64,000 bases of DNA, taken from positions 1 to 64,000 of the forward strand of contig CAKMJS010000076.1 of the NCBI GenBank assembly GCA_927405585.1, in the 5' to 3' direction. Shown here one piece after another: positions 1 to 64,000 of this stretch. The first letter of the stretch is position 1, and each line of letters opens with the position of its first letter. A program made the position numbers and the translations under genes. This DNA is from an uncultured Desulfosporosinus sp. Lineage in GTDB: Bacteria > Bacillota > Desulfitobacteriia > Desulfitobacteriales > Desulfitobacteriaceae. Below the pieces are notes generated by a model. The model was not told where the DNA came from. It did not search any database and was given only the letters and a program-made list of their open reading frames with translations.

Positions 1-68
1 TCCGGAGCATTTGTGTCAATCTTAATTTATTTATGGATAAAGAGATCATACAATTTGAGGAACAGAAT

Positions 69-879
69 ATGATAAATAAGATATTCGTAGTACTCAGAAG
101 CATTAGAACTGTGGCAGTCATACCATCTTGAGTCCACCGCCGATTTAGATAGATATCTAGATAGCTTCCGAATTCTTTTTGCGTTTCATTCTGGTAAAAT
201 TGAAAATGAGGATATCACCTACCAAGATACAAGAGAAATCTTTGAGAATGGATTAGTCTTAAACTATACCGGGAATCCGCGCACGTTGTTTGAACAACAA
301 AACCAAAAACTATGCTATGAGGTTTTGAAAGATCAGATTATTAAAAAGGAACCGCTCTGCTTGGAAGTGATCAAGGAAATCCACAAAGTACTCACCAGTG
401 GAACCTACGACGAGCGCCAATATATCATAAACAAGGAACGTCCAGGAGAGTTTAAAAAACACGATTATGTTACTGGAATCCATGAGGTCGGTTCATCCGC
501 AGACGATGTAGAGAGTGATTTGACAGAGCTAATCACTGAAGTTAATGAATACAACGGTCATGATGTTTTGACCGCAGCTTCCTACCTTCACGCAAAATTT
601 GAGTTCATCCATCCGTTCGCCGATGGGAACGGAAGGGTAGGAAGAACACTGCTTAACTATTATTTGATGGTCAATAACCACCCGCCCCTCATAGTGTATG
701 ACGAGGATAAACGACTCTATTATGAGTCATTGCAAAAATACGACGAGAATGAAGAACTGTCTGCCTTGCATGAGTTTTTAAAATACCAAGTTGAAAAGAC
801 ATGGAAAAAAGCAATCGCTCTAGCAAACAACGTGAAGAACGAACGTAAAGGGTTGTCTGATTATACGCGAAACCTCTAA
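69..879 (+). pseudogene. Fic-domain AMPylase-like protein, frameshifted near the N-terminus
   Basis: Fic proteins transfer AMP or other phosphate groups to target proteins. The catalytic motif HPFADGNGRVGR is intact at nt 610-645. The class II inhibitory-helix motif (S/T)xxxE(G/N) is read as SGKIEN at nt 190-207, in the same frame but upstream of the first usable start (TTG 286). That frame is open from about nt 91 but has no good start. A GAGG ribosome site with ATG at 69 lies in another frame, so one frameshift around nt 80-91 would join a normal N-terminus to the Fic domain. It could be a true pseudogene, a sequencing error, or a gene restarting at 286 without its inhibitory helix. No antitoxin partner is visible. 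Confidence 0.75.
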
Positions 880-894
880 CCTTTGATTTCTGGT

Positions 895-934
895 AACAGG
901 CTCTAGAAAGGCGCTAGCCTCTTTGGGGCCTGTT
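895..934 (+). terminator. Probable terminator after the Fic gene
   Basis: The arms AACAGGC and GCCTGTT are followed by a short T tract, 15 bases after the Fic stop codon. An alternative inner hairpin, AGGCT/AGCCT, overlaps it. Confidence 0.5.
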
Positions 935-1078
935 TTTAATTTAGCGATATCAAAGGTTGATTAATCAGCGGAAAGTAGCTATACTAAATATGTAAATATT
1001 TACCAATTAATATTAAGCGGTTAGTCTCAGGCATTAGTACTTGCAGCGTGAGTAGTATGTAGTAATGAGGTGCTAAAC

Positions 1079-2678
1079 TTGGAGCTTAATGCTAAAGCGA
1101 GAGATAATTTGTACGATCTCAAGAATGGCTATTACATATCGAAAAACGATCCTCTTTTTTGGACGAAGCTCTTAAGTAGACGACCAGATAATGAGGAAGC
1201 AATGTATCATGTCGGATTGGCATTAGAAATTGACGCAAAACAACACTTGGGTAAGTATTACACGACAAAGCTCGTTAAGCATTTGATCGTGTATCGGCAA
1301 GTAATCAGACAAGCCTTGGAAATGATCAAGCGTTCCTTTAATAGAGGTTATTTTCCAGCAAGGCTTGATGTGCTTAGGATAGAACAAGAGATTGATCTTA
1401 ATGAGCGCACTATATTGACATCGACTGTTTCTAATAGTTCAACGTTTAGTAATAAAGAGGTTACAGTAATTGGCTTGTTTCTAATCGCTATTATCCTAGG
1501 AATAGTACTGGCAATTTATTTGGTATCCTATCAAGTACCCAGTACGCAAATAACTAATTATTTAAATAATCAATATGCATATATGCTACCCTATGAAGTA
1601 ATCGATAATCAACCCACCGTCATACCTAGTGGGGTAGGGTACCCACCGAAAATAATCAAAGTACAGAGCAGTATAACGAAAGAATTGTTAGTTAATGAGC
1701 TGATTGGGCAGCTGAAACTAGAATACGAAAGAGAACCCAAAACTAGAATACGAAAGAGAACCCAAAACTGCAAAACAAGTGTTGGCGATTGATGGAAATA
1801 AGAAAGAAGTCGGAATGGCTGTATGGCCGGGTGGAAAGGCGTCGATTCAAGTCTATATTTATCCGCTAGAGAGTACGACATTAATTGACGAGAAGGATCG
1901 CCAATTATGGGAGACTACGACCGTTATAAGAAGTGCTGTCTACCAATTTGTAACGAAAAATGGTTATTTTCCTCAAAATTTGACGGCTCTCCATCAACCA
2001 TTTCCCGATAATTATTTATCGGAATTACCCAGAGAACCTTATAGGTTGAAGAACGATGTCACTCCCACTTTCACTGGAGATGGGGGGTGGCTTTTTTCGC
2101 AGGAAAATTTTCCTCCTAATCCACTTGAATTTGATCTTATATCAACTATCAAGGAGGGGGTAAAGCCGAATATCTTGTATTATAAGGATATTCCCTTCGC
2201 ACCGATGGTTCTATCGATTGATAAAGATAGTCATCGTCTAGCGGTTATGTCTGGAGAGCAAATGATGCGAAGCTATTTTATTGCCTTAGGGAAAGCTGGC
2301 TCAACCCCAGAAGAGGAGTTATATATTAATAAAAAGGTGATGAATCCAAATAAAATGATTCCAGCTTCGGATAATGTATATGGGACGAGAGCTATGGAAT
2401 TGTCAAATATAAGTTATGCTATTCATGGAACGAATTCACCAACAAGTATCGGTAAAGATGTATCTCACGGTTGTATTAGATTAAATAATCCAGATATGGA
2501 AGAGCTATATGCTATAACCCCTCTCTACACGCCTGTGATGATATCAAGAAGTCTGTTCACCCTTAAGAACTTTAATGATCAAGAGATACTTTCTAACGAT
2601 CTGTATAATCATCTAAATAATCATACGAATCACTCAGACGAAGAAGATCCTTCAAAGATGTATTATTGGAGCGATTAG
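1079..2678 (+). pseudogene. Membrane-anchored L,D-transpeptidase (YkuD), split by a 25-bp tandem duplication
   Basis: The C-terminal part carries the YkuD signature, with HGT at the start and SHGCIRL holding the catalytic cysteine (nt about 2430-2485), so it should cross-link peptidoglycan. The N-terminal part has a soluble region, one membrane helix (nt about 1460-1535) and a short outer segment. Two reading frames (to 1792, and from 1779) overlap by 14 nt. They are separated by a perfect 25-bp tandem duplication at 1716-1740 and 1741-1765. Removing one copy gives a single uninterrupted protein of about 525 residues. I prefer TTG 1079 as the start because GAGGTG lies six bases upstream; GTG 1070 has no ribosome site. 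The C-terminal half could be expressed only if TTG 1779 is used. Confidence 0.8.
1716..1765 (+). repeat. 25-bp perfect tandem duplication inside the L,D-transpeptidase gene
   Basis: Two adjacent identical copies of 25 bases begin AACTAGAATACG. Twenty-five is not a multiple of three, so the duplication itself causes the frameshift. Confidence 0.9.
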
Positions 2679-2705
2679 CAATTAGCGATACAGTAGATAC
2701 CGTAA

Positions 2706-2762
2706 CTAAGTAGCTAAGTAGCTAAGTAGCTAAGTAGATACGTAGATACGTAGATTCGTCGA
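2706..2762 (+). repeat. 8-bp tandem repeats (CTAAGTAG, then ATACGTAG)
   Basis: Four copies of CTAAGTAG are followed by two of ATACGTAG and one degenerate unit. They lie between the L,D-transpeptidase and its terminator and are typical of slippage-prone intergenic DNA. Confidence 0.85.
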
Positions 2763-2770
2763 TAATGTAC

Positions 2771-2805
2771 TTAGCCACCTCCCAACAGAGTTGAGAAGTG
2801 GCTAA
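2771..2805 (+). terminator. Hairpin between convergent genes
   Basis: The arms TTAGCCAC and GTGGCTAA flank a further partly paired inner stem. It sits between the ends of the convergent L,D-transpeptidase and symporter genes. No strong T tract is seen. Confidence 0.45.
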
Positions 2806-2892
2806 GGTGGTTTATCGCGAAGCATTCATAATAGTTTTAATAGGAGAGTTCTAAAACTAGAGTGTTCTAGGTTATGAGCGCTGCAGTATTTT

Positions 2893-4461
2893 CTATGCTT
2901 CACGACTTAGTGGTTTGGTAAATAATGAGACGACAATGAAAACGAGGATACTGATAGGAAGGGCGATGATTAGAGGGTCGATATAACTTAAGGAGCCTGT
3001 TCCTGCCAGAGAATGTTGGCCAAATAGTGCTTTCGCTAGACCGAAAATTGAAGATTCTTTAGTATAGACGAAGAGACACATAAAGATATAGGTAGAGGTA
3101 CCTAACACCATACTCCAGGTTGCTCCAGGTTTAGTTGCACGTGACCACCATAAGGCTCCTACATACATGGGCAGAAAAGCTGCAGCACAGAGACCGAAAA
3201 AGATAGCCGTAGCAACCGCAATAATACTAACTGGTAGTTTATAAGCCACAAAGACAGTGGCAATAAAACCTAATACTAAACCAATCCGAGCTAACCGCAA
3301 CGTCTGATAGGAGTCATCTTTAATTGTTTTAGCGAGAAGATCATAACTTAGTGAGGTAGAGATAATATGAAATTGACCACTCAGGGTAGACATAGCCGCT
3401 GCTAAAAGACCGAGCAGGAAGAAGTAAGTAAGCCAAGTAGGAAACGCTTGAGTCAGAAACAATGGGATAACCTTATCCGTGTTTGGACCAGTTCCTCCGA
3501 CCGCTGATGCAGTCATGGCAATGGTATTACTTGTTTCGAGGAAGTATACATTGGAAAGGGCACCGACTGTAAAAGCGACCCCTGTCATGAAAAGGATAAA
3601 AACTCCGCCGAAAACCAAGGCACGATTGAGTTCTTTTCCGGATTTAACGGTCATATAACGAACAACTAGTTGAGGTTGGGCTAAGACCCCGATACCAACT
3701 CCGAGTACTAAGGTGGAAATGACAAACCACCAATTTTGACTTAAGAAGGTGGGCATGGAAGCAAAACCAGTCATGCCTTGTTTTAGTAGTGCGGCAGGTA
3801 CTAAGCTATTCATCGCGCTTAACTTGGCATGGGCGACAGAGACTCCTCCCAATTTAACATAAGTGAAAATAATGAGCAGTAGCATCATCACAAACATCAG
3901 GGTGCCTTGGAAGGCATCTGTATAGACAACTCCTCGGAGGCCTCCAAAAAAGACGTAAGCCAATACTATTAGCGAGAGAACCCAGAGTGCCGATGTATAG
4001 TTCATGTGTAAGGTTTGTTCTAGAAACCTTGCACCACCGATCATCACAGCGGCGGCGTATAAGGGCAGCACGAGACTCATAAGAGTAGCTGACCACCGTC
4101 GAATAAAGGTGGATTGAAAATGTGCGCCTAAAAGGTGGGGGAAAGTGTAGGCGCCAAGTTTTTGCCCCAACAGGCGTGTTTTTTTGCCGAAGAAAACAAA
4201 GGCAATAAATATACCAACAAAAATATTTGCGAAGGTTAACCATAACATACTCATACCATAAAACCCTGCAGCTCCACCAAAACCAACAATTGCTGAGGTA
4301 GAGATGAAGGTGGCTCCATAAGCCATGCCCATGACATAAGGGTGAATATTACCGCCAGCAACCATGTAGTCTTTGGATGATTTTGTATGTTTATAACCTA
4401 GATATCCTAGGAACGCTGTGACTAAGAGATAAATGACGAGGATAACAATAAAAACGCCCAT
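2893..4461 (-). CDS. Sodium:solute symporter family protein (SSS)
   Basis: This 522-residue protein has about 13 hydrophobic segments. The N-terminal region, with SSKDYMVAGG and a following Gly/Ala-rich second helix (FISTSAIVGFGG), is characteristic of SSS transporters, which import a solute with Na+. The substrate cannot be read from sequence; organic acids such as acetate or pyruvate are possible. AAGGAGG lies upstream of the ATG. A 34-residue accessory peptide is encoded 31 nt upstream in the same transcript, an arrangement known for one SSS subgroup. Confidence 0.9.
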   Translation of the reverse strand: MGVFIVILVIYLLVTAFLGYLGYKHTKSSKDYMVAGGNIHPYVMGMAYGATFISTSAIVGFGGAAGFYGMSMLWLTFANIFVGIFIAFVFFGKKTRLLGQKLGAYTFPHLLGAHFQSTFIRRWSATLMSLVLPLYAAAVMIGGARFLEQTLHMNYTSALWVLSLIVLAYVFFGGLRGVVYTDAFQGTLMFVMMLLLIIFTYVKLGGVSVAHAKLSAMNSLVPAALLKQGMTGFASMPTFLSQNWWFVISTLVLGVGIGVLAQPQLVVRYMTVKSGKELNRALVFGGVFILFMTGVAFTVGALSNVYFLETSNTIAMTASAVGGTGPNTDKVIPLFLTQAFPTWLTYFFLLGLLAAAMSTLSGQFHIISTSLSYDLLAKTIKDDSYQTLRLARIGLVLGFIATVFVAYKLPVSIIAVATAIFFGLCAAAFLPMYVGALWWSRATKPGATWSMVLGTSTYIFMCLFVYTKESSIFGLAKALFGQHSLAGTGSLSYIDPLIIALPISILVFIVVSLFTKPLSREA

Positions 4462-4492
4462 ACGCTATAACCTCCTTGCAATATAAAGTGAC

Positions 4493-4597
4493 TCATTCTT
4501 TGTTCCAATTGATTAAGCCATAGACAACACATAATAGGGCACTGCCGATGGACAAAAGAAATGCAGCAATGACTCCCGGATCAGTCAACCCTAACAT
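4493..4597 (-). CDS. Symporter small accessory protein (34 aa)
   Basis: The short ORF starts MLGLTDPGVIAAF and ends LINWNKE. It is almost entirely one membrane helix with a short polar tail. GGGGTGG precedes the ATG. The composition and the position directly ahead of an SSS symporter match the small accessory peptides known to accompany such transporters. It probably binds or stabilises the symporter in the membrane; that role is inferred. Confidence 0.85.
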   Translation of the reverse strand: MLGLTDPGVIAAFLLSIGSALLCVVYGLINWNKE

Positions 4598-4698
4598 AAA
4601 TCCACCCCGTTTCTAAAATTAACCATCAAAACACTTAATATATACTCATTATCATTCAATTCAGTGATTTGCCTACCGATTAACCATCCTACGCCAAC

Positions 4699-4755
4699 CT
4701 TGATCCAATCTTGAGATGCCCACATCTACAAGTGGAAATGGTCTCCACGAGTACC
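4699..4755 (-). repeat. Dispersed hairpin repeat, 3' part, copy 1
   Basis: Read on the minus strand, it contains a CCACTTGTAGATGTGG hairpin, then a GATTGGATCAAGG tail. This matches the 3' half of the fuller copy at 22710-22832. It lies in the 385-bp gap upstream of the symporter operon. Confidence 0.65.
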
Positions 4756-4925
4756 GTTCTACCATCCTTCCTTTCATTTTATTATTTGCGCTTCGTCCTC
4801 AAGCGACCGCATCAATACGAGTCTCAATATTGAAGTCTTACGCATAAGACTTGTTGAAATTATAACAGGTGTGTTACAAACAGACAATACATTTCTGAAG
4901 TGTATTAAAACACGACTCCTATATA

Positions 4926-4965
4926 AAAAGAGCCTTTGCTTGACAAACGAAGCAAAGGCTCTTTT
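4926..4965. terminator. Strong bidirectional terminator
   Basis: The arms AAAGAGCCTTTGCTT and AAGCAAAGGCTCTTT are bordered by A and T runs on either side. It ends the cytochrome/lipoprotein operon on the minus strand. The rest of the gap between 4600 and 4925 holds only the repeat remnant and presumed promoter DNA. Confidence 0.85.
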
Positions 4966-4981
4966 TATTATAGGATCATTG

Positions 4982-6103
4982 TTACTGTTTAAAGACCAGT
5001 TTATGGACTAAATTCTCGTATGCATGACCAATTTGGGAATTATCAAAGGCAGCAACTGCAAAGGAGTAGGATTTAGCAAGATCGTCGAACTGAACGTCTT
5101 TATCAGACGTTGTTTTCAATTTACGGGAAATTTCAATGGTCCAGACACCGTTTGCCCAGACGCCTTTAGCTTTGATGTCAGCAGGATCTCCAGTAATTTG
5201 TTTAGCGATCGGGCCAGGGATGATGTCTCCCTCTTTCATCGTCTTGATATAGTCTGCTGTGAAGGGCTTAGTTTTATCAAGACCCTCAACTATTACATAA
5301 GGATTTCCGTTGAGAGGAGGTCCATCAAAGACGAGCTTCGGTGCTGATTTGTCATCGGTTACATTATCGACATACTCTTTTTCACCGGGGTCAGCGTGGC
5401 GACCTGCGCCCTTTGTTTTTTCATCAGCTGGATCGTATCTAACGCTATCCATGAATTGGTCGTGCATCAGACCTGGTTTATCAGGACCATACAAGGAGTT
5501 CTGGCGAACATACTTCCAATGCCACATATCCAGTACTTCACCCTCAGTATTTGTCCAGTGTTTCATAACTGGTTTTCCCTCTTTATCAGTTGCTGTATGG
5601 CAAGTTACAGTACAACCAGCTTCATTAAAATCTTTTGTAGTGTTATTGATATTCCAGTTAATGGCCAATTTATCTTCGTAATCGGTTTTGTAAGGTTTTT
5701 TCACTAATTTGCCACCTTCTAAAACCCAAGGACCACGGGATTTGGATTCAGTAGCATCTTTATATTGATACAACATGTAAATATTCTCAGCATCATAGGC
5801 CGCCTTCATAGTGACTTCAGTACTACCATTTTCAAACTTTCCTCCGGTGCCCCCTTGCAGAGCGCCGGCATTCGATAAGGTCAATTTCATTTCAGGTGCA
5901 CTAGCCCAGAAAGCCTCAGAAGACTTACCGTCCACTGCGGGGGCTTCTGTCGCTTTAACAGCGGATAAAGTTTTAGCGTCTACCGATGGAGTGGGATCAG
6001 GCACGGGAGTCGCAGGCGTTTTAGCCCCAGACCCCGCGCATCCTGTTAGGATAGCCAACGAGAGGACGGAGAGTCCAATAATCTTTACGAAATGCTTTTT
6101 CAT
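4982..6103 (-). CDS. Ethylbenzene-dehydrogenase-like haem-binding lipoprotein
   Basis: The protein has 373 residues. The signal peptide ends in the lipobox LTGC, followed by a Pro/Thr-rich linker, so it is probably anchored outside the membrane. The body resembles the haem-binding domain related to the ethylbenzene/DMS dehydrogenase gamma subunit (an AFW segment near residue 65, DMWHWK near 190). It contains CTVTCH near residue 164, a C-x3-C-H arrangement instead of the usual C-x2-C-H. It is 14 nt downstream of a NapC-type tetraheme gene and has an AGAAAGGGG ribosome site. The likely role is to take electrons from the NapC partner, either as carrier or terminal reductase. The substrate is unknown. 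Confidence 0.75.
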   Translation of the reverse strand: MKKHFVKIIGLSVLSLAILTGCAGSGAKTPATPVPDPTPSVDAKTLSAVKATEAPAVDGKSSEAFWASAPEMKLTLSNAGALQGGTGGKFENGSTEVTMKAAYDAENIYMLYQYKDATESKSRGPWVLEGGKLVKKPYKTDYEDKLAINWNINNTTKDFNEAGCTVTCHTATDKEGKPVMKHWTNTEGEVLDMWHWKYVRQNSLYGPDKPGLMHDQFMDSVRYDPADEKTKGAGRHADPGEKEYVDNVTDDKSAPKLVFDGPPLNGNPYVIVEGLDKTKPFTADYIKTMKEGDIIPGPIAKQITGDPADIKAKGVWANGVWTIEISRKLKTTSDKDVQFDDLAKSYSFAVAAFDNSQIGHAYENLVHKLVFKQ

Positions 6104-6117
6104 AATTTACCCCTTTC

Positions 6118-6641
6118 TTATGTTTGTGTTGTTTTACTATGACCCATATTCTGATGACAATCCAAACACGAAATGTTATTCTGCAACTGCTCTTTATGAG
6201 GAAGCATCGGCGCAAGTTCCCCAGAAGTTAGAAGGATATTTTTTGCTTCTGGAATTTTAGTGCTCCCGGTATGGCAGGAAATACAAGCTGCAGGGTTTAT
6301 CTTCGCCTCTATGTCATCAGGAATCTGGTTAGCAACTTGTAAATAGACTTCATTTAGTCCAGCGACTTTGCGCTTGACATACCCACGGTTCCAGGATCGG
6401 CATGGCATTTTAAACATGTCACATCCTTATGTGGTCCTTCAGACCAAGAGACAACAGAGGGACTAATTTGATGACAACTTGCGCAAAAATTGGGTTGAGA
6501 CGTATAATGCATGCCAACCACCATAAAAATTCCTAGTAGCACGGTAGCAAACGATGCAGAGATAATGAGTCTTTTGGCCTTGGAACTCGGCCCGCGCACT
6601 TCTCGGTCAAGCATAGTTTCAGTTTCTTTGTCATTGGACAC
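6118..6641 (-). pseudogene. NapC/NirT-type tetraheme cytochrome c, frameshifted
   Basis: These membrane-anchored proteins oxidise menaquinol and pass electrons outward. One transmembrane helix is followed by haem motifs CASCH and CLKCH in the first frame and CISCH and CLDCH in the second. The frames separate at 6381-6386, where a CCC run (GGG on the coding strand) is one base short. Adding one base restores ..GTVGYVKRK.., which aligns with GKVGYVIRK in the intact paralogue at 8663-9220. I chose GTG 6641 as start, with AGGAG nine bases upstream. The gene would form an operon with the downstream haem lipoprotein. It could be inactive, or the missing base could be a sequencing error. Confidence 0.85.
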
Positions 6642-6751
6642 GTTGTTCAACTCCTGCTTAACAGCAACAACCAAAATAAAAGTTAAGATTATTGCTTGAT
6701 TTATAGTTCCCTCTTTTCTAGAATTATATAATGTTAATTGAAAAGAAATTA

Positions 6752-6789
6752 GGGTCAAATGTACTTCTATTTACTAGTACATTTGACCC
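6752..6789 (-). terminator. 13-bp inverted repeat upstream of the frameshifted NapC gene
   Basis: The perfect arms GGGTCAAATGTAC and GTACATTTGACCC enclose a 12-base loop. On the minus strand they are followed by a T-rich stretch. It may terminate the upstream kinase remnant or act as an operator for the cytochrome gene. Confidence 0.5.
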
Positions 6790-6811
6790 CCATGATTGAA
6801 AAGGGATGAAA

Positions 6812-6834
6812 AATGACTTAATGATTAAGTCCTT
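6812..6834 (-). terminator. Small terminator-like hairpin after the kinase remnant
   Basis: On the minus strand, GACTTAA and TTAAGTC flank three bases and are followed by ATTTTTC. Confidence 0.4.
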
Positions 6835-6836
6835 TT

Positions 6837-7322
6837 TCAAAAACATAACTCGCTAGTTGGACACGACTCGTCGTGGATATCATTAGCAATTCTTTGCACC
6901 CCTGGAAAGCCCAGCAAATATCGCGCCCAAATCTCACTCTTTACATACCAAATATCAAGAGCCTGCTTATCAAAGTAAAAAATAAAATTTATATACCATG
7001 CAAGGAAAATTGTGGCAGGTATAAGTAAGTAAATCCTTTTATCAAAATACTGTGCCAATCCAAAAGCAAAAAGAAAAGCAAACGAAAGGGCCATAAAGGC
7101 AAGATGAACCATCATCAAAATAATAAGATACTCTTCTCGACCCGCTGTTTGAATGGGTACAAAAAGATAGCCCCACTCTGACACCGCATGGGTAAAACCA
7201 AAAACGGCCAACAACCATAGCGTTTTGGCCAACTTCAACTGGCTTGGCTGAATAATTTGCATGGATATGGCTAGTCCCATTGTGAAAAAGGCTAAACCAT
7301 AAACAAAATAGAGAAACTTCAT
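6837..7322 (-). pseudogene. Remnant of a membrane sensor histidine kinase
   Basis: The 161 codons encode four or five hydrophobic helices resembling the membrane input domain of NarL-partner-type kinases. The sequence then runs directly into RIANDIHDE, which matches a HisKA_3 phospho-acceptor box, and stops eight or nine codons later. The linker and the whole ATPase domain are missing, so an internal deletion plus truncation is likely. No well-placed ribosome site precedes the ATG. Its position between two NapC modules suggests it once regulated them. A functional truncated protein cannot be excluded. Confidence 0.65.
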
Positions 7323-7345
7323 GTTGAATAACGACGTTCAGTCAC

Positions 7346-7370
7346 CTCACCTCCCCTCCCCTCCCCTCCC
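7346..7370 (-). other. G-quadruplex-forming motif (CTCCC repeats)
   Basis: The minus strand reads GGGAGGGGAGGGGAGGGG, four G runs separated by single A bases. It lies 24-48 bases before the kinase remnant start. It is also a 5-bp microsatellite. Confidence 0.7.
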
Positions 7371-7497
7371 AAAAGTGGTAGATTATTACTTTGTGTGAAA
7401 GATAGTTATAGATGTTATTAGTAAGTATAAATCCATGGTGCATAATGCACAACTAGGACAAAATTTTAACAGTACTATGTTTATTGTCAAAAACACA

Positions 7498-7531
7498 AGT
7501 AGGGCACACATATTATTATGCATGCCCTACT
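7498..7531 (-). terminator. Terminator of the hexaheme cytochrome operon
   Basis: The arms AGTAGGGCA and TGCCCTACT lie 36 bases after the cytochrome stop codon. On the minus strand they are followed by a T-rich tail. Confidence 0.7.
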
Positions 7532-7566
7532 CTTTTGTTATCTAGATTGTGTTACTTAAAATGGAT

Positions 7567-8625
7567 TTATTTTGCCAGCTCAGGCAAGAGTTTCTTGATC
7601 AAGTCAATCATGGTCGGATTCGTTATTTCAATAGGTTTTGTAGCCGGGTCGTCCCCAAGGTTTTCATATTTCATTGCCCCGAAGCTATGGTCTTTTGTGA
7701 AATGTCCGCGATCATCCGTAGGGTTCGTCCACATTAACTTATCAAGGTCAAAGTTTTTCCCAGCATGACATGCAGCACACATATCGGCAGGTTTATCGGC
7801 TAAAATACCAGCACCATTAGTATTAGCTTTATGCGGGTCATGACAAGCTTGACATCCGTTTAGTTGTGAGCTTTGAGCATGTTTACTGGCAAAGTAGTTG
7901 CGGGTACCATAGTGAGTATTTGCTATGAAAACACCTGTTTTGGCATCTTTGGAAGGATCGCTCTGATGACAGTTCAAACATGATTCTCTGGCTGTCTCAT
8001 TGGTCATAGTCGTCTTTTTGTCTGCAGCACTCGCGTGAGCAGCGCCTGGACCATGACACGATTCGCAGGACATTCCAACATTTGGAGAAGCATTTGCAAT
8101 TCCTGGTGCATGGCATTTCCCGCATGGAAAACTTTCTGCTGTCCAGTCGGGTTTTCCATCCTTATCGATGTCAGCCGCTTTTGCTGGTTCTACCGTCCAT
8201 TTTTCGCCCACTTTCTTAAGAGCCCCAACCCGATATATTTTATCCTTAAAGCCAGCTTGAGCCGGCATCTCGGCAATTACATATTTGTTTACCATGACAC
8301 CATATACTTTATCTTTCGAAAGATCTAGAGTTGTCGAAGTTGGTTTTTCAGTGTTTTGGGCATCAAAGATAGTGATTGGGGTTAAGGGTTTGTCTAAAGT
8401 GTAATCAGCAAGTGGTTTAAACGTTTGGTAATGGCTTGTATGTGGGACAGTCTCAAAGGATTCGGGATGGCATTGTTTACAGGTGTTGTCTCCGACATAG
8501 GCTATTTTGGCCACGGCGGGGGCCTGAGTTGCAGGCGGTTGAGGTGCCGTGTTACAACCTATAACTAAGGCTACTACTAATGTTAGCAAAACTATTGATA
8601 AAGAGTAATATTTTGTCCTGTTCAT
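7567..8625 (-). CDS. Hexaheme c-type cytochrome lipoprotein
   Basis: The protein has 352 residues. Signal peptide and lipobox (VIGC) end at Cys24, so it is a lipoprotein on the outer face of the membrane. Six CxxCH motifs occur at residues 49, 168, 187, 216, 258 and 283. A DIDKDGKPD stretch near residue 152 resembles a calcium loop. AAAGGGGG precedes the ATG. It follows a tetraheme NapC-type gene by 37 nt and is probably its electron acceptor. The terminal acceptor is unknown. I see no residues specific for nitrite reductase (NrfA CxxCK is absent). Confidence 0.9.
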   Translation of the reverse strand: MNRTKYYSLSIVLLTLVVALVIGCNTAPQPPATQAPAVAKIAYVGDNTCKQCHPESFETVPHTSHYQTFKPLADYTLDKPLTPITIFDAQNTEKPTSTTLDLSKDKVYGVMVNKYVIAEMPAQAGFKDKIYRVGALKKVGEKWTVEPAKAADIDKDGKPDWTAESFPCGKCHAPGIANASPNVGMSCESCHGPGAAHASAADKKTTMTNETARESCLNCHQSDPSKDAKTGVFIANTHYGTRNYFASKHAQSSQLNGCQACHDPHKANTNGAGILADKPADMCAACHAGKNFDLDKLMWTNPTDDRGHFTKDHSFGAMKYENLGDDPATKPIEITNPTMIDLIKKLLPELAK

Positions 8626-8662
8626 ATTGGTTCCCCCTTTGAATAGAGTTTGGTTTATTTAT

Positions 8663-9220
8663 CTACTGTGTGGGCGGTGGTTGAAGTTCGTGGCCAACGT
8701 TTTTGTGACAGATGTGACAGGAAGTATTGTTTTGCAGGATTTCAGTATGAGAGACTATAGCGGCCATTGGATCCCCTGGGGGTAGATTCAAGTTTTTCGC
8801 CTTAGGATACTCCTCGTTGTTCCCTGTATGGCAAACGATACAGGTTTGAATGTTGAACTTAGCAACCAGAGTTGTGGGAATCTGGTTGGTAACATGGAGA
8901 TAAACCTCCTCTAAACCCCGAATTTTTCGGATTACATAACCGACTTTGCCGGGATTGGAGTGGCAATCGAGACAAGTCACACTATTGTGGGGCCCTAAAC
9001 TCCAAGTTGTCACGGAGGTGCGGATTTCATGACAACTGGCACAAAAATTTGGTTGAGAAGTATAATGCATGATTGAATACGTTAGCACTCCAAAAGCAAC
9101 TAGGGAAAGGGTTGTTATTAAGATAATTTTTTTACTGGATTTTCTAGGGGATTGTTTTTCTTTGGCATTACTTGATTCCGTTTTGATCACACCCTTAAAT
9201 CGTGATACTACACTTAGCAT
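8663..9220 (-). CDS. NapC/NirT/NrfH-type tetraheme cytochrome c
   Basis: The protein has 185 residues with one membrane helix (about residues 30-52), then CASCH, CLDCH, CIVCH and CHICH. The segment MHYTSQPNFCASCH is identical to that of the frameshifted paralogue at 6118-6641. These proteins draw electrons from menaquinol, consistent with the futalosine genes in this window. It is the first gene of an operon with the hexaheme lipoprotein. The start is uncertain because no clear ribosome site precedes ATG 9220. Confidence 0.9.
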   Translation of the reverse strand: MLSVVSRFKGVIKTESSNAKEKQSPRKSSKKIILITTLSLVAFGVLTYSIMHYTSQPNFCASCHEIRTSVTTWSLGPHNSVTCLDCHSNPGKVGYVIRKIRGLEEVYLHVTNQIPTTLVAKFNIQTCIVCHTGNNEEYPKAKNLNLPPGDPMAAIVSHTEILQNNTSCHICHKNVGHELQPPPTQ

Positions 9221-9328
9221 GCTTCTGTAGGTGTTAAATAATGCTTAATTTCCTATCATTAAGTTGTTAAATTGTTGGATTACTTAGTATAATATGGAGA
9301 TCGAATTGTATTACATTGAATTTATTAG

Positions 9329-9371
9329 AACATCGCGACTTTGGTGGAGAGAGTCTCACGATTAGATCAAA
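9329..9371 (+). repeat. Dispersed hairpin repeat, internally deleted copy 2
   Basis: An AACATCGCGACTTTGGTGG head is joined directly to an AGTCTCACGATTAGATCAAA tail. The central hairpin region present at 22740-22810 is missing. Confidence 0.65.
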
Positions 9372-9469
9372 GAATAATTATTCAATTTTAGAAAGCTGTT
9401 TAGAAAGCTGAGAACTGGATCGTGATGTGATATGATTTAAACTACCAGAAAGAGTTGAGGTGGATAACG

Positions 9470-10684
9470 TTGGATCGAAGAATTAGCAATTCGTGGTTAG
9501 GCCTGATGGTTATGGCTGGCGCGTTTAGCGCTCTATACTTAGTAAGTGCACTTTATCCAGGACAGATTAATCCTGCTGCCTTACAATACTTTTCCATAGA
9601 ACAAGCTCAAAATGCCCGGGCCTATAGTTTTGTGCCCAGGGTAATATTTATCGCAAGTTTTATACTGCAGGCGACTGCGCTCGGTTGGTTAGTATTCAGT
9701 CGCCAAGGTGCAGAGATTTCTCGGCGGATTGAAGAAAGAAGTTGTGGTAACTATTGGAAGAGTATCTTGGTGTATTTTTTCTTCTTGTGGTTATTGCTGC
9801 GCCTCATTCGATTGCCGTTTACACTTGGGAACTATTATTGGCAACAAGCTTGGGGCTTTTCGACCCAATCCTTAGCCTCTTGGTGGTCGGATTATTCTAA
9901 AGGCGCAGTTTTAGATTTATTCTTATTAACGTGCGGCGTCTTAGCGTTCTTTGTAATCCTTAAGTACTGGCCTAGAATATGGTGGGTTATTGGAGCTACG
10001 CTTTTTACTCTTTGGCTTGTGCTTCAAAACTTTCTCTGGCCAGTGCTCGTATCCCCTATGTTTAATCACTTTGAAGCAGTTAAAGATCCTGCAGTAATTA
10101 ACATGGTTCAGGACTTAGCAGCAAAGGCGGGAATCCAAGTTGATAAGGTGCTCGTGATGGATGCTAGTCGGCGCACTACGATGGCTAATGCTTATTTCAT
10201 GGGGCTAGGAACAACAAAGCAGATCGTCATTTACGACAATCTGCTTAAGAAGTATCCTCTCGATGAGGTTAGGGCAGTATTAGCCCACGAAATGGGGCAC
10301 TGGCAAAAGGGTCATATTATTCAAGGATTGAGCTTAGGGCTACTGGGGAACTTCTTAGTTTGGGGTCTACTTGCTTTCTTCCTGCGCAAACTTAGACCCA
10401 TATCCGGACATAATCAGCCACAATTATGGGCGGGTTTGCAGCTGTTTCTGCTACTGATTATGATGGTGACTAACCCACTCCAAAGCTATATTTCGCGGGA
10501 AATGGAGAAGCAGGCCGATCAAGTTTCTTTGGTATTAACTGAGAATCCTGCAGCTGTGGTTCGTTTGCAGGTTAACTTGGCTAAAAATAACCTATCCGAT
10601 ATATCGCCACCAGGGTTCATTGTTTGGTATGGTTATACTCATCCACCAGTCTTAAGTAGAATCGAGGCCATGGGGGATTACTGA
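9470..10684 (+). CDS. M48 family membrane metallopeptidase (Ste24/CAAX protease-like)
   Basis: The protein has 404 residues with several membrane helices and the zinc motif HEMGH in AHEMGHWQKGH near residue 275. The third zinc ligand probably lies in SREMEKQAD near 345. The family cleaves membrane or misfolded proteins on the cytoplasmic side. I chose TTG 9470 because GAGGTGG lies six bases upstream. An earlier in-frame TTG at 9455 overlaps that site. The 3' end overlaps the convergent htrA gene by seven bases. Confidence 0.88.
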   Translation: MDRRISNSWLGLMVMAGAFSALYLVSALYPGQINPAALQYFSIEQAQNARAYSFVPRVIFIASFILQATALGWLVFSRQGAEISRRIEERSCGNYWKSILVYFFFLWLLLRLIRLPFTLGNYYWQQAWGFSTQSLASWWSDYSKGAVLDLFLLTCGVLAFFVILKYWPRIWWVIGATLFTLWLVLQNFLWPVLVSPMFNHFEAVKDPAVINMVQDLAAKAGIQVDKVLVMDASRRTTMANAYFMGLGTTKQIVIYDNLLKKYPLDEVRAVLAHEMGHWQKGHIIQGLSLGLLGNFLVWGLLAFFLRKLRPISGHNQPQLWAGLQLFLLLIMMVTNPLQSYISREMEKQADQVSLVLTENPAAVVRLQVNLAKNNLSDISPPGFIVWYGYTHPPVLSRIEAMGDY

Positions 10685-11895
10685 TTTGAAGTTATTTCTC
10701 CTAAGGTTGCCTCAACTTGTTTCGCCACGCCTTCACGAATATAAGTTACCGCTACTTTGTCCCCAACATTATTTTTATAGAGTTCACGAATAAGATCCGA
10801 AGAATTTTGAATTTGGACATCGTCAATTTTGGTGATAACATCCCCTTTCATAATTCCAGCCTTAGCGGCAGGACCATTCTGTGTAACACCTGAAATATAG
10901 GCCCCGAGTGGCTTATCGTTACTCCTGGCGTAAGGGATATATTGATCGTCAGTACTTACTAAAAGGGCTGGGTGTTTGGCCACACCTGAAGTAATTAATT
11001 GTTGAAGTGTTGGTAGGGCATCTGAGATCGGAATAGCGAAGCCCATCCCTTCAAAGCCTGGTTCTGCGTATTTTACCGAGTTTATGCCAATGACTTGTCC
11101 TTGATGATTTACGAGAGGCCCTCCACTATTGCCTGGATTGATCGCGGCGTCCGTTTGAATTAGATTGAAACTGGCCACACCTTGGAGGTCAAGTGTTCGA
11201 TTGGTGGCAGAAATTACCCCTGTAGTTACGGAACGTGCAAATTCGTCTCCGCCGGGATTACCGATAGCCACCACGGATTCACCGACTTCAATTTTTGATG
11301 AATCTCCGATATTAACGGCAGTAAGGTTTTCGGTATCTGAAATCTGTAATACTGCAAGATCTGTGCGTGGATCAGCGCCTACGAGCTTGGCATCTAGATT
11401 CCGGCCATCACTTAAACTAACGGTTATTTTTTTTGCGCCTTGGATGACGTGATTATTTGTTGCAATCAGCCCTTTTGTGGCATCAATAATAAAACCAGAC
11501 CCACTTCCAGCTTCGATAAGATCAGATGAACCTCGACTTGCTTGGAAATTTGAAACACCTACGACTGCTGGACCGACATTTTTAGCGATTTGGGCAACTG
11601 GGAATTTGGTTTCGTTGGCAGTATAAGCAACCTGGGTAATCGATGACGGGTTATCTGCTTGAATGGGGGAGAGGTTGGAACGATAAATTGTGGGCATTGC
11701 GGCCACCGTTGTGAGACCACCTACGATAGCGCTAATTAAACAGAGGCTAGCAAGGGCAACAAATTTTCGTTTTGGTTTAGGGGGGAGAGAAGGTTGCTCT
11801 TGCGCGGATACTACTTCGATATCCTGGATGGCGACGTCTGAGTTATCAGAAAGGTCGTTGTTGTCTTTTTGGGTCGAGAGAACTTCATCGTCCAT
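10678..11895 (-). CDS. htrA: HtrA/DegP-like serine protease with PDZ domain
   Basis: The protein has 405 residues. A cytoplasmic N-terminal tail is followed by one membrane helix (residues about 44-67), a trypsin-like domain with the catalytic triad His149, Asp179 and Ser257 (in GNSGGP), and a C-terminal PDZ domain (about 310-395). It should degrade or refold damaged exported proteins. AGGAGG precedes the ATG. It appears to be transcribed alone. Confidence 0.93.
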   Translation of the reverse strand: MDDEVLSTQKDNNDLSDNSDVAIQDIEVVSAQEQPSLPPKPKRKFVALASLCLISAIVGGLTTVAAMPTIYRSNLSPIQADNPSSITQVAYTANETKFPVAQIAKNVGPAVVGVSNFQASRGSSDLIEAGSGSGFIIDATKGLIATNNHVIQGAKKITVSLSDGRNLDAKLVGADPRTDLAVLQISDTENLTAVNIGDSSKIEVGESVVAIGNPGGDEFARSVTTGVISATNRTLDLQGVASFNLIQTDAAINPGNSGGPLVNHQGQVIGINSVKYAEPGFEGMGFAIPISDALPTLQQLITSGVAKHPALLVSTDDQYIPYARSNDKPLGAYISGVTQNGPAAKAGIMKGDVITKIDDVQIQNSSDLIRELYKNNVGDKVAVTYIREGVAKQVEATLGEITSNQ

Positions 11896-12038
11896 AATTA
11901 CTGCCTCCTGTTTCTAATAATATGATATGGATGTTAAGGATGCCTAGAATCTGCTTACTCCCAAGGATAACTGAAATATGTTAAGTTTAGAGGTCCAAAT
12001 TGTGAAAGTTTGGTGGTTTTTTGTCGAAGAAAGTGTAT

Positions 12039-12077
12039 AAGAATAGGCTGGAAGCGTAATGCTACCAGCCTATTCTT
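12039..12077 (-). terminator. Terminator of the ferritin-like gene
   Basis: The perfect 13-bp arms AAGAATAGGCTGG and CCAGCCTATTCTT lie 80 bases after the stop codon. Confidence 0.65.
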
Positions 12078-12156
12078 ATGTAAACTGAAATTGAACCCCT
12101 TATTATAGGAGGAATAACTTGAATTTTGCCGAATTATGAGATGTGTGAAGTTGCGT

Positions 12157-12705
12157 TTACATATCGTGAGAGTGGAAAAATTCATAATTTTCCAGCCAGT
12201 CATTAGTGAGTGTTTCGTGAATTTCATTTAAAGTATTAAGATGATCCTTTTCCCAATTCACTAAGCGCTCATAAAGTGCTTTGGCTTCAGGGGAACTGGC
12301 TTTATCGGCCGCTTGGGAATAGAAGTCGATTGCAGCCTGTTCCATCAAAGCACCGATTTTAAAAACGGCTAGATCCATAGTTGCAGTTTGGAACAGTTTA
12401 CCGTCTTTAAATTGTTCCTTTGCTTTGGCAAATAACTCAGGAGACTTACCCTTTATTTGACGCTCGCACTGTTGTTTGTGCTGAATATCCAGCCAAGCTA
12501 CGTACCCAAGCTCAAAGTGTTTCTTTTTGAGAAGTCTCTCGAAAAGGTTCTTAAGCCATGCTTCATGATCCACTTCTTGATCCTTCAAATAAATCAAGGC
12601 CTCTTTAACTTCCGGATTGGAGGTTCTCTCGGCGGCCAGATCATAAAACGCTATTCCTTCTACTTCATTGAGAATAGCTTGACGAATAACATCTAAATCG
12701 TTCAT
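12157..12705 (-). CDS. Ferritin-like/rubrerythrin-type diiron protein
   Basis: The protein has 182 residues, nearly all helical. Two ferritin-like half-motifs are visible: EVEGIAFYDLAAE near residue 11 with DQEVDHEAW near 43, and EQAAIDFYSQAAD near 122 with NWEKDHLNTL near 157. These provide the E..ExxH ligands for a diiron site. No rubredoxin domain is attached. The likely role is peroxide or iron handling. AGGAG precedes ATG 12705; an ATG-like start further upstream has no ribosome site. Confidence 0.85.
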   Translation of the reverse strand: MNDLDVIRQAILNEVEGIAFYDLAAERTSNPEVKEALIYLKDQEVDHEAWLKNLFERLLKKKHFELGYVAWLDIQHKQQCERQIKGKSPELFAKAKEQFKDGKLFQTATMDLAVFKIGALMEQAAIDFYSQAADKASSPEAKALYERLVNWEKDHLNTLNEIHETLTNDWLENYEFFHSHDM

Positions 12706-12835
12706 TATAAACACTCCTCGTAAGAACTTAATTAACAATGCTTTTCGGCAAAGTTATTACTTAGTTATTCTCCAATAGATAGTATAAGTCCTTTTTTAGA
12801 ATCGATTAAAGGTAAAAAGGAGGAAAGTTTAATAT

Positions 12836-13927
12836 ATGCTTGAACGTCATGCCATCAAATATCTAGCACCGGGCTGGTTCGCTTTGGTTATGGGCACAGG
12901 AGGTCTCGCTAATGTTCTATATCAATGGCAAAATGATTTTTATGCAGGATATATTCTAGGACTTATTTTTGCAGCTCTAGCCGATGCCCTATATTTCGTC
13001 GTTCTCGTCCCTTGGATTATTCGTTGGGTATGTTTTTTCAAGTATGCCCAAAGAGACCTTCATCATCCCATCACAAGTAATTTTTTTGTTACGATGCCAG
13101 TAGCCACAGTTATCGTAGGGACTAATATCTACTCTATTTGGGGCGGATATTTTGGTGGACCGCTGACCTTTATGCTTACGACGATTGCATGGTTGATAGG
13201 GATTGTGGGAGTCACCTTTTTTACATACTATACTACCTTTAGAATTATGCAGCTTGATGTGGCACCCACCCCAGAAAGCACAAATTTCTCCTGGATTATG
13301 GCTCCGATTGCCAATATGGCAACCTTGTTGCTAGGTAATAGCGTTTTAATAATCAGTTTAAATTATCAGCCAACCTGGGGCATGTCTATCTTGATAACGA
13401 ACATAGCCATGCTGGGGATAGGATTTTTTTTATTTATCTTTATCAGTGCCGTAATTTTTGTTCGTCTCGCGCAATATCCGCTTCCTCCCGCAGAGTGGAC
13501 CCCTTCTTTCGGAATCCTTTTAAGTGCAGTGGGTCTTGCTGTTATTGCCATCATTGATACGGCAAACAACGCTCAAAAGCTTGGAATAGTGGCATCGGCC
13601 GATTTAGCCTATATTGGAGCAACAATTATTTGGGGTTTTGGTATTTGGGTTATTGGCATCATTGGAATAATTTGTTTTTACCATATCAGAAGAGGAGGGT
13701 TTCCGTTTAGTTTGGGATGGTGGGCTTTTATTTTCCCCTTGGCAGCCTATACGATCGCAAGCCAGAAAATAGCCGGAATCTATGCCACGCCCCTTACCCA
13801 ATGGTTTTGTTATTTCCTGACGATACTTCTCACTCTTCTCTGGTTGTACACATTTTTCAAGACAGTTGTAGGAGCTTTTAATGGAAAGCTCTTTATGGGG
13901 AGTCCAATTTCAAAATCGACGCCGTAG
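12836..13927 (+). CDS. TDT family transporter (TehA/SLAC1-like)
   Basis: The protein has 363 residues and about ten membrane helices. The N-terminal APGWFALVMGTGGLANV is the typical first motif of the tellurite-resistance/dicarboxylate transporter family, which includes malate transporters, sulfite exporters and anion channels. The substrate is unknown. AAAGGAGG precedes the start. Confidence 0.85.
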   Translation: MLERHAIKYLAPGWFALVMGTGGLANVLYQWQNDFYAGYILGLIFAALADALYFVVLVPWIIRWVCFFKYAQRDLHHPITSNFFVTMPVATVIVGTNIYSIWGGYFGGPLTFMLTTIAWLIGIVGVTFFTYYTTFRIMQLDVAPTPESTNFSWIMAPIANMATLLLGNSVLIISLNYQPTWGMSILITNIAMLGIGFFLFIFISAVIFVRLAQYPLPPAEWTPSFGILLSAVGLAVIAIIDTANNAQKLGIVASADLAYIGATIIWGFGIWVIGIIGIICFYHIRRGGFPFSLGWWAFIFPLAAYTIASQKIAGIYATPLTQWFCYFLTILLTLLWLYTFFKTVVGAFNGKLFMGSPISKSTP

Positions 13928-13958
13928 GGGCATTCCATGAATTGCCCCTACGGCGTCG
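13917..13958 (+). terminator. 16-bp perfect hairpin at the end of the TDT gene
   Basis: The arms CGACGCCGTAGGGGCA and TGCCCCTACGGCGTCG include the stop codon. There is no T tract, so it may protect the mRNA 3' end or mark a repeat as much as terminate. Confidence 0.6.
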
Positions 13959-14016
13959 ACAATTGAACTACTTAAGAAGAAGTGAACTGGCTGTACCAGT
14001 AGGGCAATCGTTATAC

Positions 14017-14064
14017 CGACCCTATAAGGCAATTCAGAATTGTCTTATAGGGTCGGCTTTTTTT
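14017..14064 (+). terminator. Intrinsic terminator
   Basis: The arms CCGACCCTATAAG and CTTATAGGGTCGG are followed by seven T bases on the plus strand. It serves the TDT gene and overlaps the 3' end of the convergent exporter gene. Confidence 0.8.
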
Positions 14065-15124
14065 GATTGGTTTTATTGAGTAGATAAAGCAAGGTTTTTG
14101 TACGACGAAGCGCCCAGCGCAGTTCTGTAGCTACGACGGAGACTTCCAATAGGGCTCGTAAATAAAAGACACCACTGACCTTCCGATTCCATTCATCGAT
14201 CGCTTTATCAAACGTTTCCCAATAAATAGTGTCCTCACGGGATAATTCTACACTTAGCTTTTGGTCGGCACTTAAGGCTAAGGTATTAATGACTCCAGCT
14301 AGCTTCTCCTTGCCTGCAGACAAGACAGTCAAGACTCCTTGGAATTCTTCGTTAATCTCATGGAGTTCTTGCGCTGAGTAGGCTGCTTGTCTCCTTTTGA
14401 CTCGTTGGGCGGTCATTTGATTAATGCTTTGCCCGCGTTCAATGAAGCCACGGCATATTTCTAAGCGTCGTTCGATTAAGCGAGGGTTGTCGGCAAGGTT
14501 TATTTCTTCCCGAGCGTACTCGTTGAGAGCAATCACTTCCTCCAGTAGATTATTAAGCTCTTGAGGCTCTTCTTTTTGAAAGGCGGTTAAGTTTCCTGCT
14601 TGGATAAAGGTGTGCAAGCTCTCTAAGAAATAGGTTGACGAGAGCAGGAAAAGAGAGTGGAGGGCACTTAGTAATTTTGCTTTATATCTGGGCGGAGCTA
14701 AGACGCGGTTAATAAGTAAGGCAACCCCGACTCCGATAAAGATACTAAGGGTTCGAGCAAAAGCGTGGGTGAGAAAGGCTTCAGGGGGAGAGTCGAGGAT
14801 AAAGATGATGGAGACAATTCCTAAAACAATCCCACCTGACCAACCAATCCGATTACATAAGAGAATGAGGGCAATTACCCCTAAACCAATGAAAATTGGA
14901 TTAGTTCCAAAGAGTACACCGATTATTAAAGACAAGATTGCCGCTAGTAAGTGAACACCAATTTGTTGCCACGCATTATTGAGGGATTTACTGACGGAAG
15001 GTTGCATGTTTACAACAGCCGTAATCGCCGCAAACGAGGCAGGCTCAATACGGAATAGTTTACATAAGAAAATTGCAGTGGTTACAGCAATTCCTGTTTT
15101 GATTGTCCGTGCCCCGATGAACAT
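14045..15124 (-). CDS. Aromatic acid exporter family membrane protein
   Basis: The protein has 359 residues. An N-terminal membrane half (residues 1-140) opens with GARTIKTGIAVTTA and FAAITAVVNMQPSV, characteristic of the ArAE/FUSC-like family. The C-terminal half is a soluble, largely helical domain. The family is thought to export aromatic or other organic acids. Only a weak ribosome site precedes the ATG. The HAD gene lies 27 nt upstream on the same strand. Confidence 0.8.
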   Translation of the reverse strand: MFIGARTIKTGIAVTTAIFLCKLFRIEPASFAAITAVVNMQPSVSKSLNNAWQQIGVHLLAAILSLIIGVLFGTNPIFIGLGVIALILLCNRIGWSGGIVLGIVSIIFILDSPPEAFLTHAFARTLSIFIGVGVALLINRVLAPPRYKAKLLSALHSLFLLSSTYFLESLHTFIQAGNLTAFQKEEPQELNNLLEEVIALNEYAREEINLADNPRLIERRLEICRGFIERGQSINQMTAQRVKRRQAAYSAQELHEINEEFQGVLTVLSAGKEKLAGVINTLALSADQKLSVELSREDTIYWETFDKAIDEWNRKVSGVFYLRALLEVSVVATELRWALRRTKTLLYLLNKTNQKKPTL

Positions 15125-15151
15125 TTAGATCCCAACTTTCAGCAGAAGCCA

Positions 15152-15796
15152 TTAATTTAATGTTTTACGAATCCATTGGTTAAAGGATGCTACGTTATCA
15201 AAAGCATAAGCAGGCTTCATTGCTAAGACTTTTTGAACTTGAACAGTTTCAGCCCAGAGCGCGCTAATCGGCAAAACACCGACCTCTTTAGCTGCTTGCA
15301 CATCATAAGCGATATCACCGATATAAACGACTTCCTGCGGAGAAAACTTCCATAGTGCTAAGACTTGTTTAATATGGTCAGGTTTACTCGCTCGGTCCTC
15401 GGAACCCGTAATGATCACTTCGAAAAACTGTTTTAAGCCAGAATGCTTTAGAGAAATTTCCATACTGCCAGGACCCTTACCAGATACAAGGGCTAACCTC
15501 ATGTGCTGCTCCTGTAACAAAGTCAGAGCTTCTATAATCCCTGGAAATGGCTTAGCATACTGTATATGAGTCCGATCATACTCATTAAGATAAAACTGAA
15601 GAGCATCTCGCCATGAATCGGGGAACAGATTTTTAAAAATACCTTCTTCTGAAGGACCAAATAATGAGGATAATTCTTGGTCAGAGTAAACACGCCCACT
15701 GAATTTCAGTAGTGTAGTATTAAGACTGGTGCGAACTACTGGCAACGAATTGATTAATGTTCCGTCCAGATCAAATATAAAACCTTTAAGTTTCAT
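15152..15796 (-). CDS. HAD-superfamily phosphatase (Gph/PpaX-like)
   Basis: The protein has 214 residues. Motif I is FDLDGTLINS at residues 7-16, motif II is LVSGKG near 105, and motif III is YIGDIAYD near 160. It resembles phosphoglycolate and pyrophosphatase-type HAD hydrolases. I chose ATG 15796, with AAGGAG seven bases upstream. The frame is open for 71 further codons upstream, but that stretch overlaps the divergent T-box promoter and does not look like protein. Confidence 0.87.
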   Translation of the reverse strand: MKLKGFIFDLDGTLINSLPVVRTSLNTTLLKFSGRVYSDQELSSLFGPSEEGIFKNLFPDSWRDALQFYLNEYDRTHIQYAKPFPGIIEALTLLQEQHMRLALVSGKGPGSMEISLKHSGLKQFFEVIITGSEDRASKPDHIKQVLALWKFSPQEVVYIGDIAYDVQAAKEVGVLPISALWAETVQVQKVLAMKPAYAFDNVASFNQWIRKTLN

Positions 15797-15865
15797 TGGC
15801 AACTCCTTTTGAGCAAGTTGTTTTGGTACATTATACCTGTTTGACGCCTGTTCCTCAATTCGCCC

Positions 15866-15894
15866 TTGAAATTTATTTATTTGGATGCTACTAT
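15866..15894 (+). promoter_or_regulatory. Sigma-A-type promoter for the T-box leader
   Basis: TTGAAA (15866-15871) and TACTAT (15889-15894) are separated by 17 bases. Transcription would start near 15902, just ahead of the T-box structure. Confidence 0.6.
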
Positions 15895-15901
15895 TATATA
15901 A

Positions 15902-16165
15902 ACCGTTGAAGGGGAAGTAAAACCGCAAAACCAGCTTAACAGAGAGTCGGGTAAGGTGTGAGCTCGGCAGGATATGGAGCGGATAAATGGGCCTCAGAGG
16001 GTGGAGCAAAAAAGCTTAGGCTCTATTAGCGACAACGCAAAGCCAGCGTTACTGGGCTAAGGGTGTGTTGGCACTCTGCAAAACAGGATGCGATTTTTTT
16101 GTGCATCAATTAAGGTGGTACAGCAGATTAACGTCTGTCCTTATCGAAGGACAGGCGTATTATTA
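15902..16165 (+). ncRNA. T-box riboswitch leader of the DAHP synthase gene
   Basis: The T-box sequence AAGGTGGTACAGCAG lies at 16111-16125. A terminator with the strong stem CTGTCCTT/AAGGACAG follows at 16130-16158. Upstream, AGAGAGTCGGG with GGTGTGAG (about 15941-15962) matches the distal part of stem I. Uncharged tRNA binding would favour the antiterminator and allow transcription of the aromatic-pathway gene. The bulge reads UGGU, so the tRNA discriminator should be A. That fits Phe or Tyr better than Trp, whose bacterial tRNA normally has G73. I could not fix the specifier codon; TGG at 15987-15989 and TAT near 15973 are both possible by eye. Confidence 0.85.
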
Positions 16166-16254
16166 TGCACCCACGAGTTTCATTCAAACGAACCATTGAA
16201 TGGAACGTGCAGAGCAAGAAACCCACAAATTTATATTTGAGGGAGGTTATTTGT

Positions 16255-17397
16255 GTGAACGATTTGAAATTAGCAGGACGGCATAAAACTGCACGGAGTA
16301 CCATCGAGGTCAATGGGGTTACCATAGGCGGGAAAGAAATTATTCTGATGGGTGGACCCTGTGCCGTAGAATCAAGTCATCAAATGAGCCAGATCGCCGA
16401 AACAGTCAAACTAGCGGGAGGAAAGATTTTGCGTGGTGGAGTTTTCAAACCGCGTACCTCTCCCTATAGTTTCCAGGGGCTTGGTCTGGAGGGGCTTGAT
16501 TATCTGGTTCAAGCTGCCAGAGCACAGAACCTTCTCTGTGTCACGGAAGTGATTGATGCGGCGAGTCTGGAGCTAGTGGTCGAGAAGGTCGATCTTCTTC
16601 AAATTGGTGCCCGGAATATGCAAAATTTCGAGCTTCTGAAGTTAGCAGGAAAAGCCAATAAACCGATTATTCTCAAACGAGGGTTGTCGGCAACGATCGA
16701 GGAGTGGTTGTTGGCCGCTGAATATATATTAGCGGCGGGTAATCCAAAAGTGATTCTTTGTGAACGAGGGATTCGCACGTTTGAACCCAGTACGAGAAAC
16801 ACGTTAGATCTCAGCGCTGTAGGAGTAGCCAAAGAGCTTTCGCATCTTCCAGTCATCGTCGACCCGAGCCATGCAGCAGGTAGAAGAGACTTGATCTCCT
16901 CCCTATCGAAGGCAGCCATTGCGGCCGGTGCGGATGGATTAATCATTGAGACTCACCCTAATCCTGCTGAGGCCGTCAGTGATGGGCCCCAGTCATTGAC
17001 TCCAGAACAATTTGTCCAACTAGCGGGGGAGCTAGGCGTGGTTGCTGGAGCCGTGCAGAGGGTTTTCACTTATGGTGGCAAAGGGGATACTCTTGAAACC
17101 CTACGCATCCAGATTGACAGAGTCGATCAAAGTATCATTGAATTGCTAGCGGAACGAATGCAGATCGTTCGAAAAATAGGGGATCAAAAACGCTTAGACC
17201 GGGTCAAAGATACCAACCGTCAAAATGAGATTATTCAACGCCTGGTCAACCTCGCTGTGGAACTACAACTTCCTGCTGAATTAGTAAAAAGGATATATCC
17301 TTTGATTTTTGAGTTTGGACTTCAATCCCAAATCAAGAGTAAATTGGCTCAGGATAAGGATCGAGAAGCATCGTTGTATACCTTAAGTAGTAAATAG
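16255..17397 (+). CDS. aroF: DAHP synthase fused to C-terminal chorismate mutase
   Basis: The protein has 380 residues. The first 280 or so form a type I-beta (KDO8P synthase-like) DAHP synthase, with GGPCAVES near residue 32, KPRTSPYSFQG near 62 and DPSHAAGRR near 206. It condenses PEP and erythrose-4-phosphate. The last 85 residues are an AroQ-type chorismate mutase (LRIQIDRVDQSIIELLAERM). In Bacillus the mutase domain is N-terminal; here it is C-terminal, as in Porphyromonas. I chose GTG 16255, with GAGGGAGG upstream; a longer frame from 16165 runs into the T-box. It is regulated by the T-box. Confidence 0.92.
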   Translation: MNDLKLAGRHKTARSTIEVNGVTIGGKEIILMGGPCAVESSHQMSQIAETVKLAGGKILRGGVFKPRTSPYSFQGLGLEGLDYLVQAARAQNLLCVTEVIDAASLELVVEKVDLLQIGARNMQNFELLKLAGKANKPIILKRGLSATIEEWLLAAEYILAAGNPKVILCERGIRTFEPSTRNTLDLSAVGVAKELSHLPVIVDPSHAAGRRDLISSLSKAAIAAGADGLIIETHPNPAEAVSDGPQSLTPEQFVQLAGELGVVAGAVQRVFTYGGKGDTLETLRIQIDRVDQSIIELLAERMQIVRKIGDQKRLDRVKDTNRQNEIIQRLVNLAVELQLPAELVKRIYPLIFEFGLQSQIKSKLAQDKDREASLYTLSSK

Positions 17398-17616
17398 TTA
17401 TTTTATCGGGATTTTAAGTAAAAAGTAAATTATTTCAAAAGATGAAGAGTTTATTTAGAAAACCTTCGTTGTCGAAAGACGCAGGTTTTCTTCAATTTAC
17501 ATAATTATGCGACTTAATAAACATACTTATAATAGATTAGGGTTTTACATGACGAATGTTAGAAACCTATTTGCCATAAGCATTTACATCTAAAGATTAG
17601 AAAAGGAGGGACCACT

Positions 17617-17775
17617 TTGACCCCTAAACAGAATAAAGTATCTAATCTGGTCACCGACAAGACATCTACTCATACCCATAAAAGCACTGCCACCTCTAAT
17701 ACAACGTCGAAAGAACGAGATGGCATAATCCCAAGCAAGGACAAAAGTCCAGATGATCTGGAAATTCTTGATTAA
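17617..17775 (+). CDS. Small hydrophilic protein (52 aa), unknown
   Basis: A TTG start lies seven bases after AAAGGAGGG, an excellent ribosome site. The product is rich in Thr, Ser, Lys and Asp with no hydrophobic segment and no cysteine, so it is probably disordered. A terminator follows at 17834. I do not recognise a family. A small spore or stress protein is possible but unsupported. Confidence 0.65.
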   Translation: MTPKQNKVSNLVTDKTSTHTHKSTATSNTTSKERDGIIPSKDKSPDDLEILD

Positions 17776-17833
17776 AGATCAATTTGAGGTTAGTATGAAA
17801 CCAATAAGCGTAGTATAATCGGAAAATAAGGAC

Positions 17834-17866
17834 AAGGCTAGATGCGCTATTATCGCTTCTAGCCTT
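17834..17866 (+). terminator. Terminator after the small protein gene
   Basis: The arms AAGGCTAGA and TCTAGCCTT are followed by GTTT. Confidence 0.6.
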
Positions 17867-17901
17867 GTTTCAGGATAAACATAAAGGTAATACAGAAAGG
17901 C

Positions 17902-18549
17902 GTGAGCTATAAGATGTACGCAAAACCGAAACCATCGCGTATCTATTCCGAACAGTGGAGTCCATCGGACGAACAAATTAACTGCGTATTTCCCATTGCA
18001 GAGTTAACAGCGGAACTAGAGAAGAATCCTGCCCTAGAAGTGTTACGGGATGACGAAGTAAGACTAAAGTATCCAAGTCTATATAATATCTCGGTACAAG
18101 CGAGAGCGCATAACCGGGGTCTTGTTGAACTATTGCAAGAATATTATGAGGCGAATAGTGAAAGTCCCGAGTTTGCGAACTTAGTGGGAATACAATTGCC
18201 TCAGATCATGTGGGTTGATACATTAGGCTTAGAAGAGAAGATCATTACTCTACTTATTTCGAAGCTTAATAAGGACGAGGTTTTCATCAACGATATTGTA
18301 TTAGTGAAGAATGAAGACTTCGATCCATTGAGCGATGCTCTCCTGGCGACTGTACTCAATAATTTGCGTGAGTTTGCCAAGGTGCAAGGGGCTAAATATC
18401 TGTCGGGTTATGCATCCAATAAAAATACCTTGAAGCTCTTTAAACGGTTGGGATTTAAAGAAGATCATCGCGAGAACATGGGGAATGACTATCTATGGTC
18501 GATATGTAGATCAACCGGTGAACAATTTCCGTTTTATGATGAATTGTGA
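17902..18549 (+). CDS. GNAT-like acetyltransferase domain protein
   Basis: The protein has 215 residues. The last 60 resemble the end of a GNAT fold (GAKYLSGYASNKNTLKLFKRLGF), where acetyl-CoA-dependent enzymes close their active site. The first half is unfamiliar. The start is not settled: GTG 17902 sits too close to AAAGG, while ATG 17914 is 13 bases from it. It is six bases from the probable selenoprotein gene and co-directional with mqnB and mqnD, so the four may form one operon. Confidence 0.65.
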   Translation: MSYKMYAKPKPSRIYSEQWSPSDEQINCVFPIAELTAELEKNPALEVLRDDEVRLKYPSLYNISVQARAHNRGLVELLQEYYEANSESPEFANLVGIQLPQIMWVDTLGLEEKIITLLISKLNKDEVFINDIVLVKNEDFDPLSDALLATVLNNLREFAKVQGAKYLSGYASNKNTLKLFKRLGFKEDHRENMGNDYLWSICRSTGEQFPFYDEL

Positions 18550-18554
18550 TTCCA

Positions 18555-19178
18555 ATGACTAAAAAAGTAACGGTTTTCTCAGATTTCTTATGACCCTTTT
18601 GCATCATTGGGAAAGTCCCACTTGACCAGTTGGCCAAGGATAAAAATTTAACCATCGAATGGAAGGCCTTTGAACTTAGGCCGGAGGGTATCGAACTCCC
18701 CATGAAATCTCCGGAACAGCTTGCCAAGGCGAAAGCGGGTATTGAAGCATTTGGACGAAAGTACGGACTTCTCATGGTCTTTAATAATCAGAGCAAACAC
18801 TCTAGATTGGCTTTGCAAGGCTCAAAATTTGCAGAAAACTATGGGCTGGTCAACGAATATCACGATGCGGTTTTTGAGGCGCAATTTCAAAAGCAACAAA
18901 ACATTAACGACGTGAACGTATTAACTGAAATAGCTATGCAGCTTGGGCTTGATCAACAAGAATTCCTTGAGGCACTCGAAACTAGACAATACGAACAAGC
19001 TGTTTTACAGGATGTAGAAGAAGCTTATCATTTAGGAATCCGGAGTGTGCCCTGTTTTATCGTAGATGATCGCGCAGTTTACGGCGCCCAGAGCTATGAA
19101 GCCCTCGAAAAATTCCTTGAAGGGAAAGAGAATGGCTTTCGTCTCAAGCTGAAGGGGGATTCTCATGGTAATGACTGA
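18555..19178 (+). CDS. DsbA/FrnE-family thioredoxin-fold oxidoreductase, probable selenoprotein (UxxC)
   Basis: From ATG 18555 the frame reads MTKKVTVFSDFL, then TGA at 18591-18593, then PFCIIGK. In this family that position is Cys in CPFC, so TGA replaces the nucleophilic cysteine and would give U-P-F-C. The remaining 194 codons are open and keep all family features, including cis-proline in SVPCFIVDDRAVYGAQ. The total is 207 residues, normal for the family. Two candidate bacterial SECIS hairpins follow: TGGG-AAAGT-CCCA (18608-18620), and CTTGACC-AGTT-GGCCAAG (18621-18638), whose loop begins 34 bases after the UGA. No signal peptide is present, so it acts in the cytoplasm. The alternative is a nonsense mutation with restart at TTG 18630. 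Confidence 0.8.
18608..18638 (+). promoter_or_regulatory. Candidate bacterial SECIS hairpins
   Basis: The second hairpin has arms CTTG-A-CC and GG-C-CAAG with one A.C mismatch and loop AGTT. A G at the second loop base and a UGA-to-loop distance of 34 fit the published bacterial SECIS pattern. The first hairpin, with loop AAAGT, fits less well. Confidence 0.5.
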
Positions 19179-19848
19179 CGCTAAGGATAAATCATTAATA
19201 GGACAAGGGCGGGTCCTAGTGGTAACGGCTGTCACAGTCGAGAAGGATGCGGTGTTACGTGGTCTGCACAACGATTCAAGGTTTGATGTCTTGGTGGCGG
19301 GTGTCGGCTCGGTCGTTGCCGCAGTGAACACGACTAAGGCGTTGGCAACAGCTGAGTATAGTTTAGTGGTTTCTGCTGGTATCGGAGGTGGTTTTCTTGG
19401 TAGGGCTGAAGTAGGTTCACTCGTGGTGGCAAGCGAGATGATTATTGCTGACTTGGGAGTAGAGACACAAGAGGGCTTCTGCAGTTTGGAGGAGTTGGGT
19501 TTCGGATTTACCCATGTCAAGACAAATGCAAGTCTGGTCGCTCATTTGTCTAGTGCGCTTCAAGCAGTGAAGCTGCCCGTTAGTATTGGTCCTGTGCTCA
19601 CCGTATCAACGATTACGGGTACAGCAGCGCGTGCCGAGGAACTTGCCAAAAGGGTACCAGGCGCTACAGCCGAAGCTATGGAAGGATATGGCGTTGGATT
19701 GGCAGCTATTGATCGTGGTTTACCGGTTCTAGAGATCCGTGCAATCTCTAATATGGTTGGTCCTCGTGATCGGTCAGCCTGGCGAATCAATGAAGCGTTA
19801 GACGTTCTTGAAGCGGCTAGTACGGTATTGACGGAGGTATTACTGTGA
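19165..19848 (+). CDS. mqnB: Futalosine hydrolase
   Basis: The protein has 227 residues in the nucleoside phosphorylase-like (MTAN) fold. Visible motifs are VTAVTVEKDAV at the start, AGVGSVVAAVNT near 50, SAGIGGGF near 72, and AMEGYGVGLAA near 172 with the catalytic Glu. It removes the base from futalosine in the alternative menaquinone pathway. GGGGG precedes the ATG. It overlaps the selenoprotein gene by 14 bases and mqnD by 4. Confidence 0.9.
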   Translation: MVMTDAKDKSLIGQGRVLVVTAVTVEKDAVLRGLHNDSRFDVLVAGVGSVVAAVNTTKALATAEYSLVVSAGIGGGFLGRAEVGSLVVASEMIIADLGVETQEGFCSLEELGFGFTHVKTNASLVAHLSSALQAVKLPVSIGPVLTVSTITGTAARAEELAKRVPGATAEAMEGYGVGLAAIDRGLPVLEIRAISNMVGPRDRSAWRINEALDVLEAASTVLTEVLL

Positions 19849-20684
19849 AAATTGCATTCTCTCCTTGTCCCAATGATACGTTGGTTTTTCATGCCTGGGT
19901 ACACGGCCTAATTCCAGGTGCACCTCAGCTTGACGTAACCTACGCAGATATTGACATCACGAATACTTTAGCTGCCGGCGCTCAAGGACCGGATGTTGTC
20001 AAGATCTCGTACGCAGCGCTACCCTGGGCTTTGTCTGAATATGCCCTGCTGCCCTGTGGTGGTGCGTTGGGTAAAGGCTGTGGGCCACTGGTATTGACCT
20101 CAAATAGAGGTAGTATCCATAGTCTAGCAAGTCTATCTAGCAAACGGGTGGCGGTTCCAAGTGAACGATCTACCGCTTATTTGCTTTTTCGGTTATGGGC
20201 TACCCAACATGTGCCAGGGGGAATAGGCGAGATTGTCGTGCTGCCGTTTCATGAGATCATGCCAGCGGTACGTGACGGTGTAGTGGATGCTGGGCTTGTG
20301 ATTCACGAGGCGCGTTTCACATATCCTTCCTTTGGGCTGACTCTCTTGGCTGACTTAGGAACCTGGTGGGAGAAAGATACAAATTTACCGATCCCTTTGG
20401 GAGCGATTATCGCTCGAAGGTCACTGGATTTACCAGCCATTACTGGCTGGATTCAGGCCTCGGTCAAATATGCTTGGGCACACCCGGAGGCGTCGAAAGA
20501 CTATGTGCTTCAACACAGTCAAGAATTGTCCCAAGAAGTAACCCAAGCTCACATTAAGCTCTATGTCAATGAGTTTACCCAGGATATTGGCCTGACAGGG
20601 CATAGGGCAGTTGAAGCTTTGCTAAGTCGAGCTTCGCAAGAAGGACTGGTACCCAAAGTGGATTTGGCGACACTCTATTTGTAG
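19845..20684 (+). CDS. mqnD: 1,4-dihydroxy-6-naphthoate synthase
   Basis: The protein has 279 residues in a periplasmic-binding-protein-like fold. FSPCPNDTLVFHAW at the start and the later GKGCGPLVL are typical of MqnD, which converts cyclic dehypoxanthinyl futalosine to 1,4-dihydroxy-6-naphthoate. A GTG start with GGAGG upstream overlaps the mqnB stop. mqnA and mqnC are not in this window. Confidence 0.93.
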   Translation: MKIAFSPCPNDTLVFHAWVHGLIPGAPQLDVTYADIDITNTLAAGAQGPDVVKISYAALPWALSEYALLPCGGALGKGCGPLVLTSNRGSIHSLASLSSKRVAVPSERSTAYLLFRLWATQHVPGGIGEIVVLPFHEIMPAVRDGVVDAGLVIHEARFTYPSFGLTLLADLGTWWEKDTNLPIPLGAIIARRSLDLPAITGWIQASVKYAWAHPEASKDYVLQHSQELSQEVTQAHIKLYVNEFTQDIGLTGHRAVEALLSRASQEGLVPKVDLATLYL

Positions 20685-20720
20685 ACAACAGAGCAGATAG
20701 TATTGACTGAGATAGTAAGC

Positions 20721-20747
20721 AGGCTGGCAACTAAGTGTTGCTAGCCT
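20721..20747 (+). terminator. Terminator of the mqnBD operon
   Basis: The arms AGGCTGGCAAC and GTTGCTAGCCT carry a single bulge or mismatch and are followed by ATTTTC. Confidence 0.7.
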
Positions 20748-20889
20748 ATTTTCGAGTGACATAGACTATTCGGAAAAGTGACAACAGCTAATCGGAAAAG
20801 CAGCTATTCAACCTAATACCAAAATATGGAAGGAACACCAAATTATTGATTTTGAATATAGTATAAAGAAATAAGGAGGTGCTTTTAGA

Positions 20890-21114
20890 GTGTATAGTTG
20901 TGTAAGGCCTATTTGTTGCCCCCCGGTATGTTGTGTGCAAGATTCTTACTATCAACGCTTTGTCCCTGTTATTCAGCCTGTTGTGACTATCAATCGCCAA
21001 AATGTTATCGATGTTCCCCAAGTATATTATCAGCGGACCACAAGAAATGTAGTTGTTAATCAAGGCTTTCAAGGTCAAGGTGTCCTACCCGGACGCGCTA
21101 ATCGCCTCTTCTAA
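20890..21114 (+). CDS. CotD-like spore coat protein
   Basis: The 74-residue protein starts with a cysteine-rich segment (CVRPICCPPVCC), followed by Tyr, Gln and Val-rich sequence with FVPVIQPVVTINRQ. This resembles the CotD group of spore outer-coat proteins. A GTG start sits behind AAGGAGGTG. It stands alone with its own terminator. The gene implies that the organism sporulates. Confidence 0.7.
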   Translation: MYSCVRPICCPPVCCVQDSYYQRFVPVIQPVVTINRQNVIDVPQVYYQRTTRNVVVNQGFQGQGVLPGRANRLF

Positions 21115-21131
21115 TTGTCTTAGTAAATCAA

Positions 21132-21156
21132 TGCCACGCTTATTCCAAGCGTGGCA
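21132..21156 (+). terminator. Terminator of the coat protein gene
   Basis: The arms TGCCACGCTT and AAGCGTGGCA enclose five bases and are followed by ATTT. Confidence 0.75.
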
Positions 21157-21355
21157 ATTTCAAATATTCGACCAGTGGACATTTTTTTATAGACAATTCT
21201 ACATGAGTTAGTTAAAATAGATAATGTAGGTTTCCCTGTGAGTTGTTTCACAGATTGAAGTAAGGTAGAATACGTGACTGGAAAAGAACGGGTACGAACG
21301 TGAACGGTTAGTATGGTAGGATGGCCTAAAATGATGCAAGTGATTGTATTTAAGT

Positions 21356-21383
21356 AGCTATCCTTTTGAGGTGGCTTTTTTTT
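21356..21383 (+). terminator. Terminator-like hairpin in the leader of the CoA ligase gene
   Basis: The arms AGCTATCC and GGTGGCT, including two G-U pairs, are followed by eight T bases, 33 bases before the preferred start codon. It could attenuate the ligase gene. Nothing else in the 300-base gap (21115-21416) could be identified. Confidence 0.45.
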
Positions 21384-21416
21384 ATACCCATGAAAGCAGG
21401 AAAGGGTGGGTTAGTC

Positions 21417-22715
21417 GTGATCTGGAATAAAGAGCAAGAATGTATGAGTCGGAGCCAACTTGAGGAATTACAGCTCGAACGTCTTAAATGGGCGACTAAT
21501 AGGGTATACAACAAAGTATCCCATTACCGAGCCAAATTCGATCAATTAGGAATCCTGCCTGCGGACATCAAATCGTTAGATGATTTAAAGCGCCTGCCTT
21601 TTACAACGAAAGAGGACTTGAGGACCAACTATCCCTTTGGTCTCTTTGCCGTCCCCCAGAAGGAAGTGGTTCGAGTGCATGCCTCATCTGGGACTACGGG
21701 TCGTCCAGTGGTTGTCGGCTATACGGCTACTGACTTAAATACCTGGACAGATTTGACAGCTAGGATGGTAACTATGGCTGGAGTCAGCTCGGAGGATGTT
21801 GCTCAAGTAGCTTTCAATTACGGCCTTTTCACAGGAGGCTTTGGACTTCATTATGGGTTAGAAAGGGCAGGGGCCCTTGTTGTTCCGGCCTCTGGCGGAA
21901 ATACCGAACGCCAAATCATGTTAATGCGTGATTTTGGTACGACGGTGCTTATTTCCACGCCGAGCTATTCCCTGTATATTGCTGAGGTTATTGAGAAGAT
22001 GGGTATCGATATCTCATCTTTGAAGCTGAAGATCGGGTTGTTTGGAGGGGAACCGTGGACAGAGGAAATGCGTAGAGAAATTGAGACTAAGCTCAAGATC
22101 ACTGCCACGGATAACTATGGTCTTAGTGAAGTTATGGGACCAGGAGTAGCCGGTGAGTGCGTATTTAAGTGCGGCCATCATATTGCTGAAGACCATTTTA
22201 TTATTGAGACGATTGACCCCGAGACGGGTGAAGTCCTCGAACCAGGCCAGGAAGGTGAACTGGTTTTCACTTCCTTGACTAAAGAAGCGTTTCCAGTGAT
22301 CCGTTTTCGCACCAAGGATATTTCCTGCATTACCCAAGAACCCTGCAAATGTGGACGGACCACAGCCCGCATGCGCAAGGTCGTCGGTCGGACGGATGAT
22401 ATGTTAATTATCCGAGGAGTTAATGTCTTTCCTTCCCAAATCGAAAGTGTTCTTATGGATATCGAGGGCATCGGACCCCATTATGTCATTAATATACATA
22501 GGCGCAATCACCTAGATGAACTAGAAGTGGTCGTCGAACTTACTCGTGAGGACCTGCTCGAACCCTATTCCAAGCTCGAAGAGTTTAGCGGATATATCCG
22601 TCAGAAACTGCACAATGTCCTCTCCATTAACGTGAAGTTAAAAATTGTTCAACCTGGAACTTTGGAGCGAAGCTCTGGTAAGGCCAAGCGAGTCTTCGAT
22701 TACCGTAATCTGTGA
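21417..22715 (+). CDS. paaK: Phenylacetate-CoA ligase family protein
   Basis: The protein has 432 residues, the usual length of PaaK. The adenylate-binding loop SSGTTGRPVVV lies near residue 95. DNYGLSE near 235 and RFRTKDI near 300 are later motifs of adenylate-forming enzymes. It activates an aryl acid such as phenylacetate to its CoA ester. I chose GTG 21417 behind AAGGGTGG; a longer frame from 21366 lies within the leader hairpin. No other phenylacetate genes are nearby, so an indolepyruvate-type or benzoate-like role is possible. Confidence 0.88.
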   Translation: MIWNKEQECMSRSQLEELQLERLKWATNRVYNKVSHYRAKFDQLGILPADIKSLDDLKRLPFTTKEDLRTNYPFGLFAVPQKEVVRVHASSGTTGRPVVVGYTATDLNTWTDLTARMVTMAGVSSEDVAQVAFNYGLFTGGFGLHYGLERAGALVVPASGGNTERQIMLMRDFGTTVLISTPSYSLYIAEVIEKMGIDISSLKLKIGLFGGEPWTEEMRREIETKLKITATDNYGLSEVMGPGVAGECVFKCGHHIAEDHFIIETIDPETGEVLEPGQEGELVFTSLTKEAFPVIRFRTKDISCITQEPCKCGRTTARMRKVVGRTDDMLIIRGVNVFPSQIESVLMDIEGIGPHYVINIHRRNHLDELEVVVELTREDLLEPYSKLEEFSGYIRQKLHNVLSINVKLKIVQPGTLERSSGKAKRVFDYRNL

Positions 22716-22832
22716 ACTCGATCAACTAAAGTTGAACATCGAGACTTAGGTGGGGGACTCTACCCCCACCGAAGCGGAGCACGGGGTACCACTCCCACTT
22801 GTAGAAGTGGGAGTCTCACGATTGGATGAAAA
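22710..22832 (+). repeat. Dispersed hairpin repeat, fullest copy 3
   Basis: About 120 bp with nested hairpins: TCAACTAAAGTTGA, then GGTGGGGGACTCTACCCCCACC, then CTCCCACTTGTAGAAGTGGGAG, ending GTCTCACGATTGGATGAAAA. Related, shorter or decayed copies occur at 4699, 9329, 26532, 43863, 47870, 57463 and 62250. It begins at the stop codon of the CoA ligase gene. Confidence 0.8.
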
Positions 22833-22944
22833 GTGTAGGGGTAATTTATAATTGCCCCTGCACTAACGATCAGCTTTTAAATATTATTGATAGCAACTAC
22901 TAATTAATGTAGTAATCATACTTGTGTGAAAGGAGAAAGCAACG

Positions 22945-23715
22945 ATGTGTTTGCTTTTTTTTGCGTATGATTGTCATGCGAGCCATCGCTTGATACTAGC
23001 AGCTAACAGAGATGAGTACTTTCATCGACCAACTGAAAAAGCCCATTTCTGGCCAACACACCCATGGGTTTTGGCAGGTAGAGATTTGGAGATGTTGGGG
23101 ACTTGGATGGGGATTACTCGAACAGGTCGTTTCGCAGCGCTCACGAACTTTCGGGATCCCTCTGCCCAAATTATTGATCCCAAATCTCGGGGTAAGCTAG
23201 TGAGTGACTCCTTATGTTTAAAGGACTCTCCAGAAGAGTATATGATAAAGGTTTCCAATAATCGGTCTCGTTACAATCCGTTTAACCTATTAGTGGGTGA
23301 CTCATCAAAGCTATTGTATCTCAACAAACAGTCTTCGAAAGCTTCAGTACTTTTACCCGGAATACATGGGCTTAGTAACAACTTCTTAGATACTCCTTGG
23401 CCTAAAGTAGAAAAAAGCAAACAAGCTTTAGCTCATTACCTTGAGAATCAGAGGCTAATTGAACCGCAATATCTCTTTGAAATTTTGGCAGATACTGAAC
23501 TTGCTCAAGACGATGACTTGCCTAAGACCGGGATAAGTCAAGAATTAGAAAGAAGGTTATCCTCAATATTTATTCAAGGGGTCGAATATGGAACAAGATC
23601 TTCTACGGTCCTCTTAATAGATCGTAATAATCACGTGATATTTAAAGAGAAAAGTTATATCCCTGGTCAGGAACAGTATACGGAAGTAAACTATGAGTTT
23701 GATCTCACTTATTAG
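22945..23715 (+). CDS. NRDE/TANGO2 family protein
   Basis: The protein has 256 residues. It begins MCLLFFAYD with the Cys2 typical of this Ntn-hydrolase-like family and contains the name-giving NRDE (AANRDEYFHRP) near residue 19. RTGRFAALTNFR near 58 is also conserved. The biochemical function is not established; a role in haem or acyl group handling has been proposed for eukaryotic relatives. AAAGGAG precedes the ATG. Confidence 0.85.
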   Translation: MCLLFFAYDCHASHRLILAANRDEYFHRPTEKAHFWPTHPWVLAGRDLEMLGTWMGITRTGRFAALTNFRDPSAQIIDPKSRGKLVSDSLCLKDSPEEYMIKVSNNRSRYNPFNLLVGDSSKLLYLNKQSSKASVLLPGIHGLSNNFLDTPWPKVEKSKQALAHYLENQRLIEPQYLFEILADTELAQDDDLPKTGISQELERRLSSIFIQGVEYGTRSSTVLLIDRNNHVIFKEKSYIPGQEQYTEVNYEFDLTY

Positions 23716-23806
23716 GAATGTGTGACAAGTAATGGCTTTAGAGGAGAAAGAGTTACAAGCACCTTCTTCTAGTAGTATAATGAGGTTATTATGAAATATT
23801 GTGAAT

Positions 23807-23839
23807 GCAAGTTCTAAGCAAGTTCTAAGCAAGTTCTAA
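23807..23839 (+). repeat. 11-bp tandem repeat, three copies
   Basis: Three perfect copies of GCAAGTTCTAA are followed by ACCGTCCCCC. The latter matches the reverse complement of the GGGGACGG motif in the hairpin at 25456. Confidence 0.85.
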
Positions 23840-23892
23840 GAACCGTCCCCCTACTTGCATGCGCGAAGAAATTGATAAAAGAAGGTTGCAAT

Positions 23893-25452
23893 ATGTCAAG
23901 TCCTAAAGAGAATCCGGTGATCTTAGCAGAGCAGGTTCAGACGACTCTCGCCATCCTAGAGCCTCTCACTCGGAAAGTTTTCCTATCTCTCACAGCCCCT
24001 AGTCCGCTAGATAATCGGGCAGATGTCGATCAAGTGCGTCAAATGTTAGAACGAAGTTGCGACTTTGTTAAGGTACCCTTGGCACTTATGCGTAAGATAC
24101 CGGGCATATGCCGCGAAGCCCACTGGCAGGTCACAGCTATCCTAGCGGAGAGCAACAACGGTTGGGATTTAATTGATATAGAACCCGGCGATACGACTCA
24201 GAAGCAATTCGGGTTGGCCATTGACATAGGCACAACAACGGTGGTCGTTTACCTTGTCGATCTGTGTAACGGTAAGGTTCTAAGCCACGCGGCTGACTAT
24301 AACGATCAGATTATCTTGGGAGAGGACATTTTGAACCGAATTCGTCATGCGGCGGAACCGGGCGGTCTAGCCCGTCTGCAGAATGCCGTCGTAGAGACTC
24401 TAAACCGTTTAATTAATCGCCTATGCCCGCTGCCAAGAGACGCAGAGAAAATTACCGCCGCGGCCATTGGGGCCAATACAACTATGATTCATCTCTTACT
24501 GGGGTTGGACCCTGCTTCTATTTGCCGCGCTCCTTATACACCGATTGTGAACAATCCTGGTCTAATTCCGGCAGGTGAAATTGGATTAGACATTCATCCC
24601 TTAGCCCCAGTCTATTGTCTGCCGAGCATCGGGAGTTATCTTGGCGGAGACGTCATCGGTGGAATTCTCGTGAGTGGGATGCACAAACAACCAGATGTCT
24701 CATTATTTGTCGACATTGGTACTAATGGTGAGATTGTGATGGGTAATGAAGAATGGCTTGTCGCTTGTGCCGGAGCAGCCGGACCTGCTTTAGAGGGAGG
24801 AGTAACTTCCTTCGGTATGCGGGCAGAACCGGGAGCTGTTGATCATGTTTCCATTGACCCGAAGACAGGCCAGGTCCATTACACTACAGTGGCCGATATG
24901 CCTGCCCGCGGTATCTGTGGCTCTGGACTCGTAGATACCTTGGCGGAGCTTTTTTTGGATGGCATCATTGACAGGAACGCTCATTTCCAGAAGGGACGGG
25001 AGGAGTATGTCGTTGTTCCAGCTCAAGAGACCGCCTCGGGAGAAGATATTGTAGTGACTCAGATCGATATAAATAACTTTATGGCCACCAAAGGGGCGGT
25101 CAATGCTGCGACCGATCTATTAATGGAAAACGTTGGTTGTGCGTGGCAGGAAATGAAGCATTTCTATGCTGCTGGAGCGTTTGGACAGTATCTGCCGATT
25201 GAATCGGCTATTACAATTGGCTTATATCCTGACCTTCCACGCTCAGCCATCGTGCGCTTGGGCAATAGTTCGGGTGAAGCAGCACGTCAAGTACTCCTAT
25301 CTCGTCCCAAACGCCTTGAAGCAGAAGCAATTGCGGCCAAGGTTACCTATTTCGAGCTCAACGCCAACAATGCGTTCATGGAGAAATTTAGTGGAAGCAA
25401 ATTTCTTCCTCACACAGACCTAGCCCGTTATCCCAGCGTCAAAAGACGTTAG
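23893..25452 (+). CDS. ASKHA-domain protein related to corrinoid-activation ATPases (RACE/DUF4445)
   Basis: The protein has 519 residues. A short N-terminal linker region (about 1-100) is followed by an ASKHA ATPase domain. GLAIDIGTTTVVVYLVD lies near residue 105, SLFVDIGTNGEIVMG near 273 and ARGICGSGLVD near 338. Relatives such as RACo and RamA reductively reactivate corrinoid proteins and carry an N-terminal 2Fe-2S or C-terminal 4Fe-4S domain. Neither is present here: no suitable cysteine cluster exists at either end. It may need a separate ferredoxin. ATG 23893 is preceded by GAAGG. Confidence 0.85.
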   Translation: MSSPKENPVILAEQVQTTLAILEPLTRKVFLSLTAPSPLDNRADVDQVRQMLERSCDFVKVPLALMRKIPGICREAHWQVTAILAESNNGWDLIDIEPGDTTQKQFGLAIDIGTTTVVVYLVDLCNGKVLSHAADYNDQIILGEDILNRIRHAAEPGGLARLQNAVVETLNRLINRLCPLPRDAEKITAAAIGANTTMIHLLLGLDPASICRAPYTPIVNNPGLIPAGEIGLDIHPLAPVYCLPSIGSYLGGDVIGGILVSGMHKQPDVSLFVDIGTNGEIVMGNEEWLVACAGAAGPALEGGVTSFGMRAEPGAVDHVSIDPKTGQVHYTTVADMPARGICGSGLVDTLAELFLDGIIDRNAHFQKGREEYVVVPAQETASGEDIVVTQIDINNFMATKGAVNAATDLLMENVGCAWQEMKHFYAAGAFGQYLPIESAITIGLYPDLPRSAIVRLGNSSGEAARQVLLSRPKRLEAEAIAAKVTYFELNANNAFMEKFSGSKFLPHTDLARYPSVKRR

Positions 25453-25455
25453 GGT

Positions 25456-25519
25456 GTGTCAAGGGGACGGGGTTACTGACAATAATTTAGTGTTGTCAGT
25501 AACCCCGTCCCCTTGACAC
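25456..25519. repeat. 27-bp perfect inverted repeat (REP/terminator-like hairpin)
   Basis: The arms are 25456-25482 and 25493-25519, fully complementary, with a ten-base loop. They contain AAGGGGACGGGGTTACTG. The symmetry would make it a bidirectional barrier between convergent genes. Related GGGGAC(G/A)GG fragments occur near 23843 and 32763. Confidence 0.9.
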
Positions 25520-25532
25520 ATTCCCTGACACA

Positions 25533-25940
25533 TTAACTTTGGTCCTCGGAATTTGGAACTACAAAAACTAAATTACTAAAGGTAAGCACATCACTGAATT
25601 CAAGAAAGCTATAGTCACTTCGTTGGGCCTTTTCCATTAGCTCAGAAATAGGGGTTGTTGTAAGAATGACATCTTTAGGTTGAAGTAATTGGTCAATAAG
25701 GCCGAAGTGCTGAGTGTTGAAGCGGATGGCAATGTGGACGTCATTTTCCCAGACAACTTGGAGGACATAGGCGTCCTTATGTTCAGTTGCAAACCAGTTA
25801 TAGGTGAACTTTGACAGACGAGATTGCTTAATAGATTTGACCTCTTCAATGAATTCTTTGACGTAAAGAATCAGCACGTCACGACCATTTTCAAGTTTGC
25901 CGAAGGCAGATTGTTCAGGTGTATATGCCTGAGTAAACAT
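25533..25940 (-). CDS. Hypothetical protein (135 aa)
   Basis: GGGGGAG lies six bases upstream of the ATG, and codon use is normal. The protein is soluble, mixed alpha/beta, with no cysteine and no recognisable motif. It is convergent with the ASKHA gene. I do not recognise the family. Confidence 0.7.
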   Translation of the reverse strand: MFTQAYTPEQSAFGKLENGRDVLILYVKEFIEEVKSIKQSRLSKFTYNWFATEHKDAYVLQVVWENDVHIAIRFNTQHFGLIDQLLQPKDVILTTTPISELMEKAQRSDYSFLEFSDVLTFSNLVFVVPNSEDQS

Positions 25941-26072
25941 CTAGCTCCCCCTTTTAGGACCAGCAAGTCCTTGTCTCTGTCTTATCGTTGTAATTTATCC
26001 CTCAATTTTTACAAATTCATTATAGACTATTTGTTTTAGATATGTAAGTATTTAATATGCGGTAACCTCTTT

Positions 26073-26116
26073 AGGAAAGACTCTGGAAGGACTCTAGGAA
26101 AGACTCTAGGAAGGAG
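26073..26116 (+). repeat. Tandem 12-bp repeats (AGGAAAGACTCT)
   Basis: About three and a half imperfect units end at the ribosome binding site of the next gene, so copy number could alter its leader. Confidence 0.75.
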
Positions 26117-26125
26117 GAAAAGGAT

Positions 26126-26398
26126 ATGATGGATAATCCTTGTGGAACGACGAAGGCCAATGTCTTTGAGAGTACAGAAATTAACGGGACCCCGATTTAT
26201 TTAGGAACTGGAGTTAATCCCGTCAATTCTCCAGCCCAGTATTTTGTCGCCTGGGGCCAGGGAGTACTTGCTGGTGGTTTGATTCATACCTTTAATAGTA
26301 AGTCGCTTGAGCAGGGAACAGAGTGGTTTACTGATGAGGATGAGGCTGAGAGGAAATATATCAAGATACAGAAGCTTTTAACGGGGTGTTTGTTATGA
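26126..26398 (+). CDS. Hypothetical protein (90 aa)
   Basis: AAGGAGG precedes two successive ATG codons. The small soluble protein is rich in Gly, Asn and Thr, with a possible beta-structured core. No family was recognised. Its stop codon lies in the first arm of a strong terminator. Confidence 0.7.
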   Translation: MMDNPCGTTKANVFESTEINGTPIYLGTGVNPVNSPAQYFVAWGQGVLAGGLIHTFNSKSLEQGTEWFTDEDEAERKYIKIQKLLTGCLL

Positions 26399-26437
26399 AA
26401 AATAGCCTACGATTTATTAAAATCGTGGGCTATTTTT
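26398..26437 (+). terminator. Intrinsic terminator
   Basis: The 18-base arms AAAAATAGCCTACGATTT and AAATCGTGGGCTATTTTT contain one G-T pair. A/T runs lie at both ends. Confidence 0.85.
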
Positions 26438-26512
26438 CACTCCCTCTTCAAATTAAGACTATCTCTTCTTTTCTCACACGTATATTCGGTAATACAAATC
26501 CGTGTCCCACTA

Positions 26513-26565
26513 CCCAATCGTAAGACCGTTTGACCCCGCTTCTTCAAGTGGGAGTCTTACGAATT
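26513..26565. repeat. Dispersed hairpin repeat, copy 4
   Basis: CGCTTCTTCAAGTGGGAGTCTTACGAATT matches the 3' part of the element. CCAATCGTAAGAC, 20 bases earlier, is its inverted partner. The resulting hairpin lies directly after the minus-strand lipoprotein gene and may serve as its terminator. Confidence 0.6.
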
Positions 26566-26568
26566 TAC

Positions 26569-27264
26569 TTAGGTATGCTTTTTTAAGCTGGAGGAGACTT
26601 TAGTATCTCCGGAAATGAACTCGCGTTTAACCATACCAACGCCTTTTTTATAGTATTCGTAGAGAGTAGAATTCTCATTAGATATTTTTACTTTAAGGCA
26701 TTGAGCGAAATTCCCTGCTGGGGTCGAAACGATAGCATTAAGATCTACGATTTCTCGAGTGCCATTGGGTTCGGTCCATTTTGTTCCGACTTGAAGAGGG
26801 GACTTCAGGATAATGATGTTTTCGTTTGAGCTACTGTTTAGGAAGTTTTCTTGGCCGTATGCTTCACCAAGGAAAAATATCCTGGTAACAGCCTCTGGGG
26901 TGGTTTTAAAAACTGCCGCACTCACGGTCCCTCCATTATCCTCACGAAGTTGAGCAAGGTTTTCCTTGGTAAAGAGAATCTTCCGATTAAACGAGGCATA
27001 TTCGTTACCTTCCCCTTGATACTCCCAGGTAGAACCCGCAACTACTGGGAAATAATCTCCGGGCTTAACTGCAGGAACTACCGGTACAGGATCTGGCACT
27101 TTTTCTGGTGTTTTCTCTGGCACTTTCTCAGGTGTTTTCTCGGGAGTGGTGGTTTCAATTGGTTTAGTTTCTGGGGTAGGAGGTTGTTCTACCTTAGTAC
27201 ATCCCCCTAGCAACATGATGGGAATTAAAAAAACCAGTAAAGTTAAACGGATGACATTCTTCAA
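26569..27264 (-). CDS. Lipoprotein of unknown function with Pro/Glu/Lys repeat linker
   Basis: The protein has 231 residues. Lipobox LLGGC is followed by a linker of repeated EKTPEKVP units (residues about 33-60), then a folded domain of about 170 residues starting near VKPGDYFPVVAGSTWEYQG. Similar WxYxG openings occur in exported DUF3108-like proteins. I chose TTG 27264, with GGAGG eight bases upstream. It is probably anchored to the outer face of the membrane. Confidence 0.8.
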   Translation of the reverse strand: MKNVIRLTLLVFLIPIMLLGGCTKVEQPPTPETKPIETTTPEKTPEKVPEKTPEKVPDPVPVVPAVKPGDYFPVVAGSTWEYQGEGNEYASFNRKILFTKENLAQLREDNGGTVSAAVFKTTPEAVTRIFFLGEAYGQENFLNSSSNENIIILKSPLQVGTKWTEPNGTREIVDLNAIVSTPAGNFAQCLKVKISNENSTLYEYYKKGVGMVKREFISGDTKVSSSLKKHT

Positions 27265-27413
27265 TGCGAATTCCTCCAAGTCGTTATTACTACGTGATCG
27301 TTTAATTTAGTTATACCTCATAGTCAGATTATAATACCACATACCAAGAACAGAAAAACTAGGGTGCAATAAATATTTATATTAAAGGCTTCATTTTTTA
27401 AGTAAACGATGTT

Positions 27414-27463
27414 ATTATATCATTAGATATTTAGACAGTTGTCTAAATATCTAATGATATAAT
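27414..27463. promoter_or_regulatory. 24-bp perfect inverted repeat operator ahead of sdpR
   Basis: The arms 27414-27437 and 27440-27463 are exact reverse complements separated by GT. The right arm ends in TATAAT at 27458-27463, a probable -10 box. Binding of an ArsR-type dimer would therefore block transcription. It lies 29 bases before the sdpR start. Confidence 0.8.
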
Positions 27464-27491
27464 CCGTATCAATGAGGAAGGATTAACGTTT

Positions 27492-27785
27492 ATGCTTAAT
27501 TTACCCTTTAAAGCACTTGCAGATCCTACAAGACGAAAGATTGTTTTATTACTGAAAGAACGGGATATGACGGCGGGTGAAATTGCGGACCAATTTGATA
27601 TGACGAAGCCAAGTATTTCTCACCATCTTAATGCCCTGAAACAAGCTTTGTTGGTGACGGATAATAGAAAGGGACAAAACATCTATTATTCCCTGAACAC
27701 TACTGTATTCCAAGAGGTAGTTAAATGGTTTTTTAACACAACCCGTGTTAACGAAGGAGGAAAAGCTGATGCAGAAGATAAGTGA
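27492..27785 (+). CDS. sdpR: ArsR-family repressor (SdpR-like)
   Basis: The protein has 97 residues with a winged helix: ALADPTRRKIVLLL, then GEIADQFDMTKPSISHHLNALK as recognition region. No metal-binding cysteines are present. In Bacillus, SdpR represses sdpRI and is sequestered at the membrane by SdpI. The same gene order and the overlapping palindromic promoter support that model here. Confidence 0.9.
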   Translation: MLNLPFKALADPTRRKIVLLLKERDMTAGEIADQFDMTKPSISHHLNALKQALLVTDNRKGQNIYYSLNTTVFQEVVKWFFNTTRVNEGGKADAEDK

Positions 27786-28419
27786 TACCCTCAAGAAAGA
27801 CTGGCTAATCCTAATTCTGATTATATTTGGATTCGCTCTGGGAGCCTATTTCTATCCTTCGCTGCCGGACACGGTGCCAACTCATTGGAATTCGAGCGGT
27901 GAAGTGGATGGGTATGGAAGCAAATTGTTTGGCGCATTTGGATTGCCAGCGATCAGTTTAGGCCTCTATGTAATGTTTCTTGTAATTCCTTATATAGACC
28001 CTAAACGACAGAACTATGCCGGCTTTAAGTCAACTTATCAATTCATGAAGTATCTAATAATTATGTTCTTCGTTGGGATTGAAGTAATGACACTCCTAAT
28101 CGCCTCAGGAGTTATCGTCAACAAACCAATCTTTACTCAAATTATGGTTTCCCTGCTCTTTATTCTAATCGGAAATGTGATGGGTCGATTTAAACACAAT
28201 TACTTTGTAGGGATAAGGACCCCTTGGACTTTGGCCAATGAAGAAGTATGGAGGAAAACCCACAGACTCGCTGCGCCATTATGGGTATTTGGAGGTATCA
28301 TTAATATATTACTGGTCTTTATGGGAATTAACTTTAATTTCGTGATTATTGTCGGGATCATTGCAATTGTACCCATCGTATACTCCTATATTGCCTATCA
28401 GCAAGTTCTTAAAGAATAA
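27769..28419 (+). CDS. sdpI: SdpI-family membrane protein
   Basis: The protein has 216 residues and six membrane segments. LPDTVPTHWNSSGEVDGYGSK near residue 35 is the DUF1648/SdpI signature, and GIRTPWTLANEEVWRKTHR near 142 is the SdpI-specific motif. In Bacillus it gives immunity to the SdpC toxin and signals to SdpR. No sdpABC toxin genes are here. ATG 27769 has AAGGAGG upstream and overlaps sdpR. Confidence 0.9.
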   Translation: MQKISDTLKKDWLILILIIFGFALGAYFYPSLPDTVPTHWNSSGEVDGYGSKLFGAFGLPAISLGLYVMFLVIPYIDPKRQNYAGFKSTYQFMKYLIIMFFVGIEVMTLLIASGVIVNKPIFTQIMVSLLFILIGNVMGRFKHNYFVGIRTPWTLANEEVWRKTHRLAAPLWVFGGIINILLVFMGINFNFVIIVGIIAIVPIVYSYIAYQQVLKE

Positions 28420-28426
28420 GCAATAA

Positions 28427-28452
28427 GCATCTGCGCCTTAAAGCGCAGATGC
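28427..28452 (+). terminator. Hairpin after sdpI
   Basis: The perfect 10-bp arms GCATCTGCGC and GCGCAGATGC enclose six bases, seven bases after the stop codon. Confidence 0.65.
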
Positions 28453-28480
28453 CGTAATATACCAAAAGATACTCAAAGTC

Positions 28481-28588
28481 TTACCACCAACGACGTCTCC
28501 ATCGAGAAGGGACGATGATTATTACACCGGGGCGACGGCGCCAATACCGTCGAAACCGTCGATAATGTCTACGAGACCATCCATCCAT
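28481..28588 (-). CDS. Arg/Trp-rich micropeptide (35 aa)
   Basis: ATG 28588 has AGGAG eight bases upstream. The product has 14 Arg and 5 Trp in 35 residues, plus Tyr, Phe and a central GVIIIVP stretch. It begins MDGWSRRHYRRFRRYW and ends RWRRRWW. Such strongly cationic, aromatic composition is seen in nucleic-acid-binding or membrane-active peptides and in some small spore proteins. I do not recognise a family. It is convergent with sdpI. Confidence 0.6.
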   Translation of the reverse strand: MDGWSRRHYRRFRRYWRRRPGVIIIVPSRWRRRWW

Positions 28589-28845
28589 AATTATCACTCC
28601 TATATTAAAGATTCATTTAGGCATTGGGATATTTTAACAAGATTTCCATTAACATTATATGGCGATTACAATTTGTCAGGTTCCATGACCAAGGGATTTC
28701 TTTTGATGGCGTAGGATAAGCAAGGATATCCTGTAGATGTGAATCATGAATTAATTACACAATATAACCCGAGATAATTTCCTAGAGGTTGACAGAGTTA
28801 TCGAACAATTTTCAGATTATTTTGTGTAACGTTCGAAAAAAAGTG

Positions 28846-28874
28846 TTGACCTATTTCAGAATTCCTTGTAAAAT
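28846..28874 (+). promoter_or_regulatory. Promoter of the xanthine dehydrogenase operon
   Basis: TTGACC (28846-28851) and TAAAAT (28869-28874) are 17 bases apart, and the riboswitch begins about 25 bases later. A TCGAAC/GTTCGA inverted repeat (28801-28836) lies just upstream. The rest of 28600-28800 shows no gene. Confidence 0.7.
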
Positions 28875-28898
28875 GAGATCTAGATAAAAGAATATAGT

Positions 28899-28968
28899 GT
28901 TCATATAGTAGCAGAGATAGGGTCTGCAAGTTTCTACCGGACTGCCGTAAATGGTCCGACTATGAGCG
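28899..28968 (+). ncRNA. Guanine-family purine riboswitch aptamer (variant)
   Basis: P1 is TTCATA/TATGAG, P2 GCAGA/TCTGC with loop GATAGGG, J2/3 AAGTTTCTACC, P3 CGGAC/GTCCG with loop core CCGTAAAT, and J3/1 AC before TATG. The C at 28960 corresponds to C74 of the Bacillus xpt aptamer, so guanine-type rather than adenine. Compared with xpt from memory, J1/2 has G for A at position 24 and the P2 loop has G for U at position 36. It controls a molybdoenzyme operon. Confidence 0.9.
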
Positions 28969-28973
28969 AAAGT

Positions 28974-29045
28974 GTACCTTGGACAACTAGTCCAATTGGT
29001 ACAGATCCAAAGACTTTTAGAGGAAGTCTTTACTTTGTTTTTGGA
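28974..29045 (+). promoter_or_regulatory. Riboswitch expression platform
   Basis: One hairpin pairs GTACC-TT-GGAC with GTCC-AATT-GGTAC (28974-29002). A second pairs AAAGACTT with AAGTCTTT (29009-29031) and is followed by ACTTTGTTTTT, a terminator-like tail. The outer ATCCAAA/TTTGGAT pairing could compete with it. Confidence 0.6.
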
Positions 29046-29063
29046 TTTACTGCAGGGATATAT

Positions 29064-29117
29064 ACCCAGGCGGCAGGTTTCTCTCACTTATTAGAGTTGA
29101 AAGCTGTTTGCCTGGGT
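29064..29117 (+). promoter_or_regulatory. Long conserved-looking hairpin before the XDH start codon
   Basis: The arms ACCCAGGC/GCCTGGGT enclose inner helices CAG-G-TTTC/GAAA-G-CTG and CTCT/AGAG. No T tract follows, so it is not a standard terminator. It may be a second RNA regulatory element. Confidence 0.5.
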
Positions 29118-29154
29118 TATTATGTTTGTGCTACTACAGTAAGGAGGGGCTAGA

Positions 29155-29955
29155 GTGTTTACTTTAAGTGATTTAGTTCAACCAGAAAAATTAGAGACGG
29201 CTTATCAGGTTCTCACGAATAAAAGAAATAATACGATCCTTGGGGGCTGTGCTTTCCTAAAGATGGGCTCAAAGAGAATTAGTACTGCAATTGATCTTTC
29301 AAACCTTAATCTGAATTACATTAAAGAGCAGGATGGTTTTATTGAGATTGGGGCAATGACAAGCTTGAGGGAGCTTGAAACTCATATTTTATTAAGAGAG
29401 CAGTTTAATGGGTTGCTACCTAAGGCAGTTTCTAGCATTATCGGAGTACAATTCAGAAACTGCGTTACAGTTGGTGCTTCAGTTTTTGCCAAGTATGGGT
29501 TTTCAGATGTGATCACGGCGTTGTTAGCACTAAACACTGAGGTTGAGTTATATAAGGGTGGGAGAATGCCTTTAGCCGATTTCTTGAAACAGCCTAAGGT
29601 AAAAGATATTTTAGTGAGATTATGGATAAAGCTTGATACTCGCCAAGCCACTTATCTAAATTTAAGAAAATCTGCCAGCGATTATTCGATCCTTAATGTT
29701 GCGGTGTCCAAGCTAGATAATCAATGGACCATCGTCGTAGGGGCTAGGCCTAGAAGAGCCTCTATCGCCATCAAGGCCTCCGCAGCTCTATCGCAGAGGT
29801 CACTAAGTGACGCAGAGATGGAGGAGGCGGCCAATCAGGCGGCAGAAGAGTTAGCCTTTGGAACCAATATGAGAGGGACGGCAGAATATCGAAAAGCGCT
29901 GTGTAAGGTGCTCGTCAAGAGAGCAATCATGGAGGTGGCATCAGAATGCAAATAA
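29155..29955 (+). CDS. Xanthine dehydrogenase-type FAD-binding subunit
   Basis: The protein has 266 residues. FAD-binding domain (residues about 1-165) has NNTILGGCAFLKMG near 25 and QFRNCVTVGASVFAKYG near 98. The C-terminal CO-dehydrogenase flavoprotein domain follows. It passes electrons from the 2Fe-2S subunit to NAD or another acceptor. GTG start with AAGGAGGGG upstream. It is the first gene of a three-gene operon behind the purine riboswitch and overlaps the next gene by ten bases. Confidence 0.9.
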   Translation: MFTLSDLVQPEKLETAYQVLTNKRNNTILGGCAFLKMGSKRISTAIDLSNLNLNYIKEQDGFIEIGAMTSLRELETHILLREQFNGLLPKAVSSIIGVQFRNCVTVGASVFAKYGFSDVITALLALNTEVELYKGGRMPLADFLKQPKVKDILVRLWIKLDTRQATYLNLRKSASDYSILNVAVSKLDNQWTIVVGARPRRASIAIKASAALSQRSLSDAEMEEAANQAAEELAFGTNMRGTAEYRKALCKVLVKRAIMEVASECK

Positions 29956-30395
29956 CACTCACCATTAATGATAAATTGGTAATCTGGGATGTAGAAAAAG
30001 ATGAGATTTTGGCGGATACGCTAAGATCTCATGGACTTTTAAGTGTTAAGAAAGCTTGTGAGACAAGCTGTTGCGGGCTTTGCACTGTCTGGGTGGAAGA
30101 TAAGTCAGTACTATCTTGCACGACTCTTTCCGTGCGAGCTCACGGTAAAAAGATTACAACGATCGAGGGAGTTTCGAAAGATGCCGAGGATTTCGCACGA
30201 GTCCTCACCGCTGAAGGGTCCGAGCAGTGCGGTTTTTGTAGCCCAGGCTTTGTAATGAACGTATTAGCTATGAAAAAGGAATTAGTTAATCCATCCGATA
30301 AAGAAATTATCCATTATTTGACCGGTAATCTGTGCCGTTGTACTGGCTATATGGGACAGCTCAGAGCCGTTAAGACCTATCTGGGGGTGCAATAA
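29946..30395 (+). CDS. Xanthine dehydrogenase-type 2Fe-2S subunit
   Basis: The protein has 149 residues. The N-terminal plant-type ferredoxin cluster is KKACETSCCGLCTVW with a fourth Cys in SVLSC. The C-terminal helical domain carries CGFCSPGF and LCRCTGY for the second cluster. It connects the molybdenum centre to FAD. GAGGTGG precedes the ATG, and the next gene starts two bases after its stop. Confidence 0.92.
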   Translation: MQITLTINDKLVIWDVEKDEILADTLRSHGLLSVKKACETSCCGLCTVWVEDKSVLSCTTLSVRAHGKKITTIEGVSKDAEDFARVLTAEGSEQCGFCSPGFVMNVLAMKKELVNPSDKEIIHYLTGNLCRCTGYMGQLRAVKTYLGVQ

Positions 30396-30396
30396 T

Positions 30397-32688
30397 ATGA
30401 ATAAGGTAGGTATGAAAAGTGTCGGTCATGGCATTCGTAAAATCGATGGAATGGCGATCGCCACTGGTAAACCGGTCTATACTCTAGATTTAGCAATGTC
30501 CAATGCTTTAGTGGTGAAAATCTTAAGAAGCCCACACGCTTTTGCCAAGATTACAACAATTGATACCTCTACAGCAGAAAAGGTGGAGGGTGTAGAATGC
30601 ATTCTGACCTTTAAGGATGTTCCGAAGGAGCGATTTACCTTAGCTGGGCAATCCTACCCGGAACCCTCGCCCTATGATCGCTTAATCCTCGATGAAATCG
30701 TCCGTTATGTTGGAGATGAAGTCGCGATTATTGCTGCGGTGGACGAAAAGACAGCACTCCAGGCCATGAAGAAAATCAAGGTAGAGTATGAAGTATGGGA
30801 ACCCGTTCTGGATTTTGAGCAGGCGTTGGGTCATGCCTCGGTCGTTCACCCTGAAGAAGATTTGCACTGCAATTTTGATATCGGACTGCAGAAGGAGCAA
30901 AATATCGCCTCCTCGTACAACGAAGAAGTCGGAGACGTAGAGGAAGAACTTAAACGGTGTAGCGTCATAGTCGAAGATGTCTATTACCCACAGGCACAGG
31001 CTCATGCGATGATGGAAACCTATCGTGCTTTTACCAGTTTAGATCATACAGGAAGACTTGTCGTCGTCAGCTCGACGCAGGTTCCTTTCCATATTAGAAG
31101 ACAGCTAGCGAGAGCTTTACAGCTACCTGCAAGTAAGGTTAGGGTGATAAAACCGAGAATTGGTGGAGGCTTTGGAGGGAAACAAACGGGCTCACTTGAG
31201 GCGTTCGCGGGCATGGTAACTCTGAAGACAGGGAAACCCGCAATGATCATCTATGACAGAAAAGAAACGTTCTCCTGTACGACCAGTCGGCATGCTATGA
31301 GATTGAAGACTCGAGTAGGGGCTGATCAAGAAGGAATAATTCGAGCCATTGATATTCAGGTTTTATCGGATACCGGAGCGTACGGCGAACATGCTCCCAC
31401 TGTCTTAAGTTGCGTAGGGCATTATACCCTTCCGCTTTACAATAAAACCAGAGCGGTTCGTTTTACTGGAAATGCCGTATATACCAATAAAATGCCCGCC
31501 GGAGCTTTCCGAGGGTATGGAGCGACTCAGGGAACGTTTGCCTTGGAATGCACAGTCAACAAGTTAGCCGAAAAACTAGGGATGGATCCGACGGAGGTTC
31601 GGCTTAAGAATATCAGCAAGGTAGGGGAGACCTTTCTGACCGGTCAGGGGGTTCTGCTTGGAAGCACGACATTAGAACGATGTATCGAAAAGGGCAAAGA
31701 GTTAATCGGCTGGAAGGAAAAATTTCCGAGCCGAAAACTCGAGAATAGTAAAGTACGAGCGGTGGGAATGGCGATCACTATGCAGGGCTCAGGGATAGCC
31801 AATATTGGTACCGCTTCGGTTGAACTTCGTTTAAATGATGATGGATATTTCACCCTCCTCTCGGGTGCGACGGATATGGGAACCGGGTGTGATACTATTC
31901 TCACTCAAATGGCTTCTGAAGTTTTAGAGGTACCGATGAATCATATAATTTTTAACGCAGGGGACACAGATACCGCTCCCTATGATCCGGGATCTTACGC
32001 CTCAAGTACGACCTATCTTGCGGGGGCAGCCGTCGTCAAAGCAGCCGAGGAGCTGAAATCGAAGATTCTAGAGCAGGGAGCAAAATTCTTAGGGGTTTCG
32101 GTTCAGGACGTCGAAATGGAGGGTCTCACGGTCCGCACCTTGGCAGGAGAAGAAATGAGCCTGGCCAAAATCGCAGAATTAACCGTACTGGGTACGGGAA
32201 AACTTCAACTGGTAAGCTCTGCAACTCATGGTATGGATATTTCCCCCCCACCATATGTAGCAGGCTTTGCTGAGGTGGAAGTCGATCAAGAAACAGGAAA
32301 GGTAGAATTGATCGATTATGTTGCGGTGGTCGACTGTGGGACCGTGATTAATCCGAAACTCGCTCGAATCCAAGCTGAAGGTGGGATTGCTCAGGGCATT
32401 GGGATGGCCCTCTATGAGGAGGTTATCTATAATGCCGTAGGAAAAATGGCCTCCAATTCCTTCATGCAGTATAAAATTCCGTGTCGCAAGGATGTTGGCA
32501 AAGTTCGTATTGCCTTTGAAGAAAGCTTTGAACCATCGGGTCCGTTTGGAGCGAAATCCATCGGAGAAGTGGTCGCTAATACCCCACCTCCGGCCATTGT
32601 TCATGCGGTTTATAATGCTGTAGGAGTTAGGGTAAACCATTTGCCGATCACCCCTGAAAAAGTCTTTGTAGGAATGCAGAAACTATAA
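30397..32688 (+). CDS. Xanthine dehydrogenase-type molybdopterin subunit
   Basis: The protein has 763 residues, typical for the large subunit. Seen are RIGGGFGGKQ near 250, AGAFRGYGATQGTFALE near 368, SGATDMGTGCDT near 490 and GPFGAKSIGEVVA near 712. The last holds the catalytic Glu. It hydroxylates a purine or other N-heterocycle with water. The riboswitch supports a purine substrate; hypoxanthine or xanthine are likely. No molybdenum cofactor insertion (XdhC-like) gene is adjacent. Confidence 0.92.
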   Translation: MNKVGMKSVGHGIRKIDGMAIATGKPVYTLDLAMSNALVVKILRSPHAFAKITTIDTSTAEKVEGVECILTFKDVPKERFTLAGQSYPEPSPYDRLILDEIVRYVGDEVAIIAAVDEKTALQAMKKIKVEYEVWEPVLDFEQALGHASVVHPEEDLHCNFDIGLQKEQNIASSYNEEVGDVEEELKRCSVIVEDVYYPQAQAHAMMETYRAFTSLDHTGRLVVVSSTQVPFHIRRQLARALQLPASKVRVIKPRIGGGFGGKQTGSLEAFAGMVTLKTGKPAMIIYDRKETFSCTTSRHAMRLKTRVGADQEGIIRAIDIQVLSDTGAYGEHAPTVLSCVGHYTLPLYNKTRAVRFTGNAVYTNKMPAGAFRGYGATQGTFALECTVNKLAEKLGMDPTEVRLKNISKVGETFLTGQGVLLGSTTLERCIEKGKELIGWKEKFPSRKLENSKVRAVGMAITMQGSGIANIGTASVELRLNDDGYFTLLSGATDMGTGCDTILTQMASEVLEVPMNHIIFNAGDTDTAPYDPGSYASSTTYLAGAAVVKAAEELKSKILEQGAKFLGVSVQDVEMEGLTVRTLAGEEMSLAKIAELTVLGTGKLQLVSSATHGMDISPPPYVAGFAEVEVDQETGKVELIDYVAVVDCGTVINPKLARIQAEGGIAQGIGMALYEEVIYNAVGKMASNSFMQYKIPCRKDVGKVRIAFEESFEPSGPFGAKSIGEVVANTPPPAIVHAVYNAVGVRVNHLPITPEKVFVGMQKL

Positions 32689-32708
32689 ATTGCATCCAGT
32701 ATTAATGT

Positions 32709-32751
32709 AACACCGAAAGGACCAGTTCCTAAAACTGGTCCTTTCGGTGTT
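32709..32751 (+). terminator. Terminator of the XDH operon
   Basis: Perfect 19-bp arms start AACACCGAAAGG; the second arm is followed by TTAG. Downstream, 32757-32783 holds GACAAGGGGACAGGTTAGTTGTCC, related to the repeat at 25456. The rest of the gap to 33008 shows only a TATAAT promoter near 32970. Confidence 0.85.
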
Positions 32752-33007
32752 TTAGAGTGGGACAAGGGGACAGGTTAGTTGTCCAGCAACTCCAGTACGG
32801 GCTTCATCGATTCCAGCAATATTTAGTAAGTCTTAAAAGATTAGTCATTTAGTCACTAAGTTGTCTTACTGGGGACAGCGTCAAACTCGTTGATGCTGAT
32901 GTGTAGTTTTTCACATCTTTTGTCATGACTCTTTTTGCCTTAGCAAAAGAAATTATCCTATTCTAATTTCATGTTATAATAGCATGAAAAGGAAAGGAGG
33001 TAATGCG

Positions 33008-34339
33008 GTGGGAAGAGTCGTTAGATCAAGGAAAATATGGATAGGAATTGGATTATTTTTGTTGGGGATTTTAATACCATATTGGTTAAAACCTCAACTT
33101 ATTGGATTGGATCAATTACTGCAAACGATGAACCAAAAAACAGACGGCAGTGCGTTAATGGTTAATGCCTTTCTCATTGTGTCAATTAATACTATTATTT
33201 CCATACCGCAGTTCCTCAGCGTGGTGATCTTGGGAGATGGGATGGCAGATGCTTTCAATCGTTCTGGATTTAGAACCATCATTCCCTTAACTGTAGTACC
33301 GCTCGCTTATGTGATCGTCAATCTGATCACGCCATTAAACTATAGTTTTGGGGCCACAGATATTTTCCTTTGGCTAATGATCGTGGTGATGCAGAAATTA
33401 AGCAAACAAAAATTAAATATGGGGATGAAACTTCTGGTTTTCTCCCAATTGATTTTTGGTGTTGCTTGGTTAAATCAAGTTCCTTTTCTTACTCCATATG
33501 GTTTCGGACAAGGTTCTTTATCAATAAAAATAAAACAGGTAGCGATTCAAATTGGATTTGGCCAGGTTCTCGAGCTGTATGCAAATGTGTTGTTTTTTAT
33601 CTTCGTGGCTAGTGCAATCACTTTATGGATTTACTTGATTTTATATATGGAGAAATGGGCCATTTCTCAGGACCTACACCGTGCCCAACTTGAAGCCAAT
33701 GAATCTCGTTCAGGACGCGAAGTTCTCCATCTTGTCCACGACCTTAAAACTCCGCTTGCTACAATCGAAGGACTGGTTTCATTGATGGAACTACGATGGC
33801 CGGATCCTAAGATGCGAGAATACTGTCAAACTATCTATGGTTCTATTAATTCAATGAGCAAAATGGTTTCAGAAATTTTGTATGAGGATCGAAAGAACTG
33901 GTGTGAGCTTAAAGAACTAATCGATTATATTCGAGCTAGTCGTCTAAGCGGGACGAATTCAGCGGTGGATATTGAATTAGAGGGAGAACCTCAATCAAGT
34001 CTTTACATTAATAAAATTAGGTTGACTAGAGCAATCATAAATTTAATTGATAACGCGTTGGATGCCATTCAGGAGCGGGAGAACGGAAGGGTAGTTTTAC
34101 GCGCCAAAACTTCAAAAAACGTCGTAGAAATAGAAGTAGAAGACAACGGATGCGGTATTTCGGCAAATGATGTAAAAAGAATCTGGAAGACCGGATACAG
34201 CACGAAAAACCATCCCGGGGTTGGCTTAGCTTTTGTGCGAAAAGTTGCAGAAGGACACGAAGGATCCGTTAATATAAAAAGTGAAGTAGGGCAGGGGACG
34301 AAGGTCTGGATAACCCTGCCACTGGGAGAAAGCCAATGA
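33008..34339 (+). CDS. Membrane sensor histidine kinase
   Basis: The protein has 443 residues. Five or six N-terminal membrane helices (residues about 10-225) form the input region. The H box is VLHLVHDLKTPLATIEGL near 247, N box LIDNALDAI near 345, and G boxes VEDNGCGIS near 373 and GVGLAFVRKVAEGHEG near 400. I chose GTG 33008, seven bases after AAGGAGG; the ATG at 32984 overlaps that site. It overlaps its response regulator by four bases. The ligand is unknown; the following peptide transporter may be a target. Confidence 0.9.
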   Translation: MGRVVRSRKIWIGIGLFLLGILIPYWLKPQLIGLDQLLQTMNQKTDGSALMVNAFLIVSINTIISIPQFLSVVILGDGMADAFNRSGFRTIIPLTVVPLAYVIVNLITPLNYSFGATDIFLWLMIVVMQKLSKQKLNMGMKLLVFSQLIFGVAWLNQVPFLTPYGFGQGSLSIKIKQVAIQIGFGQVLELYANVLFFIFVASAITLWIYLILYMEKWAISQDLHRAQLEANESRSGREVLHLVHDLKTPLATIEGLVSLMELRWPDPKMREYCQTIYGSINSMSKMVSEILYEDRKNWCELKELIDYIRASRLSGTNSAVDIELEGEPQSSLYINKIRLTRAIINLIDNALDAIQERENGRVVLRAKTSKNVVEIEVEDNGCGISANDVKRIWKTGYSTKNHPGVGLAFVRKVAEGHEGSVNIKSEVGQGTKVWITLPLGESQ

Positions 34340-34962
34340 GAATTGTAATTATGGATGATGATCAGTCCCTGCGCTATACGTTAAGTGAAATATTTACGTT
34401 TGCTGGATGGGATCCCATAGCCTATCCTAATGGGAGAGAGGGAATTAAAGGGTTCCTCAACCATGGAGCCGATATCATTTTAGTGGATTATCATATGCCT
34501 GAAATTGATGGTTTAGAAACGGTTCGCCTGATTCGGGAACAGAATCAGCAGATACCTATTCTTGTACTCACCGTAGACGAAAGGCAGGAAATTGCCGATC
34601 GTTTTCTGGATGCAGGAGCCACTGATTTCGCACTTAAACCTGTCAAAGCGCCGGATTTGATTGCTCGCGTTCAATTGCATAAGCGGTTGTTGGATATGAC
34701 AAAGACTGTTCAAGTAACCTCAAAAATGCAATACGAAGTGTTTGTAACCAAAGGGATTAGCGAAACGACCCTGACCTATATTGAACGACATCTCTCGGAT
34801 TGTAAGCAACCTTCCACAGTGGAGGAGATTTCGAAAGAATTATCGTTAGCCGTTCCTACAGTTTATAGATATCTTACGTATCTTGTTCAAAATGGCAAGG
34901 TGCGCTCAATTCCTAGTTATCAAAAAATAGGAAGACCAAAAAATCGATATTGTTGGATTTAA
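34336..34962 (+). CDS. Response regulator with C-terminal winged-helix region
   Basis: The protein has 208 residues. Receiver domain 1-118 contains DDD near 7-9, phospho-acceptor Asp in ILVDYHMPEIDG near 54, Thr in LTVDE and Lys in ALKPVKAPD. The C-terminal domain has a helix-turn-helix-like VEEISKELSLAVPTVYRYLTYLVQNG, as in CitB/DcuR-type regulators. It pairs with the adjacent kinase and is likely to control the downstream transporter. Confidence 0.88.
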   Translation: MRIVIMDDDQSLRYTLSEIFTFAGWDPIAYPNGREGIKGFLNHGADIILVDYHMPEIDGLETVRLIREQNQQIPILVLTVDERQEIADRFLDAGATDFALKPVKAPDLIARVQLHKRLLDMTKTVQVTSKMQYEVFVTKGISETTLTYIERHLSDCKQPSTVEEISKELSLAVPTVYRYLTYLVQNGKVRSIPSYQKIGRPKNRYCWI

Positions 34963-34973
34963 TTTGAATCATC

Positions 34974-35000
34974 ACCCCCTTAGGGAATCCCTAAGGGGGT
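34974..35000 (+). terminator. Terminator of the two-component operon
   Basis: The 13-bp arms ACCCCCTTAGGGA and TCCCTAAGGGGGT are followed by TTTCC. Confidence 0.85.
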
Positions 35001-35167
35001 TTTCCTTAAGATTCGAAACCTTAATAATCTATTGTACTTTTTCTCTTTTTTATTTCTTTAGTTAGTCTAATCCTTTTGCTATAATAAGGAAATATAATCA
35101 TGGTTGGTATTATAAATTGCAGAACTTATGCAATACATTCCAATCAAAAAAAAATAGGAGGAAGAAA

Positions 35168-36748
35168 ATGAGAAAAATGAAAAAAATTCTGGCTCTTGCT
35201 CTAGCAGTTGCTGTCGTCGGTGTTACCATGACCGGATGCGGCAAACCAGCAGCTACCGACACCAAACCAGCAGCTACCGACACCAAACCACAAGCCACCG
35301 ATACCCTGATTTATGCACAAGGTGCAGAGCCTAGAGGGCTAGATCCAGCACTCGTCGACGATGGTGAGTCGGCTAAGGTAATGATCAATATTTATGATGG
35401 GCTTTTACAGTACAACAAGGATTCCACAAAGGTGGAGCCCTCCCTGGCTAAAAGTTGGGAGGTAAGCCCCGATGGACTTTCATATACTTTCCATCTGCAA
35501 GAGGGTGTAAAATTTCATGACGGCACTGATTTTAATGCGGAAGCCGTAAAAGTTAACATCGACCGCCAAATTCCACCACTGGTGACAGCAGATATGGCTT
35601 ACGGATCGTTTGTGTATGGCTCCGTGAAAGATGTCCAGGTTGTGGATAAAAATACCGTAAAAGTCAATTTGACAGCTCCTAGCACACCATTCCTCGCCAA
35701 TCTGGCCATGGTTATGAGTGCACCAATTGTTAGCCCCAAGGCTTTAACAGACAGTAAAAACAACGTGAACCAGGCACCGGTCGGTACAGGACCGTATAAA
35801 TTTGTCAAATGGTCGAAGGATGAAAACATTATCCTCGTCCGCAATGATGAATACTGGGGAACCAAAGCCCTAACCAAAAATGTTATCTTCAAATTCATTA
35901 AAGATAACTCCGCACGCGTTGTTGCTCTGAACAACGGTGAGGCAGATATGATCGATGGTATTGATGCAACTGTGGTTAAACAAATCACAGATGGGGGCAA
36001 CAAAATCTTCCAAGCTCCAGGTATGAATGTCAATTACATGGCTTATAACACGTCCAAAGCGCCTTTTAATGACGCCAAGGCTCGTAAGGCTGTTTCTCAG
36101 GCCATTAATGTTCCGGAACTGGTCAAGAGCCTATATCAGGGTTATTCCGAACCAGCGAATTCCGTTCTACCGACCTTTATGGAAGGTTATGACAAGAGCA
36201 TCGCTCAAGTTTCCTATGATGCGGCAGCAGCTGCAACAGCCATAAAAGCAGCTGGATTGACTAAGGTACACATGATCGCCTATACCAATCCGAGACCGTA
36301 TAATGCCGCTACCGGGCAGACCCTTGCCGAAGCTATTCAAGGTTACCTCTCTAAAGTCGGCGTTACTGTCACGATCGATTCCTATGACTGGACAACATAT
36401 AAGGAAAAAATTAAAGCAGGCGATTATGATATTGCCTTCTACGGCTGGATTGGGGATAACGGAGATCCAGATAACTTTATGTATCTGTTATCTCACGAAG
36501 ACCCCACCATGAATATTGCACGCTACAAAAATGACGAATTCAACAAATTAATTGCTAAGGGTTTGGAAACTCCTGCTGGTGCTGAGCGCAATGCCATTTA
36601 CACCCAAATGGAAAAGGTTGCCGCTGCCGATGCTGCATGGCTTCCAATCTCCCACGCTCAAACACTGTGCGCCTACAGACCAAATATCACGAATTTCTAT
36701 TTCCATATGACCGGTATTACACCTTTAGTCGGTGTTGGAAAGAAATAA
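35168..36748 (+). CDS. Peptide/nickel-type ABC transporter substrate-binding lipoprotein
   Basis: The protein has 526 residues. The signal peptide ends in lipobox MTGC, then a linker with three seven-residue units (KPAATDT, KPAATDT, KPQATDT). The mature part is a family 5 extracellular solute-binding protein (LIYAQGAEPRGLDPAL; VEPSLAKSWEVSPDG; VGTGPYKFVKW). I chose ATG 35168 behind AGGAGG. It is the first gene of a five-gene uptake system. The substrate is probably a di- or oligopeptide. Confidence 0.92.
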   Translation: MRKMKKILALALAVAVVGVTMTGCGKPAATDTKPAATDTKPQATDTLIYAQGAEPRGLDPALVDDGESAKVMINIYDGLLQYNKDSTKVEPSLAKSWEVSPDGLSYTFHLQEGVKFHDGTDFNAEAVKVNIDRQIPPLVTADMAYGSFVYGSVKDVQVVDKNTVKVNLTAPSTPFLANLAMVMSAPIVSPKALTDSKNNVNQAPVGTGPYKFVKWSKDENIILVRNDEYWGTKALTKNVIFKFIKDNSARVVALNNGEADMIDGIDATVVKQITDGGNKIFQAPGMNVNYMAYNTSKAPFNDAKARKAVSQAINVPELVKSLYQGYSEPANSVLPTFMEGYDKSIAQVSYDAAAAATAIKAAGLTKVHMIAYTNPRPYNAATGQTLAEAIQGYLSKVGVTVTIDSYDWTTYKEKIKAGDYDIAFYGWIGDNGDPDNFMYLLSHEDPTMNIARYKNDEFNKLIAKGLETPAGAERNAIYTQMEKVAAADAAWLPISHAQTLCAYRPNITNFYFHMTGITPLVGVGKK

Positions 36749-36782
36749 ACCCTAGTTAGTGAGTGTTATTAATTTTAGACTG

Positions 36783-36823
36783 CCGAGAACCGGTTTCATA
36801 CCGGTTCCCGGTTTTGTTTTTTT
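36783..36823 (+). terminator. Intra-operon attenuating terminator
   Basis: The arms CCG-A-GAACCGG and CCGGTTC-C-CGG are followed by a long T run. Placed between binding-protein and permease genes, it would leave the binding protein in excess. Confidence 0.8.
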
Positions 36824-36927
36824 CTTTATATCAAAAGGAAAAATCCACTATCTACCACATGACGGTGTAGCTTCAGGAGGAACTTCTCGCCGGATGGAGA
36901 GTACCTAACGTTGAAAGGTTGTTGCCG

Positions 36928-37944
36928 ATGCTCAATTATATCCTTAAACGAATCCTCATGTTAATCCCCGTGCTGATTGGCGTTTCCATTATTGTATTCC
37001 TTATAATGCGTGTTTTTTCTCCAGATCCAGCTCCGATCGTTCTAGGCCAACATGCAACCCAACTGGCTACAGAGGCTTGGCGACAGGCCAACGGACTGAA
37101 CGATCCGGTTTACCTGCAGTATTTTAATTTTATTACAGGCGCACTAACCGGTGATCTTGGTACCTCCTACTATACCAAGATGCCTGTTAGCAAAGAGATT
37201 TTTGCCCGCTTTCCGGCCACGATTGAGCTGGCCTTGGTGGCCATTGTGCTCGCTTCGTTTTTCGGTATCCTAATTGGCGTTATTTCCGCAGTAAAAAAGA
37301 ACTCCATTTTCGATAACATCGGTATGCTGATCGCGCTGATCGGCGTTTCCATGCCGATCTTCTGGCTTGGTATTTTGCTGATTATACTATTCTCAGGCAC
37401 GCTCCACTGGCTTCCCTCGAATGGAAGAATCGACCCAATGCTACAGCCAGTAGCTGTTACCGGTTTTTATATGATCGATAGCCTAATTGCAGGCGATATG
37501 GACGCTTTTACCGACACCTTGCAACATTTGGTGTTGCCGGCCACTGCCCTGGCTATGTATTCCATGGCCATTATTACGAGGATGACTCGTTCCAGCATGC
37601 TAGATACTTTGCAGCAGGATTATATACGTACCGCGAGAGCGAAAGGAATTTCGGAGGGTAGGGTGATCCGCAAGCACGCGCTGCGCAACGGACTGATTCC
37701 CATTGTCACGGTCATAGGTCTATTGCTTGGTAGCCTCCTCGGTGGCGCCGTGCTAACGGAAACGGTGTTCTCCTGGCCAGGGATTGGTGCCTATACCGTG
37801 ACTTGCATTCTAAAGTCAGACTTTCCTGTGGTGCAAGGTGTTGTATTGCTCATCGCTACCATATTTGTGATGGTTAATTTAATCGTTGATGTGATCTATG
37901 CGTTCCTTGATCCGCGTATTAAATATTCGAAAGTAAAGGGGTAG
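36928..37944 (+). CDS. Dipeptide-type ABC transporter permease (DppB-like)
   Basis: The protein has 338 residues and six membrane helices. The N-terminal LKRILMLIPVLIGVSIIVF is typical of DppB/OppB, and the EAA loop is RTARAKGISEGRVIRKHALRNGL near residue 238. ATG 36928 is preferred over upstream TTG codons because AAAGG lies at a usable distance. It pairs with the next permease. Confidence 0.92.
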   Translation: MLNYILKRILMLIPVLIGVSIIVFLIMRVFSPDPAPIVLGQHATQLATEAWRQANGLNDPVYLQYFNFITGALTGDLGTSYYTKMPVSKEIFARFPATIELALVAIVLASFFGILIGVISAVKKNSIFDNIGMLIALIGVSMPIFWLGILLIILFSGTLHWLPSNGRIDPMLQPVAVTGFYMIDSLIAGDMDAFTDTLQHLVLPATALAMYSMAIITRMTRSSMLDTLQQDYIRTARAKGISEGRVIRKHALRNGLIPIVTVIGLLLGSLLGGAVLTETVFSWPGIGAYTVTCILKSDFPVVQGVVLLIATIFVMVNLIVDVIYAFLDPRIKYSKVKG

Positions 37945-37949
37945 CTTGT

Positions 37950-38882
37950 ATGGGGAAAAAATATAGTTCAAACTCAGATGGAAATCTGATACAGGCTGCA
38001 GAATACGTGGAAAAACCAGAATCGCAGCTGAAAGAAATGTGGGAAACGCTCAGGCAGAACAAGGCTGCTGTCGTCGGTCTTTTTATCATCTGCTTTCTTG
38101 TGCTGATTGCTCTTTCCGTCTGGGTGAGCGGGCTGCTGGGGAAACAGATTTTACCTTATGATCCCAATCACTCCGACATGACCAAAAGCTTTATCTGGCC
38201 GAACGCCGAGCACTGGTTTGGAACAGACCAATTGGGTAGGGACCTGTTCAGCAGAATCCTTGATGGGACGAAGATATCCCTGTTCGTGGGGGTTGCTGCG
38301 GTTTCAATCTCGCTTTCCACCGGCGTTCTACTGGGTTCGATCGCGGGGTACCGTGGTGGAAGGACAGATGCAATCATCATGCGAGTTATGGATATGATGC
38401 TAGCCATCCCATCCATTTTGCTGGCCATTGCCTTTATGGCGGCCTTGGGGAAGGGCATTGACAAAGCGGTCATCGCCATCGGTCTGGTGTCAATTCCGGA
38501 GTATGCTCGTATCGTACGTGCTAGTATACTATCCGTCAAAGAAAATGATTACGTTCAAGCGGCCAAGGTCATCGGGAGCAGTGATAGTCGGATTATTATG
38601 AAGCATATTTTGCCGAATATCATTTCCTTAATTGTCGTTAGAGCCACCCTGGGTATTTCTACAGCTGTTCTGGATACTGCAGCTCTTGGCTTTTTGGGTC
38701 TGGGTGTTCAGCCGCCATTCGCCGAGTGGGGCGATATGCTGGGCAGAGCAAGGGGTTTTATATTTAACGCACCCTACACTCTGATTTTTCCTGGGATTGC
38801 CATCACTATGACCGTATTGGCCTTTAATCTGTTGGGCGACGGGTTGCGGGATGCACTTGATCCCAAATCCAGAATTAAATAA
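37950..38882 (+). CDS. Dipeptide-type ABC transporter permease (DppC-like)
   Basis: The protein has 310 residues. N-terminal OppC-type cytoplasmic segment (LKEMWETLRQNKAAVVGL), six membrane helices, and the EAA motif YVQAAKVIGSSDSRIIMKHILPN near residue 200. HWFGTDQLGRDLFSR near 88 is a conserved DppC motif. It begins five bases after the DppB stop with AAGGGG upstream. Confidence 0.93.
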   Translation: MGKKYSSNSDGNLIQAAEYVEKPESQLKEMWETLRQNKAAVVGLFIICFLVLIALSVWVSGLLGKQILPYDPNHSDMTKSFIWPNAEHWFGTDQLGRDLFSRILDGTKISLFVGVAAVSISLSTGVLLGSIAGYRGGRTDAIIMRVMDMMLAIPSILLAIAFMAALGKGIDKAVIAIGLVSIPEYARIVRASILSVKENDYVQAAKVIGSSDSRIIMKHILPNIISLIVVRATLGISTAVLDTAALGFLGLGVQPPFAEWGDMLGRARGFIFNAPYTLIFPGIAITMTVLAFNLLGDGLRDALDPKSRIK

Positions 38883-38896
38883 GGGCGGTGAATAGG

Positions 38897-39886
38897 ATGT
38901 TGATGGAAGTAAAAGCTTTGAGTACGGAATTTAAACTGAAACGTGGCACTGTTCGTGCAGTCGATGACATCAGTTTTACCATAGATGAGGGTGAAATTCT
39001 AGCGATTGTCGGCGAATCCGGCTCAGGGAAAAGTGTGACCGCCCTTTCCATTATGGGACTTTTACAGAACCCTGGCAGGATTGCAGGAGGAGAAATTTTG
39101 TTCAAATCTCAGGATTTGAATAAATTGAGTCAAAAGGAACTGCAAAAGATCCGTGGCAACCGGATTTCGATGATTTTTCAAGAACCGATGACATCTCTGA
39201 ATCCGGTTTGGCGCATTAAAGACCAGATTATGGAAAGCATCATGACCCATATGAAGGTTTCTCAGAAAGAAGCACTAGCGCGGACCATAGAAATGCTGGA
39301 TACGGTAGGTATACCCTCTCCGGCCGAGCGGGCCAACGATTATCCCCACCAGATGAGTGGCGGCATGCGTCAGAGGGTCATGACCGCCATGGCGCTTTCC
39401 TGCGGGCCTGACCTGCTGATTGCGGACGAACCGACTACAGCGCTGGACGTGACGATACAGGCCCAAATTTTGGAGCTCTTATATCGGATGCGAGAGAAGT
39501 TCGGTATGGCGGTCCTGCTGATTACCCATGATTTGGGCGTGGTTTCAGAAGCTGCTGACCGCGTCATCGTGATGTACTGCGGTAAAATTGTAGAGGAAGC
39601 CGATGTGAAGAGCCTGTTTGCCCGTCCGCTGCACCCTTACACTGTGGGCTTGCTACAATCGATTCCGCAGATTGATGATGAAAGCGATGAACCTTTATAT
39701 ATGATTAAGGGCATGGTGCCCAATCCCTTGCGTATGCCTCGAGGCTGTCCCTTTTCCGACCGTTGCGACCGCTGCCTAGAACGCTGTAGCCAAGAAATGC
39801 CGAAACTTCAAGATGTTGACGGCCATAAGGTGCGCTGCTTTTTATATGACGTAGTCAGTGAAGGGGGGCATGCGCAAAATGAATGA
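38897..39886 (+). CDS. Dipeptide-type ABC transporter ATPase (DppD-like)
   Basis: The protein has 329 residues. Walker A is GESGSGKS near 38, signature MSGGMRQR near 155, and Walker B LLIADEPT near 173. The C-terminal CPFSDRCDRCLERC cysteine cluster is the oligopeptide-ATPase extension, which binds an iron-sulfur cluster in some relatives. ATG 38897 has AAGGGCGG at a good distance; GTG 38888 is too close. It overlaps the next gene by eight bases. Confidence 0.93.
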   Translation: MLMEVKALSTEFKLKRGTVRAVDDISFTIDEGEILAIVGESGSGKSVTALSIMGLLQNPGRIAGGEILFKSQDLNKLSQKELQKIRGNRISMIFQEPMTSLNPVWRIKDQIMESIMTHMKVSQKEALARTIEMLDTVGIPSPAERANDYPHQMSGGMRQRVMTAMALSCGPDLLIADEPTTALDVTIQAQILELLYRMREKFGMAVLLITHDLGVVSEAADRVIVMYCGKIVEEADVKSLFARPLHPYTVGLLQSIPQIDDESDEPLYMIKGMVPNPLRMPRGCPFSDRCDRCLERCSQEMPKLQDVDGHKVRCFLYDVVSEGGHAQNE

Positions 39887-40847
39887 AGTATTAATGGAAA
39901 TACTGAACCTTTCTAAGCATTTTATCCTCGATACCAACTTGTTTGGCAAGCCGACTATCGTTTTAAAAGCGGTTGATGACGTTTCTTTTACAATTAACAA
40001 AGGGGAAGCGTTTGGACTGGTCGGCGAATCCGGTTGCGGAAAAACAACCCTAGGTAAAATTCTCGTCAATCTCCACAGCCCCACACATGGCAAAATAGTC
40101 TTCGAAGGTAAAGAACTAACTGCATTAAATGATAAGCAGCGCAGAAGCTATTGCAAGGATATTCAGATGATTTTTCAGGATCCTTATGGCTCTTTAAATC
40201 CCAGAATGACGGTGGGAGACATCATTGCAGAACCGATTATCATCAATCAATTGCTTCCCGCCAATAAAGTGGAAGAACGTGTCATCTATCTTCTCAACTG
40301 TGTAGGTCTGGCTCAGCACCAGCGCAACCGCTATCCGCACGAGTTTTCCGGCGGACAGAGGCAGCGTGTAGGCATTGCCCGTGCTCTTGCGGTGGAACCA
40401 AAACTGATTGTCTGTGATGAAGCGGTTTCCGCTCTGGATGTTTCCATTCAGGCCCAAGTGTTAAATCTTCTGGTGGATTTAAAAAAGGAATTCGGCCTGA
40501 CCTACCTATTCATAGCCCACGGACTGAACGTGGTCAAGCATATTAGCGACCGGGTGGGCGTAATGTATTTGGGCAAGATGGTGGAGATCACTTCGAAACG
40601 GGAGCTTTACTCTAACCCTTTGCACCCTTACACCCAGGCTTTGCTTTCCGCGATTCCGATCATGAATCCAGAGAAGAAAAAAGAACGCATTATTCTAAAG
40701 GGCGATGTACCTAGTCCGATCAACCCGCCCGCCGGTTGTAGGTTCTGTTCCCGCTGCTTTAAGGAGCTTGATCAGTGCAAACTTAAAGAGCCATTACTCA
40801 AACAGGTTTCACCCAACCATTGGGTCGCCTGCCATTTATTTGAGTAA
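39879..40847 (+). CDS. Dipeptide-type ABC transporter ATPase (DppF/OppF-like)
   Basis: The protein has 322 residues. Walker A is GESGCGKTT near 49, signature FSGGQRQRVG near 153, Walker B LIVCDEAVSALD near 173, and a C-terminal CRFCSRCFKELDQC cluster. In Walker B the usual DEPVSALD reads DEAVSALD, a minor change in which the catalytic Glu is kept. ATG 39879 is preceded by AAGGGGGG. Confidence 0.93.
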   Translation: MNEVLMEILNLSKHFILDTNLFGKPTIVLKAVDDVSFTINKGEAFGLVGESGCGKTTLGKILVNLHSPTHGKIVFEGKELTALNDKQRRSYCKDIQMIFQDPYGSLNPRMTVGDIIAEPIIINQLLPANKVEERVIYLLNCVGLAQHQRNRYPHEFSGGQRQRVGIARALAVEPKLIVCDEAVSALDVSIQAQVLNLLVDLKKEFGLTYLFIAHGLNVVKHISDRVGVMYLGKMVEITSKRELYSNPLHPYTQALLSAIPIMNPEKKKERIILKGDVPSPINPPAGCRFCSRCFKELDQCKLKEPLLKQVSPNHWVACHLFE

Positions 40848-40936
40848 GCCTTCAACCGTTGGAAGGTTAAAGATTCATTTGCCAATTATCCAAAAAGACT
40901 TAGTTAGTAACAATAAAAAATAGTATGACAGGACAG

Positions 40937-40974
40937 AAGAAGGCCGTTTGCAAAAAAATGCAAACGGCCTTCTT
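40937..40974 (+). terminator. Terminator of the peptide transporter operon
   Basis: The perfect 16-bp arms AAGAAGGCCGTTTGCA and TGCAAACGGCCTTCTT are followed by TTAAAC. Confidence 0.88.
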
Positions 40975-41098
40975 TTAAACTTTCATTTCAAATAACTATA
41001 TATCAAAAACTTGTCTTAAACATCTGGTTTTTAAGCAATATAGCGAGTGAACCCACGAAAATAGGGGTTAGCTTTATCCAATCGTTGAGTTGAACAGT

Positions 41099-41497
41099 TC
41101 ATTTGGTGACAGCGAGTTTACAGCGGTCCATTTCCTTGTACCCTTTAGGATTATTCTTCATAGTTATTTCCCCGGCAGATATGTTACTTGCCAGACCAGC
41201 GTAGTGTTTACAAACCCCTAAACTTGAGAACGCAGACCCTTCTCCTGCCGGCTTGAGGCAGTATTTACATAATCCCACACATCGACACCGAAAAACAGAG
41301 AGGCTCACGAGGTATTTTTGCATATCCGTCATAATGTAGTCGGGTAAGCTGTCTGCCCCTACAGCATTTACAAACTTGTCGTTCGTGTAGGTCGCGACTA
41401 CTGGAACGGATTTTTGCTGAGGGTTAACTAAGGAAAATTCTACAGTATTACCAGGCTTTCGTTTCGAATCCTGGATAGTCCATGTCTTTGCTGCCAT
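41099..41497 (-). CDS. Hypothetical cysteine-containing protein (132 aa)
   Basis: The frame has plausible codon use throughout. The C-terminal half carries six or seven cysteines (FRCRCVGLCKYC, GVCKHY, DRCK) that could bind a metal. The N-terminal half looks like a short beta domain. The ribosome site is weak for both ATG 41497 and TTG 41509. I do not recognise it, and a non-coding frame is possible. Confidence 0.5.
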   Translation of the reverse strand: MAAKTWTIQDSKRKPGNTVEFSLVNPQQKSVPVVATYTNDKFVNAVGADSLPDYIMTDMQKYLVSLSVFRCRCVGLCKYCLKPAGEGSAFSSLGVCKHYAGLASNISAGEITMKNNPKGYKEMDRCKLAVTK

Positions 41498-41680
41498 TGC
41501 ACTAACCAACTTTCTTAATTAACAATATTAATGATATAAACCTATGCAAAGCAAACCTCTAATCAGAGCTAATTTAACTTATATACCAGAGGATGCCTGC
41601 CAATCTAGAATAACACTATCATAATGGCCGAATAATGCAAGGTAACGTATACTTCAATTCAAATCTCTAGAGGGATCGAA

Positions 41681-41938
41681 GTGACAAAACTAGTCTCACC
41701 CCCTATCGTCACACTTCAAAACGGGACATTGTCCTTAGAAGCTAGTCAGCAACAGAGATTTGATTTCAAACAATTTACTACCGATTTTACAGTAGAACAA
41801 TTGAAAAGTATAAAGTCCGTAAAAGCGACGTATAACAGTTATGGGAGGAAGGTTATCTATATTCGGGTTCCAAAGGGTATGGAAATCAATAAAGGGAATT
41901 ACGATTACGAAGGTCAAATTCAAATTCTTAAGCAGTAG
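41681..41938 (+). CDS. Hypothetical protein (85 aa)
   Basis: A GTG start has AGAGGGA seven bases upstream. The small soluble protein is probably beta-rich, with no cysteine. It has its own terminator at 41964. No family was recognised. Confidence 0.65.
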   Translation: MTKLVSPPIVTLQNGTLSLEASQQQRFDFKQFTTDFTVEQLKSIKSVKATYNSYGRKVIYIRVPKGMEINKGNYDYEGQIQILKQ

Positions 41939-41963
41939 GTAATGCTAGGACTAAGCCCATATA

Positions 41964-41995
41964 AACTGAAGTTTCGGTCCGCCGAAACTTCAGTT
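41964..41995 (+). terminator. Intrinsic terminator
   Basis: The perfect 14-bp arms AACTGAAGTTTCGG and CCGAAACTTCAGTT are followed by ATTTTTA. Confidence 0.85.
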
Positions 41996-42122
41996 ATTTT
42001 TATTATTTAACAAACTTTTGTCACAATTTAGTGATATTCTTTAAAAAATTAACGTTGACTTAAAATACAAGACTTAAAGAAAATAGGAAAAGAATAATTA
42101 AGGAAAGGGAGTCATCAGATCT

Positions 42123-42998
42123 ATGCAACAGCAAATTCTAATAAAAAAACCCTCCCCCGTCCCAAGGACAATAAAAAAGCCTAAACCTTGGTATCGTAGC
42201 GCTGTACAAAGCTTTTTCTTTGTCCTAGTAGCACTGATCAGCCTCAATAAAGTACTAGAAGAGGCCGGTATGGCAATTCCATTTTTATCCCAAGCTTCAC
42301 TCCACGCTATCTGTCCTTTTGGCGGAGTCGTTTCTATTTATAAGTTTGTGACGGTTGGTACCTTAATCCAAAAAATCCATGAATCAGCCTTCATTTTAAT
42401 GCTAATTGCCTTTCTATTAGCCATTGCTTTCGGGCCGGTCATTTGCGGGTGGGTATGTCCTTTCGGAACCTTTCAGGAATGGACGGGAAAGATCGGACGC
42501 AAGATCTTTGGCAAAAAATACAACCACTATGTTCCAGTAAAAATTGATGTATATTTTCGATATATAAGGTATATTATCCTAGCTTGGGTTGTTTATGTAA
42601 CAGCTACTACAGCTAAGCTAATGTTTCAGGATATAGACCCCTATTTTGCTCTCTTCCAGTTCTGGTCAGATGAAGTAAGCATGACTGCTCTGATCATTCT
42701 TGGTGTAACCATCACGCTTTCTCTTTTTGTAGAACGGCCATATTGCAAGTATGCTTGTCCATATGGAGCTGTATTAGGCATTTTCAATCTGTTCAGGATT
42801 TTCAAGGTGCGTCGTACACCCTCAAGCTGTATTGATTGCAAAGCCTGTGACCAGGTCTGTCCTATGAATATTTCTGTTTCTAGCGGAACAGCTGTCCTTA
42901 GCCATCAATGTATCAGTTGCATGAAGTGTACGTCTGAAAATGCATGCCCTGTCGCCGAAACGGTGGAACTGTCCATAAAAGGGGGAGCGAAGCAATGA
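42123..42998 (+). CDS. NapH/YccM-like membrane polyferredoxin
   Basis: The protein has 291 residues. About five membrane helices carry CP motifs in the first half (HAICPFGG, CGWVCPFG, CKYACPYGA), and the C-terminal part has two 4Fe-4S clusters (CIDCKACDQVCP and CISCMKCTSENACP). Such proteins move electrons between menaquinol and exported redox enzymes or flavoproteins. It overlaps the next gene by four bases (ATGA). No dedicated reductase follows. Confidence 0.88.
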   Translation: MQQQILIKKPSPVPRTIKKPKPWYRSAVQSFFFVLVALISLNKVLEEAGMAIPFLSQASLHAICPFGGVVSIYKFVTVGTLIQKIHESAFILMLIAFLLAIAFGPVICGWVCPFGTFQEWTGKIGRKIFGKKYNHYVPVKIDVYFRYIRYIILAWVVYVTATTAKLMFQDIDPYFALFQFWSDEVSMTALIILGVTITLSLFVERPYCKYACPYGAVLGIFNLFRIFKVRRTPSSCIDCKACDQVCPMNISVSSGTAVLSHQCISCMKCTSENACPVAETVELSIKGGAKQ

Positions 42999-43756
42999 AA
43001 CTAAAATCGCTGCATGTCGCCGTTATAACCTTGGTATTAATTTTCGGCGGTATTGCATTAACAACAGTGCTGGATTTGTGGAAAACTACCAATGATAAAG
43101 TTGTTGCCACCTACAAGGGCGGAGAATTTGAGGGTCAATCTGATCCGGCAGACATCCGCGGTTCCTATACCTTCGATGATATTTCCAATGCTTTTGGGAT
43201 CCCCCTTGAAGATTTAGGTAAGGCTTTCGGCTTACAAGACCCGTCTAGCTTTGCCGCCTTCCAGTGTAAAGGACTTGAAGGAATTTATGTCGCACTTAAA
43301 GAGGAAGGAAAGGAAGTGGGTACAGGCTCTGTCCGTTACTTTGTTGCCTTGTATAAAGGTCTTCCGCTAAAGGTAGAGGAAGGAACCTATCTTCCTAAAG
43401 CCGCTGTAGAAATATTAAAAGCAAAAGCAAAACTAACGGAGGAACAAATAAAATCCATTGAAAAGTATTCGGTTGATTTACCGGCCGTGTCAGCAACAGC
43501 CCCAGTTTCTGAACTTGCAGGTACACCTACACCTTCACCTTCTGAAACTCCAGTCACTGACAGGGTTATAAAAGGGAACACTACCTTTCAAGAATTAATG
43601 GATTGGGGAGTAACTAAAGAAGAAATTGAAAAAATTATTAATGACAAAATACCAAAACCAGGAATTATAATCAAGGACTATTCAACGACAAAAGCAGTTG
43701 AGTTCCTTACTCTTAAAGAACCACTCCAAACGCTAGTAGATCGCAAAACGAAGTAA
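42995..43756 (+). CDS. Membrane-anchored partner protein of the polyferredoxin
   Basis: The protein has 253 residues with one N-terminal membrane helix (about 6-28) and an outer domain. Two related short motifs appear: YTFDDISNAFGIPLEDLGKAFG near 55 and TTFQELMDWGVTKEEIEKII near 205, separated by a Pro/Thr/Ser linker near 180. The same helical motif type occurs in some polyferredoxin-associated proteins. Coupling to the NapH-like gene suggests an electron-transfer accessory. No haem or Fe-S motif is present. Confidence 0.7.
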   Translation: MKLKSLHVAVITLVLIFGGIALTTVLDLWKTTNDKVVATYKGGEFEGQSDPADIRGSYTFDDISNAFGIPLEDLGKAFGLQDPSSFAAFQCKGLEGIYVALKEEGKEVGTGSVRYFVALYKGLPLKVEEGTYLPKAAVEILKAKAKLTEEQIKSIEKYSVDLPAVSATAPVSELAGTPTPSPSETPVTDRVIKGNTTFQELMDWGVTKEEIEKIINDKIPKPGIIIKDYSTTKAVEFLTLKEPLQTLVDRKTK

Positions 43757-43779
43757 TATACTGTGTGTTATTGATATGT

Positions 43780-43822
43780 AACCAACGAGAGAACCCGCCA
43801 CAGGCGGGTTCTCTCGTTGGTT
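43780..43822 (+). terminator. Intrinsic terminator
   Basis: The perfect 20-bp arms begin AACCAACGAGAG and enclose three bases. Confidence 0.85.
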
Positions 43823-43862
43823 GGAATAGATACAATTGCGGTTCTTTTTCTTTTATTACAAG

Positions 43863-43956
43863 TGACTCGTCCAATAAAAGTTGAACATCGGGACTTCGGT
43901 GGGGAATAATAATTATTCTCTAAAGCTTTTGTGAGAGTCCTCCGATATAGAACTAG
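43863..43956 (+). repeat. Dispersed hairpin repeat, decayed copy 5
   Basis: AAAGTTGAACATCGGGACTTC is followed by GGTGGGG, and the tail GTGAGAGTCCTCCGATA resembles the element end. The middle is replaced by A/T-rich sequence. It fills much of the 364-bp gap before the GGDEF gene; no gene was seen in the rest. Confidence 0.6.
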
Positions 43957-44119
43957 AGAATTAAATTTAACTTAATTAGTTCAATGACATCGGGTTAGAA
44001 ATGGGTTACGGGCAGTTGTGATAGGGCCTCAGAAGAGGAATCGGATGCGGCTTACAGAGACCTTATCGGAATTGCCTTTATAGGACAGACTAGAAGGATG
44101 AAAAGCGAGGTCAAATACA

Positions 44120-45271
44120 ATGACTAATGTGATGGCTAATGTGATTAGAGATTCTATGAGTGATGGACGGAGCAATATCTTAATTGTAGATGATAAGCCG
44201 AATAATTTACTAGTATTAAAGGGCTTGCTTGAAACAATTGACTGTCATATTATGACGGCCAGATCAGGAAACGAAGCATTGAACATGATGCAGAGCTATG
44301 AGTTTGCGCTCGTTCTACTGGATGTGTTAATGCCGGAAATGGATGGCTTTGAATTAGCTAAACGGATGAGGGGAAGCGTAAGGACTAAAGTAATCCCAAT
44401 TATTTTCATTACCGCTAACAGCATCGATCAATGGTCTGTCTTCAAGGGATACGAGGTGGGTGCTGTTGATTATTTACTAAAACCGATTGAACCTGTTATC
44501 CTGAGAAGTAAAGTCAGGGTATTCCTAGATCTATATCAACAAAAAAAGCTCCTGAAAAGCCAAGCAAAATTACTTGAATCTAAGGTCAACGAATTACTTC
44601 TACTTAAAGAAGTTAACTGTCATTTAGAAAGCATTTCTGCGCTTGATGGATTAACAGGAATCCCGAACCGCCGTACCTTTGATCAATTTATTGATATGAA
44701 TTGGAAAAACGCAATCCGAGAACAACAACCGATATCAGTAATTATGTCAGATATAGACTTTTTTAAAGCGTATAATGATACTTATGGTCACCTTCAAGGG
44801 GATGATTGTTTAACTCTCGTAGCAAAAGCTCTTGTCTCGTGCCTCAAACGGCCGAATGACTTAGTTGCCCGTTATGGCGGTGAGGAATTCATTGCTTTGC
44901 TACCTAATACAGATAAGCAAGGCGCATTACGAGTGGCCGAGAGGATGCGAAGATGTATAGAGAAGTTAGCCATGAAACATGATCAATCGCGAGTTGCTGA
45001 CTGTGTTACAATTAGCCTAGGGGTCGCAGAGATCATTCCCCAGCCCTTTGATTCAATAGTAGATTTTATAAAAATAGCGGACGATGCTCTATATGTGGCA
45101 AAACATGAAGGACGAAATAGAGTGCATATGAGCCATCGACAGTTTGAAGCTATTGAAGTATTCTTTCCTAAGGAGAGCCTTTCTCTATCTTTCAGAGAAA
45201 CCGTTGAGGGAGTATGGCTGTCTAAGCGTGGTCAAGCAAAGTCTATCGTCGGACAACTACAAGGTGCTTGA
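44120..45271 (+). CDS. Response regulator-diguanylate cyclase (REC-GGDEF)
   Basis: The protein has 383 residues. Receiver domain 15-135 has VDDKPNN, phospho-Asp in LVLLDVLMPEMDG near 72, and DYLLKP near 123. A coiled linker (140-175) leads to a GGDEF domain starting at LDGLTGIPNRRTF near 178, with active site RYGGEEF near 256. RPND, five residues before GGEEF, fits the inhibitory product-binding site (RxxD). It would synthesise c-di-GMP when phosphorylated. The partner kinase is not adjacent. The start has a weak AAGG site. Confidence 0.92.
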   Translation: MTNVMANVIRDSMSDGRSNILIVDDKPNNLLVLKGLLETIDCHIMTARSGNEALNMMQSYEFALVLLDVLMPEMDGFELAKRMRGSVRTKVIPIIFITANSIDQWSVFKGYEVGAVDYLLKPIEPVILRSKVRVFLDLYQQKKLLKSQAKLLESKVNELLLLKEVNCHLESISALDGLTGIPNRRTFDQFIDMNWKNAIREQQPISVIMSDIDFFKAYNDTYGHLQGDDCLTLVAKALVSCLKRPNDLVARYGGEEFIALLPNTDKQGALRVAERMRRCIEKLAMKHDQSRVADCVTISLGVAEIIPQPFDSIVDFIKIADDALYVAKHEGRNRVHMSHRQFEAIEVFFPKESLSLSFRETVEGVWLSKRGQAKSIVGQLQGA

Positions 45272-45282
45272 GTTAAAGGTTA

Positions 45283-45316
45283 GCAAAGGCGACCCCCGCA
45301 TGGTGGTCGCCTTTGC
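45283..45316 (+). terminator. Terminator of the GGDEF gene
   Basis: The arms GCAAAGGCGACC and GGTCGCCTTTGC are followed by TTTAC. Confidence 0.8.
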
Positions 45317-45408
45317 TTTACATTTGGCTATTCCTTGCTTTGCAGCGTACTTCAGGCTAGAATGCTATAACAGGTGAACTTTGCAAAAAGAGTTAGGAGG
45401 CGTGGAGA

Positions 45409-45750
45409 ATGACCATAGATAGAACGCTGAGCGAAACAACGCGCGTTTCCAAAACAGTAACCCTCCCTCGCTTGAACCGCTTAAGTCCTTCTTTGGAAGG
45501 GACAGCCTTGAAGATCATGGAGGAATCCGGGGAGTTAGCTCAGGCTATCGGTAAATTCAGAGGACTTAGTGGAGAGCTACAACGTTTCGAAGAAGAGGAA
45601 GCCATGCAGATGGTGGCGAGAGAACTGGTCGATGTGGCTCAGACAGCCGTCACAATGATGTTTGTACTTGAAGAGCAATATGGCATAAATCTGGAGGCCA
45701 TTTTGAAGGAACATATTACAAAACTAAAACAAAAAGGGTACTGTGATTAG
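45409..45750 (+). CDS. MazG-like nucleotide pyrophosphohydrolase
   Basis: The protein has 113 residues, all helical. The metal-binding motif EESGELAQAIGK near 39 and ELVDVAQTAVTM near 74 fit the EExxE...ExxD pattern of all-alpha NTP pyrophosphatases. It probably hydrolyses aberrant nucleotides. TTAGGAGG precedes the ATG. Confidence 0.82.
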   Translation: MTIDRTLSETTRVSKTVTLPRLNRLSPSLEGTALKIMEESGELAQAIGKFRGLSGELQRFEEEEAMQMVARELVDVAQTAVTMMFVLEEQYGINLEAILKEHITKLKQKGYCD

Positions 45751-45767
45751 GTATTAATCTGAAAAAT

Positions 45768-45791
45768 AGGCGCCCATGTCTGGACGCCTTA
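45768..45791 (-). terminator. Short hairpin between convergent genes
   Basis: AGGCG and CGCCT arms with a partly paired interior lie between the mazG-like and CAP-domain genes. Confidence 0.4.
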
Positions 45792-45795
45792 TAAC

Positions 45796-46584
45796 CTATC
45801 GTCCGATAAAAGCTTGGCAGAAAACCTTTCCATACGTTGGACTTGGCGTAATCCCGATGCCAACATAATTGAACGACGATTTAAGGATATTTTCTTTGTG
45901 GCCGGGGCTGTTCATAAGAGCTTTATGTGCTCCTTCGACGGACGAGTTCCCGGCGATATTTTCACCAGCTGTAGAATAAGTAATCCCAAATTTCTTCATC
46001 ATCTCAAAAGGGGAACCATAAGTAGGGGAAGTATGGCTGAAGTAAGATTTTGCAACCATCTCATCTGATTTCACTTGGGCCATCTTTTGTAGTTGAGCAT
46101 CGATTTTAAGAGGGACTACCCCTACTTTAGAACGTTCTTGGTTGATTAGGTCAAGCATCAGCTGTTGATCTGCAGTGAGCCCGACTTGTGGCGCAGGAGC
46201 AGGTGTTGGGGTAGGAGTAGGTACTGGAGTAGGTACTGGAGTAGGAGTGGGAGTAGGTGTTGGGGTCGGTGCTGATGGAGGGTAGTACGCTTTGGCAAGA
46301 CCTCCAGAGATTAAGCCGACAACATCATTTTCTAAATGAACAACCCACCAGCTTCCGATTTTACCGATACAATCAACAACCTGACCGTTGTTCACCCAAC
46401 CAACCTTCAGAAAGTTAGTCCCTGGGCCGGACCGAACGTTCGCGGCTGAGACTGTAATGGAAATCTGCGCAGGGACATTAGTTCGACTAAATTGAGTTTG
46501 AGCCATAACAAGCACTGGAGAGCTTGTTATGATAAAAAAAGTTACAAATAGAATTTGAGCAATTACTTTACATTGTTTTTTCAT
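45796..46584 (-). CDS. Secreted SH3b plus CAP (YkwD-type) domain protein
   Basis: The protein has 262 residues. Signal peptide is about residues 1-28. A bacterial SH3 domain (VSAANVRSGPGTNFLKVGWV) is followed by a Pro/Thr repeat linker, and then a CAP/SCP-PR1 domain from about 135, with NQERSKVGVVPL, YFSHTSP, AGENIAGN and NSPGHKENIL. Spore-forming Firmicutes carry several such wall-associated proteins. ATG 46584 sits behind GAGGAG. Confidence 0.9.
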   Translation of the reverse strand: MKKQCKVIAQILFVTFFIITSSPVLVMAQTQFSRTNVPAQISITVSAANVRSGPGTNFLKVGWVNNGQVVDCIGKIGSWWVVHLENDVVGLISGGLAKAYYPPSAPTPTPTPTPTPVPTPVPTPTPTPAPAPQVGLTADQQLMLDLINQERSKVGVVPLKIDAQLQKMAQVKSDEMVAKSYFSHTSPTYGSPFEMMKKFGITYSTAGENIAGNSSVEGAHKALMNSPGHKENILKSSFNYVGIGITPSPTYGKVFCQAFIGR

Positions 46585-46821
46585 AGATATTCTCCTCTTC
46601 ACGCTGATTTTGAGTTTCAGTTATTAGTCTGCGGAATCTGCTTGCAATTAAACACGTTAAATTCAGGAAATTTTCTTCAGTTAGAAGGCGCAGCACAGAG
46701 CATGCACACGAGCAATGATATTGCTATTTGTGTGTTCCAAATCACGAAATGTTGGCTGTGAGTTTGATATCATAAGAGATAGGAAATTAAGGAATTATTC
46801 AGATAGAAAGGAGTAAACATC

Positions 46822-47832
46822 ATGCTTCCAGGGCAAGCTTTAACGACAGCCATGGGTATTTTGCCTCATACAAATTTACTAGATGCTCAGAAGTTAGCGC
46901 TTAGTTTAGATATACCTTTTTGGCCACAATTACCTCACTTTCGATTCAAGGAAGATATGTATGCTCAGTTTGCTGAACATTTCCCAGGCATAATCGTTGA
47001 CAATGTGAAAAGAAGTCTCTTTTTCTCCTCCGAACGCTTTGCCCAGGAAATCGATGAATATCTTGAACAAAGTGTCGTTCCTGACCACTTTGCCTTGTCA
47101 GTCGAATCGTCTGCAGCGTTTAGGGGATTTTTGGCGTCCGATCTTTCTTCTTATAAATTGATTCATGGGCAGACTGTTGGCCCGATCAGTTTTGGGCTTA
47201 AAATATGTGATGAAGAACGCAAACCCATGATCTATAATGATTTTGTTCGCGAGATTTTGTACGACTTTCTCCAACAAAAAATAACCTGGCAATATGACCA
47301 ACTGAAAAAAGTTCATCCGAACCCCTTTGTTTGGTTAGATGAACCTGGATTAGAAATGATTTTTAACTCGCTGAGTGCCTACACTTATGAAGTGGCCCAA
47401 GTAGAATATGGAGCATTCTTGTCTAAACTGCCCGGACCTAAGGGGGTTCATCTATGTGGTAATCCTGATTGGGCTTTTCTCTTAAATGCAAACCTCGATA
47501 TTCTTTCGGTGGATGCTTTCAGTTGGGGACACATCCTGGTGCGTTATGTCGATGAAGTGAAAGCGTTTTTACGTCGCGGGGGTATCATATCCTGGGGTAT
47601 CACTCCCACTTTGACGAGTGAATTATTTGCGGAGAGTGCCGATTCACTAACGGATCGTCTGCTTCAATTATGGAAGTTTCTCAATCAGCATGGATTAGAT
47701 GATGATATCTTATTTGACCGATCTTGGTTAGCCCCATCCCGTTGCTGCCTAATTAATGGGGATGGAACAGCGAGTATCGATCACTCCTTCGCGATACTCA
47801 AAGAAATATCGCTAAATCTCAGAACCCGTTAA
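46822..47832 (+). CDS. UROD/MetE-like methyltransferase domain protein
   Basis: The protein has 336 residues. The TIM-barrel-like layout with FVWLDEPGLEMIF near 171 and HLCGNPDW near 212 resembles the C-terminal half of cobalamin-independent methionine synthase. There, the zinc site is HxC...E...C, and a late Cys is available in SRCC near 312. The N-terminal MetE half is absent. It may transfer methyl groups from corrinoid proteins. AAAGGAG precedes the ATG. Confidence 0.75.
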   Translation: MLPGQALTTAMGILPHTNLLDAQKLALSLDIPFWPQLPHFRFKEDMYAQFAEHFPGIIVDNVKRSLFFSSERFAQEIDEYLEQSVVPDHFALSVESSAAFRGFLASDLSSYKLIHGQTVGPISFGLKICDEERKPMIYNDFVREILYDFLQQKITWQYDQLKKVHPNPFVWLDEPGLEMIFNSLSAYTYEVAQVEYGAFLSKLPGPKGVHLCGNPDWAFLLNANLDILSVDAFSWGHILVRYVDEVKAFLRRGGIISWGITPTLTSELFAESADSLTDRLLQLWKFLNQHGLDDDILFDRSWLAPSRCCLINGDGTASIDHSFAILKEISLNLRTR

Positions 47833-47869
47833 TTTGCATGCTTCATTGAAGGAGAAATAACGGTAATCC

Positions 47870-47931
47870 CGTGTGAACTCGTTCAACTAAAGTTGAACAT
47901 CGAGGCTTCGGTGGTTACGAATAGATCAAAT
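47870..47931 (+). repeat. Dispersed hairpin repeat, internally deleted copy 6
   Basis: GTGAACTCGTTCAAC, AAAGTTGAACATCGAGGCTTC and GGTGG are followed at once by ACGAATAGATCAAA. The central hairpins are missing, as at 9329. Confidence 0.75.
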
Positions 47932-47950
47932 TTAAAGGGGGCTTATCGCG

Positions 47951-48328
47951 ATGGACAAGAATCAAGAAATCTCATGTACAGAGTGCATTTATTGTGGCAC
48001 AACTGACGGTGTTTTCTCCTTCTGTAAAACTAAGCAAACAGAGGAAGGAGAAAAAAAGGTCTGCTATTGCACCTGTACAAGCTGCGCTGATCATATTGAG
48101 AAAAACCTAAGTCCCGAGATTCCTTGTGAAACCTGTGAAGTATGTGGTAAAACCACGGATGTCTTTGCGTTTTGTTCTTACGCTCCGACTGAGGAAGGGC
48201 AACCAGAAAAAGTATGTCACTGCGTTTGTCCAGATTGCGTAGCCATTTTGCAGGATAAAGTTTTCGATTATTATGATGAAGCATTAGCACATGGGTACGA
48301 ACCTGAAAAAGCTGACGAAAAGAAATAG
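47951..48328 (+). CDS. Cysteine-rich protein with two repeated metal-binding modules
   Basis: The protein has 125 residues with 19 cysteines. Two similar halves are visible: CTECIYCGTTDGVFSFC...CYCTCTSCADHI, and CETCEVCGKTTDVFAFC...CHCVCPDCVAIL. This points to an internal duplication of a zinc-ribbon or rubredoxin-like unit. The C-terminus is acidic. GGGGG precedes the ATG. Function is unknown; metal binding is inferred. Confidence 0.75.
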   Translation: MDKNQEISCTECIYCGTTDGVFSFCKTKQTEEGEKKVCYCTCTSCADHIEKNLSPEIPCETCEVCGKTTDVFAFCSYAPTEEGQPEKVCHCVCPDCVAILQDKVFDYYDEALAHGYEPEKADEKK

Positions 48329-48337
48329 CCTACAATA

Positions 48338-48370
48338 AAAGAGGTTGGAAGCATTGCTTCCAGCCTCTTT
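48338..48370 (+). terminator. Intrinsic terminator
   Basis: The arms AAAGAGGTTGGAAGCA and TGCTTCCAGCCTCTTT contain one mismatch. A T tail follows. Confidence 0.85.
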
Positions 48371-48471
48371 TTGGCAATACTAAAATTTCTTTCCTGAGAG
48401 TGGAGGAAATTCGTACATTATACCGAATGATGAAGAAATAGGTAGAAAGTCATATAACTGGAGGTTTTCAT

Positions 48472-49314
48472 ATGAAAAAGATCGCCCTTGTAACCGATGG
48501 TACTGCTGACCTAACCGATGAGATGAAAAAAGACTATGATATTCATGTCGTTCCATTGAAAGTTAGGTTCGGAGATCAGGAATATTCCGGTAATGAGCTA
48601 AGTTGTGAAGAATTCTATCGTCGTTTAGCGGAGGGAGGTGAGCTCCCCAAGACGTCACAACCAACGCCTGAGGAATTTGGCCGGCTATACACTACGTTAC
48701 TTCAGGAGTATCAAGAGATAATATCCGTGCATGTATCATCGGCCCTTAGTGGCACGTTTAATTCCGCCTTTTTAGCCAAAGAGAAATTCAAAGAAAAAGT
48801 TCACCTTGTCGATTCAAAGACATTAAGTCTAGGGATGGGTCTAATGTTAATGGAGGCAGCACAAAATATTAAAAAAGGCCAGGATGTCGCTTGGATTCTG
48901 GATAACCTCGCCAAGGTCAGGAAGAACGTTGAGACTCTTTTCACCTTAAACACGATGGAGTATCTGCAAAAAGGGGGAAGAATTGGAAGGGTTCAAGGTT
49001 TTATGGGATCGCTATTAAATATTAAGCCAATTGTCAGAGTTGGGGACGACGGAGTCTATCATACCTATGGCAAAGCACATAGCCAGAAGAAGGCCTTAGA
49101 TAGTTTGGCCTTAGCCTTTCGAGATTTGGCTAAGGGCAGGAAACCCATCCGTTTAGTATTAGTTCACGGGGCTGCACTTCAGGCTGCCCAATATCTGAAA
49201 GAAACTTTGGAGAATGCCTTTCAACTGCCAACAACGGCTTTTACTCAGGTGGGGCCGGTCATTGGGGTTCATACGGGCCCAGGAACAGTGGGAGCTGCCG
49301 TTCAGTACGAATAA
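48472..49314 (+). CDS. DegV-family fatty acid-binding protein
   Basis: The protein has 280 residues. VTDGTADLTDE at the start, TSQPTPEEF near 61 and SSALSGTFNSA near 89 are DegV signatures, as is LEYLxKGGRIG (here MEYLQKGGRIGR near 162). Such proteins present fatty acids to FakA-type kinases. TGGAGG precedes the ATG. No fakA is adjacent. Confidence 0.9.
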   Translation: MKKIALVTDGTADLTDEMKKDYDIHVVPLKVRFGDQEYSGNELSCEEFYRRLAEGGELPKTSQPTPEEFGRLYTTLLQEYQEIISVHVSSALSGTFNSAFLAKEKFKEKVHLVDSKTLSLGMGLMLMEAAQNIKKGQDVAWILDNLAKVRKNVETLFTLNTMEYLQKGGRIGRVQGFMGSLLNIKPIVRVGDDGVYHTYGKAHSQKKALDSLALAFRDLAKGRKPIRLVLVHGAALQAAQYLKETLENAFQLPTTAFTQVGPVIGVHTGPGTVGAAVQYE

Positions 49315-49322
49315 GACAAGCG

Positions 49323-49350
49323 AAGCACCCCAGGGACTTTACTCCCAAGG
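49323..49350 (+). terminator. Terminator of the degV-like gene
   Basis: The arms AAGCACCC and GGGTGCTT are followed by TTTA. Confidence 0.75.
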
Positions 49351-49419
49351 GTGCTTTTTAGTGACAGTGAATAATATGCTTATACAGTAAAGGGTATAAA
49401 TTCTGAAGGGTGAGTGCTA

Positions 49420-49584
49420 ATGGGCTATCTTACGGTTATTGCTGCTTTAGGAATTATTTTGTTTTATATTTATTGGTCAGGAAATCGTCGCACCAAGTCA
49501 CAGGATCGTAAGCAATCAAAAGTGTCCGAAATTTATCCGTTGTCCAAACCTAAGGGACAAGCTAAATTACGACGGATTAAATAA
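49420..49584 (+). CDS. Small single-pass membrane protein (54 aa)
   Basis: AAGGGTG lies seven bases before ATG 49420. Residues 3-19 form one hydrophobic helix (YLTVIAALGIILFYIYW), followed by a basic cytoplasmic tail of 35 residues. No family was recognised. Degenerate AAGGTTAAGT repeats (49585-49628) follow. Confidence 0.7.
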   Translation: MGYLTVIAALGIILFYIYWSGNRRTKSQDRKQSKVSEIYPLSKPKGQAKLRRIK

Positions 49585-49628
49585 GGGTTAAGTAAGGTTA
49601 TATAAGGTTAAGTAAGTTAAATAAGGTT
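49585..49628 (+). repeat. Degenerate tandem repeat (AAGGTTAAGTA)
   Basis: About four imperfect units of AAGGTTA(A)GTA separate the small membrane protein and the acyl-CoA dehydrogenase. Confidence 0.65.
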
Positions 49629-51328
49629 TATCCTTGATAAACCCCAACTAAAGGTTTTACTTCCGTTTCCCAAAGCGTTTGGACAGTTGCCGGACTAAGA
49701 CTTGGTTTTTTCATCATGGCCTGCAAAAATTCTTCTTGTTTCACTGAGTTGTTAAAATTAGAAATCTGAGTCAAAGAAAATTGAGCAAAGTCACGCACTA
49801 AAAAGTTGAAAATCTCATCGAGTAAAGCCGAAGAGATGGGATGGAGTTTGGAATCCTCCAAGATCAACTGCGCGTAAACAATCAAGGTGAACATCTCACC
49901 CAAAGCGAGCATATAGTCAATGTTTTTTGACTGTTCAGGACTAGGACTGGCCTGCTCTAAGAAGGAACGGAACAGTTCAATTTGTTCTTGGAAGATAGAT
50001 ACATTAGTGACTTGAATTCCTTCGTAAGCCAAATGGTAGTCAGGGAAACGGACAGACGCAAGTTTTCCTGCCTTCTGACGAAAAAGGTAGGAGTCGTCGG
50101 CGGGGTCATCGCGCTTGGGGATTGCGGGATACTCCAGTGGGTTGAAGAAATAGTTATTCATAAATTTGATGACCAGGGCAATATTGACATGGGTCGTACC
50201 CTCTAATCGAGGAATCATTCCAATGTCGCGGATGGCGGTCTCGAAGTAAGTGTCCTGTTCAAACCCTTTAGCGGCTATAGCATCGAGGAGCATTTCAATA
50301 ATTTTCATACCTTGAGTGGTTACCTTCATTTTCTGAATCGGATTAAAGAGTAAATAGCGCCTGTCTTCGTCAGAAGCAGATCGGAAATAATCTAAACTTC
50401 TGAGAGCATACAGTTTCATAGCGATCAAGCGAGCATAGGATTCCGTAAAGATTTTCTGTATATGAGGAAAGTCTGTGACTTTTTTAGCATATAAAACTCG
50501 ATTAGAAGCATGGTTCAGGGCTTCATAATAAGCATGAGTGCAAATTCCTATTGAAGCAAAACCGAGTTGAAATTTACCGATGTTCACGGTCGAAAGGGCA
50601 GAATCCCAGGCTAGTGGACCGCTAGAAAGGATCTCATCTGAAGTAATAGGATATTCAATGAGCTCATAATCTCCCACATAGGCTGGGCGAACCCCTGAGG
50701 TTGAGATTTTCTTAATTAATTTGTAGTTGCGATGTTGACTATCAACCACAAAAAAGACGTAGTCCTGAGTATCCTTATATTTAGCAAAGGTTGAGATTAG
50801 CGCAGCTATGTTGGCATTACCTATGTAGTATTTTCCACCGTTGGCCAGGAAGTGGCCATCGTTAGTAGGAGTTAGCGTCATTTCATTGCTATAAAGGTCA
50901 GCACCATGGGTCTTTTCGGATAAGCCAAAAGCGAAAATTCCTCCATTAATCAGTTTCTGGGCCGTTAAGTGTTTGGCCTTTTCGTTGTCGCCCATCCAAA
51001 TCGGTCCAAGTCCAAGGATCGTCACTTGATAGGTGTATTGATAAGACAGGGAATAAAAGGCACTAATTTCATTGAATTCACAGACTCGGCTGAGATCGAA
51101 ACGTGAGTCCGGGGCACCATATCCAGCAGGAGTTAAAAGCGTGGAAAAAATTTGCTCTGCTTTGATAAATTTTATAAAATCAGTATACCAACGACTTGCT
51201 TGGTCATCTTCTTTGATGCTGGTAAGACCTTTGTCCTCGAAGAAGCGGATTGTCTTTGCCATGATTTCTTTAGAAGGCACATCCATTTGCGGACTTTCGT
51301 AGTTCTGCGGATTGAGTAACAGGGACAT
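49628..51328 (-). CDS. Acyl-CoA dehydrogenase family protein
   Basis: The protein has 566 residues, longer than the 380 of ordinary members, with extra C-terminal helices as in the large AidB/DUF1974-type branch. FAFGLSEKTHGADLYSNEM near 130 is the FAD/substrate loop, and RLEGTTHVNIAL near 370 is the conserved region after the catalytic position. It is flavin-dependent and probably acts on a fatty acyl-CoA. AAAGGTGTG precedes the ATG. A FadR/TetR-type palindrome lies upstream. Confidence 0.87.
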   Translation of the reverse strand: MSLLLNPQNYESPQMDVPSKEIMAKTIRFFEDKGLTSIKEDDQASRWYTDFIKFIKAEQIFSTLLTPAGYGAPDSRFDLSRVCEFNEISAFYSLSYQYTYQVTILGLGPIWMGDNEKAKHLTAQKLINGGIFAFGLSEKTHGADLYSNEMTLTPTNDGHFLANGGKYYIGNANIAALISTFAKYKDTQDYVFFVVDSQHRNYKLIKKISTSGVRPAYVGDYELIEYPITSDEILSSGPLAWDSALSTVNIGKFQLGFASIGICTHAYYEALNHASNRVLYAKKVTDFPHIQKIFTESYARLIAMKLYALRSLDYFRSASDEDRRYLLFNPIQKMKVTTQGMKIIEMLLDAIAAKGFEQDTYFETAIRDIGMIPRLEGTTHVNIALVIKFMNNYFFNPLEYPAIPKRDDPADDSYLFRQKAGKLASVRFPDYHLAYEGIQVTNVSIFQEQIELFRSFLEQASPSPEQSKNIDYMLALGEMFTLIVYAQLILEDSKLHPISSALLDEIFNFLVRDFAQFSLTQISNFNNSVKQEEFLQAMMKKPSLSPATVQTLWETEVKPLVGVYQG

Positions 51329-51363
51329 ACGATCACACCTTTCGTTTTACTTAACAAGATAAG

Positions 51364-51377
51364 TGAACGAACATTCA
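51364..51377. promoter_or_regulatory. FadR/TetR-like operator
   Basis: TGAACGAACATTCA is a near-palindrome (TGAATG-TT-CGTTCA on the minus strand) 36 bases upstream of the acyl-CoA dehydrogenase start. It resembles operators of fatty-acid regulators in Firmicutes. Confidence 0.5.
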
Positions 51378-51595
51378 TTTTACAATTCTAATTATCTCAC
51401 AAATCTAAAGAATGTAAAGGAAACATTTGACGTTTACGCAAGTCAGGTGGGATTGTAGGTAGCAAGGTCATGTATAGGGCAAGCAGTGTTTTTGGGAGCA
51501 ATGTTGACAGGAAAATCAGAATTGTATAGGCTAATAAGAAGAAAAGTAAATTACTGCTTTCCTTTTTATTAGTGTAATAATGGAGGTTGCTAAGA

Positions 51596-52096
51596 ATGAA
51601 ATTAATTAAAGAAATAGATTTACCGGGTATTGGCAAGAAGTTTCAACTCCAAACCCGCAGTGGTGACAAGATTGTCGTCATCGTCCATGATGACGGACGT
51701 AGGGAAATCTATCATTATTACCTTGAGGACCCAGATGATTCTATCTCGATGGTAACCTTAGATGACGAAGAATCGCGGGTTATCGCTGCAATAATCGGAG
51801 GGATGGCCTATCGCCCTCAAACGTTAGAAACCGTGGACGTTGCCTTTGGCGATATGCTTATAGAATGGTACAAACTAGAACCTGAAGCGTATGCTGTTGG
51901 CAAGACCATCGCTGAATTGCGTGTTCGGCAGGTTACCGGAGGAACTGTTATCGCGATGGTAGACCATGACCAGAGTAAAACAGTTAATCCTGGTCCCGAG
52001 GCAACCTTTCGAAATGGTGCTACGGTTGTAATTCTTGGTGAAAAGAAACAGGTTAAAGCGTGTAAGCAGCTCTTATCTCACGGAAGTATTCAGTAA
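51596..52096 (+). CDS. khtT: Cation:proton antiporter regulatory subunit (KhtT-like)
   Basis: The protein has 166 residues. The N-terminal domain (1-75) and the C-terminal TrkA_C/RCK_C domain (about 75-160: GDMLIEWYKLEPEAYAVGKTIAEL, TGGTVIAMVDH, GATVVILG) match KhtT. It senses nucleotide or pH and gates the antiporter. TGGAGG precedes the ATG. Its stop overlaps the start of the next gene. Confidence 0.88.
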   Translation: MKLIKEIDLPGIGKKFQLQTRSGDKIVVIVHDDGRREIYHYYLEDPDDSISMVTLDDEESRVIAAIIGGMAYRPQTLETVDVAFGDMLIEWYKLEPEAYAVGKTIAELRVRQVTGGTVIAMVDHDQSKTVNPGPEATFRNGATVVILGEKKQVKACKQLLSHGSIQ

Positions 52097-53313
52097 TGGA
52101 GCATTTGATACTGGAAATAGGACTTGCACTAGCTTTAATTGCAGGTGCTGGAATTTTGGCCGGTAAGCTCAGAATTTCTATTGTGCCAATTCTAATTCTG
52201 ACTGGCATGGTAGTTGGCCCCCAAGCGCCTCATATAAGCGTCCTTGACTTTAGATTTATTAACAGCGCCCCGTTAATTGACTTCATGGGACGTTTAGGTG
52301 TGCTGTTTCTCTTGTTCTCCCTGGGGTTGGAGTTTTCTATTAAACGGCTAATGAATGCAGGGCCATCCATAATCAGAACCGGAACAATTTATATGGTTAT
52401 TAACTTGGCCATAGCGATTATATTTCCTTTACTGCTGGGTTGGCCGGTTAAGGAAATACTGGTTGTGGCAGGTATTATGACCATTTCTTCCAGTGCAATC
52501 GTAGCGAAAGTAATCGTGGATTTAAAGAGGGCAGCTAATGATGAAACGGAGATCATTTTGGGCTTGATGATGTTTCAAGATGTCTTTGTGGCTGTTTATT
52601 TTTCTGTTGTTTCCGGCTTGGTTCTGGCAGGGTCCACTTCCATTTCAGAGATCCTAATAAGCGCAGTATTGGCTCTTTTATTTATCGGTGGTTTTTTATT
52701 TTTGGGGCATAAGTTGATTCCAAAACTTGACCGCTGGTTGGATATTCCTTCCGACGAAACTTTTATGCTTGTAATTATCGCGGTGCTTGTTTTGGTTGCA
52801 GGATTTTCTGAAACTCTGCACATTGCTGAAGCCATCGGAGCTTTACTAATTGGTCTGGTACTGGCAGAAACAGATCATTCCGAGCGCATAGAGCATTTAA
52901 TTGTTCCCTTTAGAGATTTCTTTGGTGCCCTTTTCTTCTTTAGTTTTGGTCTAAGCATTGACCCCTTTGCCTTGGGTGGAGCAGTTTGGCCTGCTCTAGC
53001 TGCAGTTATCTTAACCCTTTTAGGCAATGTAGTGTCGGGGGTTTGGGCAGGGAGGAAAGCAAGCCTCTCCTACAGAGCCTCACTGAATATTGGTTTGACA
53101 ATTATTTCGAGGGGTGAATTTTCAATTATTTTAGCCACTCTTGCAAAAGCAGGTGGATTATTAGCTGCGTTGCAACCATTTGCCGCCTTATATGTGCTCC
53201 TTCTCGCCATACTGGGGCCGCTGTTAACGAAGGAATCACGTTGGGTCTATAACCGATTAGGACCACTCCTGAAATGGCCGAAACTTCCGGATAGAAGAAG
53301 GATAAAGAGTTAA
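52096..53313 (+). CDS. khtU: K+/H+ antiporter, CPA2 family (KhtU-like)
   Basis: The protein has 405 residues and about 12 membrane helices of the Na/H exchanger fold. GMVVGPQAPHI near 34, FLLFSLGLEFSIKRL near 73 and SSSAIVAKVI near 131 are typical. It lacks the C-terminal RCK domain of KefB, consistent with KhtT supplying regulation. It exports K+ or other monovalent cations. Confidence 0.9.
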   Translation: MEHLILEIGLALALIAGAGILAGKLRISIVPILILTGMVVGPQAPHISVLDFRFINSAPLIDFMGRLGVLFLLFSLGLEFSIKRLMNAGPSIIRTGTIYMVINLAIAIIFPLLLGWPVKEILVVAGIMTISSSAIVAKVIVDLKRAANDETEIILGLMMFQDVFVAVYFSVVSGLVLAGSTSISEILISAVLALLFIGGFLFLGHKLIPKLDRWLDIPSDETFMLVIIAVLVLVAGFSETLHIAEAIGALLIGLVLAETDHSERIEHLIVPFRDFFGALFFFSFGLSIDPFALGGAVWPALAAVILTLLGNVVSGVWAGRKASLSYRASLNIGLTIISRGEFSIILATLAKAGGLLAALQPFAALYVLLLAILGPLLTKESRWVYNRLGPLLKWPKLPDRRRIKS

Positions 53314-53408
53314 TAATTAATCCCGAAGAAAATGTAATCATTAAATAATTTTTGCGCTAAAAAGCAAAATCTAGTGATAATATGACCAAAATAAAGGGAG
53401 GCATCAAT

Positions 53409-54134
53409 ATGTCTGACGATAAATGTACCCGAAAGATAAAAATTGTTAAAGATGGCCCGTATCTGGTATTAGGAAACATTCCAATGTCAAAGCAAACTAT
53501 CATGGTAGATGAACATGGACATGCTGTGAAATGGAAAGGGGAAGATTGTTTTCCCCTCAAGGAGCATATTGCACTATGTAGCTGTGGAGAATCCTCTAAC
53601 AGCCCCTATTGCGACGGAACTCACCAAAAAATTGGCTATGATGGTACTGAGACGGCTAGTCGAGGGGATTATCTCGAAAATCCCGAAGTAATCGAGGGTC
53701 CAGATCTTATACTTACAGATGCCCAAAAATTATGTGCTTTGGCTCGCTTTTGTCACCGAAAAGAAGGAGGGGTTTGGGATCTTACTGAAGAGTCCTATAA
53801 CCCTGAATATCGAGCGAGCGCTATCCAGGGAGCTTGGGATTGTCCAGCAGGGAGACTGATCGCTTGGAATAAAAAGACGGGGAAGGCGATTGAACCACCC
53901 TACGTCCCATCCATAGGAATTATTGAAGACCCTGCCAAAAAGGTTAGCGGACCGATCTGGGTAAGAGGAGGCATCCCCATTGAGTCCTGTGACGGTTCGA
54001 CCTATGCGGTGAGAAATCAAGTCACGCTTTGTCGGTGTGGTAAATCGCGCAACAAACCCTTCTGCGATGCATCACATGTTGCTAAAGGGTATATAGCCAA
54101 AACGAGTGATCAGAGCAAAAGCAATATTGAATAA
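53409..54134 (+). CDS. Double-CDGSH iron-sulfur protein with iron-binding domain
   Basis: The protein has 241 residues. Two CDGSH-type clusters are CSCGESSNSPYCDGTH near 59 and CRCGKSRNKPFCDASH near 208, each giving three Cys and one His for a 2Fe-2S centre. Between them is a domain with CALARFCH and AWDCPAGRLI, as in the DUF1271-type Fe-S domain. A redox or iron-storage role is likely. ATG 53409 follows AAAGGGAGG. Confidence 0.87.
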   Translation: MSDDKCTRKIKIVKDGPYLVLGNIPMSKQTIMVDEHGHAVKWKGEDCFPLKEHIALCSCGESSNSPYCDGTHQKIGYDGTETASRGDYLENPEVIEGPDLILTDAQKLCALARFCHRKEGGVWDLTEESYNPEYRASAIQGAWDCPAGRLIAWNKKTGKAIEPPYVPSIGIIEDPAKKVSGPIWVRGGIPIESCDGSTYAVRNQVTLCRCGKSRNKPFCDASHVAKGYIAKTSDQSKSNIE

Positions 54135-54176
54135 AAGAGCATTGATCAGGCATATTAGAACGGAAAGGCAAGCTTC

Positions 54177-55139
54177 TTGGGAAGGGATGGATTAGTAGCG
54201 ATGGATATAGATCATAAAGAATCTCAACTTGCAACCTTTGCTGGTGGGTGCTTCTGGTGTATGGTGAAACCGTTTGAAGAAACACCAGGAATTCTCAAAG
54301 TGGTATCTGGTTACACTGGAGGAACGTTGGTTAATCCAACCTATGAAGACGTCTGCTCTAAGGGGACTGGGCATTTTGAGGCTGTACAAATTACGTTCGA
54401 TCCGGAGCAATTTCGTTATAAAAAGTTACTAGAGATTTACTGGCAACAGATTGACCCGACCAACCCTCAGGGGCAGTTTTTTGATCGTGGGCAGCCTTAT
54501 AAAACGGCAATCTTTTATCATAATCAAGACCAGCATCGTGAGGCATTAGAATCTAAAAAGATTCTTGAGGAAAGTGGCAGGTTTATTGACCCCATCGTCA
54601 CGGAAATCCTTCCAGCTGCAACGTTTTATCCAGCAGAAGACTATCATCAGGACTATCATAGAAAAAACCCCGTACGATACAGTGCGTACCGTCAAGGGTC
54701 AGGCAGGGATGCCTTTCTAAAAGAGCACTGGAGTAGTGGTATGGAAAAAGAACTTCTGAAAGCAAAACTAACCAACCTACAATTTGAAGTAACCCAAAAT
54801 AAAGGGACCGAACCAGCCTTTAAGAACGAATACTGGGATAATAAAAAAAGTGGTATTTACGTCGATGTGATATCGGGTGATCCTCTTTTCAGTTCCCAGG
54901 ATAAGTTTGATTCTGGGTGTGGGTGGCCGAGCTTTTCAAAACCCCTTCAGCCAGAGGTCGTTAAGGAAAGGAAGGATTCGAGCCATTTTATGGTTAGGAC
55001 AGAAGTGATAAGTACTAAGACGGGCGCCCACCTTGGACATGTTTTTAATGACGGTCCTGCACCTACAGGTTTGCGCTATTGCATTAATTCGGCTGCATTG
55101 CGTTTTATACCCACAGAGGACCTTGAAAACGAAGGCTAG
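54177..55139 (+). CDS. msrAB: Methionine sulfoxide reductase A/B fusion
   Basis: The protein has 312-320 residues. The MsrA domain has its catalytic Cys in GGCFWCM near the start and ends near 165. The MsrB domain begins at [18 protein letters not shown] and has SGCGWPSF and catalytic Cys in [11 protein letters not shown]. The four zinc cysteines of some MsrB proteins are absent. TTG 54177 (AAAGG nine bases upstream) and ATG 54201 are both possible starts. It repairs both methionine sulfoxide epimers. Confidence 0.92.
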
Positions 55140-55147
55140 GAATAAAA

Positions 55148-55177
55148 AAACCTCCCGGGATATACTCGGGAGGTTTT
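55148..55177 (+). terminator. Terminator of msrAB
   Basis: The arms AAACCTCCCG and CGGGAGGTTT are followed by TTTTG. Confidence 0.85.
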
Positions 55178-55194
55178 TTGTGGGCAATGAGAGT

Positions 55195-55500
55195 CTACCA
55201 ATTGTTACGTGGAGGGGGTTGGAAGCATTGCCGACAATAGACTGGCTTTTCACCAGAGGGTCGGAAGGGTACTGTCGTTTCAACTCCACATGTAGCACAA
55301 ATGGCGGGAAACATTTCGCGTTCTTGACGGTTAGCGTTATATCCGCCACCCCCCGATTGGGCTTTTTTCGCAGCTCGGCATTGGGGACACCGTCCCGGCT
55401 CGTTGGTGAATCCTTTTGAAGCAAAGAACTCCTGCTCCGACGCAGAGAAGACAAATTCTTGACCACAATCTCTACATGTCAAAACTTTATCATCGAACAT
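55195..55500 (-). CDS. Zinc-ribbon domain protein
   Basis: The protein has 101 residues. One pair is CRDCGQEFVFS with GRCPQCRAAK and the second is CATCGVETTVPF with VYCRQC. This is the probable zinc-binding protein family seen across Firmicutes and Chloroflexi. A glycine-rich linker joins the two. Function is unknown. ATG 55500 has GGAGG upstream. Confidence 0.83.
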   Translation of the reverse strand: MFDDKVLTCRDCGQEFVFSASEQEFFASKGFTNEPGRCPQCRAAKKAQSGGGGYNANRQEREMFPAICATCGVETTVPFRPSGEKPVYCRQCFQPPPRNNW

Positions 55501-55618
55501 TAAAAACACCTCCGTTATGTATTATTTGTCATTGTAGAAGAAGTATTCAAACGACGTTACGAAAAATTTACCACTCATTAAAAAAATAACTCTAATCAGA
55601 TTAGAAAAAAGCACAAAC

Positions 55619-55647
55619 TTAACCCCCTATGAGTTTTAGGGGGTTAA
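55619..55647 (-). terminator. Terminator of the sigma-factor operon
   Basis: The arms TTAACCCCCTA and TAGGGGGTTAA lie six bases after the B-box protein stop codon. Confidence 0.75.
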
Positions 55648-55652
55648 GTTAA

Positions 55653-56330
55653 TTATTGATTTTCAGAGATGTCTGATATGACTTTGGCAGGTTGCTTCGC
55701 TTTTAAAATCAGGTAAATACCAGCTAGAATCAGACAGAGAGGGATAAAGCTGCCCCGAATCAAGTTATAAGAATTAAAGTTTCCGAATAAGCGAAACAAA
55801 AATGAATTACGGTCCAGCTCATGCAAAAGACTTAAAATACCCACAACAATTACAGTAGACCCTATCAAACGACGATTTTTTAGCAGGGGTGTATAATCGA
55901 ATAATTGGCGGTCGAAGAGATCCTCGTCAAGGATGACTTGCCCTTTTTCAATTTGTCTTCTTAAATGGTAGCTTTCAAAGAAGCTGAAAAACCAAGCGGG
56001 GATTAACACTAAAGGAATTATAAAATCCAAACCAATAAAGCTAATCAGAGAAGCTCCACCAAAAGTGATGATCATTAACTGCAGACCACGGCGGAAAAGA
56101 CCCAAATGCATGTGAGCGGCACCAGGAATCAGGCTAAAACAAAAAAACATGAGTTTCTCTGAGAACGTTCTCTTACGAGAGATCGACTGTTCAGAAAAGA
56201 GATTTTGTTGAACACAGGGACGGCAGATGGCTTTGTCATCTACTTTAATTGTACAATCCGAACAAATTGGTTGTTTGCATTTTTCGCAAAGGGTCTGAGC
56301 TTCTTGAGAGGAATGGTATTTGCACTTCAT
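55653..56330 (-). CDS. B-box zinc-finger membrane protein
   Basis: The protein has 225 residues. The N-terminal B-box-like finger (CKYHSSQEAQTLCEKCKQPICSDC, shown by its spaced Cys/His) is followed by a second pair (CRPC), then four or five membrane helices. It is the third gene after the sigma factor and its anti-sigma, 22 nt downstream. A regulatory or stress-response role is likely but unproven. AAAAGGAGG precedes the ATG. Confidence 0.75.
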   Translation of the reverse strand: MKCKYHSSQEAQTLCEKCKQPICSDCTIKVDDKAICRPCVQQNLFSEQSISRKRTFSEKLMFFCFSLIPGAAHMHLGLFRRGLQLMIITFGGASLISFIGLDFIIPLVLIPAWFFSFFESYHLRRQIEKGQVILDEDLFDRQLFDYTPLLKNRRLIGSTVIVVGILSLLHELDRNSFLFRLFGNFNSYNLIRGSFIPLCLILAGIYLILKAKQPAKVISDISENQ

Positions 56331-56352
56331 GAGATTGCCTCCTTTTACTTCT

Positions 56353-56820
56353 TTACCTAGGGGAGATTTGTGATTGTTTCATCTTAACCAGAGCAGCATA
56401 AGCAGCTTGACTTAGTTTATCGAAGGGATGCGCCATCTGCTGGCCAATTTGGCTGTTTATTGTTGCCAATTGACGGCTTTCGAGATTGGGGGTTAAGGAG
56501 GTTAAGTTAAGGGCTAAAAGGAGGAGTCCTCCTGCCACCATGCTGATTCCCCAATTTTTAATCTCGAAAAGGTGGGAAGAGCTAGTTTTCTTATACCTAT
56601 TTTTGTCGATAGCCATCATCACATTCAGTTTGATTGAGGCAGGGGGGCTGATGACTACCCGACTCTTGGCCAAGATTTTAGTGGTGTCCTGGATAGTTGC
56701 GACAATATCCCTGCATTCAGAGCAATGCGTTAGATGAGCAGCCATGTTTTGTCGTTCTGCTTCGCTCAAACTATGTTTAACATAGCTATGCCAGTTGTCC
56801 CAGCTTCGATAACAAGTCAT
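56353..56820 (-). CDS. Zinc-finger anti-sigma factor
   Basis: The protein has 155 residues. The N-terminal HxxxCxxC zinc motif (HLTHCSECRDIV, preceded by the distal His in WHSYVKH) is typical of ZAS anti-sigma factors. A single membrane helix lies near 90-110. It should hold the adjacent sigma factor inactive at the membrane. ATG 56820 has GGAGGTG upstream, inside the end of the sigma gene. Confidence 0.83.
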   Translation of the reverse strand: MTCYRSWDNWHSYVKHSLSEAERQNMAAHLTHCSECRDIVATIQDTTKILAKSRVVISPPASIKLNVMMAIDKNRYKKTSSSHLFEIKNWGISMVAGGLLLLALNLTSLTPNLESRQLATINSQIGQQMAHPFDKLSQAAYAALVKMKQSQISPR

Positions 56821-57379
56821 GGCATTCACCTCCCGACACTATAGGATGTAGTTTATCTTTTAGCAGGTTGCGACCTCTGAACAACCGAGTTTCGACTGTT
56901 CTTTTGGGAGTGTCCGTTATGTCAGCGATCTGTTGGGGACTGAAATCTTCAAAATAATATAAGATCAGGACGGTGCTGTAGATCGCCGGCAGGCTACTGA
57001 CTGCAGCCTGCACTTCAGAGGCAATTTCTTGGCGGATGAAGAGCTCTTCGGCACTCCCTTCTTCATCACAGAGGTGATCAAAACAAATATTATCTTCTAG
57101 AAGCGGTTTTTTCTTTCGACACCAATCGAGACAATGGTTGACAGTAATTCGGTAGAGCCAAGTGGAAAACTTGGAGGCCTGCTTGAAGCCTGAGAGGTTA
57201 TTGTAGGCTTTAATGAAAATTTCCTGAGTAATGTCCCGAGCATCTTCAACATTTTGGGTATAGTAAAAGGCGGTACGGTATAACCCTGCCTGATAGCGCT
57301 CGACGATATCGTCATATCGCTCGCTATTTCCTTTGAGGATGCTTCTAATCAATTCATTATCTTGCAAATACCTAATCAC
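56786..57379 (-). CDS. ECF RNA polymerase sigma factor
   Basis: The protein has 197 residues. Sigma region 2 is YRTAFYYTQNVEDARDITQEIFIKAY-like near 34-60, with FSTWLYRITVNHCLDWCR near 75. Region 4 is LILYYFEDFSPQQIADITDTPKRTVETRLFRGR near 140-172. It is the first gene of a sigma/anti-sigma/B-box operon, so it is probably autoregulated. The start codon (GTG 57379) is uncertain. Confidence 0.92.
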   Translation of the reverse strand: MIRYLQDNELIRSILKGNSERYDDIVERYQAGLYRTAFYYTQNVEDARDITQEIFIKAYNNLSGFKQASKFSTWLYRITVNHCLDWCRKKKPLLEDNICFDHLCDEEGSAEELFIRQEIASEVQAAVSSLPAIYSTVLILYYFEDFSPQQIADITDTPKRTVETRLFRGRNLLKDKLHPIVSGGECHDLLSKLGQLA

Positions 57380-57438
57380 CGCCCTTACACACTTTAGACG
57401 TGCCTCTGCGTGTATTATACGTCAACAGAAATAAAAAA

Positions 57439-57463
57439 TCCCGTTGAATTGTTTTCAACGGGA
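57439..57463 (-). terminator. Terminator of the TetR/ABC operon
   Basis: The arms TCCCGTTGAA and TTCAACGGGA are followed by TTTTTTA on the minus strand. Confidence 0.8.
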
Positions 57464-57499
57464 AGCCTCGAGATTCAACTTTAAGTGAACGAGTTCACT
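57463..57499 (-). repeat. Dispersed hairpin repeat, 5' part, copy 7
   Basis: On the minus strand it reads GTGAACTCGTTCAC, then AAAGTTGAATCTCGAGGCTTC. It matches the first 35-40 bases of the element and adjoins the operon terminator. Confidence 0.7.
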
Positions 57500-57533
57500 T
57501 TATTGGGAAGTTGATCCTTTTAGGTGTTAGAAA

Positions 57534-58013
57534 TTACTCAACGTGCTGCGGTTTCATCCTTCGTTGAGTGAACAGAAATACGGGGAGAGGTATGACGATC
57601 CAGCCAAAGCTCTTAACCAGACTATTTACTGCTCTCTGCTTAGTAACGGATCTCTCATCCATAACCATTTGATCATATTGAGTCCTAAGTTCAGCCTCGC
57701 TTTGAGTTTTGGCTGGCGTTGTAGGGGAAGGGGCCATCTCGCCTTTATACTGGTTGGGGTACATTCGATATTGTTCAAAACTCATGTGATATGGGGGGGG
57801 AGACACAATATCTGCCACAGCCATAAAAGCAGCAACTGTACCGCCAATTGTCATCATTAAGGTGGCGAACAAAATCAAATATACATAGACTGTTTTAATC
57901 ATTTCATTACCTCTTTCCAAAGATTCTTCGTTCCCTTTTTTGACTCCGATCACACTTGCGACGATCAGAATCAAAAGAACTAAAGGGACGATACCGATAA
58001 GAAGACTTATCAT
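57534..58013 (-). CDS. Membrane protein of unknown function
   Basis: The protein has 159 residues. Two N-terminal helices are separated by a short basic loop (VKKGNEESLERGNEMIK), then a soluble segment with Pro and Gln, then one C-terminal helix. It is the last gene of the ABC/TetR operon, 15 nt after the TetR stop. ATG 58013 follows AAAGGGGGGG. No family was recognised with confidence. Confidence 0.7.
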   Translation of the reverse strand: MISLLIGIVPLVLLILIVASVIGVKKGNEESLERGNEMIKTVYVYLILFATLMMTIGGTVAAFMAVADIVSPPPYHMSFEQYRMYPNQYKGEMAPSPTTPAKTQSEAELRTQYDQMVMDERSVTKQRAVNSLVKSFGWIVIPLPVFLFTQRRMKPQHVE

Positions 58014-58052
58014 AGACAAGGATGCCCCCCCTTTCAAGATGTCACTCTACTA

Positions 58053-58676
58053 TTAGTATATACCATATTTCAAGACCTCAATATATTCTTTATATTCCTC
58101 CATGATTTTATCAATATCCCCTAACAATTCCTGCTCTCGTCCTTGATACTCCTTGTTGTATTTTTGTTGAAGTGCCTCTAAAAAGAGCATCACGATTTCC
58201 ATCGCTTTCTTAGGGTTTACCCCTTTCCGAAACTTAGAAGTATCGAGGTCATTAAATATCGTAGGCAAAAATTCGTTCGATAGTTGTTTGTACTTGTCTT
58301 GGATCTCAGAGCGGATATCCTCAGGAGTATTGTAATAAGCATGGATGATCAGCTTCGTGATATTAGGGTGAGCATGAGAAATTTTGAGTTTAATCATACC
58401 AAATTCTATGATTCGATCGAAGATATCACCCGATTTTTGGAGTGAATATTTTCGAAATTCGGCCGTTAGTAATTTAATAGAATACTCAACAAGATACAGA
58501 AAGAGACGTTTCTTATTGCCAAAATAGTGAAATAGGATTCCCTTAGAAACCTTGGCCTCCTTGATTATGACATTGGTGGAAGCTTTTTCATACCCTTTGT
58601 CAGCAAATTCTACGATACAAGCTTCTAGAATCCTCTTTTTTTTATCCTCCGTTAGATTCTCAAAAGTTTGGTACAA
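58053..58676 (-). CDS. TetR-family repressor
   Basis: The protein has 207 residues. The N-terminal helix-turn-helix is ILEACIVEFADKGYEKASTNVI with KGILFHYFGNKKRLFLYLVE. The ligand domain is helical. A TTG start has AAGGAGAGG six bases upstream. It lies at the end of the ABC operon whose promoter carries two GACC-type palindromes (61371 and 61409), so negative autoregulation is likely. Confidence 0.9.
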   Translation of the reverse strand: MYQTFENLTEDKKKRILEACIVEFADKGYEKASTNVIIKEAKVSKGILFHYFGNKKRLFLYLVEYSIKLLTAEFRKYSLQKSGDIFDRIIEFGMIKLKISHAHPNITKLIIHAYYNTPEDIRSEIQDKYKQLSNEFLPTIFNDLDTSKFRKGVNPKKAMEIVMLFLEALQQKYNKEYQGREQELLGDIDKIMEEYKEYIEVLKYGIY

Positions 58677-58747
58677 AGTTATCCTCTCCTTAGTTTAGGC
58701 CAACTCTCTCGTACAGATGACTAAGACCATAAGTAGTGAGTTGGAAT

Positions 58748-59545
58748 CTAGACGTTTAAATCCCGTTTTCTATAAAATAAATAGGTCGCACTAAGAAGTA
58801 CTCCAATAATCAAAGCAGACAAAATGATATAGACTGGTTCAAAGCCTCCGCTAGAGAGTAAATTCTTTGCCTCAAAATATTTAAAAGGCGTAATGTATTT
58901 TAAACTCTCAAGCTTAAGGTTGATATCAATTGTTGTAGACAGAAGATAAGCGGTTAGTAAGATACCCGTAGCAACAGCTGGAGCAGTTTTGGGCTTTTTA
59001 CTTACGGCTGCCAGGGTTGTACCAATAACCATAAATATTAATTGTAATATAAACATGCCCGCCATTAATAGTCCAATATCGCTAGTTACTGACTCCCCCT
59101 TCCCATAATACCCCACTACGACCATTGAAGATATCGAAGTAACAATATTTAGGATAAGAATATTGACGAAGGCGGCTATAAGTTTTGCTGTAATGATTTT
59201 GTCCCTAGAAATTGGCTTGACCATTAAAAATTCCGTTGTTTTATCACGCTCTTCTTTTGAGATGATAGTAGCGCCAAGCATTGCAGAATGTATGGTTGTC
59301 ATTAAGACTAAATATAGAAAAAGTATCCCGTAAAAGCCACCCGCTTTTGATAAATCAAAAACACCGATGCCAAATATTGACTGTACAACTTTTGGTAGTT
59401 TGCTCATAACCTCATTCAAGGATTGACCGGACGTTGAAAAGACTTCATATTTGCTCATTCCAGTGCCTACCATCAACAACATGGCGATGCACCATATAAT
59501 CAGTGATTTTCGATGGGCTTTCATTTCTATCATAAATACATTCAT
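58748..59545 (-). CDS. ABC-2 type permease
   Basis: The protein has 265 residues and six membrane helices. MIEMKAHRKSLIIWCIAML at the start, and EERDKTTEFLMVKPISRDKIITAKL near 90 (the coupling region), are typical of ABC-2 subunits. It is paralogous to the next gene and they probably form a heterodimer. ATG 59545 has GGGAGGG upstream. Confidence 0.87.
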   Translation of the reverse strand: MNVFMIEMKAHRKSLIIWCIAMLLMVGTGMSKYEVFSTSGQSLNEVMSKLPKVVQSIFGIGVFDLSKAGGFYGILFLYLVLMTTIHSAMLGATIISKEERDKTTEFLMVKPISRDKIITAKLIAAFVNILILNIVTSISSMVVVGYYGKGESVTSDIGLLMAGMFILQLIFMVIGTTLAAVSKKPKTAPAVATGILLTAYLLSTTIDINLKLESLKYITPFKYFEAKNLLSSGGFEPVYIILSALIIGVLLSATYLFYRKRDLNV

Positions 59546-59582
59546 AATGACCGACCCTCCCATAAGCTATTTTTCAATTCGA

Positions 59583-60383
59583 CTAGACAGAATCGATATC
59601 TTTTTTAAGATATATGACATAACTAGCAGCAATTGCTAGAATAATAAGCCCTACCTCTAAGAGAACGAACGAAGCTTCATAGCTAGCATTTTTAATGATA
59701 TAGGCTGGGTCATAAAATTTAAAGGGCGTTATATATCTCAGGTTGTTATCGCCGATAGCAGAACCAAACATGCTAATGAAGAAAAATGGAAATACAGTCC
59801 CCAGCGAAACAGGGAGCACCGCTTTAATTCGGGGGGCTATAACTGAAATGATAACGCCCAGCGCCAAAAACATTAATTGAATTAAAAAAAGTGTAGCAGA
59901 AATCATTAGGAATAGTTTTAAGCTAAAGGGTTGAGGAGAAGTAGCGGATGCCATTAGGCTAGCTACAATTAAATAAATCACATTCGTGATAACTAAGGAT
60001 GTCAAAGCCGCTAATAGCTTAGCTGACAGGATTTGGACTCGAGAAACAGGCTTAGTTAACAGAAAATCCGCCGTTTTTTCACGTACTTCCTTTGAAACAA
60101 TGGAAGTACCTAGGTTCATAGCTTGAATTGCCCCACAAAGCGTAATATATAGAAAGGTTAAGGTAGAATAAAAACCCAAGAGAGATCCAATAGTATCCAA
60201 CGAGAGGCCGATCGCATTTCTTAGCGCTAGGGGTAAATTTTCTAATAATTTCTTGAGTTCTTCGGCATTACTCGAAAAGGCAGGGAACATCGACAAAAAT
60301 ACTATGACAATTCCAGCCAAAGCCATGGACCAAATAATGGTTGACTTTCGATAGGCCTTCAATTCGTGTAGAAACATATTCAT
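59583..60383 (-). CDS. ABC-2 type permease
   Basis: The protein has 266 residues and six membrane helices. FLHELKAYRKSTIIWSMALAG at the start and EVREKTADFLLTKPVSRVQILSAKL near 90 match its paralogue. AAGGGGGAG precedes the ATG. It starts five bases after the ATPase stop. Export of a peptide, lipid or drug is possible; the substrate is unknown. Confidence 0.87.
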   Translation of the reverse strand: MNMFLHELKAYRKSTIIWSMALAGIVIVFLSMFPAFSSNAEELKKLLENLPLALRNAIGLSLDTIGSLLGFYSTLTFLYITLCGAIQAMNLGTSIVSKEVREKTADFLLTKPVSRVQILSAKLLAALTSLVITNVIYLIVASLMASATSPQPFSLKLFLMISATLFLIQLMFLALGVIISVIAPRIKAVLPVSLGTVFPFFFISMFGSAIGDNNLRYITPFKFYDPAYIIKNASYEASFVLLEVGLIILAIAASYVIYLKKDIDSV

Positions 60384-60388
60384 TAAGG

Positions 60389-61273
60389 TTACTCCCCCTT
60401 TTCATAGTAATGCATAAAGACATCCTCTAGGTTTGGCTCCTCTATCCAAAGGTTTGCAATTTCTATGACTGAGATTTTTTGCAGAATTAGATTGATGTTG
60501 CCTTTGAATAAGAAGCTTACAGAGTTATCTTTGACGAGTAAGTTAGTAACCCCATTAATGTTAAAATAATTTTGATCGATCTTAGATAAGGTCTCAAGCT
60601 CAAAGTTTTTATAGTTGTTTTCTTTTAGATCGCTAATTCTTTCAATTTTAATAATTTTCCCTTCTTTAATGATGGCAACTCTTTCGCACATTTTCTGGAC
60701 CTCACTTAAGACGTGGGAGGAAAAAAGAATGGTGGCACCTTTTTTATTCTCTTCCTTGAGAAGGTCAAAGAATTTTTGCTGCATAAGGGGATCTAATCCG
60801 CTGGTCGGTTCATCGAGCATAATAAGTTTTGGCTCATGCAGCAAGCCTTGCACAATGCCAACCTTCTTTTTATTGCCATATGACAAATCATCAATTTTCT
60901 TATTAAGATCAAGATTCATGATCTCTGCAAGTTCTTTAATCCTTTTCTTACAATCCTTTTTATAAAAACTCGCTGAATAGTTCAGTAAATCCATAACCTT
61001 CATATTATCGTAATAAAAAACCTCAGATGGCAGATATCCAATTTCTTTCTTGATTTCAGGACCAAATTCTATACAATCTTTCCCGAAAATCTTGGCGCTG
61101 CCACTCGTTGGATAAATCAGAGAGAGCAAAGTCCTAATGGTTGTGGATTTTCCCGCCCCATTCGGTCCAATGAACCCAAAAATTTCTCCCTCTTCGACAT
61201 TAAAACTAACGTTTGTTATCCCTCTCGCTTTACCATAAGTTTTTGTAAGGTTGTTGATTTCAATCGTATTCAC
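60389..61273 (-). CDS. ABC transporter ATP-binding protein
   Basis: The protein has 294 residues. Walker A is GPNGAGKST near 38, signature LSYGNKKKVGI near 134, Walker B LIMLDEPTSGLD near 155, and the H-loop SSHVLSE near 190. The C-terminal extension (220-294) is typical of ABC-2 exporters. GTG start with AAAGGGG upstream. It is the first gene of the operon. Confidence 0.92.
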   Translation of the reverse strand: MNTIEINNLTKTYGKARGITNVSFNVEEGEIFGFIGPNGAGKSTTIRTLLSLIYPTSGSAKIFGKDCIEFGPEIKKEIGYLPSEVFYYDNMKVMDLLNYSASFYKKDCKKRIKELAEIMNLDLNKKIDDLSYGNKKKVGIVQGLLHEPKLIMLDEPTSGLDPLMQQKFFDLLKEENKKGATILFSSHVLSEVQKMCERVAIIKEGKIIKIERISDLKENNYKNFELETLSKIDQNYFNINGVTNLLVKDNSVSFLFKGNINLILQKISVIEIANLWIEEPNLEDVFMHYYEKGE

Positions 61274-61370
61274 GAGTCGTTAACCCCTTTCATTATGCAA
61301 AACTTTTAGTAAATGTAATTTATCCTACCCGCTTGAATTTTTTTTACTCGCTGACGTCAAGGATTAATAT

Positions 61371-61424
61371 TGACCATATGGTCTATTACAGTATTATTAT
61401 ATCGCTGATTGACCTAGTGGTCAA
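61371..61424 (-). promoter_or_regulatory. Promoter and two operators of the ABC/TetR operon
   Basis: On the minus strand TTGACC (61419-61424) and TATAAT (61396-61401) are separated by exactly 17 bases. TTGACC-TAGT-GGTCAA (61409-61424) overlaps the -35 box, and TGACCATATGGTC (61371-61383) lies just after the expected start of transcription. Both contain GACC/GGTC half-sites, fitting a TetR dimer at each. Confidence 0.85.
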
Positions 61425-61587
61425 ATAAGCGATTTTGTCTAGCGTGGAGTTATGATATAATAATCTAGTTTAGCATGTCCTTTGATCAAAGAGAGAGTTG
61501 AAGCAAGCGCGAGCATAGCTATGTTAAAGAAGCCGTAGCGGGAAATGAGATTTCAACATATTAATATGATTGGATGGGGGAAAATCA

Positions 61588-62238
61588 GTGCGCAAACAAT
61601 TTGTGGTGATTGGCTTAGGACGATTTGGAACCAGCGTGGCCAAAACCCTCACGTCATTAGGTCACGAAGTCCTCGCTTTAGATAAGAACGAACAGGCCGT
61701 TCATGACATTATGAATGATGTGACCCAAGCGGTACAGGCCGATGCACGTGAGGAGGACACGCTCCGAGCATTAGGGGTACGAAATTTAGATGTAGCAGTC
61801 GTTGCGATAGGGGATGATCTGGAGGCAAATATACTGATCACCTTGATGCTCAAAGAAATGGGAATACCCTATGTTGTCGCTAAGGCTCGATCGGCACAAC
61901 ATGGCAAAGTGTTAGAGAAAATTGGTGCAGATAAAATCGTTTATCCGGAGCAAGATATGGGCATTCGCCTAGCCAACAACTTAATTAGAACCAATGTCAT
62001 GGACTTTATCGAATTGTCCTTAGACTTCAGCATCTTTGAAATAATTGCTCCTTCTAAGTTTGTCGGGAAAACAATCGGGAACCTAAATTTGCGGGCACTT
62101 TATAAAATTAATGTCGTGGCCATCAAGAAAGGTAAGGAGCGGATTGTTATTGCGCCAGGAGCTAATGAACTCATTGAGGAAAAGGACATCCTAGTGATTG
62201 TTTGTAATAAAAAAGCACTTGAAAAATTACCCGACTAA
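61588..62238 (+). CDS. ktrA: Potassium uptake regulatory subunit (KtrA/TrkA-like)
   Basis: The protein has 216 residues. RCK_N Rossmann domain opens with FVVIGLGRFGTSVAKTL, and the acidic residue at the end of beta 2 is in LALDKNE. RCK_C domain is from about 135 (SPSKFVGKTIGNLNL-like). It binds ATP/ADP or NAD(H) to gate KtrB. GTG 61588 has GGGGGA upstream. A TATAAT at 61456 is a likely promoter; the 315-bp gap from 61273 holds the divergent promoters. Confidence 0.9.
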   Translation: MRKQFVVIGLGRFGTSVAKTLTSLGHEVLALDKNEQAVHDIMNDVTQAVQADAREEDTLRALGVRNLDVAVVAIGDDLEANILITLMLKEMGIPYVVAKARSAQHGKVLEKIGADKIVYPEQDMGIRLANNLIRTNVMDFIELSLDFSIFEIIAPSKFVGKTIGNLNLRALYKINVVAIKKGKERIVIAPGANELIEEKDILVIVCNKKALEKLPD

Positions 62239-62249
62239 GATCTAAGAAG

Positions 62250-62338
62250 TTTACTCGTTCAACTAAAGGTAAACATCGAGAATTGGTGCAAAGCATATAG
62301 GTACAACTCCCGCTTGTCGAAGTGGATTGTTTATGCTA
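62250..62338 (+). repeat. Dispersed hairpin repeat, copy 8
   Basis: ACTCGTTCAACTAAAGGTAAACATCGAG is followed after about 25 bases by CTCCCGCTTGTCGAAGTGG. It matches both hairpin regions of the copy at 22710. It lies between ktrA and ktrB, inside a presumed operon. Confidence 0.7.
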
Positions 62339-62360
62339 GTTAACCTTGGAGGAAAAAGGT

Positions 62361-63689
62361 TTGAATATATTCGAGAAAATAATGACACCCTCACGAGTCT
62401 TAGTATTGGGATATGCTTTGGTCATCTTAGTTGGGACAATTTTACTCACCTTACCCCAAGCAACTAGGGATGGCATGGGGTTGCCCCTTATGAATGCTGC
62501 ATTTACTTCAACTTCGGCAGTTTGTATTACAGGGTTAGTTGTTGTCGATACCGTGACGACCTTTAGTCTCTTTGGGCAATGGGTTATTCTATTGTTGATT
62601 CAAGTCGGCGGGCTGGGCTTTATGACCTTCGCCACTATGTTTTCAATCATTTTAGGGAAGAGGATTACCCTTAAGGATCGTTTGCTGCTTAAAGAGGCTT
62701 TAAATCAAGTTTCAGTGGAAGGCATTGTGCGTTTAGTGAAGTATGTCATTCTAATCTCCTTAGCCATAGAGGCGATAGGTGCGATCCTTTTAACCTGGCG
62801 CTGGTCTTATGATATGAGTTGGAGTAAAGCGCTTTATTATGGTATATTTCACTCAGTTTCGGCCTTCAATAACGCGGGATTTGAACTCTTTGGACATAGT
62901 CTTTCAGCTTACGTAGGGGATCCAATCACGAATGTTACGGTCATGCTTCTAATTACTTTAGGGGGATTAGGCTTTATAGTCTTAGTTAATCTTTATGACA
63001 TTCGAGAAAAAAAGTTAACCCTTCATTCTAGGCTAGTTTTAAAAGTATCTGGATTTCTAATCTTAATAGGAGCAGGGATTATCTTTATATTAGAAATGTC
63101 AAACCCGTTGACCTTGGGGGAACTCCCTACAGATACAAAGGTTTGGGCAGCATTTTTTCAGTCAGTTACTCGTACTGCAGGATTCAATACCATCGATATT
63201 TCGAGCCTGCGGGATACAACGTTACTAACCATGATGGTGCTCATGTTTATCGGGGCTTCTCCCGGCTCAGCTGGAGGTGGGATTAAAACAACGACCTTCA
63301 TTACGATTATGGCCTCTGTGTTAAATACCTTTCGAAGTTATCCCCATGTTGTGTTAGAGGGGCGGACCATACCGAAGGATGTTATTCAAAAAGCGTGGGC
63401 CATCACTGCTTCGGGGGTCTTCATGATCTTTATAATGACCTCAATCCTAACGGTTACCGAAAATATAGATGTGTTTCTTTTGCTTTTTGAAGTGATTTCA
63501 GCGTTGGGGGCGGTAGGGCTTTCCTTAGGAATCACATCGGATTTGTCGTCAGCGGGCAAGGTGGTTATTATGGTCTGCATGTTTATGGGACGGGTTGGAC
63601 TCTTAACATTAGCATTCTTCCTTTCTCAGAAAGCCCAGAAGTCTTCAGCTAATCTCAAATATCCGGAAGAGCGAATCTTAATTGGTTAA
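62361..63689 (+). CDS. ktrB: Potassium transporter subunit (KtrB/TrkH-like)
   Basis: The protein has 442 residues with four M-P-M repeats. The first pore loop is TSTSAVCITGLVVVDT near 51, the second FHSVSAFNNAGFELFG near 168, the third SVTRTAGFNTIDI near 280 and the fourth EVISALGAVGLSLGIT near 383. The Gly in each is the filter residue. The gated loop in helix M2C3 is glycine-rich (GASPGSAGGGIKTT). TTG 62361 follows GGAGG. It forms a Na+-dependent K+ uptake system with KtrA. Confidence 0.93.
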   Translation: MNIFEKIMTPSRVLVLGYALVILVGTILLTLPQATRDGMGLPLMNAAFTSTSAVCITGLVVVDTVTTFSLFGQWVILLLIQVGGLGFMTFATMFSIILGKRITLKDRLLLKEALNQVSVEGIVRLVKYVILISLAIEAIGAILLTWRWSYDMSWSKALYYGIFHSVSAFNNAGFELFGHSLSAYVGDPITNVTVMLLITLGGLGFIVLVNLYDIREKKLTLHSRLVLKVSGFLILIGAGIIFILEMSNPLTLGELPTDTKVWAAFFQSVTRTAGFNTIDISSLRDTTLLTMMVLMFIGASPGSAGGGIKTTTFITIMASVLNTFRSYPHVVLEGRTIPKDVIQKAWAITASGVFMIFIMTSILTVTENIDVFLLLFEVISALGAVGLSLGITSDLSSAGKVVIMVCMFMGRVGLLTLAFFLSQKAQKSSANLKYPEERILIG

Positions 63690-63720
63690 CGACCAACACA
63701 CTTGTCTAAGAATTGCCGAG

Positions 63721-64000
63721 TCACATAAATAATGAGGCGATTCCAAATAAAACCGTAGTTATTCCAGCTGCAATTAACGAGGGCTTCAACTTAGAGCGGG
63801 CATAGTCCATGACTGGGAGATCAAGAATCGCGCAAAGAGTTACTGTATTGTCACTTAAAGGGGAGGCAAACGCCCCAAAGGTTCCACTGGCAAAGACAGC
63901 CCCGATGACAAGGATAATACTAGATCCAGTCTGATGAGCGAGGGTTACTGCCAAGGGCATTAACAAGCCCCAAGCACCCCACGAGGACCCAATAAAATAT
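63721..64000 (-). CDS. NhaC-like Na+/H+ antiporter, C-terminal fragment at the window edge
   Basis: The frame stays open to the window edge, so only the last 92 codons are visible. FIGSSWGAWGLLMPLAV, then GTFGAFASPLSDNTVTLCAI, are typical of the NhaC family, and the sequence ends in a membrane helix. The family exchanges Na+ (or amines, malate and lactate) for protons. It is convergent with ktrB. Confidence 0.85.
   Translation of the reverse strand, partial: YFIGSSWGAWGLLMPLAVTLAHQTGSSIILVIGAVFASGTFGAFASPLSDNTVTLCAILDLPVMDYARSKLKPSLIAAGITTVLFGIASLFM

Follow-up and report, generated by a model that had tools for sequence, protein, structure and literature searches.

A predicted selenocysteine-containing DsbA/FrnE-like protein of Desulfosporosinus with a conserved tandem-hairpin signal downstream of its in-frame UGA

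The DNA analyzed here (the window) is a stretch of 64,000 nucleotides from the genome of an uncultured Desulfosporosinus sp., in which a reading frame for a DsbA-like protein is interrupted by TGA at the position of the redox-active cysteine. The question raised by this locus is whether the codon is a true stop, a product of error or gene decay, or a codon for selenocysteine (Sec). The original prediction, which was made from the sequence alone, favored the last of these readings and proposed a cytoplasmic UxxC thiol oxidoreductase. The gene, denoted dsbA-U, includes the following features.

18555-19178, + strand: dsbA-U, predicted DsbA/FrnE-like selenoprotein gene, 207 codons with UGA in frame at codon 13
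18591-18593, + strand: UGA codon, predicted Sec13, the U of UPFC; TGA in 27/27 Desulfosporosinus and 9/9 Bacilli sequences, TGC in two Alicyclobacillus
18600-18602, + strand: codon of the resolving Cys16, an invariant Cys in the family alignments A1 and A2
19050-19055, + strand: cis-Pro166 and the adjacent Cys167 (alignment A1)

The protein and the selenocysteine machinery of its host

As originally described, the frame starts with ATG at 18555, reads MTKKVTVFSDFL-TGA-PFC at the N-terminus and continues through 194 open codons to a TGA stop at 19176-19178. A Pfam search with the TGA taken as a residue identifies a complete DSBA domain (PF01323, E = 4e-36), in which codon 13 falls where DsbA active sites of the CPFC type have their nucleophile. 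The flanking motifs, SDFL before and PFC after the UGA, are invariant or nearly so in alignment A1, and cis-Pro166 is invariant across the family alignments; residue 167 is Cys in most members and Tyr in one Desulfosporosinus clade (alignment A1). The intact resolving cysteine and cis-Pro noticed in the single sequence are thus features of the whole family.

The AlphaFold2 model, built for the window protein and its relatives, has a mean pLDDT of 92.5, and its strand 1 begins at residue 4, leaving no signal peptide. Among solved structures, FrnE of Deinococcus (5cnw, E = 5e-15) and SCO1869 come closest in sequence. A Foldseek search started with the model places FrnE at ranks 1-5 (probability 1.00), followed by SCO1869 and HCCA isomerase and, lower, by kappa-class GST and the cytosolic disulfide reductase DsbM. 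Judging from the model, dsbA-U is best read as encoding a cytoplasmic selenol/thiol-disulfide oxidoreductase with the FrnE/DsbA fold. An NCBIfam profile search yields no model that fits the protein above its cut-off; NF041057, “Rcas_1661 (seleno)lipoprotein”, matches the C-terminal half only, with 51.6 bits against a curated cut-off of 190 bits.

The host genome (4.48 Mb, 98.6% complete, a draft of 181 contigs, with the window on contig C76) encodes all four components of the Sec machinery for which a search had been suggested. The tRNA-Sec (66 bits against a cut-off of 47) and SelB (above its curated cut-off) are found on contig C83, and SelA (540 bits) and SelD (411 bits), both above their curated cut-offs, on contig C25. 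SelD carries an in-frame TGA of its own, and the formate dehydrogenase FdhA of this genome contains one in-frame TGA. SelA and tRNA-Sec also score above their cut-offs in all seven named relatives tested, including the two Alicyclobacillus.

Conservation of the UGA codon and of the RNA that follows it

The gene is present in 27 of the 30 Desulfosporosinus genomes searched (the host included), each time with TGA at codon 13, and the protein identity across the genus is 61-76%; the three genomes that lack it (G021, G028 and G031) are each 2.8-3.4 Mb in size. Other genera of the same class give no comparable match. In a scan with each species represented by one genome, the TGA form appears, with 54-58% identity, in Terrihalobacillus insolitus, Paenisporosarcina sp. 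TG20, Aquibacillus saliphilus, Sediminibacillus halophilus and a Bacillota MAG, and a Cys form, with TGC, in the two Alicyclobacillus, where the letters of the hairpins described below are gone. Searching 399 Bacilli-class genomes by pattern adds four more TGA carriers. Altogether, UGA is kept in 36 of 36 aligned sequences from two bacterial classes, the nine from Bacilli being those found with the SECIS of the family, and the Bacilli carriers have the same hairpin letters. The 36 UGA codons align with the TGC of Alicyclobacillus and with the catalytic Cys of FrnE. In plasmid records, the relatives among the matches listed are at most 33% identical and are DsbA family proteins or unannotated.

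The original prediction had named decay after codon 13 in related strains as evidence against itself; none is seen among the relatives of this group within the genus, and the homologs have either UGA or Cys at this codon. The pairwise dN/dS after the UGA has a median of about 0.11, a rough figure given that many pairs are near synonymous saturation, and by this measure the downstream codons are under purifying selection. In one of the four Bacilli sequences from the pattern search (L145), the SECIS and UGA are intact and the frame stops 26 codons later, owing to a frameshift or an assembly error. A tree of the Cys and Sec forms requires three label changes, with weak deep support and long branches, so that it does not settle the direction of change.

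The RNA signal comprises the following elements.

18609-18638, + strand: SECIS region, codons 19-28, frozen at synonymous sites (entropy and third-position differences)
18609-18619, + strand: hairpin 1, GGGA-AAG-UCCC, predicted lower part of the SECIS; GGG/CCC in 36/36
18621-18638, + strand: hairpin 2, CUUG-A-CC AGUU GG-C-CAAG; loop at 18628-18631 with an invariant G at 18629

The normalized synonymous codon entropy is 0.12 in codons 19-28 versus 0.71 in the 99 other codons, a value as low as the former was reached in none of 100,000 resamplings, and codon 19 is precisely where the contiguous stretch of lowest synonymous entropy in the gene begins. Within codons 19-28, 9.7% of third-position comparisons show a difference, versus 51% downstream. 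Such a pattern reflects a constraint that acts on the RNA, not on the protein. Given that the UGA is kept in every aligned sequence and that the synonymous freeze is confined to the 10 hairpin-forming codons, the UGA is not a chance occurrence.

The two hairpins noticed originally, one of them with a G at the second loop position, are recovered by RNAalifold at positions 19-29 and 31-48 (U of UGA = 1), and it is the second that bears this G: the loop G at position 39 is found in 36/36 sequences and the next letter is U in 35. Across the 36 sequences, 89% of the cells of hairpin 2 are paired; the A.C position is A-U in seven sequences, and in L145 both letters of one pair have changed in compensation, from U-A to C-G. 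Covariation is limited to this single change because the letters of the SECIS hardly vary. The current bacterial SECIS model calls for an apical loop of 3-9 nt with G among its first two positions, an upper stem of 4-16 bp, a distance of 16-37 nt from the UGA to the loop, and a minimum free energy no higher than -7.5 kcal/mol (PMC13188914). The geometry of hairpin 2 agrees with this model (loop AGUU with G39, a stem of 6 pairs including one A.C or A-U, spacing of 34 nt). The free energy of hairpin 2 alone ranges from -3.8 to -12.5 kcal/mol, depending on the species and flanks, with low stability in the window sequence (-3.8 to -5.4); that of the tandem ranges from -7.9 to -10.0, and that of the whole region from -10.8 to -18.7. 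On its own, energy does not decide the matter: 18591-18650, the stretch proposed for folding, does no better than shuffled sequences (z = -0.68). RNAalifold gives the tandem hairpins. The single-sequence optimum of RNAfold often departs from the tandem hairpins, and the long irregular stem that it gives for the window sequence is disfavored, being not kept across the family.

The loop purine of hairpin 1 is G or A. Since it is A in eight members, where the loop-G rule fails, hairpin 1 was rejected as the SelB site, and hairpin 2 is the better candidate; it is likely to be the SelB-binding apical hairpin, whereas hairpin 1 may serve to position it. In the same genome, the SelD mRNA (L017) has GGUCC-UGC-GGACC and then GCGCAA-GUU-UUGCGC after its UGA (pairing read by eye), a seemingly tandem layout that resembles dsbA-U, whereas FdhA (L148) has an E. 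coli-like GGUCU loop, so that two SECIS styles appear to coexist.

The alternative that the UGA is a true stop, with translation restarting downstream, e.g., at the TTG at 18630 to give a 182-residue protein without UxxC, draws on the fact that mechanical ORF calling returns exactly this ORF; with no NCBIfam model of selenoprotein meaning above its cut-off, automatic annotation may report the short ORF as well. However, according to the model, such a product would lack the first strand and the greater part of the first helix of the thioredoxin fold, and a restart does not account for the near-invariance of SDFL and PFC around the codon. Nor does it account for the fact that the UGA is never UAA or UAG in relatives and is UGC only where the hairpins are lost, or for the position of the ATG, 3-6 nt past the upstream acetyltransferase-like gene in most relatives. 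A restart is accordingly very improbable. An assembly error or a decaying gene in the host genome might be suspected in a draft of so many contigs, but an identical UGA stands in nine Bacilli sequences and in 26 further genomes of the genus, each sequenced independently, and the dN/dS behind it is low. This explanation is therefore close to negligible, and a pseudogene or sequencing error is ruled out by the conservation of the UGA. The reading of codon 13 as selenocysteine is therefore well supported, with a probability that we put at roughly 0.93. The computed basis consists of the conservation of the UGA, the complete Sec machinery, purifying selection, the frozen tandem-hairpin SECIS and the fold, from which we infer Sec insertion itself.

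Gene neighborhood and predicted function

The genes next to dsbA-U in the window are the following.

17914-18549, + strand: GNAT-fold acetyltransferase-like gene, ending 5 nt before dsbA-U
19165-19848, + strand: mqnB, futalosine hydrolase (NF006087, E=1.7e-91), an ORF that overlaps dsbA-U by 14 nt
19845-20684, + strand: mqnD, menaquinone biosynthesis protein of the MqnA/MqnD type (PF02621, E=9e-64)

The GNAT-like gene lies immediately upstream of dsbA-U in all 21 loci where this side is visible, 3-92 nt away. A Pfam search with its product finds no match, and its model (pLDDT 89.8) matches GNAT structures only, and these weakly. Downstream, 16 loci encode a small sirohaem-reductase-like protein that has NIR_SIR and NIR_SIR_ferr domains and whose gene is followed by mqnB and mqnD in many relatives. 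This gene is missing beside dsbA-U in the window, which results in the overlap with mqnB, and in Bacilli. Co-transcription with mqnB and mqnD, as originally proposed, is thus plausible in the host genome but not conserved, the NIR_SIR gene lying between them in most relatives. A menaquinone-linked function was rejected on these grounds and because the Bacilli carriers have different neighbors; as far as gene order tells, the menaquinone link appears to be a trait of this genome rather than of the family. Elsewhere in the window (28881-28982), there is a purine riboswitch aptamer (82 bits).

In Sediminibacillus halophilus, the gene is located directly behind selB and selA (selB-selA-dsbA-U, L075:1233-5573), and Aquibacillus has the order selA-dsbA-U (L072:3565-5576), i.e., in these Bacillaceae the predicted selenoprotein gene lies inside the operon of the Sec machinery. 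The Cys form of Alicyclobacillus is followed by an ORF with a WCGPC motif, by this motif a probable thioredoxin gene, in agreement with a redox role. In Terrihalobacillus, a Cys-type DsbA/FrnE paralog with CPFC (L070:4344-4982), which ends with CGPDGCF, is encoded directly upstream of the Sec gene.

In the proposed mechanism, SelB with Sec-tRNA(Sec) would bind the apical hairpin, which has the AGUU loop with its invariant G and lies some 30-45 nt past the UGA, during translation of the 5' end of the mRNA, and the UGA would be decoded as Sec. Sec13 would then attack a disulfide and Cys16 would resolve the intermediate. FrnE of Deinococcus is described as reducing or isomerizing disulfides in the cytoplasm (PMC8945050), and a CPFC protein of Listeria, Lmo1059, reduces GSSG and, weakly, insulin (PMC10715225). 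Assuming the same direction by analogy with these enzymes, dsbA-U probably reduces or isomerizes cytoplasmic disulfides. The Sec members of alignments A1 and A2 have no C-terminal Cys pair or CX4C, a motif present in many but not all FrnE (PMC8945050), so another reductant would be needed; a thioredoxin-type or low-molecular-weight thiol system might re-reduce the protein. Redox direction, substrate and electron donor are all inferred.

Sec might instead be inserted into a protein of another kind, namely a transferase or isomerase that depends on the selenol (in the manner of kappa-class GST or HCCA isomerase), a protein that binds metals or metalloids, or a reductase specialized for the neighboring sirohaem enzyme. 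The closeness in fold of HCCA isomerase and GST kappa in the Foldseek search, the NIR_SIR-domain gene that adjoins in most relatives, and the link of FrnE to cadmium tolerance (PMC8945050) speak for such roles. Yet the NIR_SIR gene is not beside dsbA-U in the window or in Bacilli, and Sec13 and Cys16 are both retained, as in a two-residue redox motif. To our knowledge, CxxC is not required in HCCA isomerases and GST kappa, which also counts against this group of functions. We consider them unlikely, if worth keeping in mind, and prefer the thiol-disulfide oxidoreductase.

Relationship to known selenoproteins and to FrnE

The original prediction assumed that the family could be poorly known, which does not hold if undescribed is meant: UxxC DsbA-like selenoproteins have appeared in published lists since about 2006, when Anaeromyxobacter, Desulfovibrio desulfuricans and Desulfotomaculum reducens were named (PMC1794560). 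An ocean survey reported DsbA 1 and DsbA 2 selenoproteins (PMC2398784), 45 DsbA-like sequences in 41 organisms were listed in 2016 (PMC5029168), and Table 1 of a 2026 review includes a DsbA-like selenoprotein “form 1” (PF01323, UxxC; representative NIP15863.1) (PMC13188914). dsbA-U resembles “form 1” in its PF01323 domain, with Sec first in UxxC and a bacterial SECIS just downstream, but differs from it as listed, without clade detail, in the strictly conserved two-hairpin SECIS and in spanning Desulfosporosinus and Bacilli. The dsbA-U group is, then, a distinct branch of a known kind of selenoprotein. The branch and its unusually strict RNA signal appear to be so far undescribed; by titles, abstracts and occurrence counts, the papers found to name both Desulfosporosinus and selenoproteins do not point to this protein.

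A phylum search identifies a second Sec-DsbA clade with the motif SDYxUPFCYIGK, PF01323 and UGA at the same position (L157, L155, L156, L162, L163, L165-L167), whose identity with the window protein is about 27-28% (from the comparison of L049 with L157). For this clade a single hairpin, (C)GGCAAGGUCCUUGCC(G), is predicted as the SECIS; it lies closer to the UGA and contrasts with the tandem of dsbA-U. Three Desulfosporosinus carry a gene of this clade with SDYIUPFCYIGK (L157:1284-1922 in G015, L155 at 3154 in G026, L156 at 2044 in G027) in which the UGA is followed by a perfect hairpin of 7 bp, CGGCAAG-GUC-CUUGCCG; this gene is absent from the genome of the window. Although G015 is 8% contaminated, two MAGs have the gene as well, which favors a genuine paralog. 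The other members (SDYxUPFC in L162, L163, L165, L166 and L167) and L168, with UPWC, come from further Bacillota families, have single hairpins, and are probably the long-known DsbA-like selenoproteins. Another DsbA relative (L161, G524), with a UGA near 1280, an in-frame TAG and a disturbed C-terminus, is possibly a decaying Sec gene or affected by sequencing errors.

We tentatively propose, with rather less than even confidence, that dsbA-U defines an undescribed Sec-DsbA orthologous group of Desulfosporosinus and some Bacilli, with a distinct tandem-hairpin SECIS kept nearly letter for letter across two classes, which in at least some Bacilli belongs to the selB-selA operon and may be a main cause of the retention of the Sec machinery. 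At the level of the gene, dsbA-U is a solid new selenoprotein candidate that routine annotation will probably shorten or overlook. The conservation of the SECIS suffices for a mutational test of which hairpin is read by SelB, and comparing the Sec form of Desulfosporosinus or Sediminibacillus with the Cys form of Alicyclobacillus, a natural pair, could reveal what Sec adds to a cytoplasmic DsbA.

Among solved structures, the best match in both sequence and fold is FrnE of Deinococcus radiodurans (cd03024-type; DR_0659; 5cnw, 5cp1), which likewise has a cytoplasmic DsbA fold. Its active site is CPWC, with Cys where dsbA-U has the predicted Sec, and its C-terminal CX4C, a motif proposed to regenerate the active site, has no counterpart in dsbA-U. 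Lmo1059, likened to dsbA-U by description rather than by sequence, is a predicted cytoplasmic member of the DsbA family and a Cys enzyme, with CPFC in place of UPFC.
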